Shown here: positions 1-46,237 of the stretch, piece by piece | Layout of the letters: every line of letters begins with the position of its first letter | How positions within the stretch are numbered: the first letter of the stretch is position 1 | Made by a program: the position numbers and the translations under genes | The notes under the pieces: generated by a model | Databases searched by the model: none | Told to the model about the DNA's origin: nothing | What the model saw: the letters and a program-made list of their open reading frames with translations, nothing else | Source: Clostridia bacterium | GTDB lineage: Bacteria > Bacillota > Clostridia > Oscillospirales > CAG-272 | DNA length: 46,237 bases | Direction: 5' to 3' | Assembly (NCBI GenBank): GCA_017503285.1 | Contig: JAFVTH010000020.1 | Coordinates: 1 to 46,237 of the forward strand

Positions 1-1721
1 AGCTCTGCATCCTTGTAGTCATCTACAAGTCCTGTAACCTGCATTTCAAAGATTGAATACTGCTTTTTATCATCAAATGATGCGCTAAACGCACCTTCCT
101 TTAATGTTGTACCATCAAATAGTGTATTTGTTGCACCAAGCTTTGCTACAGATGCTACTGCTAAGCCGTACTGAACTGTTTTGCCGGTTGCCTCGTATGC
201 GCCAAGTGCCTCAAAGTTTACTGCAAAGCCTTGAAGGATTGCTGTGCCACTATATGAATAGCCGTTGTTTACAAAGATTGCAGGAACTTGATATTCTGCC
301 TTGTCTGTATATGTATATCTTTCTACATCACATGCTGCACACTTGTAGTAGTAGTAGCCTACCTTAAGGAAGCCGTTGTCGTACTTAAGCTCAATAAAGT
401 CGCCCTTTGTGTGGCCAAGTGCAGGAATCGGAGTAACACCCGGATTTTTCGCTCCACAGAAGCAGCTATAGCCTTTTCCGCCCTCTTCTGTACATGTAGC
501 CGCCTTGTCTACCTTGTAAAGGTGTGTTTCGTTACCGTCTGCGTTACAATATACAAATGCTGCGGATGAGTATTGTGTGGAAATATCTGCGCTAGACAAA
601 TCGTTCTCGTTACACAAATATATCTTTATTCCTGGTTTCCAAGCGTTTCCTGTTGTGCTGATATTTGTCATATCGCCACGGAACACAATGCTTATAGCAT
701 TTGTGTTACAAAAAGCCCAACCATTATCCAAGACTGTTAAATTCTCGGGGAAAACAATAACGTCATTAAGCGACGCACAGCCCTTAAAGGTTTCACCATA
801 TAGGGCTGTTAGATTTGTTGGGAAGTAGTAAACCTCTGGCTTTTCTGTTTCGCTTGGGTCATTTACAAAATACAATTTGTCGCAACCATCAAATGGTGAT
901 TGGTTTGAGCCATTTACGCCAAGAGATGTAATTCCCTTTGGAATATAAAATGCTGTGAGATTGTCACAATCCTTGAACGCTTGTGCACCGATAGATGTCA
1001 ATTTGGAGTTTGCTCCGATTTCCACTGATGTAAGAGCTCCACAACCATACAATGCCATATGACCAATGGATTTAACCTGGTCAGGAACAACAAGCTTCTC
1101 TAGCTTGTCACACTCATAAGTAAACCAAGCAGGATAGTTAGTTACATAATTACCCAACTCTACAACCTCTACAGGCGAGGTGGAGATCCAGTTAACTCCC
1201 GTGAGAGGACCTGGTATTTCTGTGTCTGTTGATAATTTTGCAAAGCTAAAATATTTTAGACTTGTGCCACGGAACACATTTTTGTTACCTTCATACAAAT
1301 AAAACAAAAGAGCATTCATGTCTGTGTAGCCGTTTGGCATTTCGTATGCAGTAATGTCAGGCGTAGAAAATCCTGTGGTGTTTCCACAGTATTCTTCAAT
1401 AAGTCCATTTAATGCTGTAAAATTAAAACCGTCGTTAAGTGCCTGTTTTTTAGAAATATAGTAAGCAGGGAATGTGTGAGAGCCTGCCTCGCATGTGCAG
1501 TTCAGCGTTACTCGTGCGTCCTCTGTCGCAGGCACCCCTGTCTCGTTATCCTTTACGATAACGGTGTTTACCATGTCTCCAATCGCAATATCGCTATTAC
1601 CGTCGCCGTTTAGGTCGATAATCTCTACATCGCCGAAATATTCCTCTGCGCTAACAGAAATTGCAAACACGGAAACAATTGCAACTACCATAAGCGCAAG
1701 GATTAAAAGCTTCTTTTTCAT
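1..1721 (-). CDS. Secreted leucine-rich-repeat (BspA-like) surface protein, 3' end outside window
   Basis: An open frame runs on the minus strand from an ATG at 1721 to the window edge with no stop, so the C-terminus is missing (at least 573 codons). It starts with a signal peptide: MKKK, a hydrophobic core, then a likely cleavage after SVSA near residue 25. A short acidic DLNGDGNSD stretch follows, resembling a dockerin-like or calcium-binding loop. Repeats of the LRR_5/BspA type then appear (cores such as LTSIGAQAFKDCDNLTAF and LTALYGETFKGCASL). A Cys-rich segment (CTEEGGKGYSCFCGA) comes later, of the kind seen in secreted Clostridia proteins with many adhesive repeats. The start is supported by an AGGGAG site 7 nt upstream and a consensus promoter. 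The likely role is cell-surface binding; the ligand is unknown. Confidence 0.85.
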   Translation of the reverse strand, partial: MKKKLLILALMVVAIVSVFAISVSAEEYFGDVEIIDLNGDGNSDIAIGDMVNTVIVKDNETGVPATEDARVTLNCTCEAGSHTFPAYYISKKQALNDGFNFTALNGLIEEYCGNTTGFSTPDITAYEMPNGYTDMNALLFYLYEGNKNVFRGTSLKYFSFAKLSTDTEIPGPLTGVNWISTSPVEVVELGNYVTNYPAWFTYECDKLEKLVVPDQVKSIGHMALYGCGALTSVEIGANSKLTSIGAQAFKDCDNLTAFYIPKGITSLGVNGSNQSPFDGCDKLYFVNDPSETEKPEVYYFPTNLTALYGETFKGCASLNDVIVFPENLTVLDNGWAFCNTNAISIVFRGDMTNISTTGNAWKPGIKIYLCNENDLSSADISTQYSSAAFVYCNADGNETHLYKVDKAATCTEEGGKGYSCFCGAKNPGVTPIPALGHTKGDFIELKYDNGFLKVGYYYYKCAACDVERYTYTDKAEYQVPAIFVNNGYSYSGTAILQGFAVNFEALGAYEATGKTVQYGLAVASVAKLGATNTLFDGTTLKEGAFSASFDDKKQYSIFEMQVTGLVDDYKDAE

Positions 1722-1762
1722 AATTTATACTCCCTTATAATATAGAATATATTTCCAATTAA

Positions 1763-1791
1763 ATTATATCATAAATAAATATTTATGTCAA
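1763..1791 (-). promoter_or_regulatory. Consensus promoter of the LRR protein gene
   Basis: Reading the minus strand, TTGACA (1786-1791) is followed by 17 nt and TATAAT (1763-1768), about 40 nt before the LRR gene start. Confidence 0.75.
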
Positions 1792-1813
1792 TGTTTTAGA
1801 TATAAAAATAGAT

Positions 1814-1838
1814 ATAAAAAGCCGCACAAGCGTGCGAC
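1814..1838 (-). terminator. Terminator downstream of the 57-residue ORF
   Basis: On the minus strand GTCGCAC-GCTT-GTGCGGC forms a 7-bp stem (one G-U pair) followed by five T. It lies between the small ORF at 1861-2034 and the LRR promoter, so it separates the two transcripts. Confidence 0.65.
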
Positions 1839-1860
1839 TTTTTCTTATGTCATTACAGAA

Positions 1861-2034
1861 TTAGTTAAACAGAAGGTCAAGAATACCAACTGTGGATGTG
1901 CCCTTTGTTACAGTTTCTAGACCGTTGCCAAAGTCGAAGGTTGTTTGCTCTGTTTTAATGTTGTTTGCAGAAAATGCCATAATATCCTCTGCTTGAGCTT
2001 CCTCTCTTTTGTAGGTAGGAGAAATATATTTCAT
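1861..2034 (-). CDS. Small hypothetical protein, 57 residues
   Basis: ATG at 2034 is preceded by a GGGGGA ribosome binding site, and TAA ends at 1861, followed by a hairpin terminator. The peptide starts MKYISPTYKREEAQAEDIM and has a second half rich in Thr, Gly and Asn ending in GILDLLFN. It has no signal peptide or membrane segment. The layout (charged leader-like N-terminus, short polar C-terminus) is loosely reminiscent of small Clostridia peptides starting MKYxxP, some of which lie near peptide-maturation genes, but no modification enzyme or transporter is visible here. Function unknown. The RBS and terminator make it a credible gene. Confidence 0.6.
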   Translation of the reverse strand: MKYISPTYKREEAQAEDIMAFSANNIKTEQTTFDFGNGLETVTKGTSTVGILDLLFN

Positions 2035-2241
2035 CCTAAATCCCCCTTTTTAGTTAGTTAACTTACGGTACTGGTACATATTACCATACTTTTTTTAACA
2101 TATGCAAAAATATGCCATAATAGATTAATCTAATTTGTATTAGCCCCACGAGTGCTTTCAAAAAGGGCTTTTACAACAGCATTTTGGGCAGTCGGAACAC
2201 ACCTGCCCCTACGGTGGGTAAGAGCGAGCTTTGCGATATTT

Positions 2242-2300
2242 CGGGCGGATATGGAATCTGCCCCTATGGGTGTGGCAAATGCCATAATTTTCGGCAGGAG
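2242..2300. repeat. GC-rich intergenic repeat, copy 1
   Basis: 59-nt unit containing GGATATGGAATCTGCCCCTA, repeated at 2333-2391 with five differences. It lies in a 444-nt gene-free stretch (2035-2478) clearly richer in GC than its surroundings. It encodes nothing convincing, although open frames run through it on both strands. Confidence 0.8.
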
Positions 2301-2332
2301 CAAGCCCCCACCCTACGATTTTTATCTTTCGA

Positions 2333-2391
2333 CGGGCAGATATGGAATCCGCCCCTACGGGTGTGGCAAATGCCATAAAATTCGGCAGGAG
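2333..2391. repeat. GC-rich intergenic repeat, copy 2
   Basis: Second copy of the 59-nt unit at 2242-2300, in direct orientation with a 32-nt spacer. Decayed partial versions (such as CCTGCCCCTACGGTGGG near 2201) flank both. Confidence 0.8.
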
Positions 2392-2448
2392 ATACGCCCC
2401 TGCCCTGCGAGATAGGGGTGGGCAAGGGGGTAGATTTGGGCTATAAAA

Positions 2449-2478
2449 AGCAAAAAATGCGACACAGGGTCGCATTTT
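2449..2478 (-). terminator. metA terminator, containing the dispersed CGACACAGGGTCG motif
   Basis: AAAAAATGCGAC-CCTGT-GTCGCATTTTTT is a perfect stem with A/T tracts on both sides, so it can work on either strand. It begins right at the metA stop. Its loop and upper stem are one copy of the CGACACAGGGTCG repeat (2460-2472). Confidence 0.8.
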
Positions 2479-3414
2479 TTATTTTTTCTCCATTATTCTT
2501 TTGCTAATGCCCTCTATGTCGTAGGGGGTCATTTGGTAGACGTAATAGTTTAGCCAGTTTGAGTAAATAATGTTTGCTGTTGAGTACCAGTTTGGTGCAA
2601 TCTTTGTTTTTTCCGCATCACGGAAGTAATGCTGCGGCTCTTCAATCGGAAGCCCCTTTGCAAGATCCCTCAAATACTCGTTTTTCAAGGTATCTCTATC
2701 GTATTCCATATGACCCATTAGGAAAATCCTTCTGCCATCCTTGGAGCGAATAACAGAGGGTCCGATTTCACTTGAGCCGGCAAGGAGCATAAGGTCGTCA
2801 ACCTTGCGTATTTCCTCCTCCTTCATTGTTGTGTGACGAGAGTGAGGCATATGAAACTCCTCATCGGTGCCCTTTAGCAGCGGGTCAAATTGAACGTATT
2901 TTGTATGCTTGAATATGCCGAAAATCTTTTTGTCAAGTATGAGCTTGTTAAGCCCATAGTAGTAATGAAGCGCAGCCTGCGCGCCCCAGCAAATAAAGAT
3001 TGTGCTTGTAACATTCTTGTCTGCAAAGTCAAATATCTCGCAAAGCTCGCGCCAATACTTAACCTCCTCAAACTCCATCATTTCGACAGGTGCGCCTGTT
3101 ATAATCATACCGTCAAAATGCTCGTTTTTAACCTCGGAAAAGGTTTTATAAAATCTTTGTAGGTGGCCAAGGGGAGTGTTTTTGCCCACATAGCTCTCTG
3201 TGCCGATAAGCGTAACCTTTATCTGCAAGGGAGAGTTGGAAAGAAGCCTGATAAGCTGTGTTTCCGTTTCTATCTTTGTAGGCATAAGATTTAGAATTGC
3301 AATTTCAATAGGACGTATATCCTGTGTCATCGCCCTTTCGTGATTCATAACGAAAATGTTTTCCTCTGAAAGGGTTTGGTACGCAGGAATGTCCTTTGGA
3401 ATAATAATGGGCAT
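2479..3414 (-). CDS. metA: Homoserine O-acetyltransferase (MetA family)
   Basis: 311-residue MetA-family acyltransferase that activates the hydroxyl of L-homoserine with an acyl-CoA at the branch to methionine. Numbered from the ATG at 3414, the catalytic triad falls at the canonical positions: Cys142 (in ICWGAQAALHYYYG), His235 and Glu237 (in LMGHMEYDRD). Residue 111 is Glu (GAPVE). In this family Glu111 goes with acetyl-CoA and Gly111 with succinyl-CoA, so O-acetylhomoserine is the predicted product. That fits the O-acetylhomoserine sulfhydrylase directly upstream in the same operon. A hairpin overlaps the ribosome binding site (see leader). Despite its usual database name this is probably not a succinyltransferase. 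Confidence 0.93.
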   Translation of the reverse strand: MPIIIPKDIPAYQTLSEENIFVMNHERAMTQDIRPIEIAILNLMPTKIETETQLIRLLSNSPLQIKVTLIGTESYVGKNTPLGHLQRFYKTFSEVKNEHFDGMIITGAPVEMMEFEEVKYWRELCEIFDFADKNVTSTIFICWGAQAALHYYYGLNKLILDKKIFGIFKHTKYVQFDPLLKGTDEEFHMPHSRHTTMKEEEIRKVDDLMLLAGSSEIGPSVIRSKDGRRIFLMGHMEYDRDTLKNEYLRDLAKGLPIEEPQHYFRDAEKTKIAPNWYSTANIIYSNWLNYYVYQMTPYDIEGISKRIMEKK

Positions 3415-3530
3415 AAAATATCTCCTTTATCAGCAAAGGATACGGACCGGGTTATCTCGGAGCGATAAATGCCGAGCCTCGTCCGACCCTTGTGTTGAAA
3501 ATTTCTATGTTTTAGTCGACCCTGTGTCGA
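3415..3530 (-). promoter_or_regulatory. Structured metA leader with sequestered ribosome binding site
   Basis: The 116-nt metY-metA gap, read on the minus strand, holds a nested hairpin: an outer CGGAC/GTCCG arm, then CTCGG-CATTTATCGCT-CCGAG. A second hairpin, TATCCTTT-GCTGAT-AAAGGA (3419-3441), buries the AAAGGAG ribosome binding site of metA. It also carries one copy of the CGACACAGGGTCG motif (3517-3529). I do not recognise it as a SAM-I or other known class. A translational switch is an inference from the SD-masking stem. Confidence 0.45.
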
Positions 3531-4799
3531 TTAAATAGCGTCAAGCGCCTGTTTTATGTCGTTTATAATGTCCTCCGGATTTTCGATGCCAACAGAAAGA
3601 CGAATAAGGTTTTCCTTGATGCCGATTGCCTCAAGGTCTGATGTTGAAAGCTGACGGTGTGTTGTTGATGCAGGGTGTAAAACGCAGCTTCTGGCATCTG
3701 CAACGTGGGTAACAATAGCAATCATTTCAAGCTTTTCCATAAACTCTGATGCCTTGTCCTTGCCACCCTTAACGCCAAAGCTCATCATACCGCCCTGTCC
3801 CTTTGGCATATATTTCATAGCTATATCGTGATATTTGTTGCTTTCAAGAGATGGGTGCAAAATCCACTCAACCTTTGGATGAGTTGAAAGGAACTGCGCC
3901 ACCTTTCTTGCGTTTTCGGAGTGTCTTTCCATACGGAGAGCAAGAGTTTCCATGCCAAGGTTGGTAAGGAAAGCGTTTTGTGGGCTCATAATCGCGCCCA
4001 AATCTCTCATCATTTGAACTCTGCACTTAACACCGAAGGCAGTTTTGCCAAGGTCAGCATAAATAAGTCCGTGATAGCTCTCGTCCGGAACTAAAAACTC
4101 CTTATATCTGTCGGTCGCCTTAAAATCAAAGTTACCGCCGTCGATAATCACGCCGCCCAAGGCAACTGCGTGGCCGTCAAGATACTTAGATGAGGAATAG
4201 ATAACTACATTTGCGCCAAAGTCAAGAGGTCTGCACAGCACCGGTGTAACAAGAGTGTTATCAACCATAAACAGAACCTTGTTTCTCTTGGCAATATCAG
4301 CAAGCTTTTCAAAGTCGAGAACAACGATAGTTGGGTTTGCAATTGTTTCTGCAAAAATGATTTTTGTCTTATCGTCAACAAGCCTTTCTATGTTCTCCTT
4401 TGTGTCGTCGGGGTCGAAAAAGCGACACTCTATGCCATATTTTGGCAAAGTAACGGAAAATAGATTATAGCTACCACCATAAATTGCTCTTGATGCAACA
4501 ACGTTGTCGCCTGCGTTACAAACGTTCAAAACAGCAAGCAATGTAGCACTCATACCGGAAGCCGTTGCAATACCCATAACGCCACCGTCAAGGGCGGTAA
4601 GCTTCTTTTCAAAAACATCAACGGTTGGGTTGGCAAGCCTTGTGTAGAAATAGCCGTCTGCCTTCAAGTCAAAGAGGTCAGCCATTTCCCCAGCCTTTTC
4701 ATAGTAGTAGGTTGTGCTTTGCACGATAGGTGTAACACGTGGCTCGCCGCTTTTTGGTGTGTAGCCACCCTGCACACAAATTGTATCTAAATTTTTCAT
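3531..4799 (-). CDS. metY: O-acetylhomoserine sulfhydrylase (PLP enzyme)
   Basis: 422-residue Cys/Met-metabolism PLP enzyme of the MetY type. It replaces the acetyl group of O-acetylhomoserine with sulfide to give homocysteine. The fold-type I features are visible: the VDNT aspartate at residue 180, the internal-aldimine lysine in YSSSKYLDGH at residue 205, and the LSVGIENPEDII C-terminal signature. ATG at 4799 has an AGGAG site upstream. It sits 12 nt after the UPF0210 gene and before metA, giving a two-step homoserine-to-homocysteine unit. A close alternative (cystathionine gamma-synthase) is less likely given the paired acetyl-type MetA. Confidence 0.92.
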   Translation of the reverse strand: MKNLDTICVQGGYTPKSGEPRVTPIVQSTTYYYEKAGEMADLFDLKADGYFYTRLANPTVDVFEKKLTALDGGVMGIATASGMSATLLAVLNVCNAGDNVVASRAIYGGSYNLFSVTLPKYGIECRFFDPDDTKENIERLVDDKTKIIFAETIANPTIVVLDFEKLADIAKRNKVLFMVDNTLVTPVLCRPLDFGANVVIYSSSKYLDGHAVALGGVIIDGGNFDFKATDRYKEFLVPDESYHGLIYADLGKTAFGVKCRVQMMRDLGAIMSPQNAFLTNLGMETLALRMERHSENARKVAQFLSTHPKVEWILHPSLESNKYHDIAMKYMPKGQGGMMSFGVKGGKDKASEFMEKLEMIAIVTHVADARSCVLHPASTTHRQLSTSDLEAIGIKENLIRLSVGIENPEDIINDIKQALDAI

Positions 4800-4810
4800 A
4801 TTTTTCTCCT

Positions 4811-6169
4811 TTAGTTCTTAAGACTATGGATTGGAGCAGGGATTCTGCCGCCACGGTTTATAAATTCCTCAGAGGAATAGTCGCTAAGCTTCATAATCGG
4901 CGCGTGTCCGAGCAGACCGCCAAACTCAACGCTTTCTCCAACGCCCTTGCCGTGAACAGGGATAAGTCTTACTGCGGTTGTTTTGTTATTCACAACACCG
5001 ATTGCAATCTCATCAGCGATAATTCCGCTAAGAGTTGCTGCGCTTGTGTCGCCGGGAACAGCAATCATATCAAGACCAACAGAGCAAACAGCAGTCATAG
5101 CCTCTAATTTTTCAATGGAGAGCGCGCCCATTTCAGCCGCCTCAATCATACCTGCGTCCTCGGAAACAGGAATAAATGCACCGCTAAGACCGCCAACGTG
5201 GCTTGATGCCATAACTCCACCCTTCTTAACAGCATCGTTAAGCATAGCAAGGGCAGCCGTTGTGCCGTGAGTGCCGCATCTTTCAAGACCCATATTTTCA
5301 AGAATCCTTGCAACAGAGTCGCCAACTGCAGGGGTTGGAGCCAAGGAAAGGTCAATAATGCCGTAAGGTGTGTTGAGGCGCTTAGATGCCTCATAGGCAA
5401 TAAGCTGACCCACTCTTGTAATCTTAAACGCAGTTTTCTTAATTACGTCAGCAAGCTGAGAAAAGTCGCAATAGCCCTCGCGCTTAATGGCAGATGCCAC
5501 AACGCCAGGTCCGGAAACGCCAACATTTATAACAGTATCAGGCTCGCCAATGCCGTGGATTGCGCCTGCCATAAACGGATTATCCTCCGGAATGTTTGCA
5601 AAAACAACAAGCTTTGCGCAGCCAATGGAATCTCTGTCCCTTGTTAGGTACGCCGTTTCCTTCATTATCTCGCCCATGCGCTTAACCGCATCCATATTGA
5701 TGCCTGCCTTTGTGCTGGCAACATTTACGCTGGAGCAAACCTTTGTGGTGGTGGAAAGCGCCTCCGGTATAGCCTCGATAAGGTTTTTTGAGCCCTTGGT
5801 CATACCCTTTTGCACAAGCGCGCCAAAGCCACCGATAAAGTTAATGCCAACCTCGTTTGCCGCCCTTTCAAGCACGCCTGCAAGACGGACAAAGCCCTCA
5901 CTATCACAGCTTGCGCCAACTAGGGAAAGCGGAGTTACAGATACTCTTTTATTAATAATCGGAATACCGTAGGTAGCCTCAAGCTCGTTTGCAACGGGCA
6001 CAAGGTTCTTTGCCGAGGTGGTAATTTTGTCGTAAATCTTTTGTTCAAGTCTTTTTTGGTCGTCACTAATACAATCAAACAAGGAAATACCCATCGTAAC
6101 AGTACGAATATCAAGGTTTTCCTGCTTAATCATATTGACTGTTTCAAGTATATCATTTATGTTAAGCAT
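4811..6169 (-). CDS. UPF0210 (DUF711) family protein
   Basis: 452 residues, full length for UPF0210, a widespread family annotated as PFL family protein because of a remote similarity to pyruvate formate-lyase folds. Conserved glycine-rich stretches are present ([53 protein letters not shown]). It follows the ACT-domain gene by 9 nt, the usual pairing of UPF0237 and UPF0210. The biochemical role of this pair is not established. Its placement ahead of metY-metA hints at an amino-acid link, which is inference only. Confidence 0.9.
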
Positions 6170-6178
6170 ATTTACCTC

Positions 6179-6448
6179 TTAGATTCTGTGCATGGAATTG
6201 AAAATGTCCTCGTGCATAGCACGGATGTCAAGCCCCTTACGCTCGCCAAGGATAGAAAGCTCCTTTTGGAAAACAGAAAACTCGGTTTCCATCTTCTCAA
6301 TCTCCACAAGCATAATCATAGCAAAGTAGTCCTTAAGAACGCTTTGAGTAATATCAACAATGTTTGCGTTGTGCTTTGCACACTCTGCACTAACCTCTGC
6401 AATAATACCCACAGAGTCCTTTCCTATAACAGTAACAACAGCCTTCAT
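6179..6448 (-). CDS. UPF0237 ACT-domain protein
   Basis: 89-residue single ACT domain (start MKAVVTVIGKDSVGIIAEVS, with the typical ligand-loop GKDSVGI). Proteins of this family resemble the GcvR regulatory ACT module and probably sense an amino acid. ATG at 6448 has an AAAGGAGAG site. It is the first gene of the minus-strand operon UPF0237-UPF0210-metY-metA, driven by the promoter at 6490-6518. Confidence 0.9.
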   Translation of the reverse strand: MKAVVTVIGKDSVGIIAEVSAECAKHNANIVDITQSVLKDYFAMIMLVEIEKMETEFSVFQKELSILGERKGLDIRAMHEDIFNSMHRI

Positions 6449-6489
6449 ATTTAGCTCTCCTTTATTTGCGCGAAAATTTTATTAAATAA

Positions 6490-6518
6490 AGTATAGCACT
6501 TATAAATAACTATGTCAA
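6490..6518 (-). promoter_or_regulatory. Promoter of the UPF0237-UPF0210-metY-metA operon
   Basis: Minus strand: TTGACA (6513-6518), 17-nt spacer, TATACT (6490-6495), about 40 nt before the ATG at 6448. Confidence 0.75.
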
Positions 6519-6620
6519 GAAAAATTAGGTGGGGATTTTTTCGATTTTCCAAAACTGTACCGTTTGGTACCGGTTTTTCTGTGTGATAATACTCTTGCAA
6601 GGGGCGAAAGGAGGTACAAA

Positions 6621-8402
6621 ATAGAGCTAACCCTTTGGGATTTAATTAAAAAACGAAAAAGCCTGTGGGAAAAGCACAGAGATCAATCCCTAGACAAGGA
6701 GCTTGTTGAGGCAATAGCCGACGAGATACTGGACAGAGAGGAAATAAGATACTTGATCCTTGAAAGGCCCTATCTTTTGATTGAGGCATGCTTCTCGGTT
6801 GTAAACAAGGAAAGGAAGACGGTTCCGTTCTTTTTGAACCCGATTCAAAAGGACTTTTTGGACAAATTGCAGACACAGGGTCGGTCAAAACCCTACTTTA
6901 TCTTAAAAAGCAGACAGCAGGGCTTTACCACCTTAATTACTGCAATCGGTCTTTCCTTTGCAATTACAACAAGGAATTTTTCAGGCTTTACACTGGCGGA
7001 CAGAGAGGACAACGCAAGGGCTATATTTTTGGATAAGGCAAAGCTAATGTATGATATGCTGCCGGAAAGGCTTAAGCCGTCGGAAAAATTGAACTCAGCA
7101 AATGAGCTTTTCTTTGACAGGCTTAATTCCTCCTGGAGAGTGTCAACAGCAAGCGAAAGCGTGGGCAGAAGCCGCACCCTTTCCTTTATACACTACTCCG
7201 AGGTGGCATTTTACAGGTGCCCTCTATCTCAGCTTCAGAAATCTATTTCCGAGGCAGGGGTAAAGGATGCGCTTTGCATTTACGAAACCACCGCAAACGG
7301 CTTTAACGAGGCAAAAGCCCTTTGGGACAGCGGGGTCTGTGTAAATCTGTTTTACCCTTGGTATTTAAGTAGCGAATATCGAGAAAACGACCCATCCTAC
7401 AAAGAAAGCGCCGATAGCTGGCTAAAAAACCGGCTTGGGGCGTTAAAAAGACGAGGGCTTGATGAAAGCCAGCTTAATTGGTACGCAAGGAAGTACAAAA
7501 TGTACTTAGACAAAAGCGCAATTAGGCAGGAATATCCATCGTCCCCCGAGGAGGCATTCGTTTCAAGCGGAAGGTGTATCTTTGACAGCGACGCAATCTC
7601 TCATTATTTAAGCTGCTTTGATATTAAGCCAACGCCGGGCTATTTTACATATAAGGAAAGAACAAATCCTGTGTATTTGCCTGACGGCAGGCTTGCCAGC
7701 GCAAGCTCGGAGCTTTACGATATCAAATTTATTCCCGACCAAAACGGCTACATTTCCATAGTAGATATGCCTTACACGCAAGATTTAGGCAGTCAAATTG
7801 TCTTTAAGCCCTATGTTATAGGGGCAGATACAGCAGGCAGTGGCGAGGACTATTTTACAGCAAAGGTGCTGGACAACACAACCGGCAGGTGCGTTGCCAC
7901 CCTTAGGAAAAAGCATTTTGACGAGGATTTATTTGCTAAGCAGCTTTTCTGTCTGGGAAAATTCTATAATGACGCGCTAATTGGTGTGGAGAGTAACTTC
8001 TCTGCCCATCCTGTGCGTGTGCTAAAATCCCTTGGCTATCCCAATCTTTACTCCTCTAAGGGGACAAGCTACGATAGCACAGGGAGCTACCTTGGCTTTA
8101 TTACCACCTCAGTTACAAGACCAATAATTATTGCTAACCTAGTTTCCATAATGCGTGATAATTTGCTTTTGGAAACTGACAGGCAAACTCTTATCGAGAT
8201 GACAAGCTTTGTCCGTCACGAAAACGGTCGGGCAAGCGCATCAAGCGGAGCGCACGACGACCTTGTTATGGCAAGCGCAATTGCCCACTTTATTTCTGGC
8301 GATTTTTCCAAAAAAGTCGGAATTATCGACACAGGGTCAAGTGTTTTGGAAAATAACTTTACTAAAATCCCCTTGCAAGAAGAAACCTTTATGGAGTGGT
8401 AA
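6621..8402 (+). CDS. Phage terminase large subunit, apparent ATA start
   Basis: About 593 residues. The N-terminal ATPase half has an ATP-binding loop of the KSRQQGFTT type (typical of TerL) and an acidic Walker-B-like region around SFIHYSEVAF. The C-terminal RNase-H-like nuclease half has VIGADTAGSGEDY, GVESN and GAHDDLVMASAIA with the expected acidic residues. It would cut and pump DNA into a capsid at the portal. The only good ribosome binding site (AAAGGAGG, 6607-6614) lies 6 nt before an ATA codon at 6621. No ATG, GTG or TTG occurs nearby downstream, and the only in-frame upstream start (TTG 6564) sits in a hairpin without an SD. The last 30 residues (GIIDTGSSV...) overlap a dispersed DNA repeat and may be insertion-derived. 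Confidence 0.85.
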   Translation: MELTLWDLIKKRKSLWEKHRDQSLDKELVEAIADEILDREEIRYLILERPYLLIEACFSVVNKERKTVPFFLNPIQKDFLDKLQTQGRSKPYFILKSRQQGFTTLITAIGLSFAITTRNFSGFTLADREDNARAIFLDKAKLMYDMLPERLKPSEKLNSANELFFDRLNSSWRVSTASESVGRSRTLSFIHYSEVAFYRCPLSQLQKSISEAGVKDALCIYETTANGFNEAKALWDSGVCVNLFYPWYLSSEYRENDPSYKESADSWLKNRLGALKRRGLDESQLNWYARKYKMYLDKSAIRQEYPSSPEEAFVSSGRCIFDSDAISHYLSCFDIKPTPGYFTYKERTNPVYLPDGRLASASSELYDIKFIPDQNGYISIVDMPYTQDLGSQIVFKPYVIGADTAGSGEDYFTAKVLDNTTGRCVATLRKKHFDEDLFAKQLFCLGKFYNDALIGVESNFSAHPVRVLKSLGYPNLYSSKGTSYDSTGSYLGFITTSVTRPIIIANLVSIMRDNLLLETDRQTLIEMTSFVRHENGRASASSGAHDDLVMASAIAHFISGDFSKKVGIIDTGSSVLENNFTKIPLQEETFMEW

Positions 8403-8403
8403 A

Positions 8404-8565
8404 ATGATTAAAATCACTAAAAAGCTTAAGGAGCTTGAGGGTCGCATTGAAGCTCTTGAAAAGGCTCTTAAGGTCGCTGAAAGCAAGGATTTTACCCCAA
8501 GCGGCGACCAAATTTCCTACAAGGAGGTGCTTGAAGAGTGGCTCAATGGCAAGAAAACTACCTAA
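8404..8565 (+). CDS. Small coiled-coil protein between terminase and portal
   Basis: 53 residues (MIKITKKLKELEGRIEALEK...), mostly charged heptads predicted to form a coiled coil. The start is 1 nt after the terminase stop and its 3' end overlaps the portal gene by 28 nt, so translation is probably coupled. The ribosome binding site of the portal gene (AAGGAGGT, 8521-8528) lies inside it. Possibly a head-assembly accessory; I do not recognise a family. Confidence 0.6.
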   Translation: MIKITKKLKELEGRIEALEKALKVAESKDFTPSGDQISYKEVLEEWLNGKKTT

Positions 8566-10205
8566 ACCACACAACACACCTCTGGCAGCTTTATGAAAAA
8601 GGCCTTGATTATCAATCCTCTATTGGTATAAGGGAAAGCATCCCTACATATGTTAACTTTTTTGAGGGCAGGCAATGGCCTGCACCGACACCCAGCACCA
8701 AAAATCTGCCAAGACCCGTTGTAAACATTGTAAAAATGATATGCAGAAGTAAAAAATCCGCAGTTTTATCAACTCCTGTGAAGATTTTTTACAAAAGCCT
8801 GTCGCCCCTTACGGACATTGACAAGCTAAATGACTTTGCCACATGCCTTTTCAAGGAGCTTGACCAGGACGAGATTGACAGGCGCGCCATAGACGACGGA
8901 GTTAAAAAGGGCTCTTACTTCTACCATTATTATTGGGACCCAAGCGCGCCTTCTCTTTCTTCGGAGGAGCTTGGTGGCGTAAGGTGTGAGCTGATTGACC
9001 CGTTAAACATCTTCTTCTCCTCTCCCGAGGAGCTAAACGAGCAAAAGCAGGAGTGGATATTAATTTCCACAAGAAAAACCGTTGAGGAAATTAAGTCACT
9101 TGCAGATGAGGATATTTCCCTTGATTATTTGGAGCCTGACTTAAGAATCAGCGCTTATGGTACTAAGGAGCAGTCATCTGAAAGGAAAATTACCCTTTTA
9201 ACCCGCTATTTTAGAATAAATGGGGAGGTTTTTTGCGAAAGAGCAACAAAAAGTGCCGTAATTTCAAAACCCTTTAGCCTAACACCGGACTTTTCGGAGC
9301 TTAGCCAGCTTGACTCTACTCTAAAAAGAGCTGTCAAGAGGCAGGTTGCCACGCTCTACCCTATTGCTTGTGGCTATTACGAAAAGCGTGAGGGCACAAT
9401 TTACGGTCTTAGCGAGGTTGAAGGATTAATTCCTAACCAAAAGGCAATCAATTTTAACATTGCTATGAGCCTTTTGAACGCTCAAGAGTGTGCTTGGGGC
9501 AAGTATATTGCCTTGCCAAACGCGCTTAAGGGTCAGAAAATTACAAACTCACCGGGTCAGGTGATTATAGACTATTCCGGAACGGGCAGCGGCATTAAGC
9601 GTATGCCGGATGCAGGCATTTCACAAGTGCCAATGAGCATTACAGCCGATATAACCGAGCTAACAAGAATGGTTGCCGGCACAACCGAGGTATTTACAGG
9701 CGATAGCTTCAACTCCAACCTGTCAGGCTCGGCAATCGCTTACCTACAAGCGCAGGCGCAGATGCCAATTGAGGAATTAAAAAACAATTTTTACATTGCT
9801 AAAAAGAAGCAGGGAGCAATTTTGGCTCAATTTATGCGACTATACTACTATAAAAGAGCCTTTATTCGCACCCGAAGCAACAAAGAGGGCAAAACCGAGG
9901 AATATTTTGACACATTTTTGTCTCAAGAATACGAAAACTCATCTCTTGAGGTTATTGTTGAGGCAGTTGGTGGCACAAAATCCAGCATAGCCCAGGACAT
10001 TTCCTTTCTTGATACTTGTCTTAAGAACGGATATATTTCTCTTGAGACATATATAAATGCCTATCCGGAAAGCGCAATCACAAACAAAAGCGCGCTTTTA
10101 AGGCAAATTGAAAAGGAAAAGGGTACAGAGCTTGAAAATCTGCGCTTAGAGGTTGCAGATTTGAAAGCAAAATTGTCACAAAAATCACAGAAGCAGGTTG
10201 ATTAA
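8538..10205 (+). CDS. Phage portal protein
   Basis: 555 residues, GTG start at 8538 set 9 nt after an AAGGAGGT. The N-terminal region matches portal proteins of the head-tail connector type: a YVNFFEGRQW-like entry, then PRPVVNIVKMICRSKKSAVL. A central wing follows, and GTTEVFTGDSFNSNLSGSAIAYLQAQAQ marks the stem/clip region. The C-terminal ~35 residues form a coiled coil (LENLRLEVADLKAKLSQKSQ). The gene follows terminase and precedes a scaffold-like gene and the capsid, the standard head-module order. The frame is intact along its full length. Confidence 0.85.
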   Translation: MAQWQENYLNHTTHLWQLYEKGLDYQSSIGIRESIPTYVNFFEGRQWPAPTPSTKNLPRPVVNIVKMICRSKKSAVLSTPVKIFYKSLSPLTDIDKLNDFATCLFKELDQDEIDRRAIDDGVKKGSYFYHYYWDPSAPSLSSEELGGVRCELIDPLNIFFSSPEELNEQKQEWILISTRKTVEEIKSLADEDISLDYLEPDLRISAYGTKEQSSERKITLLTRYFRINGEVFCERATKSAVISKPFSLTPDFSELSQLDSTLKRAVKRQVATLYPIACGYYEKREGTIYGLSEVEGLIPNQKAINFNIAMSLLNAQECAWGKYIALPNALKGQKITNSPGQVIIDYSGTGSGIKRMPDAGISQVPMSITADITELTRMVAGTTEVFTGDSFNSNLSGSAIAYLQAQAQMPIEELKNNFYIAKKKQGAILAQFMRLYYYKRAFIRTRSNKEGKTEEYFDTFLSQEYENSSLEVIVEAVGGTKSSIAQDISFLDTCLKNGYISLETYINAYPESAITNKSALLRQIEKEKGTELENLRLEVADLKAKLSQKSQKQVD

Positions 10206-10294
10206 ATTTTCAACCAAAAAGTGGAAAACACTCGACCCTGTGTCGATAATTTCATATTTTGACACTTGGTCGAATAAGCAAAAACAGGAGTATT

Positions 10295-10906
10295 ATGCAA
10301 GAAATTTTATCAAAAACCGAATTAACCGATGTAAAAAACGACCAAAGCCCCCAAACAGAGGATGAAAGTAAGGAAAGCATCTCTGCTTCGGCAGGCGCAG
10401 AGCCTTCTTGCGCACAAAGCACGGCTGACAATGTTATCGCCAATTCAATAGCTATTAGCGAGCAAGCCCCTTTGTTGCCAAATGACGACTCGCTTGAGCG
10501 TTTTTACAAGATAATTAAGGATTTTTTCGCATACCCGGGCAAGGATAAGCCCACAAATGTCCCCACTAAGCAGGAGGAGCAAGACTTTTCTGCAGCTTTT
10601 CCGGGCATAGAAAGAGAAAAGGTGGAAAAGGACCCCGATTTTATACTATTCAAGGGCGCAAGAGAGCAAAGCAAAGACACAGTAAGCCTTTATAAGGATT
10701 TTTTGGAGCTTAGCGCCAGCATCGAAAGAAAGGTAACAGAGCGCTTGCTTGCAAAAAACGCAACAAATCGTTCATCCGTTGGTTCTCTTTCGTCAAATGA
10801 AAGAATAGACGGGGACTACTTTACCAAGGAGCAGGTTCTCAAGATGTCAGAGGAGCAAATCAGGCGCAATTTTGACAAAATTCGAAGGAGTCAGGCAAGA
10901 TGGTAA
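10295..10906 (+). CDS. Phage scaffold-like protein
   Basis: 203 residues. ATG at 10295 follows an ACAGGAG site; an upstream in-frame TTG at 10259 has none. The N-terminal ~80 residues are polar and low in complexity. The C-terminus (FTKEQVLKMSEEQIRRNFDK, then IRRSQARW) has the 'Met-Ser then Asn...Ile...Ser...Trp' ending common in capsid scaffolding proteins encoded just before the major capsid gene. It would shape the procapsid and leave before DNA packaging. Assignment rests on position and the C-terminal motif. Confidence 0.65.
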   Translation: MQEILSKTELTDVKNDQSPQTEDESKESISASAGAEPSCAQSTADNVIANSIAISEQAPLLPNDDSLERFYKIIKDFFAYPGKDKPTNVPTKQEEQDFSAAFPGIEREKVEKDPDFILFKGAREQSKDTVSLYKDFLELSASIERKVTERLLAKNATNRSSVGSLSSNERIDGDYFTKEQVLKMSEEQIRRNFDKIRRSQARW

Positions 10907-11004
10907 GGGTTAAGCTTTCGGGGCAAAAAACGGGAATTATCGACACAGGGTCGGCTGTTTTTGAATTTTTAAGCAAAATTTTTCGCAAGGAAGGAGTTAA
11001 ATAA
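10900..11004 (+). CDS. 34-residue ORF carrying a repeat-encoded GIIDTGS segment
   Basis: The ATG overlaps the last codons of the scaffold-like gene and is preceded by GAAGGAG (10882-10890). The peptide MVRVKLSGQKTGIIDTGSAV continues to a basic end (FRKEGVK). About 45 nt of it (10916-10965) repeat the DNA at 8300-8350, where they encode the terminase C-terminus (GIIDTGSSV). It may be a real coupled small protein or merely the product of a repeat insertion. DTG resembles an aspartic protease motif, but the peptide is far too short to be one. Confidence 0.35.
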   Translation: MVRVKLSGQKTGIIDTGSAVFEFLSKIFRKEGVK

Positions 11005-11075
11005 GCACCTTTTCCGAAAGGAATAAGCGTTTTTCGTTAAGTATTCCGCAAAATTACTTATTTTAGGAGAAAAAC

Positions 11076-11918
11076 ATGGCATTTAATAACTTTATTCCAT
11101 CAGTTTGGGCAGAATCCATCAACAGAGAGCTGGAAAGAGCTTGTGTATTCCTTGAGGACTGCAACAGACAGTACGAGGGTCTTGTTGCCGGCAAGGGCGA
11201 CAGCGTTCACATTCTTGGTGTTGGAAAGCCAACAATCAAAAGCCTTGAGAGAGAAAACGCAAGCGGAGAGATAGATGCAGCCGAGGAGATTGAGGACACC
11301 TCTGTTATTCTAAACATAAATCAAATCCGTTACTTCAACTACAAGGTAGGCGATATCGACAAGGCACAGTCAGTTGGCGGACTTATGGACACGCTTTCCC
11401 AGGAAACCTCCGAGGGTCTTGCTAATGAGATTGACAAGTTTATTGCAAATATGGCAACAAGCGAGGACGTTAGCACTCTTACCGCTACAGCCCAGCTTGT
11501 AAACAAGGACAACATCCTTTCAATCCTAGATGACGCAATCGAAAAGTTGCAAGAAAATGACGTAAACATGGCATCAGGGGTAACAATCACAGTTTCCCCG
11601 CGCTTCTACAAGCTTTTCAAGCAGGCATACATCGGCAAGAACACCGACAATGCATCAGCCCTCGAAAATGGCAGAGTAGCAATGTACGGCAATGTTACCA
11701 TTAAGCTTTCAAACAACGTTGCAAAGACCGAGGACGGCACAACTGACAACATTATGATAAGAACCAAGAGAGCAATTGCTTTCGTAAACCCACTAACTCA
11801 CACAGAGGCTTATCGTCCTGAAAAGTCCTTTGCTGACGCAGTTAAGGGTTATGCGCTCTTTGACGGCAAGGTTGTAAGACCAAAGGAAATCATTAACATC
11901 AACGTAAAATACGCATAA
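11076..11918 (+). CDS. Phage major capsid protein
   Basis: 280 residues, ATG after TTTAGGAG. The protein starts MAFNNFIPSVWAESINREL, typical of coat proteins related to the P22/HK97 fold. It contains ANEIDKFIANMA, VTITVSPRFYKLFKQAYIGK and the C-terminal FVNPLTHTEAYRPEKSFADA block characteristic of major capsid proteins. It lies last in the head module and is followed by a strong terminator, with no tail or connector genes after it. Confidence 0.85.
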   Translation: MAFNNFIPSVWAESINRELERACVFLEDCNRQYEGLVAGKGDSVHILGVGKPTIKSLERENASGEIDAAEEIEDTSVILNINQIRYFNYKVGDIDKAQSVGGLMDTLSQETSEGLANEIDKFIANMATSEDVSTLTATAQLVNKDNILSILDDAIEKLQENDVNMASGVTITVSPRFYKLFKQAYIGKNTDNASALENGRVAMYGNVTIKLSNNVAKTEDGTTDNIMIRTKRAIAFVNPLTHTEAYRPEKSFADAVKGYALFDGKVVRPKEIININVKYA

Positions 11919-11952
11919 TAAGCCTATTTTGCGGTTATTTGGGTGAATACTA

Positions 11953-11985
11953 AAGCAGGGGCAGGTTTTTGCCCCTGCTTTTGCT
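11953..11985 (+). terminator. Terminator after the capsid gene
   Basis: AAGCAGGGGCA-GGTTTT-TGCCCCTGCTT, an 11-bp perfect stem followed by TTGCTTT. It ends the phage head module. Confidence 0.85.
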
Positions 11986-12301
11986 TTCTCTTAAAATTCG
12001 GCGTTTTTGACGCCCATACTTCTTCTCTGCTAAAATTTATATTTATTCGCTGAAACTGTATATTTATTACTCATTGATTTCCATTTACTTGACCCTGTGT
12101 CTGTAATTCAATTTTTAATTTTTCAATTTTTGTATATTTATACACTATATTGTGGAAAATTTGAATTTTTAAGCGTTTTTACTGTGTTTTTTAGGATTTT
12201 AGCGCATAATTCCCCACTTTTCATTAAAATTCAACGATTTTTCGGCATTTTAGAGAGCTTTTTATATAAAAAGACCTATGTTTACAGCACAATTAGGCAT
12301 T

Positions 12302-12317
12302 TTTCTCGGTCGAGAAA
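12302..12317. promoter_or_regulatory. 16-bp palindrome upstream of the Noc-like gene
   Basis: TTTCTCG-GT-CGAGAAA, perfect 7-bp arms, 53 nt before the start codon. In size it resembles Noc-binding palindromes of bacilli but differs in sequence. It may be an autoregulatory operator or a local binding site. Confidence 0.4.
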
Positions 12318-12369
12318 TGTTATTATTGGGTTGGAAATAGTTTTTCCAATAAAAAGAGAGGTAAAAGCA

Positions 12370-13227
12370 ATGAAAACAGAGGAAAAGGATGAAAAAACAG
12401 GTCTTGGCAAGGAAATCGTACCCTTGGAGGTATCTAAAATCGTTCCAAATCCAAACCAGCCAAGAAAAGTCTTTAAGGAGGAGCAAATATTAAGGCTTGC
12501 AGATAGTATAAGGCAGTTTGGTATCATACAGCCACTAACTGTGAGAAAAATTGATGATGGATATGAGCTTGTGTCCGGAGAGAGGCGTTTAAGGGCAGCA
12601 AAGGAGCTCGGAATGAGGTATGTTCCCTGCGTTGTGTCAAACGCGAGCGAGGAGGAAAGCGCCGAAATATCCATAATAGAAAACCTTATAAGAGAGGATT
12701 TGAACATTTTCGAGCAAGCCCTGGCAATTGAAACGTTAATCGACACTTACGGACTTACACAGGAGCAAATCGCAACAAAATTGTCAAACAGTCAATCCTA
12801 CATAGCAAACAAGCTAAGGCTGCTTAGGTTGAGCCAAAGCGAGCGAGAGCAAATTTTGGAGCATCACCTTTCAGAAAGGCACGCAAGGGCGCTGCTTAGA
12901 GTCTTTGACACGAATTTAAGAGCCAAGCTGCTGAAGCAGATTATTGACGAAGGGCTAAACGTTGCAAAAACCGAGGAAATTATCGAAAGACTTGTGTCTA
13001 AGACAGAAAAGCAAGAAAAAAGCAGCTCTTACAAGGACATAAGTGCGTTTGTCACCGCCATAAACCGTGCAATTGATGCAGCGTCAAAGGGCGGATTCAA
13101 AATCAAGAGCAGGAAAATAGAAAACGACAATTTTACAGAGCTAACTATTCTAATACCAAAGACACAGGATGACCCGAGCTTAGACTCCTCGCCGGAGATA
13201 CAACTCCCAAGCTATGTGGGAAATTAA
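12370..13227 (+). CDS. ParB/Noc-like CTP-dependent DNA-binding protein
   Basis: 285 residues from the ATG at 12370 (RBS AGAGAGG). It has the ParB/Spo0J N-terminal CTP-binding core (NPNQPRKVF near residue 29, then SGERRLRAA) and the ENLIREDLN signature. A helix-turn-helix DNA-binding domain follows (YGLTQEQIATKLSNSQSYIA), then LSERHARALLR and a divergent C-terminal dimerisation region. It is a second ParB paralogue next to Soj-Spo0J, the usual position of the nucleoid-occlusion factor Noc. The first residues are charged and lack an obvious amphipathic membrane helix, so a strict Noc role is unproven. It may bind the parS cluster immediately downstream. Confidence 0.85.
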   Translation: MKTEEKDEKTGLGKEIVPLEVSKIVPNPNQPRKVFKEEQILRLADSIRQFGIIQPLTVRKIDDGYELVSGERRLRAAKELGMRYVPCVVSNASEEESAEISIIENLIREDLNIFEQALAIETLIDTYGLTQEQIATKLSNSQSYIANKLRLLRLSQSEREQILEHHLSERHARALLRVFDTNLRAKLLKQIIDEGLNVAKTEEIIERLVSKTEKQEKSSSYKDISAFVTAINRAIDAASKGGFKIKSRKIENDNFTELTILIPKTQDDPSLDSSPEIQLPSYVGN

Positions 13228-13274
13228 TGCAAATTACACCCAATAAAACATAAAAATAAGCAAATTTTAGACTT

Positions 13275-13300
13275 AAAGCCCCTTTTAGGGGCTTTTTTAT
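13275..13300 (+). terminator. Terminator of the Noc-like gene
   Basis: AAAGCCCC-TTTTA-GGGGCTTT followed by a T run. Confidence 0.85.
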
Positions 13301-13527
13301 TGTTTTAACCTCAATATCGTTAGTTGTCTAACGTTTTATATGCAGAACAAAAGAAAAAAGTTATGAATTTTAAGAGTATATGCTTGAGAAATAAACAAAT
13401 AAACGTCAAAAATAGAGATAATAAGGGTTAAAAGTGTTAAAAAAGTTATGAATAGTTAGAAATTAAGGGTGGTATAAGAGGAGCAAATTATGCTAGAAAA
13501 CTAGTGGTATAAGCAGTCAAATACAAA

Positions 13528-13543
13528 TGTTTCACGTGGAACA
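13528..13543. other. parS site 1
   Basis: TGTTTCACGTGGAACA, exact match to the Firmicute parS palindrome bound by Spo0J/ParB. Confidence 0.95.
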
Positions 13544-13903
13544 CGATTAATTTTAGTAGTAATCAGGGGTAAAAATTGCTTTGAAAGGGCAAATAGAACT
13601 CTTCTCTACGCATATGAATAGAAATATCGCAAGCTAACTGACCAATCAGCGAAAAGGAAAGAGGATATAAACGTAGTTAAAAGAACGGAAGCAAACGCCA
13701 TAATTGGTGGCACCAAATAACAGGTATTTTAAGGCATAAAAAGTGTTGTTTTTTGGACTTGAATTATAAATATATCCGGTTGGTGGGTGTGTGGTATCAA
13801 TGTCGTTCTTGTCGGTGTGTGGGTTATCAATGTCGTTCATCGTATTTGGGTAGGTTGTGGGGACTCAGGACCGAATCTTCCATCCGTCACGCAAGGCTAC
13901 TTT

Positions 13904-13919
13904 TGTTTCACGTGGAACA
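13904..13919. other. parS site 2
   Basis: TGTTTCACGTGGAACA, exact parS, 376 nt after site 1. Confidence 0.95.
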
Positions 13920-14017
13920 AAGCGGAAATTCGCGACGCGATATAGGGAATAAGAGGCAGGATTATAATAGCTAACAAGCAATAGGATATTTGATTGATTT
14001 TAACAGAAAAACAAGTG

Positions 14018-14033
14018 TGTTTCACGTGGAACA
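14018..14033. other. parS site 3
   Basis: TGTTTCACGTGGAACA, exact parS, 114 nt after site 2. Confidence 0.95.
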
Positions 14034-14087
14034 TCCCCGTCCGCGGGGTTAGTTAAATTAGGTTTTGCTTGGAGGCGAAACTGGTGG

Positions 14088-14103
14088 TGTTTCACGTGGA
14101 ACA
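14088..14103. other. parS site 4
   Basis: TGTTTCACGTGGAACA, exact parS, 70 nt after site 3. Confidence 0.95.
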
Positions 14104-14153
14104 ATTTGTTCGGGTGGAAAATCAAGGTATTTTGTAGACAGAAAGAGGGCGCG

Positions 14154-14169
14154 TGTTTCACGTGGAACA
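14154..14169. other. parS site 5
   Basis: TGTTTCACGTGGAACA, exact parS, 66 nt after site 4 and about 250 nt before soj. Confidence 0.95.
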
Positions 14170-14349
14170 AATCCAAGGCTATTCCTTCTTTTTGGTTTGA
14201 ATTGAAAAGCTAGGTAGCTAGGTAACAATACGAAAGCAAACAAAATTTAGGGGCGTTTCCGCTTGGTTTGTTTGATGGTTTGCTTATTTCTTTTGGTAGA
14301 ATGCTTTTTATGGGCAATGCAAAATTCTACAATTTTAGCTTTTTTAGTA

Positions 14350-14378
14350 TTGATTTTCAGCCGTTTACATGTTATACT
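14350..14378 (+). promoter_or_regulatory. Promoter of soj-spo0J
   Basis: TTGATT (14350-14355), 17-nt spacer, TATACT (14373-14378). Confidence 0.65.
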
Positions 14379-14416
14379 CTAAATAAGAATAGATAATGAA
14401 AGGATTTTGGGTAGCT

Positions 14417-15190
14417 GTGAATATCATTTCCTTTGCCAACCAAAAGGGCGGTGTTGGCAAAACAACCTCTGCTATCAACTGCGCATCCTGTCTTGGCGCG
14501 CTGGGCAAAAGAGTTTTGCTTATAGATTTAGACCCACAAGGTAGTGCTACAAGTGGTGTCGGCTTACACAAAAGCGCGCTAAAATATTCCTCTTACGATA
14601 TTTTGGTAGGAAAATGCGACGATATTTACAAGGCGATTATCAAAACCGAATTCAAAAACCTTTCTGTTTTGCCATCAAATATGTCCTTGGCAGGAGCAGA
14701 GCTTGAGCTGTCACGCACGGAAAGACGCGAATTCTACTTAAAAAATCAGCTAGGCAAGCTTAAAGAGGACCATGCGTTTGATTATATCGTAATAGATTGT
14801 CCACCGTCATTGGGAGTGATAACTATAAACGCCCTTTCGGCATCAAACTACGTTATGATACCTGCGCAGTGCGAATTTTATGCGCTTGAGGGTCTTACAC
14901 AGCTTATGATGTCAATAAAGGCTATCAGAGAAAGGTATAATCCGAGGCTAATTATTGGCGGAATATTAATAACAATGTATAATCCTCGCTTAAGATTATC
15001 AAGCGAGGTGTTGAGTGAGCTAAAAAAATACTACGAGGATTTGCTTTTTGAGGCAAAAATTTCTCGCTCGGTTGCTCTTTGTGAGGCACCAAGCTATGGC
15101 GAGCCAATAAATTACTACTCAAAATACTCTAAGGGAAGCTTGGAATACACAAAGCTTGCCAAGGAAATCATTACAAGAATTGAAGGATAA
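14417..15190 (+). CDS. soj: Chromosome partition ATPase Soj (ParA)
   Basis: 257 residues from GTG 14417, giving the usual ParA start MNIISFANQKGGVGKTTSAI. An in-frame ATG at 14396 adds seven residues but has no SD and is very close to the predicted transcription start; GAAAGGA upstream of the GTG has a rather long 12-nt spacing, so the start is not certain. The deviant Walker A (KGGVGKTT, signature lysine at 10), LLIDLDPQGSATSG and Walker B VIDCPPSLG are all present. Soj works with Spo0J and parS in origin segregation and in control of DnaA. Confidence 0.93.
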   Translation: MNIISFANQKGGVGKTTSAINCASCLGALGKRVLLIDLDPQGSATSGVGLHKSALKYSSYDILVGKCDDIYKAIIKTEFKNLSVLPSNMSLAGAELELSRTERREFYLKNQLGKLKEDHAFDYIVIDCPPSLGVITINALSASNYVMIPAQCEFYALEGLTQLMMSIKAIRERYNPRLIIGGILITMYNPRLRLSSEVLSELKKYYEDLLFEAKISRSVALCEAPSYGEPINYYSKYSKGSLEYTKLAKEIITRIEG

Positions 15191-15201
15191 GGAGAAAAAC
15201 C

Positions 15202-16089
15202 ATGGTAAAAAGAGGATTAGGAAAAGGACTTGACTCCATTTTTGCAGACAACTACATAGAAACCTCAGCATCAAGCGAGGGTGTACAAACACTTAGACTT
15301 TCCGAAATTGAGCCAAAGGCTGACCAGCCAAGAAAGCATTTCGACGAGGAATCATTACAGCAGCTTGCTGATTCTATTACGCAGCACGGCTTGCTTCAGC
15401 CTATTATTGTAAGAGAAAGCGCAGGCGGATTTTATCAGATTATTGCAGGTGAAAGACGTTGGAGAGCATCAAAAATGGCAGGACTTACAGAGGTTCCTGT
15501 CGTTATTATGGATGCAGACGCACTTAAGGCTGCTGAAATTGCTATAATTGAAAACGTGCAGCGTGAGGATTTGAACGCATATGAAGAGGCATCTGCCTAC
15601 AAGGCACTTATGTCTGAATACGGTCTTACACAGGAGGAGGTTGCCGCAAGAGTTGGCAAATCAAGAAGTGCAGTTGCAAACACCCTGCGTCTTTTGGACC
15701 TTCCGGAGGAGATTTTAGAGATGCTAAAGACAGGAGATATCTCTGCCGGTCACGCAAAAGCCGTTTTAGGTCTTAAGAATAAGGACGATATGGTTGATTT
15801 GGCGCAAAAGATTCTCGTGCGCTCCCTTTCTGTAAGAGAAACAGAGGATTTGGTCAAAAAGCTTAATAAGCTTTTTGAAAAGGGTCAAAAGGCGGTTGAC
15901 GACGTCCTTGAGGACGAGGTTGTTGTTGACTACGTAAAGGACCTTGAAAGAAAGGTTAGAGCTCTCATTGGAAAGCAGATCAAGATTAACACTAAGGGCA
16001 AGATGAAAACCGTTCAAATCGAGTATGTTGACGACGACGACCTTGTGGAGATACTCAACACCCTTTGTGGCAAGGATATTACCGACTGA
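15202..16089 (+). CDS. spo0J: Chromosome partition protein Spo0J (ParB)
   Basis: 295 residues, starting with the classic GLGKGLDSIF and followed by KADQPRKHFDEESL, the CTP-binding IIAGERRWRASKMAGL and ENVQREDLNAYEEA. The helix-turn-helix (YGLTQEEVAARVGKSRSAVA) comes next, then SAGHAKAVLGL and a C-terminal dimer domain. It is 11 nt after soj with a GGAG site. It binds the five parS sites upstream of soj and spreads as a CTP clamp. Full length and intact. Confidence 0.95.
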   Translation: MVKRGLGKGLDSIFADNYIETSASSEGVQTLRLSEIEPKADQPRKHFDEESLQQLADSITQHGLLQPIIVRESAGGFYQIIAGERRWRASKMAGLTEVPVVIMDADALKAAEIAIIENVQREDLNAYEEASAYKALMSEYGLTQEEVAARVGKSRSAVANTLRLLDLPEEILEMLKTGDISAGHAKAVLGLKNKDDMVDLAQKILVRSLSVRETEDLVKKLNKLFEKGQKAVDDVLEDEVVVDYVKDLERKVRALIGKQIKINTKGKMKTVQIEYVDDDDLVEILNTLCGKDITD

Positions 16090-16607
16090 TGAATATATTT
16101 TTGCAGGGTACACAAATCGTTGACACGTCAACAATCATTTGGGCTATGTGCGTAGGCGCAAATATAGCCTTTATAGCTACATTTTTTATAAGAAACTTTA
16201 ACGGAATTATAGTTAGGCGCTTGCTTGACAAGGGTGTTGGCTCAAAGCACGCATACACCTTTGGAGAGCTGGGCATAAGCGGTGCTTTGCTTTTCGTTTG
16301 CAAGCATCTGCTTCGCGACGGATCAGTGCTTAGGAACACTGTTTCCTGCGTAGGCGGCAAGATACCCTCTGTGCCTGTCGAGAAGGAAACCGACAGCGAC
16401 TCACAAAAGGATATAGAGCCATCCTTCCGCCTCGCTTACGACCAAGCAAGGTTTTACATAGACGAAAGAAACGAGGAAAAGGCAAGGTCCTCTTACGGCA
16501 CTAAGACAAGCTGGTGGCTTTTGCCCCTGTTTATTGTGGCATCTGTGGCAATTTCCTACGGTATGACATATCTGATGCCCTGGTTACTTTCGCTGTTCAA
16601 TTTATAA
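16089..16607 (+). CDS. Hypothetical membrane protein, translationally coupled to spo0J
   Basis: 172 residues. Its ATG overlaps the spo0J stop (TGATG). One membrane segment lies at about 15-37 (IIWAMCVGANIAFIATFFI) and one or two at the C-terminus (WWLLPLFIVASVAISYGMTY, then LMPWLLSLF), with a soluble charged loop between. I do not recognise the family. The tight coupling suggests a partner in partitioning or a membrane-associated role near the origin, which is inference. A strong terminator follows. Confidence 0.8.
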   Translation: MNIFLQGTQIVDTSTIIWAMCVGANIAFIATFFIRNFNGIIVRRLLDKGVGSKHAYTFGELGISGALLFVCKHLLRDGSVLRNTVSCVGGKIPSVPVEKETDSDSQKDIEPSFRLAYDQARFYIDERNEEKARSSYGTKTSWWLLPLFIVASVAISYGMTYLMPWLLSLFNL

Positions 16608-16610
16608 TAA

Positions 16611-16640
16611 AAAGGAAGCAAAAACGCTTCCTTTTATTTT
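16611..16640 (+). terminator. Terminator of soj-spo0J-membrane protein operon
   Basis: AAAGGAAGC-AAAAAC-GCTTCCTTT then TATTTTTT. Confidence 0.85.
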
Positions 16641-16664
16641 TTCAAAAAATTTTTCAAAAAAGTA

Positions 16665-16693
16665 TTGACAAGTGGTTGTTGTATGTGTATAAT
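16665..16693 (+). promoter_or_regulatory. perR promoter
   Basis: TTGACA (16665-16670), 17-nt spacer, TATAAT (16688-16693), both perfect. Confidence 0.85.
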
Positions 16694-16696
16694 GAT

Positions 16697-16715
16697 AATA
16701 GTAATCATTACTATT
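16697..16715. promoter_or_regulatory. Per-box-like operator
   Basis: AATAGTAAT-C-ATTACTATT, a perfect 9-1-9 palindrome starting 3 nt after the -10 box, where a repressor would block transcription start. It fits the general form of PerR/Fur family boxes and lies directly ahead of the perR gene. Confidence 0.8.
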
Positions 16716-16741
16716 AAGCCAACATTCAGAAAGGAGTGCTT

Positions 16742-17110
16742 ATGAGAGTTACACGTCAGAGAAGTGCCATTTTAGAGTTTTTGCGCTCCAAAAGGCATCA
16801 TTACAGCGCCACACAAATATATGATGCTGTAAGAGAGAAGATTCCAAATATAAGCCTTGGCACGGTTTACAGAAATCTTGCCTCGCTCCTTGAGGACGGC
16901 GAAATCATTTCTGTGGAAACCAGCGACAAGTGTGTGTACTATGACGGTTTTATTTCCGGCCATTCTCACTTTGTGTGTCAATGCTGCAAGGAAATTTACG
17001 ACTTTCCGTTGGAAAGCACCACCTCAGAGCCTGAAAAGGCAGGCTTCACGGTGTCAAATCAAAGAGTTGTTTATTACGGCGTGTGCAAGATGTGCAATCA
17101 GTCAAAATAG
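16742..17110 (+). CDS. perR: Peroxide-sensing repressor PerR (Fur family)
   Basis: 122 residues, ATG at 16742 with AAGGAG 5 nt upstream. It has a winged helix (HHYSATQIYDAVREKIPNIS) and a metal-sensing half. All five PerR-type regulatory metal ligands can be placed: His20, Asp68, His74, His76 and Asp87. The structural zinc site is Cys79/Cys82 and Cys115/Cys118. In the family, Fe-catalysed oxidation of the histidines releases DNA. It is autoregulated by the palindrome in its promoter and is followed by a rubrerythrin, a standard PerR target in Clostridia. Length is a little short for the family. Confidence 0.88.
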   Translation: MRVTRQRSAILEFLRSKRHHYSATQIYDAVREKIPNISLGTVYRNLASLLEDGEIISVETSDKCVYYDGFISGHSHFVCQCCKEIYDFPLESTTSEPEKAGFTVSNQRVVYYGVCKMCNQSK

Positions 17111-17175
17111 GCAAAATCGGGCTAATTTAGCCTCTTAATTAAGTTAAAAATTTTTATATATAAGGAGAAAGTATT

Positions 17176-17724
17176 ATGAAAAAGTTTAGATGTCCAGTTT
17201 GCGGTTACATTCACGAGGGAGATAGCGCACCGGAAAAGTGCCCACAATGTGGTGTTCCTGCATCAAAGTTTGTTGAGGTTGTTGAAAACAGCTACACATG
17301 GGCTGCAGAGCATATTGTTGGTGTGGCAAATGGTGTTGACCTGGAGATTATTGAGGGTCTTCGCGCTAACTTCATGGGCGAGTGCACAGAGGTTGGTATG
17401 TACCTTGCTATGGCAAGAGTAGCACACAGAGAAGGCTATCCGGAGATTGGTATGTACTACGAGAAGGCAGCATACGAGGAGGCAGAGCATGCAGCTAAAT
17501 TTGCAGAGCTTCTCGGCGAGGTTGTTACTACATCCACAAAGAAGAACCTAGAAATGAGAGTTGAGGCAGAAAACGGCGCAACACTTGGCAAGTTTGAGCT
17601 TGCAAAGAAGGCTAAGGAGCAAAATCTCGACGCAATCCACGACACCGTTCATGAAATGGCAAGGGACGAGGCAAGACATGGAAAGGCTTTTGAGGGACTT
17701 CTTAATAGATATTTTAAGAAGTAA
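17176..17724 (+). CDS. Reverse rubrerythrin (NADH peroxidase component)
   Basis: 182 residues with the domain order reversed relative to classic rubrerythrin. An N-terminal rubredoxin-like Fe(Cys)4 domain (Cys6, Cys9, Cys22, Cys25 in [20 protein letters not shown] and CG) precedes a four-helix diiron domain ([41 protein letters not shown]). It reduces hydrogen peroxide in the cytoplasm with electrons from NADH via rubredoxin reductases. It has an AAGGAG site, lies 65 nt behind perR and probably shares its transcript. A decayed copy of its last ~57 nt occurs at 24498-24556. Confidence 0.93.
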
Positions 17725-17737
17725 AATAAAATACATA

Positions 17738-17764
17738 GGGCAGAGAAATCTGCCCTTTTATTTT
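17738..17764 (+). terminator. Rubrerythrin terminator, repeated module copy 1
   Basis: GGGCAGA-GAAA-TCTGCCC then TTTTATTTT. The same hairpin with the same following sequence (leading into TTGACA) recurs near 24563 and 28151. Confidence 0.9.
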
Positions 17765-17768
17765 GAGG

Positions 17769-17797
17769 TTGACAAAGTGCGTTTTGTGGTATATAAT
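17769..17797 (+). promoter_or_regulatory. Promoter of structured RNA A
   Basis: TTGACA (17769-17774), 17 nt, TATAAT (17792-17797). No ORF follows within range, only a structured RNA. Confidence 0.8.
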
Positions 17798-17803
17798 AGT
17801 ATC

Positions 17804-17878
17804 AAGATTTCAGCCAATGCCTGTACTTTGTTTACAGGAACTCGATGGAAACGTCACTCGGGTTGAAATCTTTTTTAT
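17804..17878 (+). ncRNA. Structured small RNA A (family shared with RNA C)
   Basis: About 75 nt. A closing stem AAGATTTCAGCC (17804-17815) pairs with GGTTGAAATCTT (17861-17872). Inside are hairpin CCTGTA/TACAGG (17820-17838) and hairpin GATG-GAAA-CGTC with a GNRA tetraloop. The closing stem runs into a T-rich tail, so it doubles as terminator. The unit at 28217-28290 is homologous and keeps the GATGGAAACGTC hairpin exactly, while one closing-stem pair changes from G-T to A-T. I do not recognise a known family. Confidence 0.65.
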
Positions 17879-17887
17879 TTTTAATAC

Positions 17888-18017
17888 CTAAAGGGAATGG
17901 GTTTAACTTGTTCCCTTTTTTGTTGCACTTTTTCCACAAAAACATGGAATTTTTATGGAATTTTGGTCTTTGCAATTTTCAAAAAAGCTCAAATTATGGA
18001 AAAATTATAACATGAAT
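17888..18017. repeat. Intergenic element type 1, copy 1
   Basis: Hairpin GGGAA-TGGGTTTAACTTG-TTCCC plus T run, then TTTTTTGTTGCACTTTTTCC, ACAAAA, TGGAATTTTTATGGAATTTT and GCTCAAATTATGGAAAAAT. Related copies start near 21659, 22297 and 24716, each with the same order of blocks. The hairpin should terminate transcription; the rest is an AT-rich spacer before the next gene's promoter. Confidence 0.75.
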
Positions 18018-18161
18018 TTGATGCTATTTAAACTGACTTTTCTAACAGAATTTTTTGTGTGGTAATCGAAATATATTTGTGTGATATTATCAGATTGATA
18101 AAAAATCGGTTTGGCGAGATTACACGCACATTGATTTTTTAGAAAATTTAACAGGCTACTA

Positions 18162-18190
18162 TTGACAAAGACACAAAGGTGTGTTAAAAT
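18162..18190 (+). promoter_or_regulatory. Promoter of the hicA-hicB-secB-like operon
   Basis: TTGACA (18162-18167), 17 nt, TAAAAT (18185-18190). Confidence 0.75.
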
Positions 18191-18198
18191 GAACTTGC

Positions 18199-18216
18199 GA
18201 TATCATATGTGATATC
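18199..18216. promoter_or_regulatory. Palindromic operator of the toxin-antitoxin operon
   Basis: GATATCA-TATG-TGATATC, a perfect 7-4-7 inverted repeat just after the -10 box, the expected place for HicB autorepression. Confidence 0.7.
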
Positions 18217-18248
18217 AAATTTATGGAAATGGAGGTTTGATTAGTGTA

Positions 18249-18509
18249 ATGGGGCATTCCACTGACGATTTTAAGGCAAAAATAATGAAGCGCCCGACCG
18301 CAACCGATATAAAACCAAAGAAACTGCAAAGTTTTTTAACTAGTTATGGCTTTGTCTTGAAGCGATCGAATGCTAGTCACTTTATTTACGAATATATAGA
18401 TACTGTAAAAAACAAAAAACATCAAATCGTTGTTCCTATGCACGACCCTATTAAACCTGCATACATTGATAAAATTAGAGATATAATATTAGAAGTGGAA
18501 GGTGAGTAA
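18249..18509 (+). CDS. hicA: HicA-like mRNA interferase toxin
   Basis: 86 residues from ATG 18249. The GGAGG at 18231-18235 is closer to an in-frame TTG at 18237, only 1 nt away and too close, so the exact start is unsure. The fold signature is a KPKKLQSFLTSYGFVLKRSN segment followed by SHFIYEY with the catalytic-type histidine. HQIVVPMHDPIKPAYIDKIR and DIIL then form the last strand and helix. HicA cleaves mRNA and is neutralised by HicB. It is larger than minimal HicA (~60 residues) because of an N-terminal ~25-residue extension. Confidence 0.85.
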   Translation: MGHSTDDFKAKIMKRPTATDIKPKKLQSFLTSYGFVLKRSNASHFIYEYIDTVKNKKHQIVVPMHDPIKPAYIDKIRDIILEVEGE

Positions 18510-18510
18510 A

Positions 18511-19005
18511 ATGAGAAATTACGAAATGAAAATTATTCCCAACACTGATGAAAATGGTAAAGTTTATTGGACAGCTTCATATCCTGCTATTGAGGGGTGT
18601 GTCGGTTGTGGCGAAACCGCAGATGAGGCGGTGAAAGAGGCACAAGAAAATTTAGAATTTTATCTTGAATTTTTACAAGAAGAAGGTGCGGAGATTCCTA
18701 ACGATTATGTTCCTGCCCAATATTCTGGAAAAATTGCTCTTCGCGTAGCAAAATCTACACACGAGAAAATTGCTAACATATCTAAAACAGAGGGAATCAG
18801 TATAAATTCTGTAATTTGTTCTGCCCTTGAAAACTTTTTGGGAATAAAAAAATATGAATTCGAGTTGGATAAAAAAATCCAAAGGATTCAAGAATTGACG
18901 GAACAAAATTTAATTTTGCAAGGATATACCGTACAAAACCAAAATGCTTTATGGTCTCTTTTAGCAGACCGAGAACTTATATATGAGGGAGCAGATGAAC
19001 AATGA
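18511..19005 (+). CDS. hicB: HicB antitoxin with C-terminal extension
   Basis: 164 residues, 1 nt after hicA. Residues 1-60 are the HicB partial RNase-H-like domain (VYWTASYPAIEGCVGCGETA, then DEAVKEAQENLEFYL). Residues 73-111 form a ribbon-helix-helix/Arc-type DNA-binding segment (KIALRVAKSTHEKIANISKT, then SINSVICSALENFLG). Residues ~115-164 are an extra tail: a charged helix and a hydrophobic patch around QNALWSLLADRELIYEG. Tails of this kind act as chaperone-addiction segments in toxin-antitoxin-chaperone modules, and a SecB-like gene follows with an ATGA overlap. It should bind the palindrome at 18199-18216. Confidence 0.88.
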   Translation: MRNYEMKIIPNTDENGKVYWTASYPAIEGCVGCGETADEAVKEAQENLEFYLEFLQEEGAEIPNDYVPAQYSGKIALRVAKSTHEKIANISKTEGISINSVICSALENFLGIKKYEFELDKKIQRIQELTEQNLILQGYTVQNQNALWSLLADRELIYEGADEQ

Positions 19006-19388
19006 AAGAAAAGAAATATGGTGGAATGAGCGTTGTGTTGGCTGGTGCAGTTTTTAATTTTGAACAGTCATCCGAAAGAGTATCAATTTCTCTCAAAACA
19101 ACTGACAATTTTGAAATTAAAGAGATCAAAAATGATAGTTTTACAATAACAATTACAAGAACACTAGTGTTCGAACCATTGAACAACACATATGTAGAAG
19201 TAAAGTTCGATGCAATGGTGCGAACAAAAGAACGCGAAACAGAAGAAAATATATTTACTGAGTACAAAAGCGACAACTCTATTTTCGATGTTGTTTATTC
19301 GAGAGCATCTCTTCTCATCGCTCAAATAACTAGCGCGAGTGTGTTTGGACCGATTATAACTGCACCAATTTCTAACAAAAAGCAATAA
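19002..19388 (+). CDS. SecB-like chaperone of a toxin-antitoxin-chaperone module
   Basis: 128 residues, start codon overlapping the hicB stop (ATGA), so co-translated. The pattern is that of divergent SecB proteins: a beta-rich body (VSISLKTTDNFEIKE, FTITITRTLVFEP, YVEVKFDAMVRTKE), then a helix and the C-terminal signature RASLLIAQITSASVFGPIIT followed by AP. That ending parallels the family form in which two helical turns end in a Pro-rich 'PPLxLPP' tail. In M. tuberculosis a SecB-like protein (Rv1957) protects the HigA antitoxin; the same role for HicB here is inferred from operon structure and the HicB tail. The family call is by eye and moderate. Confidence 0.6.
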   Translation: MKEKKYGGMSVVLAGAVFNFEQSSERVSISLKTTDNFEIKEIKNDSFTITITRTLVFEPLNNTYVEVKFDAMVRTKERETEENIFTEYKSDNSIFDVVYSRASLLIAQITSASVFGPIITAPISNKKQ

Positions 19389-19389
19389 A

Positions 19390-19415
19390 AGAGTGCCAAT
19401 TTGGCGCTCTTTTTA
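19390..19415 (+). terminator. Terminator of the hicAB-secB-like operon
   Basis: AGAGTGCCAA-TTGGCGCTCT (one G-U pair) then TTTTATTTT. The ~265 nt from here to the XRE gene hold no gene. An 18-nt piece, TGATTTTCGGCACTCGCT at 19528-19545, resembles half of the terminator at 20847-20874. Confidence 0.8.
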
Positions 19416-19681
19416 TTTTAACTAATCCTTCTGTTTAGTTTTTATTTCTTTTCTGCAAAAGCCAACTATCTAAATGTGCACTTGCTCTACTAAACACTAT
19501 CTACCCGTGTGAGAAGTTATACAGTCTTGATTTTCGGCACTCGCTATTAAATTGTTGTTTGTAAAATTCAAACATTATTTGAGTTAAACTAAAGTGCAAA
19601 GTTATTGACTATCACACAAAACAATGCTATCATAATGACAGAAGGTGTGCACTCCCTCTAATAATACAGGAGGATTTTATT

Positions 19682-20842
19682 ATGGTAGAATTGAAAATTT
19701 CAGAGGTTATTTCAAGGGAAAGAAAGCGTCTTGATTTAACACAAGAAGAATTAGCAAAGGCTTTATATGTATCCCCTCAAGCTGTATCAAATTGGGAAAG
19801 AGGTGGTTATCCCGATATAACCTTGCTCCCGTCTATTGCCAACTTTTTTGGAATTACTATTGACGAGCTTATAGGAAATGACGAGGTTAGTGTGAAAAGT
19901 GATATAGAAAACTTTTTTGAAAAATACGGAAAATCAAACTATAAAGAACGGTTGTCATTAGCCAAGGCTTATCACAAAAAATATCCACAAAATTTTGAAA
20001 TTATGGAGGTTTTAGGCGGCTCAATAGTAGAAATTAAAGACTATTGGGAAAAGGAATATCCTTTACTAAAACACATTTGCGAAAAAATAATGGAAGAATG
20101 TACAAATGAGTGGATAAGACAAAGCGCCATTTATTATATGAATATTGTGTGCCCGGACGAAGAATTTGAAAATTGGAAATATAGAAGTCCGCGAACATTT
20201 GCTGATTGTGAAAATGAAAAATTAGAAGAACGATACTATCAAAGATGCAATAGTGAAAGCTTTCAAGCTCAATCAAATGCGAATAATTTACTCGGTTTAA
20301 TGCACTTTTTAGGCAGAGATTGTATGCGATTTCACGATATAAGGGAAAAGGACAGATTCAAATTAGTTTTTGAAAATCCAATGAGAACTGCCGAGCTTTC
20401 AAAATTCAAAATGCGAGTGCTTGAAAATATTTCAACTGACGGAGAAATACCGGAGGCTTGGCTCGGTGCTTATGCTGAGTTATGCCTAAAAGCTGGCGGT
20501 GCTTTAATCGGTGCAAACGAGTTTGACGAGGGATTTGCATATCTTGAAAAATCATTTGAATTATATGAAAAATGGATTGAAATTCCCGAAGGAAGACTTA
20601 TGGATGTAGGAAAGCCTGAGCTATTTGAAAATGCTAAGGTTAATAAAAATGATAGCTCAAATGTTGTATATATTCATTTGCAAAACGGAACAAAGGTTTG
20701 GACTCCTTATTTATGGCTCTTTTGGGGACTCAAAAACGATATAAGAAGGGCTATGACACATTGGCATTGGTTTGACAATGTTCGCACAAACGAAAGATTT
20801 GTAGTTCTTTATGAAAAAGCTCTAAAGCTTATGGAAAAATAA
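19682..20842 (+). CDS. XRE-family transcriptional regulator with large C-terminal domain
   Basis: 386 residues, ATG after CAGGAGG. Residues ~5-65 are a Cro/CI-type helix-turn-helix (LDLTQEELAKALYVSPQAVS, then NWERGGYPDITLLPSIANFF). The remaining ~310 residues are helix-rich, look like degenerate TPR-type repeats, and carry many Trp/Tyr residues. Such proteins are common Clostridia regulators that may sense a small molecule or peptide. A promoter TTGACT-N17-TATCAT (19605-19633) precedes it. It is monocistronic, and its target is unknown. Confidence 0.85.
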   Translation: MVELKISEVISRERKRLDLTQEELAKALYVSPQAVSNWERGGYPDITLLPSIANFFGITIDELIGNDEVSVKSDIENFFEKYGKSNYKERLSLAKAYHKKYPQNFEIMEVLGGSIVEIKDYWEKEYPLLKHICEKIMEECTNEWIRQSAIYYMNIVCPDEEFENWKYRSPRTFADCENEKLEERYYQRCNSESFQAQSNANNLLGLMHFLGRDCMRFHDIREKDRFKLVFENPMRTAELSKFKMRVLENISTDGEIPEAWLGAYAELCLKAGGALIGANEFDEGFAYLEKSFELYEKWIEIPEGRLMDVGKPELFENAKVNKNDSSNVVYIHLQNGTKVWTPYLWLFWGLKNDIRRAMTHWHWFDNVRTNERFVVLYEKALKLMEK

Positions 20843-20846
20843 AAAT

Positions 20847-20874
20847 AGCGAGTGCTGATTTTTCGGCACTCGCT
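20847..20874 (+). terminator. Terminator of the XRE regulator
   Basis: AGCGAGTGC-TGATTTTTCG-GCACTCGCT, a 9-bp perfect stem; the T tract is weak. Confidence 0.7.
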
Positions 20875-20909
20875 TGGGTGGTTTATATTTAAAATCAACT
20901 ATTGCGTTA

Positions 20910-20938
20910 TTGAAATGCTTTATATGGTGTGATATAAT
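20910..20938 (+). promoter_or_regulatory. Promoter of the lipoprotein gene
   Basis: TTGAAA (20910-20915), 17 nt, TATAAT (20933-20938). Confidence 0.7.
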
Positions 20939-20974
20939 TTAAATGTAAAATTCAAATTAAAGGAGAAAATCCCT

Positions 20975-21454
20975 GTGAAAAAAGTTTTACTAATAATTGC
21001 TATTGTTTTATGCTCACTTTGCCTGTTTGCTTGCAACAATGAAGAAACAGATAATTCAAACAATTCCACCAATAGCGATATTCCAAGTTTTGAAATGCAA
21101 AATGTTAGTAATTTACAATGCGAAATTGTATTTGGACAAACAAATGAAGAAATAGTTTTTGAAAAAGAAAAAGCATTAGAGCTTTATAATATCATTGCAA
21201 ATTTCGACTATACTGAATTAGACGGAATGCCATCTAAAAGCTCTGTTGATCCATCTTCAGACTACATAAATGTTAACTTTACAGGAGACAAATATAGCGA
21301 GGAGTTTCCTACTGAACTATACGGATGCTATCGCATTTATACTGACGATTTAGTAAGTTGGAATTTAAGCAAATATATGTCGTACATAAGCTATTATCAA
21401 TATGAAGAAGGACTATATAATGCAGTTAGCCAATACATAGAAGGAAATCGTTAA
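20975..21454 (+). CDS. Small secreted lipoprotein, function unknown
   Basis: 159 residues, GTG start 9 nt after AGGAG. A lipoprotein signal (MKKVLLIIAIVLCSLCLFAC) ends in a lipobox LFAC, with Cys20 as the lipidated residue after signal peptidase II cleavage. A Ser/Asn-rich linker follows, then a globular domain rich in Tyr and acidic residues. It would sit on the outer face of the membrane. No family recognised. Confidence 0.8.
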   Translation: MKKVLLIIAIVLCSLCLFACNNEETDNSNNSTNSDIPSFEMQNVSNLQCEIVFGQTNEEIVFEKEKALELYNIIANFDYTELDGMPSKSSVDPSSDYINVNFTGDKYSEEFPTELYGCYRIYTDDLVSWNLSKYMSYISYYQYEEGLYNAVSQYIEGNR

Positions 21455-21539
21455 TTAGTAAATTGTTGAAATATAAAACAAGAATTTTCTATGAAATGGC
21501 ACTGTGGCGTGTGATTTTATAATAAATAATAATAGAAAG

Positions 21540-21570
21540 ACCGGCTCTTAAATAGAGTCGGTTCTTTTTA
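21540..21570 (+). terminator. Terminator after the lipoprotein gene
   Basis: ACCGGCTCT-TAAAT-AGAGTCGGT, 9-bp stem with one G-U pair, followed by TCTTTTTATTT. Confidence 0.8.
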
Positions 21571-21595
21571 TTTCCGCTTTATATTTATAATTGCA

Positions 21596-21658
21596 GGTTT
21601 TGTGAAAATCAAATAGTATTTTCACGGTCAGAACCTTGTTACTCGCAAGGCTCGTAAT
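21596..21658 (+). ncRNA. Possible structured RNA G
   Basis: Two hairpins in a gene-free stretch: GTGAAAAT-CAAATAGT-ATTTTCAC (21602-21625) and CCTTG-TTACTCG-CAAGG (21634-21650). The terminator hairpin of the type 1 element follows directly. A TATAAT at 21586-21591 could be its -10 box, but there is no good -35, so this is the weakest of the RNA units. Confidence 0.35.
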
Positions 21659-21790
21659 AAAGGGAATTTGGGAAACCGATTCCCTTTTTTGTTGCACTTT
21701 TTCCATAAAAACATGGAATTTTTATGGAATTTTGAGCGTGTTAAATTTGGAAAAAGGTTAAAATATGGAATTTGTGATTATGGAAAGCAC
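21659..21790. repeat. Intergenic element type 1, copy 2
   Basis: Hairpin GGGAATTTGG-GAAA-CCGATTCCC with T run, then TTTTTTGTTGCACTTTTTCC, TGGAATTTTTATGGAATTTT and an ATATGGAATTTGTGATTATGG block. The hairpin part is identical to the one at 28678-28710. It ends just before a TTGAAA-N17-TATAAT promoter (21800-21828). Confidence 0.75.
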
Positions 21791-21857
21791 TATTTTACAT
21801 TGAAAAGAGATTTTTTGTATGATATAATTAAACTGATGAAAAGAGGGAGTGATTTTT

Positions 21858-22256
21858 ATGTGTTATATTTTATACGGTGCTGTTGACAAATCCATAAACA
21901 GTGAGGAATATAGCAAAGCTATTGACAAAGCTAAATATAAATTTGCATTAGGCACAAAGCATGATGTTAAAATGTGTATTGTAAACGATTCAGGAAGCCA
22001 CAGAATAACCAAGCGGGCTTGTGATTGCGACTTTCCTACCGGTAAGCATAACAAAGATGCAAAGGAAATACAAGAGCTTGCGTCGCTTATAAACGACTTA
22101 AAAATCGCCAAAGATGCAAAATATATCTATATTTCATTGGCTTGGGCAGGTAAAAAGATAAGCTCTGAATGCTGTTTAAGCATAAACGACATTGATGTCG
22201 CAGCTTTTCTTGCTGATATGGAAAGTGATTGCTTATACAGAATAGATTTTAATTAA
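21858..22256 (+). CDS. Hypothetical protein, 132 residues
   Basis: ATG at 21858, 8 nt after GGGAG (an in-frame GTG at 21849 overlaps the SD and is less likely). The sequence begins MCYILYGAVDKSINSEEYSK and is cysteine-rich, with a CDCDFPTGKHNKD segment in the middle and ECCLSINDIDV later. It has no signal peptide or membrane span. The paired Cys/His residues suggest metal binding or structure only, and I recognise no family. It has its own promoter (21800-21828) and no close partner, a one-gene cassette between two copies of the type 1 intergenic element. Confidence 0.75.
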   Translation: MCYILYGAVDKSINSEEYSKAIDKAKYKFALGTKHDVKMCIVNDSGSHRITKRACDCDFPTGKHNKDAKEIQELASLINDLKIAKDAKYIYISLAWAGKKISSECCLSINDIDVAAFLADMESDCLYRIDFN

Positions 22257-22296
22257 AACTTAGCCCAAGGTTGCTACAAGAAAAGAATCAATATAT

Positions 22297-22424
22297 AGGG
22301 AATGAGTTTAACTTGTTCCCTTTTTTGTTGCACTTTTTCCACAAAATAGTGGGATTTTTATGGAATTTTTAATTTTGATTTTTGAAAAAAGCTCAAAATA
22401 TGGAAAAATAAATTATGGAAAGTA
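22297..22424. repeat. Intergenic element type 1, copy 3
   Basis: GGGAATGAGTTTAACTTGTT-CCC hairpin plus T run, the TTTTTTGTTGCACTTTTTCC block, ACAAAATAGTGG, TTTTTATGGAATTTTTAATT and AAAAAAGCTCAAAATATGGA. It ends just before the GH127 promoter TTGAAA-N17-TACAAT (22431-22459). Confidence 0.75.
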
Positions 22425-22494
22425 TTTTTATTGAAATGTGATTGCGGTTGTGGTACAATTTAGTTGATAAATAAGAATTAATAGAGGCGATACC

Positions 22495-24387
22495 ATGCAA
22501 AACACAGAAATAGAAAAAGCAATAGCGTGGAATCCGTGGCACGGTTGTAAAAAACCATTGGATATTGATGCAAGGAGACACTTTATGATATATGCAAATA
22601 CAACGGGACTTGTAAATTATGCCGCTCGTTTCTTTCAGGAAGAGCAGCTTAAGGATAGAAAGCTTTGGAAAAAGTTCGTAGATCAGTTTCGAAATCATAC
22701 CGATACGGTAAATGCCGGGTGGCGCGGTGAGTACTGGGGCAAGATGATGCGTGGCGGAGCACTTGTATATGAATATTCTCACGATGATGGGCTTTATGAC
22801 GTGCTCACCGAGACGGTTCAGGATATGCTGACGGTAGCAGAGAATGACGGTCGCGTTTCAACGTACAATCGCGAGACTGAATTTAACGGCTGGGATATGT
22901 GGTGCAGAAAGTACGTTATCCTTGGCTGTGAATATTATCTTGATATTTGTAGGGACGAGGATCTTCGCGCGGAAATCATATCATTTATCAAAGGCTGTGC
23001 CGACTACGTCCTTGCACATATTGGAAATGAGGAAGGCAAAAAGCCGATCACCGATACATCAAAGAATTGGCTTGGTATGAATTCCTGCTCGATCTTGGAG
23101 CCTTTTGTAAAGCTCTATCGCCTGACGGGTGAGGAAAAATATCTGGGTTTTGCAACCTATATCGTAGAGGAGGGCGGGGCCAAGGGCATCAATATCTTTG
23201 AGCTTGCTTACAAAAACGAGATCAAGCCGTATCAGTATGGCGTTTCCAAGGCTTATGAAATGATATCCTGCTTTGAGGGCTTGCTTGAATATTATTACGT
23301 TACGGGAATCGAGAAATATAAGACCGCGGTAATCAATTTTGCAAACGCTGTTATTGATACCGAAATATCGGTCATAGGCTGTTGCGGCATTACCCACGAG
23401 CTTTTTGACTACACTCGCGCGCGTCAGACCGTCAGATATGAGGGCGAATCTCAGGAGACCTGCGTAACCGTTACTTGGATGAAATTTTGTGCAAGACTTC
23501 TTACTCTTACAGGGGACTCAAGGTTTGCAGATTGTATGGAGCAATCCTTTTATAACGCTTATCTCAGCACTCTGAACGTGGAGCGCGTCGAAAGCCCTTA
23601 CATACAACAGAAGGCGAAAGGTCCTACCGTTTACACCTTTATTCCCGCTGATAGCTATAGTCCTCTGCTTTCGAGAAAGCGCGGAACGCCCATTGGAGGT
23701 ATACAATTTCTTCCCGACGGATCATATTACGGCTGTTGCGCTTGTATAGTGAGCGCAGGTGTCGGTATGTTTGCGAAGAACATAGTAATCGCAGACGAGA
23801 TCGGTGTTACCGTCAATTTCTTTGAGAGCGGCACGTATACAGTACAGTACGGCGACACTACCATTGAAATTAAGCAGGAAACCGATTATCCCTTGGATGG
23901 CAGAGTTAAGCTTCAAATAAGCACCGACAAGCCAACGCAATTTGCGCTTCGTATCCGTGTTCCTTCGTGGACGGGTAAGGGCGGCAGTTATGCTACGTAC
24001 AAAAGGGAATGGTTTAATGATGAGATCGTTGTCGAATATCCAATGAAACTTCACACGCAAACTCCAGAAGCGTGGGATGAAGAAACAATCTACGTCCCTG
24101 GTCCTACCGCAGTGCATCACGATGAAAACAACGACCATTATGTTACACTGTTCCGTGGTCCAATTACGCTGGCAGTTGATTCACGAATGGGCAAGGCAGC
24201 TGACTCGGTATTTGATTTTGAACCCATTGGCGAGATTTGTGCCGACCGTGAGATCGTTCGCGGTGTTCCGTGTCTTCTGAAGATGCGGTTTACTGATAAG
24301 AACGGTGGTGAATTCTATCTTGTAGATTATTCCTCAGCAGGAAAGGATTGGAATACTGAAATTGCTGCTTGGTTGAGAACTAAGTAA
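22495..24387 (+). CDS. GH127-family glycoside hydrolase (beta-L-arabinofuranosidase type)
   Basis: 630 residues of the GH127 (DUF1680) family: an alpha/alpha-barrel catalytic domain (about 1-430) followed by beta-sandwich domains. The zinc-cysteine site of the family can be placed: Glu and Cys in SQETCVTVTW, and the adjacent cysteines in YYGCCACIV, one of which is the catalytic nucleophile in characterised members. It probably removes beta-L-arabinofuranosyl residues from plant glycans. There is no signal peptide, so it acts in the cytoplasm on imported oligosaccharides. Arginine codons are mostly CGN, unlike the AGA/AGG of neighbours, which suggests recent transfer. No transporter is adjacent. 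Confidence 0.88.
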   Translation: MQNTEIEKAIAWNPWHGCKKPLDIDARRHFMIYANTTGLVNYAARFFQEEQLKDRKLWKKFVDQFRNHTDTVNAGWRGEYWGKMMRGGALVYEYSHDDGLYDVLTETVQDMLTVAENDGRVSTYNRETEFNGWDMWCRKYVILGCEYYLDICRDEDLRAEIISFIKGCADYVLAHIGNEEGKKPITDTSKNWLGMNSCSILEPFVKLYRLTGEEKYLGFATYIVEEGGAKGINIFELAYKNEIKPYQYGVSKAYEMISCFEGLLEYYYVTGIEKYKTAVINFANAVIDTEISVIGCCGITHELFDYTRARQTVRYEGESQETCVTVTWMKFCARLLTLTGDSRFADCMEQSFYNAYLSTLNVERVESPYIQQKAKGPTVYTFIPADSYSPLLSRKRGTPIGGIQFLPDGSYYGCCACIVSAGVGMFAKNIVIADEIGVTVNFFESGTYTVQYGDTTIEIKQETDYPLDGRVKLQISTDKPTQFALRIRVPSWTGKGGSYATYKREWFNDEIVVEYPMKLHTQTPEAWDEETIYVPGPTAVHHDENNDHYVTLFRGPITLAVDSRMGKAADSVFDFEPIGEICADREIVRGVPCLLKMRFTDKNGGEFYLVDYSSAGKDWNTEIAAWLRTK

Positions 24388-24497
24388 TGAAATTTGTGTT
24401 TTTGTGATTCTCAGCCCATTTTAAGTTCTCGCTTATACTTATAATAACTATTCCTTGAACATTCACAAAGCTTTTCACGACATACTAAGATTGTACG

Positions 24498-24556
24498 CGA
24501 CGAGGCAAGACAGGTCAAGGCATCCCCGGGACTTCTCAATAGATATTTTAAGAATA
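24498..24556 (+). pseudogene. Decayed fragment of the reverse rubrerythrin 3' end
   Basis: GACGAGGCAAGACA, GGGACTTCTCAATAGATATT and TTAAGAA align with rubrerythrin codons at 17665-17720, and the similarity continues through the terminator and promoter behind it (17738-17797 versus 24563-24622). Deletions and substitutions destroy the reading frame and the stop. No other part of the gene is present. It marks a past duplication, insertion or recombination junction. Confidence 0.75.
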
Positions 24557-24562
24557 CATAAA

Positions 24563-24589
24563 GGGCAGAGAAATCTGCCCTTTTATATT
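24563..24589 (+). terminator. Terminator, repeated module copy 2
   Basis: GGGCAGA-GAAA-TCTGCCC then TTTTATATT, matching 17738-17764. Confidence 0.85.
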
Positions 24590-24593
24590 GGGG

Positions 24594-24622
24594 TTGACAA
24601 ATGTGCATTTGCGGTATATAAT
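24594..24622 (+). promoter_or_regulatory. Promoter of structured RNA B
   Basis: TTGACA (24594-24599), 17 nt, TATAAT (24617-24622). Confidence 0.8.
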
Positions 24623-24628
24623 ACAAGC

Positions 24629-24706
24629 GTCATCTTGTTTGACACTAGATAGAGCAAGGTGCTGTATCTAAAGCGGGGGCCGCGATAGTTGGCTGCCCGC
24701 ACCTTT
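24629..24706 (+). ncRNA. Structured small RNA B with possible pseudoknot
   Basis: About 78 nt. CATCTTG (24631-24637) can pair with CAAGGTG (24655-24661). TAGATA (24646-24651), lying between those arms, can pair with TATCTA (24665-24670) outside them, the topology of an H-type pseudoknot. A final hairpin GCGGG ... CCCGC (24673-24700) with an inner GCC/GGC is followed by ACCTTTT. An alternative pairing GGTGC/GCACC would compete with the first stem. No ORF. The pseudoknot is an inference from complementarity. Confidence 0.55.
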
Positions 24707-24715
24707 TATAAACAC

Positions 24716-24835
24716 AGGGAATGAGTTTTTCTCGTTCCCTTTTTTGTCGCACTTTTCCACAAAATAGTGGAATTTTTAATTTTGATTTTTCAAAAAAGGT
24801 CAAATTATGGAACTTGTGATTATGGAAAGTTTTTA
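24716..24835. repeat. Intergenic element type 1, copy 4
   Basis: AGGGAATGAG-TTTTT-CTCGTTCCCT hairpin plus T run, then the TTTTTTGTCGCACTTTTCC block, ACAAAATAGTGG, a TTTAATTTTGATTTTTC block and a TCAAATTATGGAACTTGTG block. Here no gene follows on the plus strand; the next gene points the other way. Confidence 0.75.
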
Positions 24836-24885
24836 TTTAATTATAACACATAAAATAATGATTTTAAATTGACTTTTCTGATACT

Positions 24886-24916
24886 GTAAAAGTCCGACAA
24901 AAGCTGTCGGACTTTC
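24886..24916. terminator. Terminator hairpin after the minus-strand secretion operon
   Basis: AAAGTCCGACA-AAAGC-TGTCGGACTTT, 11-bp perfect stem with A/T flanks on both sides. Confidence 0.75.
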
Positions 24917-24939
24917 AAATTTATTATTGATTTTTTCGT

Positions 24940-25803
24940 TTACCAGCCAAGCCACGGGATTTTTCCATCCAGGCATTGACTTGCCGTGTTTCCGTAAGGG
25001 GTTGTTGCATACCAGACGTTTTGATAATATTTACTGTAAGAGTTGTAATCATAACGGAACGGCTTTGTTCCGTCGTTGCTCATAGCGTCGGCAGGTACTC
25101 TGTAGGTATCGGACGTACCCGTCAAATCGTTCCATACCATATAACCGATATCATCTCTCCAGTGGTCGGTAGAAAATGACGGAGTAGTATCGGTTGAGCC
25201 GTATCTGACCTTTGGCGCAAAGCCGTGTAGGGCTTCGCAAACCAATTCGTATCCGATAATGTTTCTTTGAGCATCAAGCACGGGGGTGAATACCGTCAAG
25301 TACACGCAAATAGCGCCTGTTGGCCATTCGCTATCTGAATCAAGAGGGTCAAGGGTTGAATACATTGAAATTTCGCTGTACCCGTCCCAGTTCAAATCCT
25401 GATTTTTCAAAATGAACGATAGAGAGGTGTCTAACATAACGTCGCCGAAAAGCGCCTCTATTTGTGTGGCATAATTCTTGTCCATACTGCCAACATAAGG
25501 CGGTGCGCTGGGGTCCCAACGAACCTGAATGGTTTCGTTTAACAAATAGTCTCTTGAGTCTGTTACGATGTCGGTTTGGTATTCTTGATTCAGGATTTTA
25601 TCAAGTCTGTCAATCAAGTTCACTTCCTCGCTCGGCAGCTCCTCGGTTAAGTAATTGAAGCCCTTTATTTCAGGAATCATTTCGTGGTATGTCGCCTCGG
25701 CATCGTCATAATAACGCCAAACGGCGAAAACTCCGCCTGCAGAAAGGGAAATCACCAACACACATAAAACGAAAAGAGAAATCAACGTGTGATGTCTAAT
25801 CAT
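24940..25803 (-). CDS. Secreted protein with SipW-type signal peptide
   Basis: 287 residues from ATG 25803 (AAGGAGG 6 nt upstream); the start overlaps the stop of the signal peptidase gene (ATGATTAG). The signal peptide MIRHHTLISLFVLCVLVISL, then SAGGVFAVWRY, has the Gly-Gly-Val-x-Ala-x-Trp end typical of substrates of SipW-type peptidases, as in the upstream TasA-like protein. The mature part is acidic, rich in Tyr and Trp, with no recognised domain. Probably a surface or matrix protein processed by its neighbour. Confidence 0.82.
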   Translation of the reverse strand: MIRHHTLISLFVLCVLVISLSAGGVFAVWRYYDDAEATYHEMIPEIKGFNYLTEELPSEEVNLIDRLDKILNQEYQTDIVTDSRDYLLNETIQVRWDPSAPPYVGSMDKNYATQIEALFGDVMLDTSLSFILKNQDLNWDGYSEISMYSTLDPLDSDSEWPTGAICVYLTVFTPVLDAQRNIIGYELVCEALHGFAPKVRYGSTDTTPSFSTDHWRDDIGYMVWNDLTGTSDTYRVPADAMSNDGTKPFRYDYNSYSKYYQNVWYATTPYGNTASQCLDGKIPWLGW

Positions 25804-26944
25804 TGTCGCCCTCCTTTGACTCATGTGCTTGGTCTTGAAGAAGCTTCAAGGCTCCGCCTGCTTCGATGATTGCTCTGCGAGCGGGGTCTGTGCAATAGTG
25901 AGCGTGTACTGTCAAGCGCTTGCTCAGCTTTCCTACCGAAATGATTTTCAAGCGTTCGCTTGCAGGTCTTATCAAGTGCTTTTCCTTCAAGGAGGAAACA
26001 CTTACGACGTCGTCATCCTGATAGTGTCTGTCAAGCACGTTCGTGCCAACCGAGCAAAGTCTATTATTATCGGCGTACTGAAAGATCCTTAACTGTTGAG
26101 GTATCAGCTTATAAAATCTGAAATTCGGGCTCTTAGCATCCTGCTCGTTCTTTGTTTCACAGGGGAACAAAATGGCTAAGCGCTTTTTCTTTTCGTTTTC
26201 GATTAGTCTTTCAACTATTGGCGAAATAATCATTCCGAACACGATAAGTAAAACGCAAAGCCAGCCGGCAGGGGATTGCAGGAATAGCAAAAAGCTTCCT
26301 ACGTACTGAATTCGCTGTCCCTCGTAAATTCCCTTCATTTGACTGTAAAGAACGGGGAATTGGTCGGCACGCTCGTTTGCATCTCCTTGCAAAAGGAAGT
26401 GTCGTTCGTTAGGATGCTTTTCGTTTGGCTCCTCGATTCCGACAATACGGTGAATAATATATATATCGTCTTGCTTGTATACAACGATATCGTACAGCTC
26501 CAAATCCTCTTCTTCAGGTATATGGTTGCAAATTACGACATCGAACATTTGAAACTGATCGTCAAGACCGTACAGGAAAAGATGCTCGTTTTTGGCATTC
26601 TTTTTAGCCATGGACTCGCTCTTGACAACCTTAATTGACGGAATTCCGTTAGCGGGTCTGTCCTCCGTTGCGCGAACATAAATGGCAAAAGCGAACGCTC
26701 CTATCAGTATCAAGCAAAGTATCAGGGATAAAATCCTGTTGAACCAAAGTATGGCTTGACTCAGATTCTTGTTTTTATTCAATTGTTTTTCTTTTTCTTT
26801 TTTTATTGCTTCGTCCCTGTGTCCAAATCTGATAAATTGGAGCTCCATTTTTGTTATGTGTCCGATAAGATACGAAAACATTGCCGTAAGCAGTACAAAA
26901 ACGATTAAGCACAGAACAAAGGTATAAATTTCAAATCCTGTCAT
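25796..26944 (-). CDS. SipW-type signal peptidase fused to a ribosomal L15-like domain
   Basis: About 382 residues. An N-terminal membrane segment is followed by a basic linker and a second membrane span, then the S26B peptidase core: SESM nucleophile (Ser111 from this start), IIHRIVGI with the general-base His165, and LLQGDAN. A third membrane span (GWLCVLLIVFGMIISPIVER) follows. The C-terminal ~110 residues form a soluble domain resembling the globular half of ribosomal protein L15 (KLIPQQLRIF, a VLDRHY strand, GKLSKRLTVHAHYCTDPARR, then AIIEAGG). The start is ambiguous: an upstream ATG (26983) lies inside a perfect hairpin CCCATG-GAAA-CATGGG, while ATG 26944 has AAGAGG close by. It likely matures the two neighbouring secreted proteins. 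Confidence 0.8.
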   Translation of the reverse strand: MTGFEIYTFVLCLIVFVLLTAMFSYLIGHITKMELQFIRFGHRDEAIKKEKEKQLNKNKNLSQAILWFNRILSLILCLILIGAFAFAIYVRATEDRPANGIPSIKVVKSESMAKKNAKNEHLFLYGLDDQFQMFDVVICNHIPEEEDLELYDIVVYKQDDIYIIHRIVGIEEPNEKHPNERHFLLQGDANERADQFPVLYSQMKGIYEGQRIQYVGSFLLFLQSPAGWLCVLLIVFGMIISPIVERLIENEKKKRLAILFPCETKNEQDAKSPNFRFYKLIPQQLRIFQYADNNRLCSVGTNVLDRHYQDDDVVSVSSLKEKHLIRPASERLKIISVGKLSKRLTVHAHYCTDPARRAIIEAGGALKLLQDQAHESKEGDND

Positions 26945-27018
26945 ATGCCTCTTGTAATTAAATGCAAGACCCCATGTTTCCATGGGATCTGCGATTTATT
27001 TAATAAGTTATTTTTTAA

Positions 27019-27603
27019 TTATGCAGCAGGAGCAACCTTTACTCTGAACTTAACGTCTTGGATAACTTCCTTGAATTCCTCGTATTCATCCTGTGTTGGT
27101 AGGTGGAAGCTGCCAATTGAGATAGCATCCTCTATTGTAGCTGCTGTGATTGTGTATGTGTAGTACTCACCGCTGTTGTGCTCGGTCCAATCGGCCTCTG
27201 TGAGAACAACTGCGAAGTTAGGGTCGATTGTATAAATAGTAGTGCCATTGTATGTGCCTGCGGTAGAGCTTGCGAGCTCAACGGTGAGAGTAGCGTTTAA
27301 TGCATTTGCGAGCATATCGTCGCTAATATCTCCCTTAGGAGTGAATACTAACGTAATTGAGCCTGTACCCCAAGCGATTGTTGTAATCTTGGTGTCCTGT
27401 GAATCCGGTTCAACAGCAAAGTCTAGGCTGTTTTCTGTGAATGAGTATGAACCTGAGTTTCCTTCGTGGTCGATGCCGCCCATCTTTGAAACAAACGGCT
27501 CTGTTTGTGCGTCGATTTGATTTCCGGAATAAATCCATGTTGCGTATACGCCACCAACGGTGAGAAGTACACATAGCGCGATTAAAACACTAAGTTTTTT
27601 CAT
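27019..27603 (-). CDS. TasA/camelysin-like secreted protein
   Basis: 194 residues, ATG 27603 after GGAAAGG. The SipW-type signal peptide is MKKLSVLIALCVLLTVGGVY, then ATWIYSGN. The mature part is beta-rich with alternating Thr/Val strands and small residues, ending in VKFRVKVAPAA. Composition and signal resemble TasA/camelysin-family fibre or surface proteins, which depend on a SipW peptidase, and such a peptidase gene follows at once. It is the first gene of the operon and probably the most expressed product. Fibre formation is an inference. Confidence 0.75.
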   Translation of the reverse strand: MKKLSVLIALCVLLTVGGVYATWIYSGNQIDAQTEPFVSKMGGIDHEGNSGSYSFTENSLDFAVEPDSQDTKITTIAWGTGSITLVFTPKGDISDDMLANALNATLTVELASSTAGTYNGTTIYTIDPNFAVVLTEADWTEHNSGEYYTYTITAATIEDAISIGSFHLPTQDEYEEFKEVIQDVKFRVKVAPAA

Positions 27604-27651
27604 TATTGTTTTTTCCTTTCCGCTGAAATTATTAATCTTATCAGCAAGGCT

Positions 27652-27680
27652 ATTATAAAATAAGATTTATTTATTGTCAA
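27652..27680 (-). promoter_or_regulatory. Promoter of the TasA-like/signal peptidase operon
   Basis: Minus strand: TTGACA (27675-27680), 17 nt, TATAAT (27652-27657). Confidence 0.8.
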
Positions 27681-27719
27681 GCATTTTTCGTTACAAAAGT
27701 AAAATATTCTGCGAGGGAA

Positions 27720-28130
27720 TTAAGAAATGATTTCATCTTCATCATCTATCTTCATTTTGGGCATATGTATTTTAGAGTTCTTATTTACACACAGAGTATT
27801 GTATTTATCTACATCTAAATACCCTCTTGAATAAGCCTGACCGAAAATTAAATAAAACATTTTTAGGAACGATTCAACATATTTAAAGGCTCTACCTTCT
27901 TCATAATAAAGCTCACTCAAATAATCAACCACTTGGGAAACACTTATATCATCAATATACTTTTTACCAAACCTTTTAAAGATATGATTCTTCCACAAAC
28001 TGTCTTGTTTTCTGGTGGTGCCATATGGCTTTCCATACCTCCCCTTCTCACAGTATTCTAAGTAAACCTCTTTTACTGTATATCTCTTCTTTTTGGGGCT
28101 CATAGGTATATCTAATTCACACAAAGACAA
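27720..28130 (-). pseudogene. Truncated tyrosine-recombinase integrase
   Basis: About 136 residues. They match the N-terminal SAM-like core-binding region of phage/transposon integrases (YTVKEVYLEYCEKGRYGKPY, then TRKQDSLWKNHI, FKRFGKKYIDDISVSQVVDY, GQAYSRGYLDVDKYN). The frame stops after KMKIDDEDEIIS, just where the catalytic domain with its R-H-R-Y residues should begin. At the other end the frame runs back into the GGGCAGA terminator repeat without a clear start. Both ends are lost, so it cannot be active. It is the only recombinase trace in the accessory region. Confidence 0.75.
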
Positions 28131-28150
28131 AGCCCTCTTCTTGCTTTTAA

Positions 28151-28177
28151 GGGCAGAGAAATCTGCCCTTTTATTTT
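28151..28177 (+). terminator. Terminator, repeated module copy 3
   Basis: GGGCAGA-GAAA-TCTGCCC then TTTTATTTTGGGGTTGACA, the same hairpin and follow-on as at 17738 and 24563. Confidence 0.85.
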
Positions 28178-28181
28178 GGGG

Positions 28182-28210
28182 TTGACAAAAAGTGTTTTAT
28201 AGTATATAAT
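28182..28210 (+). promoter_or_regulatory. Promoter of structured RNA C
   Basis: TTGACA (28182-28187), 17 nt, TATAAT (28205-28210). Confidence 0.85.
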
Positions 28211-28216
28211 GACTAC

Positions 28217-28290
28217 AAGATTTCAACCAATGCCTGTGCAGTTATCTCAGGAAATTGATGGAAACGTCGCTCGGGTTAAAGTCTTTTTTC
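28217..28290 (+). ncRNA. Structured small RNA C (homologue of RNA A)
   Basis: Closing stem AAGATTTCAACC / GGTTAAAGTCTT (28217-28228 with 28274-28285) contains one mismatch and one G-U pair. A CCTG/CAGG hairpin and the GATG-GAAA-CGTC tetraloop hairpin lie inside. It has the same length and layout as RNA A 10.4 kb away, with changes concentrated in loops. A T tract ends it, and the next -35 box follows within 1 nt. Confidence 0.65.
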
Positions 28291-28319
28291 TTGACAAAAT
28301 GTTCTTTTCGATATATAAT
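28291..28319 (+). promoter_or_regulatory. Promoter of structured RNA D
   Basis: TTGACA (28291-28296), 17 nt, TATAAT (28314-28319). Confidence 0.85.
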
Positions 28320-28325
28320 AAAAAC

Positions 28326-28377
28326 AGCAGTTGCCCTCAGGCGACACCACTCACTCCAAGGAGTGAGTTATTTTTTT
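28326..28377 (+). ncRNA. Structured small RNA D
   Basis: About 50 nt: hairpin GTTGCC-CTCA-GGCGAC (28330-28345), then terminator hairpin ACTCACTC-CAAG-GAGTGAGT (28349-28368) with TATTTTTTT. Too short for a protein. The next ~50 nt (28378-28427) show nothing recognisable. Confidence 0.65.
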
Positions 28378-28427
28378 GATAATTTGCAAGCTGTGCCGTC
28401 GAAAAAAGCTGTGTCTTAACAATAGGC

Positions 28428-28456
28428 TTGACAGAACAGGGCTTATGGTATATAAT
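28428..28456 (+). promoter_or_regulatory. Promoter of structured RNA E
   Basis: TTGACA (28428-28433), 17 nt, TATAAT (28451-28456). Confidence 0.85.
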
Positions 28457-28461
28457 GATAT

Positions 28462-28564
28462 CATGGTAGCGAACTCAACCAAGGGTTGTTTAGTCGCCTT
28501 TGTGCGACCCGCAACGCGGAAACTATTGTTTCTGCGCCGAGGCAATTAAGCCTCGGCTTTTTTA
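28462..28564 (+). ncRNA. Structured small RNA E, four tandem hairpins
   Basis: About 100 nt made of four consecutive hairpins: CAACC-AAG-GGTTG (28476-28488), GTCGC-CTTTGT-GCGAC (28493-28508), CGCGGAAAC-TATT-GTTTCTGCG (28515-28536) and the terminator GCCGAGGC-AATTAA-GCCTCGGC (28536-28557) with seven T. Almost every base after the first 14 is in a stem or tight loop. No ORF. I do not recognise a family. Confidence 0.7.
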
Positions 28565-28571
28565 TTTGGGG

Positions 28572-28600
28572 TTGACAAATTGTTTATAATAATGTATAAT
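28572..28600 (+). promoter_or_regulatory. Promoter of structured RNA F
   Basis: TTGACA (28572-28577), 17 nt, TATAAT (28595-28600). Confidence 0.85.
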
Positions 28601-28606
28601 AATATC

Positions 28607-28667
28607 GAATTAAGGGATGCCGAAAGGCTTACCTTCCCTCTTGGCGAAAGTCAAGAGGATTTTTATT
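28607..28667 (+). ncRNA. Structured small RNA F with two GNRA tetraloops
   Basis: About 60 nt: outer AGGGA/TCCCT with inner GCC-GAAA-GGC, then CCTCTTGGC-GAAA-GTCAAGAGG followed by TTTTTATT as terminator. Both apical loops are GAAA. Confidence 0.65.
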
Positions 28668-28677
28668 CTAAATGCAT

Positions 28678-28710
28678 AAAGGGAATTTGGGAAACCGATT
28701 CCCTTTTTTG
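28678..28710 (+). terminator. Second terminator hairpin after RNA F
   Basis: GGGAATTTGG-GAAA-CCGATTCCC and a T run, the same sequence as the hairpin at 21661-21683 and followed by TTTTTTGCTGC, so a truncated copy of intergenic element type 1. Confidence 0.75.
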
Positions 28711-28756
28711 CTGCTTTTGAAGATTTTACACACAACACGGGGCAAGAGGAGCAGTA

Positions 28757-28795
28757 AAATGAAAAGGAACAAGCCTTTGCTTGTTCCTTTTTTGT
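28757..28795. terminator. Bidirectional terminator before the iron alcohol dehydrogenase
   Basis: AAAGGAACAAGC-CTTT-GCTTGTTCCTTTTTT, 11-12-bp stem with A/T runs on each side; it serves the minus-strand gene ending at 28796. Confidence 0.8.
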
Positions 28796-29950
28796 TTACC
28801 AAATTTTCTTTAGGATTTTTATAATATCTTCCTTTGTTGCCTTGCGTGGGTTTGTGGCGGTGCATCTGTCAAGGAGCGCAGCGTCTGCCATGGCGCTTAG
28901 CCTTGACTCATATTCCTCATAGGTTAGGTTAGGCACAGCCTCGTGAACGGTAACAGGCATACCAAGCTGAATTTGCATTGCGCGAATATAGAAGGCAAGC
29001 GCCTTTACGCAAGCAATATCATCATAGCCGGCAAGACCTATACGGCGAGACATGGTTGCATATTTTGCAACGCAGGGAGCTGGGCTTTCAAGGGCAAAGG
29101 TGTTTTCAGCAATACCGGAGTTAAAGCCGATAACGTCGGGAAGAACGATTGCGTTTGCGCGCCCGTGCGGAATGTGGAACTGTGCGCCAAGCTGATGTGC
29201 TATACTGTGGCAAATGCCAAGGGACACAGCATTAAAGGCAATGCCTGCAAGGCAGGATGCAATATGCATCTTTTCCCTTGCCTTGTTTTCGTGAGTTTTT
29301 GGATAGTTATATGAGCGCACAAGGTAGTGCTTGCAAAGAGAGGTTGCCTTTTCTGCGTACATATCCGAAAAGTAATCAGCCTCGGTGCTGACATAAGCCT
29401 CAAGGGCGTGTGTCAAAACGTCAAGACCTGTATCGGCTGTAATAGATGCAGGAACACTCTTTACCATTTCCACGTCGAGAATAGCCTCGTTTGGAAGAAG
29501 AAAATCGTCAATAATTGCGTGCTTTACGTTCTTTTGCGGGTCGGTAATAACGGCAAAGGACGTAACCTCACTGCCTGTGCCGCTTGTTGTAGGGATTGCA
29601 ATAAAGTGCGGGGCATAGTCAGCATTGTGGTTGTGCGCAAACAGGCGCACGCACTTAGCAAGGTCAATAGCAGAGCCGCCGCCAATGGCAATCAGACAAG
29701 GCGCCATTTCACGAAGAAGGGCAGTAACGCCGGAAACAACCTTATCAATGGTTGGGTCGGGCACAACGTCCGAATATACCTTATATTCTATATTAGCCGA
29801 GTCCAAATGCTTTGTAACAGCCTTAATAAGTCCGCTTGAAACAAGGAATGGGTCAGCAACGATAAATACCTTTTTATACTCCAGCTTGGCAAGACGCGCA
29901 AGGGCATTGCCTTCAAAGTGTATAGTGGTTTTTAGGTTACAGCTACGCAT
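28796..29950 (-). CDS. pduQ: Iron-containing alcohol dehydrogenase (PduQ-like)
   Basis: 384 residues from ATG 29950 (AGGAGG upstream; the open frame to 30100 is not used). It is a group III metal-dependent dehydrogenase: the nucleotide-binding GGGSAIDLAK, GTGSEVTSFAVITD, and iron ligands in TGLDVLTHALEAYVS and the two histidines of HQLGAQFHIPHGRANA. Next to a propanediol microcompartment it most likely reduces propionaldehyde to 1-propanol, recycling NADH, or lactaldehyde to 1,2-propanediol (FucO activity). It is divergent from the RpiR gene and shares the operator-rich gap. A promoter TTTACT-N17-TATAAT (29978-30006, minus) precedes it. Confidence 0.85.
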   Translation of the reverse strand: MRSCNLKTTIHFEGNALARLAKLEYKKVFIVADPFLVSSGLIKAVTKHLDSANIEYKVYSDVVPDPTIDKVVSGVTALLREMAPCLIAIGGGSAIDLAKCVRLFAHNHNADYAPHFIAIPTTSGTGSEVTSFAVITDPQKNVKHAIIDDFLLPNEAILDVEMVKSVPASITADTGLDVLTHALEAYVSTEADYFSDMYAEKATSLCKHYLVRSYNYPKTHENKAREKMHIASCLAGIAFNAVSLGICHSIAHQLGAQFHIPHGRANAIVLPDVIGFNSGIAENTFALESPAPCVAKYATMSRRIGLAGYDDIACVKALAFYIRAMQIQLGMPVTVHEAVPNLTYEEYESRLSAMADAALLDRCTATNPRKATKEDIIKILKKIW

Positions 29951-30084
29951 TTTGCACCTCCTGTAAAGATATAAGACATTATAGCATATATTTCCAAAAG
30001 AGTAAATACGTTTTTGAAAAAAAGATGAAAAAATCGTCATTTTTTTACAAAAAAATTTTTTCAAAAGTGTAAAAAGCGAAAAAA

Positions 30085-30369
30085 TGAAAATAATTTTCAA
30101 AGCTTTTCAAAAAAGTGAAAAAAATTTTCATTTTTCAAAAGCCGAGTGAAAACAAAAAATCAAGGCAAAAACACGGATTTTGAGGGGTTTTCAAAATGTT
30201 TATCCAAAATTTTGTGAAAAAAGTTGACAAATAAGTAATTTTATGCTAAAATCTGAATTGTGAAAGTATTTTTCATCAATATTGAAAATTGTTTTCATAA
30301 TTGAAACAAATCAAGACAAAAACACCTTGAAAAATGAAAATAATTTTCAAAAACCGAAATAAATTTTCA
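30085..30369. promoter_or_regulatory. Array of TGAAAATAATTTTCA operators in the divergent promoter region
   Basis: Two identical perfect 15-bp palindromes, TGAAAAT-A-ATTTTCA, lie at 30085-30099 and 30335-30349. One-mismatch versions occur at 30116-30130, 30261-30275 and 30283-30297, and a degenerate one at 30355-30369. The 443-nt gap has no gene. RpiR-family regulators commonly bind GAAA...TTTC palindromes, and the adjacent gene encodes one, so autoregulation plus control of both flanking units is likely. Confidence 0.75.
30224..30252 (+). promoter_or_regulatory. Promoter of rpiR-BMC operon
   Basis: TTGACA (30224-30229), 17 nt, TAAAAT (30247-30252). One operator-like palindrome (30261-30275) covers the expected start of transcription. 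Confidence 0.8.
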
Positions 30370-30393
30370 AAATTCACAGAAAGGAGGCAAATT

Positions 30394-31233
30394 TTGAACA
30401 GGACTTTACTGCAAGCGCAGCTCATGTATGACGATATGGGCCGCTCTGAGAAGAAGGTCGCTGATTGGTTGTTTTCTCACTCCGGTGAGGTGCTTCCCTA
30501 TTCCATAACAGATCTTGCCTCCAAGTGTGAGAGCAGTGAGGCAACTATTGTTCGTTTTTCAAAGAGGCTGGGCTGTCGAGGCTATCAGGATTTGAAGCTG
30601 ACCCTGGCCAAGGAGCATGAAAAGAAGGTTGTCGCCCCCGTGATAACCGGCAACGATGACTGCTTTGCTATTTTTGAAAAGGTATGTAACGATGCGTATA
30701 TGTCCTTAGAGCGAACAAAGAAAACCCTCTCGGCAGAGAATATGTCCCGTGCTATGGAGGCAATTACCAAGGCAAGGCGTGTTGTACTGATAGGACTTGG
30801 TACATCGGCGCAGGTTGCAGAGGACGCAAGCAACAAGCTTTTGCGCGCAGGCTGTAACTCAAGCGCATACGCCGACACCCATATGCAGGCAATTGCAGTT
30901 TCTCAGCTGAAGGCAGGAGATGTGGTTATAGGAATCTCTCAATCCGGCTCGTCCAAGGATATTGTGGAATCTATGAAGGTGGCAAGGGCCCACGGCGCAA
31001 CCACCATCTCAATTACCTCAAGGGAGCGCTCGCCAATTGCAAGGCAAAGCGATATTTTGCTCCTTACGGACACGGAGGAAACAATGCACAGCTCGTTAGG
31101 ACTTAATTCCCATATTTCAAGGCTTATATTAATAGACGCCTTGTGCTACAAAATAGTTTATCAAAATGATGCCCTTGCCCACAGCGTTGGGGAAAGTGAG
31201 GCAGAGCTTCAATCGAAGCGAATCGTAGAATAA
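30394..31233 (+). CDS. RpiR-family sugar-phosphate-responsive regulator
   Basis: 279 residues from TTG 30394, placed 6 nt after AAGGAGG. The in-frame ATG at 30334 overlaps an operator palindrome and has no SD. An N-terminal helix-turn-helix (YSITDLASKCESSEATIVRF) precedes a C-terminal SIS phosphosugar-binding domain (VVLIGLGTSAQVAEDASNKL, IGISQSGSSKDIVESMK). It probably senses a phosphorylated sugar such as fuculose-1-phosphate or rhamnulose-1-phosphate and controls the microcompartment operon that starts 28 nt downstream. Confidence 0.88.
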   Translation: MNRTLLQAQLMYDDMGRSEKKVADWLFSHSGEVLPYSITDLASKCESSEATIVRFSKRLGCRGYQDLKLTLAKEHEKKVVAPVITGNDDCFAIFEKVCNDAYMSLERTKKTLSAENMSRAMEAITKARRVVLIGLGTSAQVAEDASNKLLRAGCNSSAYADTHMQAIAVSQLKAGDVVIGISQSGSSKDIVESMKVARAHGATTISITSRERSPIARQSDILLLTDTEETMHSSLGLNSHISRLILIDALCYKIVYQNDALAHSVGESEAELQSKRIVE

Positions 31234-31261
31234 AATTACATTATTAATAAAGGAGAGAAAA

Positions 31262-32452
31262 ATGAAGGTTCTCGTTGTAAATGCGGGTAGCTCATCTCTC
31301 AAATATCAGCTCTTTGATATGGACAACGGGGGAGTTTTAGCAAAGGGCTTATGTGAGAGAATTGGCATTGACGGTGCTATCACCCATAAGCGACCCGGCA
31401 AGGAAAACTACAAGGCAAGCGCACCTCTTGAGGACCACAGGGCAGCAATTGAGCTTGTGCTAAGGCTGCTTTGCGACAAGGAGCTTGGTGTTATATCAAG
31501 CGTTTCCGAAATTGGCGCAGTCGGTCACAGAGTTGCCCACGGCGGCGAAAGGCTACGACAGTCAACCATTATCGGACAGAGCGAGATTGAGTACCTTGAA
31601 AGCATTGTGGAAATCAACCCACTGCACGGTCCGCCGGCAATAAGCGGAATCAAGGCGTGCAAGAGCGTTATGCCGGACGTTAAGCACGTAGGCGTGTTTG
31701 ACACATCTTATTATTCAACAGTTGAGGAAAAGGCATATATTTATCCTATTCCTTATGAGCTTTACGAAAAGTACAAAATCCGTCGCTACGGCTTTCACGG
31801 CACATCCCACAGATTTGTTTGCGGCAAGGAGATAAAGATGCTTGGAAACAAGGATGCAAGGGTAATTACCTGCCACCTTGGCAACGGCTCATCAATAACA
31901 GCCAGCATCGGTGGCAAAGCAGTTGACACCTCAATGGGCTTTACCCCGCAGGAGGGCGTTCCTATGGGAACACGCAGCGGCTCGGTAGACCCGACGGTTG
32001 TTACTTATATTATGAAAAAGGAAGGACTTACAGCCGATGAGGCTGAAAAGCTCCTTAACTCAAAATCCGGACTTCTTGGAGTTTCCGGTGTTTCAAGCGA
32101 CTGCCGTGATGTTCTCATAGCCCAAGGCGAGGGAAACAAGCGCGCAGGCTTGGCAATGGATATTCTAATCCATTACATTAAAAAGATTATAGGCTCTTAT
32201 ATTGCGGAAATGAACGGCGTTGATGCCCTTGTATTTACAGCAGGCATCGGGGAAAATGACGGCATTGTAAGAGATCTTATATGCAGGGATATGTCTTATC
32301 TCGGCATTGAGATTGATAACGATATCAATCTGAAGCTGGAAAGAGGCACACAGGCAGATATTACCAAGGCAGGCGCTAAGGTAAGAACCCTTGTTATCCC
32401 AACAGACGAGGAGTATATGATTGCCCTCGACACATTCAATCTTGTCAAATAA
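31262..32452 (+). CDS. ackA: Acetate/propionate kinase
   Basis: 396 residues, full-length acetokinase: NAGSSSLKYQLFDM, VGHRVAHGG, the GFHGTSHRFV block with active-site histidine, LGNGSSITA and FTAGIGEND. It takes the acyl-phosphate made by PduL (here mainly propionyl-phosphate) and makes ATP and propionate. AAGGAGAG precedes the ATG. It lies inside the BMC operon rather than beside pta, which supports a catabolic, compartment-linked role. It shows no encapsulation extension, so it probably works in the cytoplasm. Confidence 0.93.
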   Translation: MKVLVVNAGSSSLKYQLFDMDNGGVLAKGLCERIGIDGAITHKRPGKENYKASAPLEDHRAAIELVLRLLCDKELGVISSVSEIGAVGHRVAHGGERLRQSTIIGQSEIEYLESIVEINPLHGPPAISGIKACKSVMPDVKHVGVFDTSYYSTVEEKAYIYPIPYELYEKYKIRRYGFHGTSHRFVCGKEIKMLGNKDARVITCHLGNGSSITASIGGKAVDTSMGFTPQEGVPMGTRSGSVDPTVVTYIMKKEGLTADEAEKLLNSKSGLLGVSGVSSDCRDVLIAQGEGNKRAGLAMDILIHYIKKIIGSYIAEMNGVDALVFTAGIGENDGIVRDLICRDMSYLGIEIDNDINLKLERGTQADITKAGAKVRTLVIPTDEEYMIALDTFNLVK

Positions 32453-32485
32453 AAAATATATATAAACCGAAAGGAAAAAAAGAAA

Positions 32486-33235
32486 ATGAAATCAGCTTAC
32501 GAAATTAAAAAGGAAATCTGTGAGGTTGGCCACGCCCTTTACAATCTCGGCTTTGTTGCCGCAAACGACGGTAACATCTCTGTTAAGGTATCAGAAAACG
32601 AGTTTTACTGCACACCGACAGGCGTATCAAAGGGCGCTCTTACACCTGATATGATTATCAAGGTTGACAAAAACGGAAAGAAGATTGAGGGTAAGCTCAA
32701 TCCTTCATCAGAAATCAAGATGCACATGCGTGTTTACGAAAAGCGTCCTGACGTTAACGCAGTTGTTCACGCACATCCACCGATTGCTACTGCATTTACA
32801 ATTGCAGGCATTGACCTTGACCAGTACATTCTTCCGGAGGCTGTTCTTACAATCGGCGAGGTTCCAACCTGCGCTTACGGAACACCTTCTACAATGGAAA
32901 TTCCAGACTCACTTGAGCCATACATCGAGAACCACGACGCATTTCTTCTCCAGAACCACGGCGCATTGACAGTAGGCTTCAGCCTACAAAAGGCAATGTT
33001 CGTTATGGAGGAGGTTGAGTTCAACGCAAAGATTTGTAAGTATGCTATGGAGCTTGGCGCAGTTCACGAAATTCCAAACGACCAGCTTAAGAAGCTTATG
33101 GACCTTCGTAAGAAGATGAACATCCCCGGCCGTCACCCAGGCATTGACTACGGTGAGGAGGAGTGCAAGTGCTCATCTAACGAGGACCTTGTTAACGAAA
33201 TTACACGCAGAGTAATTGCAGCTCTCGGAAAGTAA
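32486..33235 (+). CDS. fucA: L-fuculose-phosphate aldolase (class II) with encapsulation peptide
   Basis: 249 residues. Class II aldolase/adducin fold with zinc histidines in VVHAHPPIATAF and LLQNHGALTVG and the ANDGNISVKV phosphate-binding loop. It splits fuculose-1-phosphate or rhamnulose-1-phosphate into dihydroxyacetone phosphate and lactaldehyde. The last ~18 residues (NEDLVNEITRRVIAALGK) form an amphipathic helix after a flexible Cys/Glu/Ser linker. That is the layout of peptides targeting enzymes into microcompartments and is seen in aldolases of fucose/rhamnose BMC loci. The kinase and isomerase genes of the pathway are not in this window. Confidence 0.88.
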   Translation: MKSAYEIKKEICEVGHALYNLGFVAANDGNISVKVSENEFYCTPTGVSKGALTPDMIIKVDKNGKKIEGKLNPSSEIKMHMRVYEKRPDVNAVVHAHPPIATAFTIAGIDLDQYILPEAVLTIGEVPTCAYGTPSTMEIPDSLEPYIENHDAFLLQNHGALTVGFSLQKAMFVMEEVEFNAKICKYAMELGAVHEIPNDQLKKLMDLRKKMNIPGRHPGIDYGEEECKCSSNEDLVNEITRRVIAALGK

Positions 33236-33279
33236 TTCTCCCAGGCGAAATTTATAAAATTTAGCGAAAGGAGATAAAA

Positions 33280-34737
33280 ATGGCTATAAATTGGACAGAG
33301 GCGCAAATTGAAGAAATTGTCGCCTCGGTTATGAAGGGTCTTAAGAAGGAAGCACCTTGCGCAAAGGACCAGTACGACGGCAGCGAATACAATGGCAAGA
33401 AATTTATCGGCGTTTACACCGATATGAAGGATGCTATTGATGCTGCTGAATGCGGCTACAAGGCTATTCGTGCAATGTCCCTTGAGCAAAGGGAGAGGAT
33501 TATCCAAATAATTCGTGACCTTTGCCGTAGCGAAGCTCCAACAATGGCGCGCCTTGGCGTTGACGAAACAAAAATGGGCAGAGTGGACCACAAAACCGCA
33601 AAGCACATTCTTGTTGCCGACAAAACCCCAGGCACTGCCGATATTGCGGCGCAGGTAAAGACAGGCGACTACGGTCTTACCCTTACCGAAATGGCTCCCT
33701 TTGGTGTTGTGGGCAGCATTACCCCAAGCACAAACCCATCAGAAACAGTTATCTGTAACAGTATAGGTATGATAGCGGCAGGAAACGGCGTTGTTTTCAA
33801 CCCCCATCCAAACGCTATTGCAACCTCAAACTATGCAGTAGACCTTATCAACCGCGCAAGTAAAATGGCAGGGGGTCCTAGCGTTTTGGTTTCCTCTGTT
33901 GTTAAGCCAACCCTTGACACAGCCGACATTATGTATAAGGACCCAAGAATCAAGCTTCTTGTTTGCACAGGCGGTCCCGGCGTTGTTAAGAGCGTTCTTT
34001 CAAGCGGCAAAAAGGCAATCGGCGCAGGGGCAGGCAACCCACCGGTTATTGTTGACGACACAGCCGACGTAAGAAAGGCTGGAAAGGATATTATCGATGG
34101 TTGTACCTTTGATAACAACCTACCCTGCATAGCAGAAAAGGAGGTTTTTGCCTTTGACAGCATTGCATCAGAGCTTATTGATGCTATGAAGGAAAACGGC
34201 GCATACCTAATAAACAGCCAGCAGGCAGATATGCTTGCAAGCATTGTTCTCGTTGAGAAAACGAACCCAAAGACAGGCATAAAATCAAAAATTGTCAATC
34301 GTGACTGCGTCGGCAGAGATGCCAAGGTGCTGCTTGAAAAAATCGGCATCAATGTTTGCGATAAAATCCGTTGCATTATATGCGAAACTGATTTTAATCA
34401 CGATTTTGTTCAGCACGAGCTTATGATGCCTATTCTTCCTATTGTCAGAGTAAGAGATATTGACGAGGCTATTGACCTTGCCGTTAAGGCAGAGCATGGC
34501 AACCGCCACACAGCTCATATGCACTCTAAAAACATTGACAATTTAACAAGATTTGCAAGAGCCGTTGAAACAACTATTTTTGTAAAGAATGCCCCATCCT
34601 ACGCAGGCATAGGCTTTGGCGGAGAGGGACACACCACCTTTACAATAGCAGGTCCGACAGGCGAGGGCATTACCAGCGCAAAAAGCTTTACAAGACTGCG
34701 CCGTTGCGTTTTGTCTGAAAGCTTTAGGATAATATAA
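33280..34737 (+). CDS. pduP: CoA-acylating propionaldehyde dehydrogenase
   Basis: 485 residues of the PduP/EutE aldehyde dehydrogenase family. Catalytic Cys283 lies in FDNNLPCIAEKEVF, with cofactor region GVVGSITPSTNPSET and GGPGVVKSVLSSG. It converts propionaldehyde, NAD and CoA to propionyl-CoA inside the shell. The first ~20 residues (AINWTEAQIEEIVASVMKGL) form the usual N-terminal encapsulation helix, followed by a short linker. AAAGGAG precedes the ATG. Confidence 0.93.
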   Translation: MAINWTEAQIEEIVASVMKGLKKEAPCAKDQYDGSEYNGKKFIGVYTDMKDAIDAAECGYKAIRAMSLEQRERIIQIIRDLCRSEAPTMARLGVDETKMGRVDHKTAKHILVADKTPGTADIAAQVKTGDYGLTLTEMAPFGVVGSITPSTNPSETVICNSIGMIAAGNGVVFNPHPNAIATSNYAVDLINRASKMAGGPSVLVSSVVKPTLDTADIMYKDPRIKLLVCTGGPGVVKSVLSSGKKAIGAGAGNPPVIVDDTADVRKAGKDIIDGCTFDNNLPCIAEKEVFAFDSIASELIDAMKENGAYLINSQQADMLASIVLVEKTNPKTGIKSKIVNRDCVGRDAKVLLEKIGINVCDKIRCIICETDFNHDFVQHELMMPILPIVRVRDIDEAIDLAVKAEHGNRHTAHMHSKNIDNLTRFARAVETTIFVKNAPSYAGIGFGGEGHTTFTIAGPTGEGITSAKSFTRLRRCVLSESFRII

Positions 34738-34764
34738 AATTTTAAGAAAGGAAAAGGATATTAT

Positions 34765-35958
34765 ATTTCATCATCACAGGTAGAGAGCATTGTCCGCAAG
34801 ATTCTTGGCGAGATGAACACACCAAGCAGTGCATCAAACGGAAAAATCCCTGCAACTGCCAAGGTAGCAATGCTAACAGCTCCTAAGAAAATCCAGGTTA
34901 AGGAATTTCCTATTCCAACCGTTGGGGACAACGATATTCTCGTTAAGGTTGAGGGCTGCGGTGTTTGCGGAACAGACGTTCACGAGTGGAAGGGTGACCC
35001 ATTTGGAATTATCCCTGTAACACTTGGCCACGAGGGAACAGGCGAAATCATTGCTCTCGGTAAAAATATAAAGGCTGACACAGCGGGAAATCCAATCAAG
35101 GTTGGCGACAAGATTGTTACATCCGTTATCAGCTGTGGCGAATGCTTTGTTTGCCGCAACAAGCCTGCAAATACCAACCTTTGCGACAAGCAGGGCGTAT
35201 TTGGACTTATCCCACACAATGACGCAAATCCGCTAACAGGCTGGTTTGCATCACACCTTCTCATCAGCGGAAAGGGCTCTACATATTTCGTAGTAAACGA
35301 CCTTGACCTAAAGGAAAGAATGCTTCTTGAGCTTGCTTGCGTTTGCGTGCATGCGCTAAAGAGAGCTAACACAACAGGCTTAATCAACTTTAACTCAAAG
35401 GTTTTGGTTCAGGGTCTTGGCCCGGTTGGTCTTGTTATGATAAGCGTGCTTCGCGCAGCGGGTGTTAACCACATTGTTGCTATTGACGGCACACCAAAAA
35501 GACTTGAAATGGCAAAGAAGCTTGGCGCAAAAACAGTTATCAGCTTCAAGGAGATTACCTCACTTGAGGAAAGAGTTAGCCTTGTTAAAAGCGTTGCAAA
35601 CGGCGTAGGCGTTGACTTTGCATTCCAATGCACAGGCGCACCTATGGCAGCAAAGGATATTTACGAGTATATCCGTCGTGGCGGCGGTATGTGCGAGATG
35701 GGCTTCTTCGTTAACAACGGCGAATATACCATCAACCCACACTTTGCTATGTGTAATAAGGAAATTAACGTTGTTGGCTCTTGGGATTACAGCGCTGACG
35801 ACTATCCAACAACAATGGCATTCCTCCGCCAGGCAAGAGAAATGAACATTCCTATCAAGGAGCTAATTACCCACACCTTCCCACTTGACCAGCTAAACGA
35901 GGCAATGGAGGTTAACGTTTCACAGCAGGGCATTAAAATCTGCTACGTTAACGAGTAA
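34765..35958 (+). CDS. Zinc-type (MDR) alcohol dehydrogenase, apparent ATT start, with encapsulation peptide
   Basis: About 397 residues if it starts at ATT 34765. The frame is open from 34738 but contains no ATG, GTG or TTG before 34813. The only good SD (AAAAGGA, 34752-34758) is 6 nt before the ATT. The 16 residues gained (SSSQVESIVRKILGE) form a classic encapsulation helix. The enzyme has catalytic-zinc residues in GCGVCGTDVHEW and GHEGTGEI, a structural zinc lobe with four Cys (CGECFVCRNK...NLC) and a Rossmann GLGPVGLV. It resembles threonine/sorbitol dehydrogenases. It likely reduces lactaldehyde or propionaldehyde in the lumen. Confidence 0.82.
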   Translation: MSSSQVESIVRKILGEMNTPSSASNGKIPATAKVAMLTAPKKIQVKEFPIPTVGDNDILVKVEGCGVCGTDVHEWKGDPFGIIPVTLGHEGTGEIIALGKNIKADTAGNPIKVGDKIVTSVISCGECFVCRNKPANTNLCDKQGVFGLIPHNDANPLTGWFASHLLISGKGSTYFVVNDLDLKERMLLELACVCVHALKRANTTGLINFNSKVLVQGLGPVGLVMISVLRAAGVNHIVAIDGTPKRLEMAKKLGAKTVISFKEITSLEERVSLVKSVANGVGVDFAFQCTGAPMAAKDIYEYIRRGGGMCEMGFFVNNGEYTINPHFAMCNKEINVVGSWDYSADDYPTTMAFLRQAREMNIPIKELITHTFPLDQLNEAMEVNVSQQGIKICYVNE

Positions 35959-35981
35959 TTTAGTAAAGGGGTTATTATAAT

Positions 35982-36299
35982 ATGGCTCTTGGTATGATAG
36001 AGGTTTATGGCTTTGCTACTGCAATAGTGGTGGCTGATGCTATGGCCAAGGCAGCAGACGTTAGCGTTGTTGCCATTGACAAAAACAAGCCCGCAGGCGG
36101 CGACTCTGCAAGAGTGCCTCTTGTTATGGCTATAAAAATTGAAGGCTCTGCCTCAGCCGTTGACTCTGCAATTTTAGCAGGCAAGAAGGAGGCAGAAAAA
36201 AGAGATTTGTATATCACCCACAAGGTGATTGCAAGACAGAGCGAGGATATTGAGTGGTTTGCACACCTATCTGCGCTCGGTAAGGATAAATTAAGATAA
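35982..36299 (+). CDS. BMC-H shell protein 1
   Basis: 105 residues, one BMC domain (MALGMIEVYGFATAIVVADA). A 5-10-residue insertion (PAGGDSARVP) sits before the second half, and a charged C-terminal extension follows. Hexamer-forming shell protein; the insertion may alter the pore or the concave face. It opens a run of four tandem hexamer genes. Confidence 0.92.
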   Translation: MALGMIEVYGFATAIVVADAMAKAADVSVVAIDKNKPAGGDSARVPLVMAIKIEGSASAVDSAILAGKKEAEKRDLYITHKVIARQSEDIEWFAHLSALGKDKLR

Positions 36300-36324
36300 T
36301 TAAATTAAAAAGGAGAATACGACA

Positions 36325-36600
36325 ATGATGGAAGCACTCGGAATGGTAGAAACAAGAGGTCTTGTAGCAGCAATCGAGGCTGCAGATGCAATGGTTAAGG
36401 CTGCAAATGTAGTTCTTGTTGGCAGCGAAAAGATCGGCTCAGGTCTTGTTAGCGTTATGGTTCGCGGTGACGTTGGTGCAGTTAAGGCAGCAGTTGAGGC
36501 TGGCTCTGCAGCAGCTACAGCCCTTGGCGAGGTTATTACAACTCATGTAATCCCAAGACCACACGCAGACGTTGAAAAGCTTCTTCCTATTATAAAATAA
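36325..36600 (+). CDS. BMC-H shell protein 2 (PduA/J type), near twin of shell protein 4
   Basis: 91 residues, canonical BMC-H ([20 protein letters not shown], with IGSG at the pore loop). AGGAG precedes ATG 36325; a second ATG follows directly. Differs from the copy at 36988-37260 in only a few residues near the C-terminus. Forms the main facets of the shell. Confidence 0.95.
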
Positions 36601-36615
36601 TTGTAGGTTTATAAT

Positions 36616-36888
36616 ATGAAGGCAATTGCGTTACTTGAGGTACAGGCGATGGTAGCCGCAATTACAGGACTTGACGCAATGGTAAAGGCAGCTGACGTTA
36701 AGCTGATTCACGTGGAAAAGCGCCTTGGCGGCAGACTGGTAACGGTTGTCGTTGAAGGCGAGGTTTCCGCGGTGAGGGCAGCCCTTGATGCCGGTGCGAA
36801 GGCAGCCGGCGAGGTCGGAAACGTTAAGTGCTGTGAGGTTATCGCACGTCCACACCCCGATGTTATGAAATTCTTAACAACGGGTTAA
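36616..36888 (+). CDS. BMC-H shell protein 3
   Basis: 90 residues (MKAIALLEVQAMVAAITGLD). Single BMC domain with pore loop RLGGRL in place of KIGSGL, which implies a different, more positively charged pore. Distinct from shell proteins 2 and 4. Confidence 0.93.
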   Translation: MKAIALLEVQAMVAAITGLDAMVKAADVKLIHVEKRLGGRLVTVVVEGEVSAVRAALDAGAKAAGEVGNVKCCEVIARPHPDVMKFLTTG

Positions 36889-36916
36889 GATGCCCATAGG
36901 GGCAAATCACTTATGC

Positions 36917-36938
36917 TTTTAGAGCTTCGGCTTTAAAA
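36917..36938 (+). other. Intercistronic hairpin with UUCG tetraloop
   Basis: TTTTAGAGC-TTCG-GCTTTAAAA, 9-bp stem closed by C-G around a very stable UUCG loop, between shell genes 3 and 4. Not a good terminator (weak T run). May protect or separate the mRNA of the fourth shell gene. Confidence 0.6.
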
Positions 36939-36987
36939 TATAACAAAAGCAAAAAATAAAAAATAAATCTTATAGGAGGATTTGAAA

Positions 36988-37260
36988 ATGGAAGCACTCG
37001 GAATGGTAGAAACAAGAGGTCTTGTAGCTGCAATTGAGGCTGCAGATGCAATGGTTAAGGCTGCAAATGTAGTTCTTGTTGGTAGCGAAAAGATCGGTAG
37101 CGGTCTCGTTAGCGTTATGGTTCGCGGTGACGTTGGCGCAGTTAAGGCAGCTGTTGAGGCTGGCTCTGCAGCAGCTACATCTCTTGGCGAGGTTATTGCA
37201 ACTCACGTAATCCCAAGACCACACGCAGATGTTGAAAAGCTTCTTCCATCTATTAAATAA
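36988..37260 (+). CDS. BMC-H shell protein 4, near-identical to shell protein 2
   Basis: 90 residues from ATG 36988 (TAGGAGG upstream). Protein and DNA are almost the same as at 36328-36600, differing by ALGEVITT versus SLGEVIAT and LLPIIK versus LLPSIK. The copy is flanked on both sides by stable hairpins. Duplication or gene conversion raises the dose of the main facet protein. Confidence 0.95.
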
Positions 37261-37283
37261 AAATCAATAGAAGACTAGTTTTT

Positions 37284-37318
37284 CAGTACCCAAGGGGCGT
37301 TTGCCCCTTGGGGTACTG
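37284..37318 (+). other. Long intercistronic hairpin before pduL
   Basis: CAGTACCCAAGGGGC-GTTT-GCCCCTTGGGGTACTG, 15-bp stem with one bulged G. No T run, but CAAAAG follows and the lower-stem sequence TTTTGCAGTACT recurs at 37349. It probably works as an RNA processing or partial attenuation site setting the shell/enzyme ratio. Confidence 0.65.
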
Positions 37319-37389
37319 CAAAAGCGCTTAATCAATAGCCATTGAGCTATTTTGCAGTACTCAACAAGGCTTTAAGAAAGGATAAGAAA

Positions 37390-38046
37390 ATGGATATTTC
37401 AAAGGAACAAATAGTAGAGCTTGTAAAGCGCGCGCTTGTTGAAATAGACAGCAAGGAGGGCTTGGCTCAAAAAAGCGGTGGTATCCCCATCGGTATATCA
37501 AACAGACACATACACCTGTCACAGAGTGACCTTGAGGTATTATTTGGCAAGGGCTATGAGCTAACTCCCATAAAGGACTTATCCCAGCCCGGACAATATG
37601 CCTGCAAGGAGCTGTTAACTATCGTAGGGCCATCAATGCGCCCAATAGAAAATGTAAGAGTTTTAGGTCCTGTCAGAAAAGCCTCACAGGTTGAGATATC
37701 TATGACCGATTCTTACATCTTAAAGGTTAAGCCCCCTGTGCGTGAAAGCGGAAAAACAAAGGACTCCGCCCCCATTACAATAATCGGCCCTAAGGGTGTG
37801 GTTCAGCTAAGCGAGGGCTGTATAATAGCAAACAGACATATACATATGTCGCCTGATGAGGCTTTAGTGTTTGGCCTTAAGGACGGGGACTATGTTGATA
37901 TAGATGTAAATGGCAAAAGAAAAACAAGATGGTTCGATGTGCAGGTCAGAGTAGACAAGGACTACCGCCTTGAGATGCACGTTGACACGGACGACGCAAA
38001 CTCGGCAGGAATCAGCAACGGATTTATAGTAACTATTGTAAAGTAA
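37390..38046 (+). CDS. pduL: Phosphate propanoyltransferase PduL
   Basis: 218 residues from ATG 37390 (AAAGGAT upstream; the in-frame 37342 start has no SD). Two PduL repeats, each with a zinc triad: GISNRHIHLS (His40, His42) and IIANRHIHMS. It converts propionyl-CoA and phosphate to propionyl-phosphate and CoA, recycling CoA in the lumen for PduP. The N-terminal MDISKEQIVELVKRALVEI is an encapsulation helix. Confidence 0.94.
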   Translation: MDISKEQIVELVKRALVEIDSKEGLAQKSGGIPIGISNRHIHLSQSDLEVLFGKGYELTPIKDLSQPGQYACKELLTIVGPSMRPIENVRVLGPVRKASQVEISMTDSYILKVKPPVRESGKTKDSAPITIIGPKGVVQLSEGCIIANRHIHMSPDEALVFGLKDGDYVDIDVNGKRKTRWFDVQVRVDKDYRLEMHVDTDDANSAGISNGFIVTIVK

Positions 38047-38061
38047 AGAGAGGATAAAGAT

Positions 38062-38310
38062 ATGTTAAAGGGTATTATCAGAGGAACAATCGTTTCCACA
38101 AGAAAGCAGGAATCCTTAGTAGGCAGTAAGTTTATGGAGGTTCAGCTAATTAAAAACGGCGTATGCACAGACGAATATATAGTAGCAATTGACTCAGTTG
38201 GCGCAGGCGTGGGTGAAACCGTGCTTATTACAACAGGTAGCGCAGCAAGGCTTGCCCTCCACAACACAAGCTGTCCGGCTGATGCTGTTATAGTTGGTAT
38301 TGTTGACTAA
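38062..38310 (+). CDS. pduN: BMC-P pentameric vertex protein (EutN/CcmL/PduN)
   Basis: 82 residues (MLKGIIRGTIVSTRKQESLV), typical BMC-P beta-barrel with GETVLITTGSAARLA. Caps the icosahedral vertices. AGAGG site upstream. Confidence 0.93.
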   Translation: MLKGIIRGTIVSTRKQESLVGSKFMEVQLIKNGVCTDEYIVAIDSVGAGVGETVLITTGSAARLALHNTSCPADAVIVGIVD

Positions 38311-38349
38311 CAAAAATCTTCTTACATACTTTAGCGAAAGGAAGAAAAA

Positions 38350-39669
38350 ATGCAAGAGCTTAAGAATTTAATGCGCGATTTCGGCATTGTAGGTGCCGGT
38401 GGCGCCGGATTTCCCTCCTATGCCAAGCTTGCAGATGGAGCAGACCTACTAGTTATAAACGGCTCGGAGTGTGAGCCGCTTCTTGCCACAGACTACATAC
38501 TTCTGAGGGACGAATTGGATTTGGTTCTTCAGGGAGTTTCGGAAATAATCAGAAAAACAAGCATTTCCAAGGCATATATGGCAGTTAAAGCCCATAATGC
38601 CGAGCGTCTTGGCTGGAAGGACGGAGACAGGCTTTGCGACGGTGTTTTTGTAAGGGCCCTACCCGACATTTACCCAATAGGCGACGAAATAAGCCTTATT
38701 TATGAGGCAACAGGCAGGCTTATAAAGCCGGGCAAGCTGCCTATTACCGAGGGTATTATAGTTTACAACGTTGAAACAATGTATAACCTTGGCAGAGCGT
38801 TAAGATATAAGGAGCCTGTAACCACAAAGTGGCTTACAATCGGCGGCGACGTTAAAAAGCCAACAGTTATAAAGGTGCCTATCGGCGCTAAGCTTACCGA
38901 TATATTTGAAAGGCTGGGCATAGAGGTTAAGGAGGGGTACACCGTCCTTGACGGCGGTCCTTCAATGGGTAAGGTTATAAACCCAAGAACCTATGCGGTA
39001 AACAAAACCACAAAGGGAATACTTATTCTCCCCGATAACTCACAGGCAGTTCTTTCAAAGCTGACAAACGAGGAAATTGCAACAAAGAGGGCAGAAACAG
39101 CCTGCTGTCAATGCACAAGATGCACCGATATGTGCCCAAGGCATTTGCTTGGCTATCCCCTTGAGCCGCATAAAATGGTAAGAACGGCTAAGGGTGCGGT
39201 TGAGGTTATGCCGGATATGGTTATTAGCGCAACCCTTTGCTGCGGCTGCGGCGTTTGCGAAAGCTTAGCCTGCAACCAGGGTATTTCCCCAAGGGCTGTA
39301 ATTGACAACTATAAAAAGCTGCTCTCCAAAAACAAGCTTCGCTTTGATAAAAACGGCGAATATAGCGTAATGGCAGAGCGCGACTACAGAATGATTCCAT
39401 ATAAAAAATGGATGAGCGCCCTCGGTGTTTCACAGTTTGACAGGGATACCGATTTCGGTGGAGAAATAAAGGATTTTTCAAGAGTTGAAATGACTCTTTC
39501 AAGACACATAGGCGCACCAAGCATTCCTGCTGTTAAGGACGGAGATATTGTAAGCGCAGGCGATTTGATTGCAAGCGCCGCAGAGGGTCTTTCCCTTCCA
39601 CAGCATGCCGCTATTTCCGGCAGGGTTACGCTTGGCAAGGATAAAATAATAATTGATAAGGTAAGATAA
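38350..39669 (+). CDS. pduS: PduS-like flavin/Fe-S electron-transfer protein (RnfC family)
   Basis: 439 residues. N-terminal RnfC/NuoF-like NADH and FMN region (GIVGAGGAGFPSYAKL, NGSECEPLL), then a SLBB-like segment. Two [4Fe-4S] motifs follow: QCTRCTDMCPRHLLG and CCGCGVCESLACNQG. A C-terminal barrel-sandwich domain ends the protein. In B12-dependent systems PduS reduces cobalamin. Here the dehydratase is a glycyl radical enzyme, so PduS more likely moves electrons through the shell with PduT, for example to reduce the activase or balance NADH. Confidence 0.9.
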   Translation: MQELKNLMRDFGIVGAGGAGFPSYAKLADGADLLVINGSECEPLLATDYILLRDELDLVLQGVSEIIRKTSISKAYMAVKAHNAERLGWKDGDRLCDGVFVRALPDIYPIGDEISLIYEATGRLIKPGKLPITEGIIVYNVETMYNLGRALRYKEPVTTKWLTIGGDVKKPTVIKVPIGAKLTDIFERLGIEVKEGYTVLDGGPSMGKVINPRTYAVNKTTKGILILPDNSQAVLSKLTNEEIATKRAETACCQCTRCTDMCPRHLLGYPLEPHKMVRTAKGAVEVMPDMVISATLCCGCGVCESLACNQGISPRAVIDNYKKLLSKNKLRFDKNGEYSVMAERDYRMIPYKKWMSALGVSQFDRDTDFGGEIKDFSRVEMTLSRHIGAPSIPAVKDGDIVSAGDLIASAAEGLSLPQHAAISGRVTLGKDKIIIDKVR

Positions 39670-39670
39670 G

Positions 39671-40216
39671 ATGTATAAGGCAATAGGTGTTATAGAATTA
39701 AAATGCATACCTAAGGGTGTAGAGGCGGCAGATGCGGCACTAAAGAGCGCAGGCATAGAAATGGTCTCTGCCCATCCCTCCTGCCCCGGAAAGTATGAGA
39801 TTATACTGACAGGCTCAATATCCGACGTTAGCGTTGCTATCCAGCACGTTTGCAAGAGGTTTGACGGCTATGTGGTTGACTCTGCGGTTATGGGAAAAAT
39901 AGAGGAGCAGGTTATAAAGGCTCTGTTTGGTACACAGGTTGGGGAGCGCAAGGGCTCTCTCGGTCTTATCGAAACCTTCTCAGCCTCAAGTGCTATCAAG
40001 GCTGCCGATATTGCAGTTAAGACCGCAAGAGTAGAAATATATGATTTAAGAGTTTCAAGAGGTATGGGCGGTAAGGGCGTTGTTATGCTAACGGGCGACG
40101 TCGGCGACGTAACTGCGGCGGTTGAGGCAGGCGCAAGCTACGCAAAGGAGCAGGCAACCCTTTCCTCATATACAGTAATTGCATCCCCACACAGCGAGCT
40201 GTGGAATCAAATGTAA
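39671..40216 (+). CDS. pduT: BMC-T shell protein with Fe-S site (PduT)
   Basis: 181 residues, two tandem BMC domains, trimer-forming. Cys38 lies in the HPSCPGKYEI loop at exactly the position that ligates a [4Fe-4S] cluster in PduT at the trimer pore. The gene directly follows pduS, its usual redox partner, with 1 nt between stop and start. Electron conduit across the shell. Confidence 0.92.
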   Translation: MYKAIGVIELKCIPKGVEAADAALKSAGIEMVSAHPSCPGKYEIILTGSISDVSVAIQHVCKRFDGYVVDSAVMGKIEEQVIKALFGTQVGERKGSLGLIETFSASSAIKAADIAVKTARVEIYDLRVSRGMGGKGVVMLTGDVGDVTAAVEAGASYAKEQATLSSYTVIASPHSELWNQM

Positions 40217-40246
40217 TAAGGAAGCACAAGGCAAGGAGAAATAGCT

Positions 40247-42778
40247 TTGGAAAATATTAAGTATATAATTGAAAAAAGCTCAAGAATAAAGGGTCTTATA
40301 GACACTCTTTATGAAAAAATGCCTGAAATTGAGTCAGCAAGAGGCAAGCTTGTAACAGAAAGCTACAAGATGACAGAAAATTTGCCTATTATAAGACGCA
40401 GAAGCCACGCATTTGCTCATATCCTTAAAAGCATTCCAATTGTTATAAGAGAAAATGAGCTTATTGTTGGTAGCGCAACGGTTGCGCCCCGTGGCTGTCA
40501 GGTTTTCCCGGAATATTCATATGAGTGGCTTCTTTCCGAGCTTGATACAGTTTCAACTCGTACTGCTGACCCATTTTACATAAGCGAAAAAACTAAAGAG
40601 GAGCTTCGTGAAATCTATCCCTGGTGGCAGGGCAAGACAACAAGCGACTTGGCTAAGGCTAATATGTCAAGGGAGGCATATGAGGCATTTGTTGAGCATT
40701 CGATATTTACCCCCGGCAACTATTTTTACAACGGCATAGGTCACGTTTGCGTAGACTACGGCAAGGTTCTAAAAATAGGCTACAGAGGCATTATTGCCGA
40801 GGCTGAGGCAGCGCTTAATAAGCTTGATGTGTCCGATAGCGACTATGTTTCAAGGAGCAATTTCCTTTACGCAGTTATAGAAAGCTGTGAGGCGGTTATT
40901 GAATACGCACGCAGATACAGCGCCCTTGCCAAGGAGCTTGCAGCTAAGGAAGCAAATGGCGAAAGAAAACGTGAGCTTGAGGCAATTTCCAAAAACTGCG
41001 TAAGAGTTCCGGAGTTTGGTGCAACAAGCTTTTACGAGGCTTGTCAATCCTTCTGGTTCATACAGCTTCTTTTGCAGGTTGAATCAAGCGGACACTCCAT
41101 ATCCCCAGGTCGCTTTGACCAGTATATGTATCCATACTATAAAAAGGATTTAGACGCAGGAAAAATCACAAGGGAAAGGGCACAGGAGCTTCTTGACTGC
41201 ATTTGGGTAAAATTCAACGACATAAACAAGGTAAGAGATGCTGCATCCGCTGACGGCTTTGCAGGCTACGGTATGTTCCAAAACCTTATTGTGGGCGGAC
41301 AGGATATCCACGGTATGGATGCAACAAACGACCTTTCATATATGTGCATTGAGGCAGCTATGCACGTGCCGCTGCCGCAGCCATCTATCTCTATAAGAGT
41401 ATGGAACGGCTCTCCGGAGGACCTGCTAATTAAGGCTGCAGCACTAACAAGGCTTGGCACAGGCTTGCCCGCATACTATAATGACGAAATAATTATTCCG
41501 TCTATAATGGCAAGAGGTCTTACCCTTGAGGACGCAAGAGATTATTGTATCATCGGCTGTGTAGAGCCTCAAAAGGCGGGAAAAACAGACGGCTGGCACG
41601 ATGCGGCGTTCTTCAATATGTGTCGCCCTATGGAGCTTGTTTTCTCAAACGGCTACGATAAGGGCAAGAAAATCGGCCCTGACACAGGGGACGTTAACGA
41701 CATGAAGACCTTTGAGGAGCTTTATAATGCATATAAGACACAGCAAAGCTATATGATAAAGCTTCTTGTTAACGCAAACAACGCAATAGATATGGCGCAC
41801 GCGGTAAGGTGTCCACTTCCTTTCCAATCCTGTATGGTTGAGGATTGCATCGGCAGAGGCAAGTCCCTACAGGAGGGCGGCGCAATTTACAACTTCACAG
41901 GTCCGCAGGGCTTTGGTATAGCAAACAACACCGACGGACTTATTGCCATCAAAAAGCTTGTTTTTGAGGAGGGTAGATTTACCCTTGGCGAGCTTAAGGA
42001 GGCTATGAGAGCAAACTTTGGCTACGGTGTGCACGGTGCGGCGGCAGAAAGGCTAACCACCGAGATAGCAACCGAGCTTGTTTCCCAGGGTCTTTCTGTA
42101 AACGAGGACGTTATAAGAACAATTTATGACGAGGTAACAAACCAAACCTCCCTAAGCCCTGAGCAAAAATCAAGATATAAGGAAATCAAGCGCTTAATCG
42201 ATGAGGAAGCGCCTAAGTACGGTAACGACATATACGACGTTGATATGTTTGCCCGTGATGTTGCAAACACCTACACAAAAGAGGTTGAAAAATACAAAAA
42301 TCCAAGAGGCGGCGTTTTCCAGGCAGGGCTTTATCCTGTTTCCGCAAATGTGCCACTTGGCGCAAGCACAGGCGCAACACCGGACGGCAGACTTGCATAC
42401 ACTCCGCTTGCTGACGGTATAGGTCCTGCATCCGGCAGAGATAAAAAGGGTCCTACCGCAACTGCAAACTCAGTTGCCAAGCTGGAGCAAAGCGTTGCAT
42501 CAAACGGCACACTCCTTAACCAAAAGTTCCATCCATCTGCCCTTGCAGGCATGAGTGGGCTTTCAAAGTTTGTTGCACTTATTCGCTCTTACTTTGACCA
42601 AAAGGGTATGCACGTTCAGTTTAACGTTGTAACCAAGGAAACGTTGCTTGATGCCCAAAAAAATCCGGAAAAATATAAAACCCTGGTGGTAAGAGTTGCA
42701 GGCTACAGCGCACTCTTTACAACCCTTTCCCGTTCATTACAGGACGATATTATAAACAGAACCGAGCAGGGCTTTTAA
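40247..42778 (+). CDS. Glycyl-radical 1,2-propanediol dehydratase
   Basis: 843 residues, TTG start 8-9 nt after AAGGAG. Glycyl radical enzyme of the diol-dehydratase class: thiyl Cys438 and Glu440 in YCIIGCVEPQ, and radical Gly819 in VVRVAGYSALFTTLSRSLQD. It converts S-1,2-propanediol to propionaldehyde without B12 and is the signature enzyme of this microcompartment type. Unlike choline lyases or the long C. phytofermentans form, it has no N-terminal targeting extension: the GRE fold begins within the first residues. Glycerol as substrate cannot be excluded. Confidence 0.9.
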   Translation: MENIKYIIEKSSRIKGLIDTLYEKMPEIESARGKLVTESYKMTENLPIIRRRSHAFAHILKSIPIVIRENELIVGSATVAPRGCQVFPEYSYEWLLSELDTVSTRTADPFYISEKTKEELREIYPWWQGKTTSDLAKANMSREAYEAFVEHSIFTPGNYFYNGIGHVCVDYGKVLKIGYRGIIAEAEAALNKLDVSDSDYVSRSNFLYAVIESCEAVIEYARRYSALAKELAAKEANGERKRELEAISKNCVRVPEFGATSFYEACQSFWFIQLLLQVESSGHSISPGRFDQYMYPYYKKDLDAGKITRERAQELLDCIWVKFNDINKVRDAASADGFAGYGMFQNLIVGGQDIHGMDATNDLSYMCIEAAMHVPLPQPSISIRVWNGSPEDLLIKAAALTRLGTGLPAYYNDEIIIPSIMARGLTLEDARDYCIIGCVEPQKAGKTDGWHDAAFFNMCRPMELVFSNGYDKGKKIGPDTGDVNDMKTFEELYNAYKTQQSYMIKLLVNANNAIDMAHAVRCPLPFQSCMVEDCIGRGKSLQEGGAIYNFTGPQGFGIANNTDGLIAIKKLVFEEGRFTLGELKEAMRANFGYGVHGAAAERLTTEIATELVSQGLSVNEDVIRTIYDEVTNQTSLSPEQKSRYKEIKRLIDEEAPKYGNDIYDVDMFARDVANTYTKEVEKYKNPRGGVFQAGLYPVSANVPLGASTGATPDGRLAYTPLADGIGPASGRDKKGPTATANSVAKLEQSVASNGTLLNQKFHPSALAGMSGLSKFVALIRSYFDQKGMHVQFNVVTKETLLDAQKNPEKYKTLVVRVAGYSALFTTLSRSLQDDIINRTEQGF

Positions 42779-42802
42779 TTAACGAAAAGAGGAGGTGATT
42801 AC

Positions 42803-43588
42803 ATGCAGAGGGAGCAAATAAAGGGCAGGATATTTAATATTCAGCGCTTTTCCATTCACGACGGGCCGGGGATACGGACAATAGTCTTTTTCAAGGGCTG
42901 TCGCATGAGGTGCGCCTGGTGCTGTAATCCCGAATCTCAAAACAGAGAAATTGAAACAATCATCGAAAAGGACAAGGAGAAAATCGTTGGGCAGGACGTT
43001 ACCGTTTGGGACATTATGCCGGAGCTTCTTGCAGACAAGGCATACTATCGCAGGAGCGAGGGCGGCATAACCCTCTCGGGCGGAGAGGTGCTTTGCCAGG
43101 CTGACTTTGCAGGGGAGCTGCTAAAGGCATGCAAGGCAGAGGGGCTGCATACTGCTATTGAGTCCGCCGCGTCCTTGCCGTTTTCAGAGATAGAAAAGCT
43201 GCTTCCTTACCTTGATTTATACCTTATGGATATAAAGCATATGGATAGCGAAAAGCATAAGGAATATACCGGCGTTGGAAACGAGCTTATCCTTGAAAAC
43301 GCAAGAAAAATTGCACAAAGCGGCGTGGAGCTTATAATAAGAACACCCGTTATCCCTACCTTTAACGACACGGCAGAGGACATAAGGGCAATTTCAGCCT
43401 TAGCAAGCACCCTGCCGGGGGTAAGGGAGCATCACCTTTTACCGTATCATCGTCTTGGCTCAGACAAGTATCAAGGGCTTGGCAGAAATTATGCCCTTAA
43501 GGAAATAGAGCCACCGTCCAAGGAAAGGATGGAATATCTTTTATCAGTTGCCCAGACATCGGGGCTTAAATGTAAAATTGGAGGCTAA
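42803..43588 (+). CDS. Glycyl radical enzyme activase (radical SAM)
   Basis: 261 residues. CxxxCxxC motif at Cys33/37/40 in FFKGCRMRCAWCCNPES, then GGITLSGGEVLCQ and YLMDIKHMDSEKHKEYTG. Abstracts hydrogen from Gly819 of the dehydratase. Only about 20 residues separate the SAM-cluster motif from the next core helix, so the ferredoxin-like insert with two extra [4Fe-4S] clusters typical of diol dehydratase and choline-lyase activases is missing, as in pyruvate formate-lyase activase. AGGAGGTG precedes the ATG. Confidence 0.9.
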   Translation: MQREQIKGRIFNIQRFSIHDGPGIRTIVFFKGCRMRCAWCCNPESQNREIETIIEKDKEKIVGQDVTVWDIMPELLADKAYYRRSEGGITLSGGEVLCQADFAGELLKACKAEGLHTAIESAASLPFSEIEKLLPYLDLYLMDIKHMDSEKHKEYTGVGNELILENARKIAQSGVELIIRTPVIPTFNDTAEDIRAISALASTLPGVREHHLLPYHRLGSDKYQGLGRNYALKEIEPPSKERMEYLLSVAQTSGLKCKIGG

Positions 43589-43590
43589 CA

Positions 43591-43950
43591 ATGGAGCTTA
43601 AAGAAAATATGAGAATAGTGCAGGAGCTGGTGCCCGGTAAGCAGATAACCCTTTGCCATATAATTGCAAATCCGGACGATGTTCTTTTCACAAAGCTTGG
43701 ACTTGACCCAAAGACAGACTATACAAGAAGTGCAATCGGTGTTTTAACCGTTTCCCCTGCTGAAAGTGCGGTAATCGCAGCCGATATTTCTATAAAGTCC
43801 TCCGGCGCTGAGATTGGATTTGTTGATAGATTTACAGGAACATTAATCATTTCGGGCAGCGTATCCAGCGTGGAATCTGCATTTTCTGCAATAAGAGAAT
43901 ACTTTACCTCAAAGCTTGCCTATGTATGCTGTGAAATAACTAAAACATAA
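43591..43950 (+). CDS. pduU: Circularly permuted BMC-H shell protein (PduU/EutS type)
   Basis: 119 residues, close to PduU throughout: RIVQELVPGKQITLCHIIAN, SAIGVLTVSPAESAVIAADI, GAEIGFVDRFTGTLIISG and CCEITKT. The permuted fold forms a hexamer capped by a six-strand barrel. It follows the activase by 2 nt and abuts pduV, its usual partner. Confidence 0.95.
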   Translation: MELKENMRIVQELVPGKQITLCHIIANPDDVLFTKLGLDPKTDYTRSAIGVLTVSPAESAVIAADISIKSSGAEIGFVDRFTGTLIISGSVSSVESAFSAIREYFTSKLAYVCCEITKT

Positions 43951-44405
43951 TGAAAAAAATTATCTTAATTGGACGAGTTGCGGCAGGAAAAACCACCCTG
44001 ACTCAAGCCCTAAACGGGGAGAATATCCACTACTACAAAACCCAGTATATTAATTACCTTGATACAATAATAGACACCCCCGGCGAGTATACGGAGCTTA
44101 GGCAGACAAGCGGCGCATTAGCCCTTTATTCCTATGAGGCAGACGTGGTTGGACTTGTGCTTTCCGCAAACGAGCCATATTCTATTTTCTCCCCCTGTAT
44201 TACAAGCCTTGTAAACAGAGAGGTTGTAGGCATTATCACAGGAATTGATAAGCCGGATGCCAATCCGGAAAGGGTGGAAAGGTGGCTAAGGCTTGCGGGC
44301 TGTAAAAAAATATTTCCTGTCAGCGCATATACAGGAGAGGGACTTGATAAGCTTATAGAATTTTTAGCCGACGAGGAGGATTTGCAAAAAAATGAGCAGA
44401 ACTAA
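43950..44405 (+). CDS. pduV: PduV/EutP-like small GTPase
   Basis: 151 residues, P-loop GRVAAGKTT (residues 8-16), IDTPGEYTEL as the G3 switch, GIITGIDKPDA as a G4-like motif. Start overlaps the pduU stop (TAATG). In Salmonella PduV sits on the compartment surface and affects its movement or inheritance. Its 3' end overlaps the ParA gene by 14 nt, so the positioning idea extends to the next two genes. Confidence 0.9.
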   Translation: MKKIILIGRVAAGKTTLTQALNGENIHYYKTQYINYLDTIIDTPGEYTELRQTSGALALYSYEADVVGLVLSANEPYSIFSPCITSLVNREVVGIITGIDKPDANPERVERWLRLAGCKKIFPVSAYTGEGLDKLIEFLADEEDLQKNEQN

Positions 44406-45183
44406 AATAATTGCCTTTGCCAATAATAAGGGCGGAAGTGGAAAAACCACAACCTGCTCAAATATCGGCTGTGCCCTTGCTATGATGGGCAAAAGAGTGC
44501 TGATGATAGATGGCGATATGCAAATAAACCTAACTCTTTCCTTCTTTGATGAGGAAAAGGTTTTGGAGTACGCAAGCAACGGAAAAAATATATATACGGC
44601 GCTAAAGGAGGAAAAGGACCTTTCCGACTTTATTGTGCCAACAGAGTACGAGGGGCTTGATATTGTCCCGTCAACCTCCCTTATGAGCTCTATTGAGTTT
44701 GACCTTTTCCCAAAATGGCAGAGGGAATTTATCCTAAGAAAGTGCTTAGAGCCTGTAAGAGCCCGCGGCTACTACGATTACATACTCATCGACTCCCCGC
44801 CGACCCTTGGTGGCTGGGTTATGAACATTATGTGTGCCTCTGACTATGTTATAATTCCTGTTGAGGCAAGCCCTTGGGGTCTTTTCGGCCTTGCAAATAT
44901 GTTCGACTTTATCGGCAAGGTCAAGGAAATGTCCCCTCGCCTTGAGGTTATGGGAATTATGGTAACCAAGGCAGACGAAAGAAAGAATTACTTTAAGGAA
45001 ACACTAAAATCCCTAAGAGAGAGCGAGGATGTTAGGGTTTTTAAGGGATATGTCAGAGTTGATAGCGCCATCGAATGGTCACAGGACAACAGCAAGCCAG
45101 TTGTTGCCTACAAAAAATATTCAAGAAGCGCTATTGAATATAGAAGTCTTGCAAAGGAGATAGTAGAATATGCCAATAGGTAA
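44392..45183 (+). CDS. ParA/McdA-like ATPase encoded in the BMC operon
   Basis: 263 residues. Deviant Walker A FANNKGGSGKTTTCSN with signature lysine 13, MIDGDMQINLTLSFFD, Walker B LIDSPPTLGGWVM and a C-terminal basic surface. It overlaps pduV by 14 nt and is overlapped by the next small gene, so it is translated with the microcompartment genes. ParA/MinD ATPases position carboxysomes (McdA with McdB). By analogy this one would move catabolic microcompartments over the nucleoid. It is separate from the chromosomal Soj at 14417 and only distantly similar to it. Target unproven. Confidence 0.85.
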   Translation: MSRTKIIAFANNKGGSGKTTTCSNIGCALAMMGKRVLMIDGDMQINLTLSFFDEEKVLEYASNGKNIYTALKEEKDLSDFIVPTEYEGLDIVPSTSLMSSIEFDLFPKWQREFILRKCLEPVRARGYYDYILIDSPPTLGGWVMNIMCASDYVIIPVEASPWGLFGLANMFDFIGKVKEMSPRLEVMGIMVTKADERKNYFKETLKSLRESEDVRVFKGYVRVDSAIEWSQDNSKPVVAYKKYSRSAIEYRSLAKEIVEYANR

Positions 45184-45427
45184 AAATGCAATAAAAAGAG
45201 TTTCAAATAGTGGCTATTCCAACGTAAAAACCACAGCACCCGATATGGAAAACAGCGTGGCTGTTGAGGTAAAGGTGGAAGAAGCACCGGTGGCAGAAGC
45301 ACCGGCTGTTAAGGAAGCTCCTAAAAAGGCTGCAAAAAAGCCATCAAAAAAGAAGGCGACAGCAAGCGCAAAGCAAAGCTTTGAGCATATTGCCATAGGA
45401 GATAGCCTACCATACTATTTGCTATAA
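45170..45427 (+). CDS. Small basic protein, candidate ParA adaptor (McdB-like role)
   Basis: 85 residues, ATG overlapping the ParA gene by 14 nt, with AAGGAG inside the ParA 3' end. N-terminus PIGKNAIKRVSNSGYSNV, then a low-complexity A/E/V/P/K stretch (residues ~30-65, with KKAAKKPSKKK), and a short conserved-looking end SFEHIAIGDSLPYYLL. Disordered, charge-patterned and with possible interaction motifs at both ends, it fits a cargo adaptor that stimulates a ParA ATPase and binds the shell. No family recognised; the role is inference. It is the last gene before a terminator. Confidence 0.7.
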   Translation: MPIGKNAIKRVSNSGYSNVKTTAPDMENSVAVEVKVEEAPVAEAPAVKEAPKKAAKKPSKKKATASAKQSFEHIAIGDSLPYYLL

Positions 45428-45430
45428 CAC

Positions 45431-45460
45431 AAAAGGGAACAAGCCGAGCTTGTTCCTTTT
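45431..45460 (+). terminator. Terminator of the BMC operon
   Basis: AAAAGGGAACAAGC-CGA-GCTTGTTCCTTTT with one bulged G, then ATTCTTT. Confidence 0.8.
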
Positions 45461-45497
45461 ATTCTTTATCCCTATTTTATCAAGATATGAATTTCTG

Positions 45498-45526
45498 TTG
45501 AAAACAAGCAATTTATGAATTATAAT
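45498..45526 (+). promoter_or_regulatory. Promoter of the barstar-like gene
   Basis: TTGAAA (45498-45503), 17 nt, TATAAT (45521-45526). A perfect palindrome TACCGATCGGTA (45534-45545) covers the expected start site and may be an operator. Confidence 0.7.
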
Positions 45527-45585
45527 AAAAGTGTACCGATCGGTATCGCTTCTAAATCCAAGTGTAAAGAATGGAATGGTAAAAT

Positions 45586-45915
45586 ATGTACGAGCATAAA
45601 GAAAAATATATACTTGATTTCACAAATGTAAGGTCACGGATAGACATTCACAATATCATTGAAAAGGAATTTGATTTTCCAAATTATTATGGGGCTAACT
45701 GGGATGCTTTTTGGGACTGCATAACCGATCTTGTGGATGAAGAGGGTCTTGATATTGAAATAATCGGTCTTGACAAAATATATGGTAGCTTCAAAGAGGA
45801 TATAGATATTTTTATTAAAATGCTAAAGCGCCTAAAGCATGTAAATAACGACAGGTTTTCTAATGTTACCAAAATTGCAATCCACCACGGGGAGTCAAAG
45901 ATTTATTTAACTTAG
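45586..45915 (+). CDS. Barstar-family ribonuclease inhibitor, orphan
   Basis: 109 residues with the barstar pattern: IDIHNIIEKEFDFPNYYGAN, WDAFWDCITDL and a C-terminal IAIHHGES strand. Barstars bind and block barnase-type RNases, including toxin domains of polymorphic toxins. No barnase-like gene lies nearby, so it is either an orphan immunity gene or regulates a housekeeping RNase. No good SD is visible; ATG 45586 was chosen as the first in-frame start giving the full domain. Confidence 0.8.
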   Translation: MYEHKEKYILDFTNVRSRIDIHNIIEKEFDFPNYYGANWDAFWDCITDLVDEEGLDIEIIGLDKIYGSFKEDIDIFIKMLKRLKHVNNDRFSNVTKIAIHHGESKIYLT

Positions 45916-45923
45916 ACACAAAA

Positions 45924-45981
45924 GGGGCAATTTAGCGTGATACTCTTAACGGAGTATTCACGCTAAACTATGATTGCCCTT
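45924..45981. repeat. Long imperfect hairpin after the barstar gene
   Basis: TTTAGCGTGATACTC-TTAACG-GAGTATTCACGCTAAA nested within GGGCAAT/ATTGCCC arms. Could be a terminator-like or miniature palindromic element. Confidence 0.6.
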
Positions 45982-45984
45982 ACG

Positions 45985-46237
45985 GGCAAGTTATGAGTTA
46001 TGAGATACTTCGTATCGTTATGATTGGCTTCGCCAAGTTATAGGTTAGATGTGCAATCATATCATAACGCTTGCTATGCAAACTCATAACGGTGAGCGAA
46101 AGCGAACCTCATAACTCTAAACTAAAACGAACAGAAAAAGAGCAGACATACAAGATTTTCTTCTTGCGTGTTTGCTCTTTCTGCTTGTGTAGGGGTTCCC
46201 CGAAGCGAAGTATGAGCTTTGGGGGTTCACGTATAGG
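45985..46237. repeat. Mini-hairpin repeat tract at the window end
   Basis: Repeated ATAACTCATAAC-like units separated by tiny hairpins such as GATAC-TTC-GTATC, TTGGC-TTC-GCCAA and AGCGAAAGCG. A longer hairpin at 46132-46183 follows (AAAGAGCAGACATACAAGA with TCTTGCGTGTTTGCTCTTT). No gene seen in the last 322 nt; the flanking gene is outside the window. Confidence 0.6.

Follow-up and report, generated by a model that had tools for sequence, protein, structure and literature searches.

Structured small RNA units as probable exchangeable cargo of a rubrerythrin-linked cassette array in a genus of Clostridia

Four short transcription units, here called RNAs C, D, E and F, lie back to back at positions 28151-28712 of the stretch of DNA analysed (46,237 nucleotides of a Clostridia genome, hereafter the window), and they are probably autonomous, trans-acting structured small RNA (sRNA) genes that form exchangeable cargo of a cassette array anchored by a rubrerythrin gene (rbr). 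The rbr-linked array is the larger feature that holds the RNA units. For comparison, 29 genomes of the genus were used, one per species. What this comparison shows, at the level of sequence, are the putative units themselves, the conservation of two further RNAs that occupy the array's RNA slot in other species (X and Y) and of their promoter hexamers, the pairing preserved in families A/C and E, and cassettes whose places shift from genome to genome.

The four-unit stretch opens with a terminator hairpin (28151..28174, repeat family D7), and this hairpin, like the units behind it, lies on the + strand. As the original prediction had stated, both reading of the sequence and a pattern scan identify four perfect TTGACA-N17-TATAAT promoters, all on the + strand, at 28182..28210 (RNA C), 28291..28319 (RNA D), 28428..28456 (RNA E) and 28572..28600 (RNA F), and each is followed by an ORF-free stretch of 50-110 nt and then by a terminator. 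Protein genes are absent, with zero ORFs of at least 80 aa and the longest one, of 64 aa, on the opposite strand. RNA C (28216..28289) was assigned to the family of RNA A by homology and covariation; RNA D (28326..28377) is predicted to fold into one hairpin followed by its terminator; RNA E (28463..28563) comprises, judging from folding and its relatives, a three-way-junction core (28469-28512), a hairpin and a terminator; and RNA F (28607..28709) has two hairpins with GAAA loops and a AAGGGAAT..ATTCCC terminator that is also present in the array repeat (see below). GAAA loops, which had been reported for several units, are found in P3 of A/C as well. Some details had to be corrected. A hairpin with a T-run terminates D, E and F, whereas C uses its own long P1 stem and then TTTTTT; of the four tandem hairpins seen in RNA E two were retained, the rest being predicted to form two arms on top of a short P1, which gives the three-way junction; and the perfect promoters, counted as five when that of either RNA A or RNA B was included, number six, since both RNA A (17769) and RNA B (24594) have one. 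RNAs A-F thus each combine their own promoter with an intrinsic terminator and lack an ORF, as expected for an autonomous sRNA gene.

The prediction was also right in holding that the four-unit array is not chance, although a perfect promoter is by itself nothing unusual in this genome. The whole window contains 9 perfect sites versus 0.07 expected from dinucleotide shuffles, including one at 16665 ahead of the Fur gene and two on the − strand (1763 and 27652); such shuffles are a poor background, because the perfect TTGACA-N17-TATAAT is the ordinary consensus of the genome (1.5 Mb in 32 contigs, completeness 75%), where it occurs 73 times and the reversed pattern never. Four sites per 560 nt are far above the genome rate (~0.03 expected), although the units are in part duplicated from one another. 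When the surroundings of all perfect sites (72 distinct ones) were sorted by a simple script, 50 stood ahead of an ORF and 22 did not. The latter comprise RNAs A-F, an A/C-family RNA on contig 6 of the same genome, six tRNA genes, one each of RNase P, a cobalamin riboswitch and an L10 leader, three terminator-bearing leaders before an ORF (L162, L295, L313) and three unlabelled sites (L293, L307, L310), of which the first resembles the last. Perfect promoters are ordinary in the genome, whereas those driving unlabelled stand-alone RNAs cluster in the window.

Folding against dinucleotide shuffles yielded z values of -5.3 for D, -4.8 for E, -4.7 for F, -4.6 for B and -3.7 for A. RNA C folded alone is no better than its shuffles (z -0.6; 52 of 200 as good), and hence its case stands on homology and covariation. 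Its homology to RNA A, already proposed in the prediction, amounts to 84% over 142 nt with the upstream terminator and promoter included. RNA A (17803..17876, + strand; perfect promoter by pattern scan at 17769..17797) appears from folding and alignment to be a three-way junction in which P1, a 12-position helix closing the whole RNA, doubles as terminator stem. A search with the family A model, limited to the genus, gave six copies in four genomes: three in the genome of the window (G000: A, C and the one on contig 6), and one each in G004 (contig C8), G020 (C35) and G013 (C39). In the hand alignment 123 of 127 cells are paired, with two-sided changes in 12 of 22 pairs and in all three stems, and none of 5,000 column shuffles matches this (shuffle mean 95.5); these numbers, like those for family E, overstate the certainty, because the alignments were fitted to the structure by eye and column shuffles ignore kinship. 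Nevertheless, compensatory changes across all three stems would be hard to explain otherwise. In all six copies P1 is directly followed by TTTT and P3 is capped by GAAA, GUAA or GCAA, and the junction after P2 reads AAC in five copies and AAA in C. The L2 loop varies among the members while the GNRA arm is constant. The copy in G013 (L034:4130-4222) has mostly lost its promoter and seems to be a decaying unit of this family. In the same genome, contigs C66, C46 and C39 (L032, L033, L034) start or end inside one RNA unit, which marks a break of the assembly where a unit is repeated.

Family E has five copies in four genomes, with 64 of 65 cells paired, four of 13 pairs compensatory and six of 5,000 column shuffles as good. 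The covariation asked for by the original prediction was thus found in the genomes of relatives for A/C and E, and for these families only; RNA Y has one compensatory pair, with 131 of 500 shuffles as good. An apical loop CUUUGU(U) is common to the otherwise different families E and, in part, A (L325, L331, L333, L339, L321, L328). X and Y were compared between four species (G015, G021, G040, G005; six pairs). The promoter hexamers are 100% identical in all six pairs, and X (94-100%) and Y (91-100%) nearly so, whereas identity drops to 47-88% in the 17-nt spacer, to 50-82% in the 60 nt upstream and to 37-70% in the 200 nt after Y; the rbr coding DNA is 79-84% identical. Selection on the X/Y RNA is favoured, because transfer of the region as a block would have brought the spacer along, yet the spacer has diverged. 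From these patterns, some RNAs of the array clearly appear to be under selection. RNA B (24628..24745, + strand; perfect promoter by pattern scan at 24594..24622) ends in the terminator of a repeat copy, is 91% identical over 122 nt to a sequence in G005, and is preceded by a remnant of the rbr 3' end (24490..24554, + strand, repeat family D8, 80%). It shares its 3' part alone, with one compensatory change, with an RNA in G042, their 5' parts being unlike. No relatives of RNAs D and F were found among the fetched loci. Beyond the genus, models of E and Y were run on 295 genomes from the same order, three of which belong to the genus, with only 17-19 candidates scored in each genome: E matched in one, its own genome, and Y in three, G015 plus short weak matches in G250 and G251, which leaves no confident match outside the genus. 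Exact patterns for X, Y, E and A, which miss diverged copies, had no match in IMG/VR.

The array that holds these units begins, on the + strand, with a Fur-family regulator gene as left border (16736..17110; PF01475; its cluster is found in 24 compared sequences including the window), followed by rbr as the anchor (17176..17724; PF21349/PF02915; in 25 of 29 genus genomes at E<=1e-60) and a terminator hairpin after rbr (17738..17761; GGGCAGA..TCTGCCC plus T-run; repeat families D5 and D7). This rbr-type terminator element also stands ahead of RNAs A, B and C. A repeat search placed four copies of a ~110-bp array repeat downstream on the same strand (17885..18001, 21658..21770, 22294..22405 and 24716..24812, the last being the one that ends RNA B). 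By eye, the copies contain a terminator and several TGGAA boxes in both orientations, which could serve as a common operator, and several carry a TTGAAA/TATAAT-type promoter for the next cassette. Cargo between the copies includes a HicA/HicB toxin-antitoxin-like pair (18237..19005, +; PF07927, PF15919/PF05534), for which PADLOC returned no match, and a GH127-like glycoside hydrolase (22495..24387, +; PF07944), a relative of which follows rbr and one repeat in G003. Just before RNA C, a short ORF on the − strand (27720..28130) encodes no more of a tyrosine integrase than its N-terminal SAM-like domain (PF14659); a longer relative with PF00589 is found in the array of G015 (L022:5709-6923). A 395-aa ORF at 25796-26983 has a C-terminal match to PF00828 (ribosomal protein L15/L18e), which is odd for a cassette protein. 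Upstream of the array, several GTTTCACGTGGAAC-like sites, which we take to be parS-like, lie at 13500-14170 beside parA/parB genes, suggesting a replication origin region.

Within the genus, the repeat occurs in 22 of the 29 genomes, in 69 rows, 42 on the contig with rbr and 27 on other contigs. On the rbr contigs all 42 are on the rbr strand and 41 are downstream of it, the exception being in G013. Maps of 22 stretches show that, where rbr is present, the order is fur, rbr and then genes interspersed with repeat copies, with cassettes occupying different places in different genomes. Further window cassettes with relatives elsewhere are the 135-aa ORF (relative in G004), the block at 24940-27603 (in G016) and the HTH protein (in ten other stretches). 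The cargo recognized by Pfam comprises glycoside hydrolases, an MFS transporter, a GmrSD-like protein and an RloB-like/AAA pair, whose AAA protein matches AbiLi at 4e-40 and whose RloB-like partner weakly matches AbiLii. The array therefore has exchangeable cassettes with repeats in one orientation. An integron integrase for it is unsupported: the integron-integrase model TIGR02249, run without a positive control, scored above cut-off in 0 of 28 genomes, and weaker matches of the generic recombinase kind, found in 26 of 28, occurred likewise in all 14 control genomes. Neither megablast of 25001-32000 nor blastn of the array matched a phage, and no plasmid match for the array was found. Two contigs from different genomes (G012:C37, L036, and G021:C9, L040) are both 24345 nt with matches at identical coordinates, which indicates either a shared element or cross-binning.

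Most RNA units of the array stand between the rbr-type terminator in front and the terminator of the repeat behind. The exceptions are D, E and F in the window, which follow other units, E in G013, which has no rbr-type terminator, and two units in G022, where this terminator is degenerate or absent. Of the 29 genomes, 16 gave a match to an 82-nt query that spans the terminator of rbr and promoter A, but the match reaches through the -10 box in only seven (its own included); in the remaining ones it comprises the terminator and, in some, the first part of the -35 box as well. By our own count, the slot and its surroundings hold ~12 mutually dissimilar sorts of RNA in twelve genomes: A/C, B, D, E, F, X, Y and single ones in G022, G016, G001, G013 and G008. 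Seven of the twelve sorts are confined to one genome each (D, F and the five singles) and are for this reason only candidate working RNAs, the more so as the G016 single folds no better than shuffles (z -0.15); the X+Y stretch of G015 hardly gains over them either (z -1.25). The overall interpretation of the original prediction, a modular sRNA or decoy system, is partly supported, namely in its modular sRNA part, which is backed by covarying or conserved RNAs for some units, by a domain common to otherwise different RNAs (the 3' part of B and the G042 RNA) and by unlike RNAs behind one terminator-promoter element across genomes.

In the reading we prefer, each unit would be transcribed from its own sigma-70-type consensus promoter, presumably strongly, and stopped by its own terminator, and the terminator-promoter-RNA-terminator slot would hold different RNAs in related lineages, with homologous recombination at the repeats as the likeliest route of exchange. 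The RNAs would then act in trans. Family A, with its GNRA arm and post-P2 junction kept while the letters of the helices change, may be recognized by its shape, whether by a protein or ligand or through a tertiary contact, a possibility we place slightly ahead of antisense action. The latter corresponds to a variant of the same reading, tentative and clearly less probable than the reading as a whole, in which the units are base-pairing sRNAs whose loops bind the start regions of mRNAs and whose U-tail is held by an RNA chaperone. An own promoter and a terminator with a U-tail are the ordinary layout of sRNAs, and the units have it; the loop CUUUGU, present in all five E copies and as CUUUGUU in two of six A copies, could be a seed. 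However, the complement AACAAAG is not enriched around the start regions predicted for the fetched loci (258 regions; 3 occurrences vs 4.2 for shuffled words, a weak test), and it is the L2 loop that differs in family A while the GNRA arm is kept.

A separate explanation is that the units are by-products of the array, with terminator-promoter pieces duplicated as insulators between cassettes or as aids to recombination and the RNA itself unimportant. The terminator and promoter are plainly duplicated along with the slots, the terminator of F is that of the repeat, and several units were seen only once. We nonetheless regard this as unlikely, as X and Y are better conserved than their promoter spacer and flanks, the pairing of A and E is preserved, and family A also occurs away from rbr (G004 C8, G020 C35) behind other near-consensus promoters. 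Less probable still are cis-acting leaders or orphan riboswitches controlling the next cassette: compact junctions that end in a terminator do resemble attenuators, and an ORF lies 142 nt past the -10 box of the family A copy on contig 6, but three more promoters separate RNA C from any gene, the gene 3' of RNA F (28796-30100) is on the opposite strand, and, by eye, the repeat itself supplies several cassette genes with a TTGAAA/TATAAT-type promoter. That the units are peptide-coding short mRNAs, or what is left of protein genes, is hardly credible. RNA A does open a frame of 24 codons from an ATG, but, by eye, two one-base deletions disrupt it in G004 while preserving P2, and G020 has ACG replacing the ATG; the tiny-ORF reading of RNA A was therefore rejected, and with it the remnant reading that the prediction had named as a refutation, for family A, D and F having no relatives in which to follow it.

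Extending the exchangeable-cargo reading, the slot adjoining rbr might be a dedicated exchange site for RNA genes where related lineages rotate strongly expressed, shape-binding RNAs, possibly a shifting repertoire of decoys in conflicts with phages or other mobile elements; we hold this to be a doubtful proposal. If true, AbiL-like, GmrSD-like and HicAB cargo would be the neighbours of such an "RNA cassette" platform in the array. With ~12 dissimilar RNA units at one chromosomal place in one genus, next to exchangeable protein cassettes, the mobility of RNAs of this kind can be seen, and comparing lineages with different slot contents offers a way to test RNA roles.

Among known RNAs, Rfam at gathering cut-off gave no match on the window. 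A permissive search of 28100-28800 returned BTnc231 at 30.9 bits versus a cut-off of 80.4; this match, which runs from the terminator of F across the following hairpin, was taken as chance. Skipping-rope RNA (RF02924, Rfam type Gene; sRNA) exceeds its cut-off of 36.7 bits in only two of the 29 genomes, both times in the rbr-linked array and after the same small ORF: in G042 (66.3 bits), ~11 kb downstream of rbr, and in G038, 841 nt downstream (L236:3617-3697 on the − strand and L258:2266-2346 on the + strand). Like units A-F, these copies have their own promoter (TTGACA-N17-TATACT) and terminator, and the one in G042 sits between a gene and a repeat copy; unlike the slot RNAs, they have no rbr-type terminator in front, and they therefore share the array, not the exact slot. 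RNAs A-F do not match RF02924 up to E = 1, and in a permissive search of 20 short stretches those without skipping-rope reached at best E 0.39. To our knowledge, structured sRNA classes that are known by shape, such as skipping-rope, have no known role. Skipping-rope RNA is drawn with a pseudoknot in the Rfam 14 paper (PMC7779021).

The precedent for mobile promoter-bearing sRNA cassettes is found in integrons. PMC8876359 describes non-coding (ORF-less) integron cassettes with promoters, some of which code for regulatory RNAs, e.g., sRNA-Xcc1, and the likeness to our units lies in promoter-bearing non-coding cassettes within an array; a HicA-HicB cassette is likewise reported, in PMC6557892, for an array of Treponema denticola. 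The rbr-linked array differs in that no integrase model passed the cut-off in the 28 genomes and in that many unlike RNAs are found in one kind of slot. No publication on an sRNA slot adjoining rubrerythrin was among the matches listed in a limited look, and within that scope an array slot with many dissimilar structured RNAs, without a detected integron integrase, in a genus of Clostridia would be a new form. Screens of microbiomes have found structured intergenic RNAs by comparison (PMC8040213), and an overlap of the array RNAs with the 3161 candidates of that paper is possible; what sets the present case apart from such candidates is that dissimilar RNAs occupy one exchangeable place.
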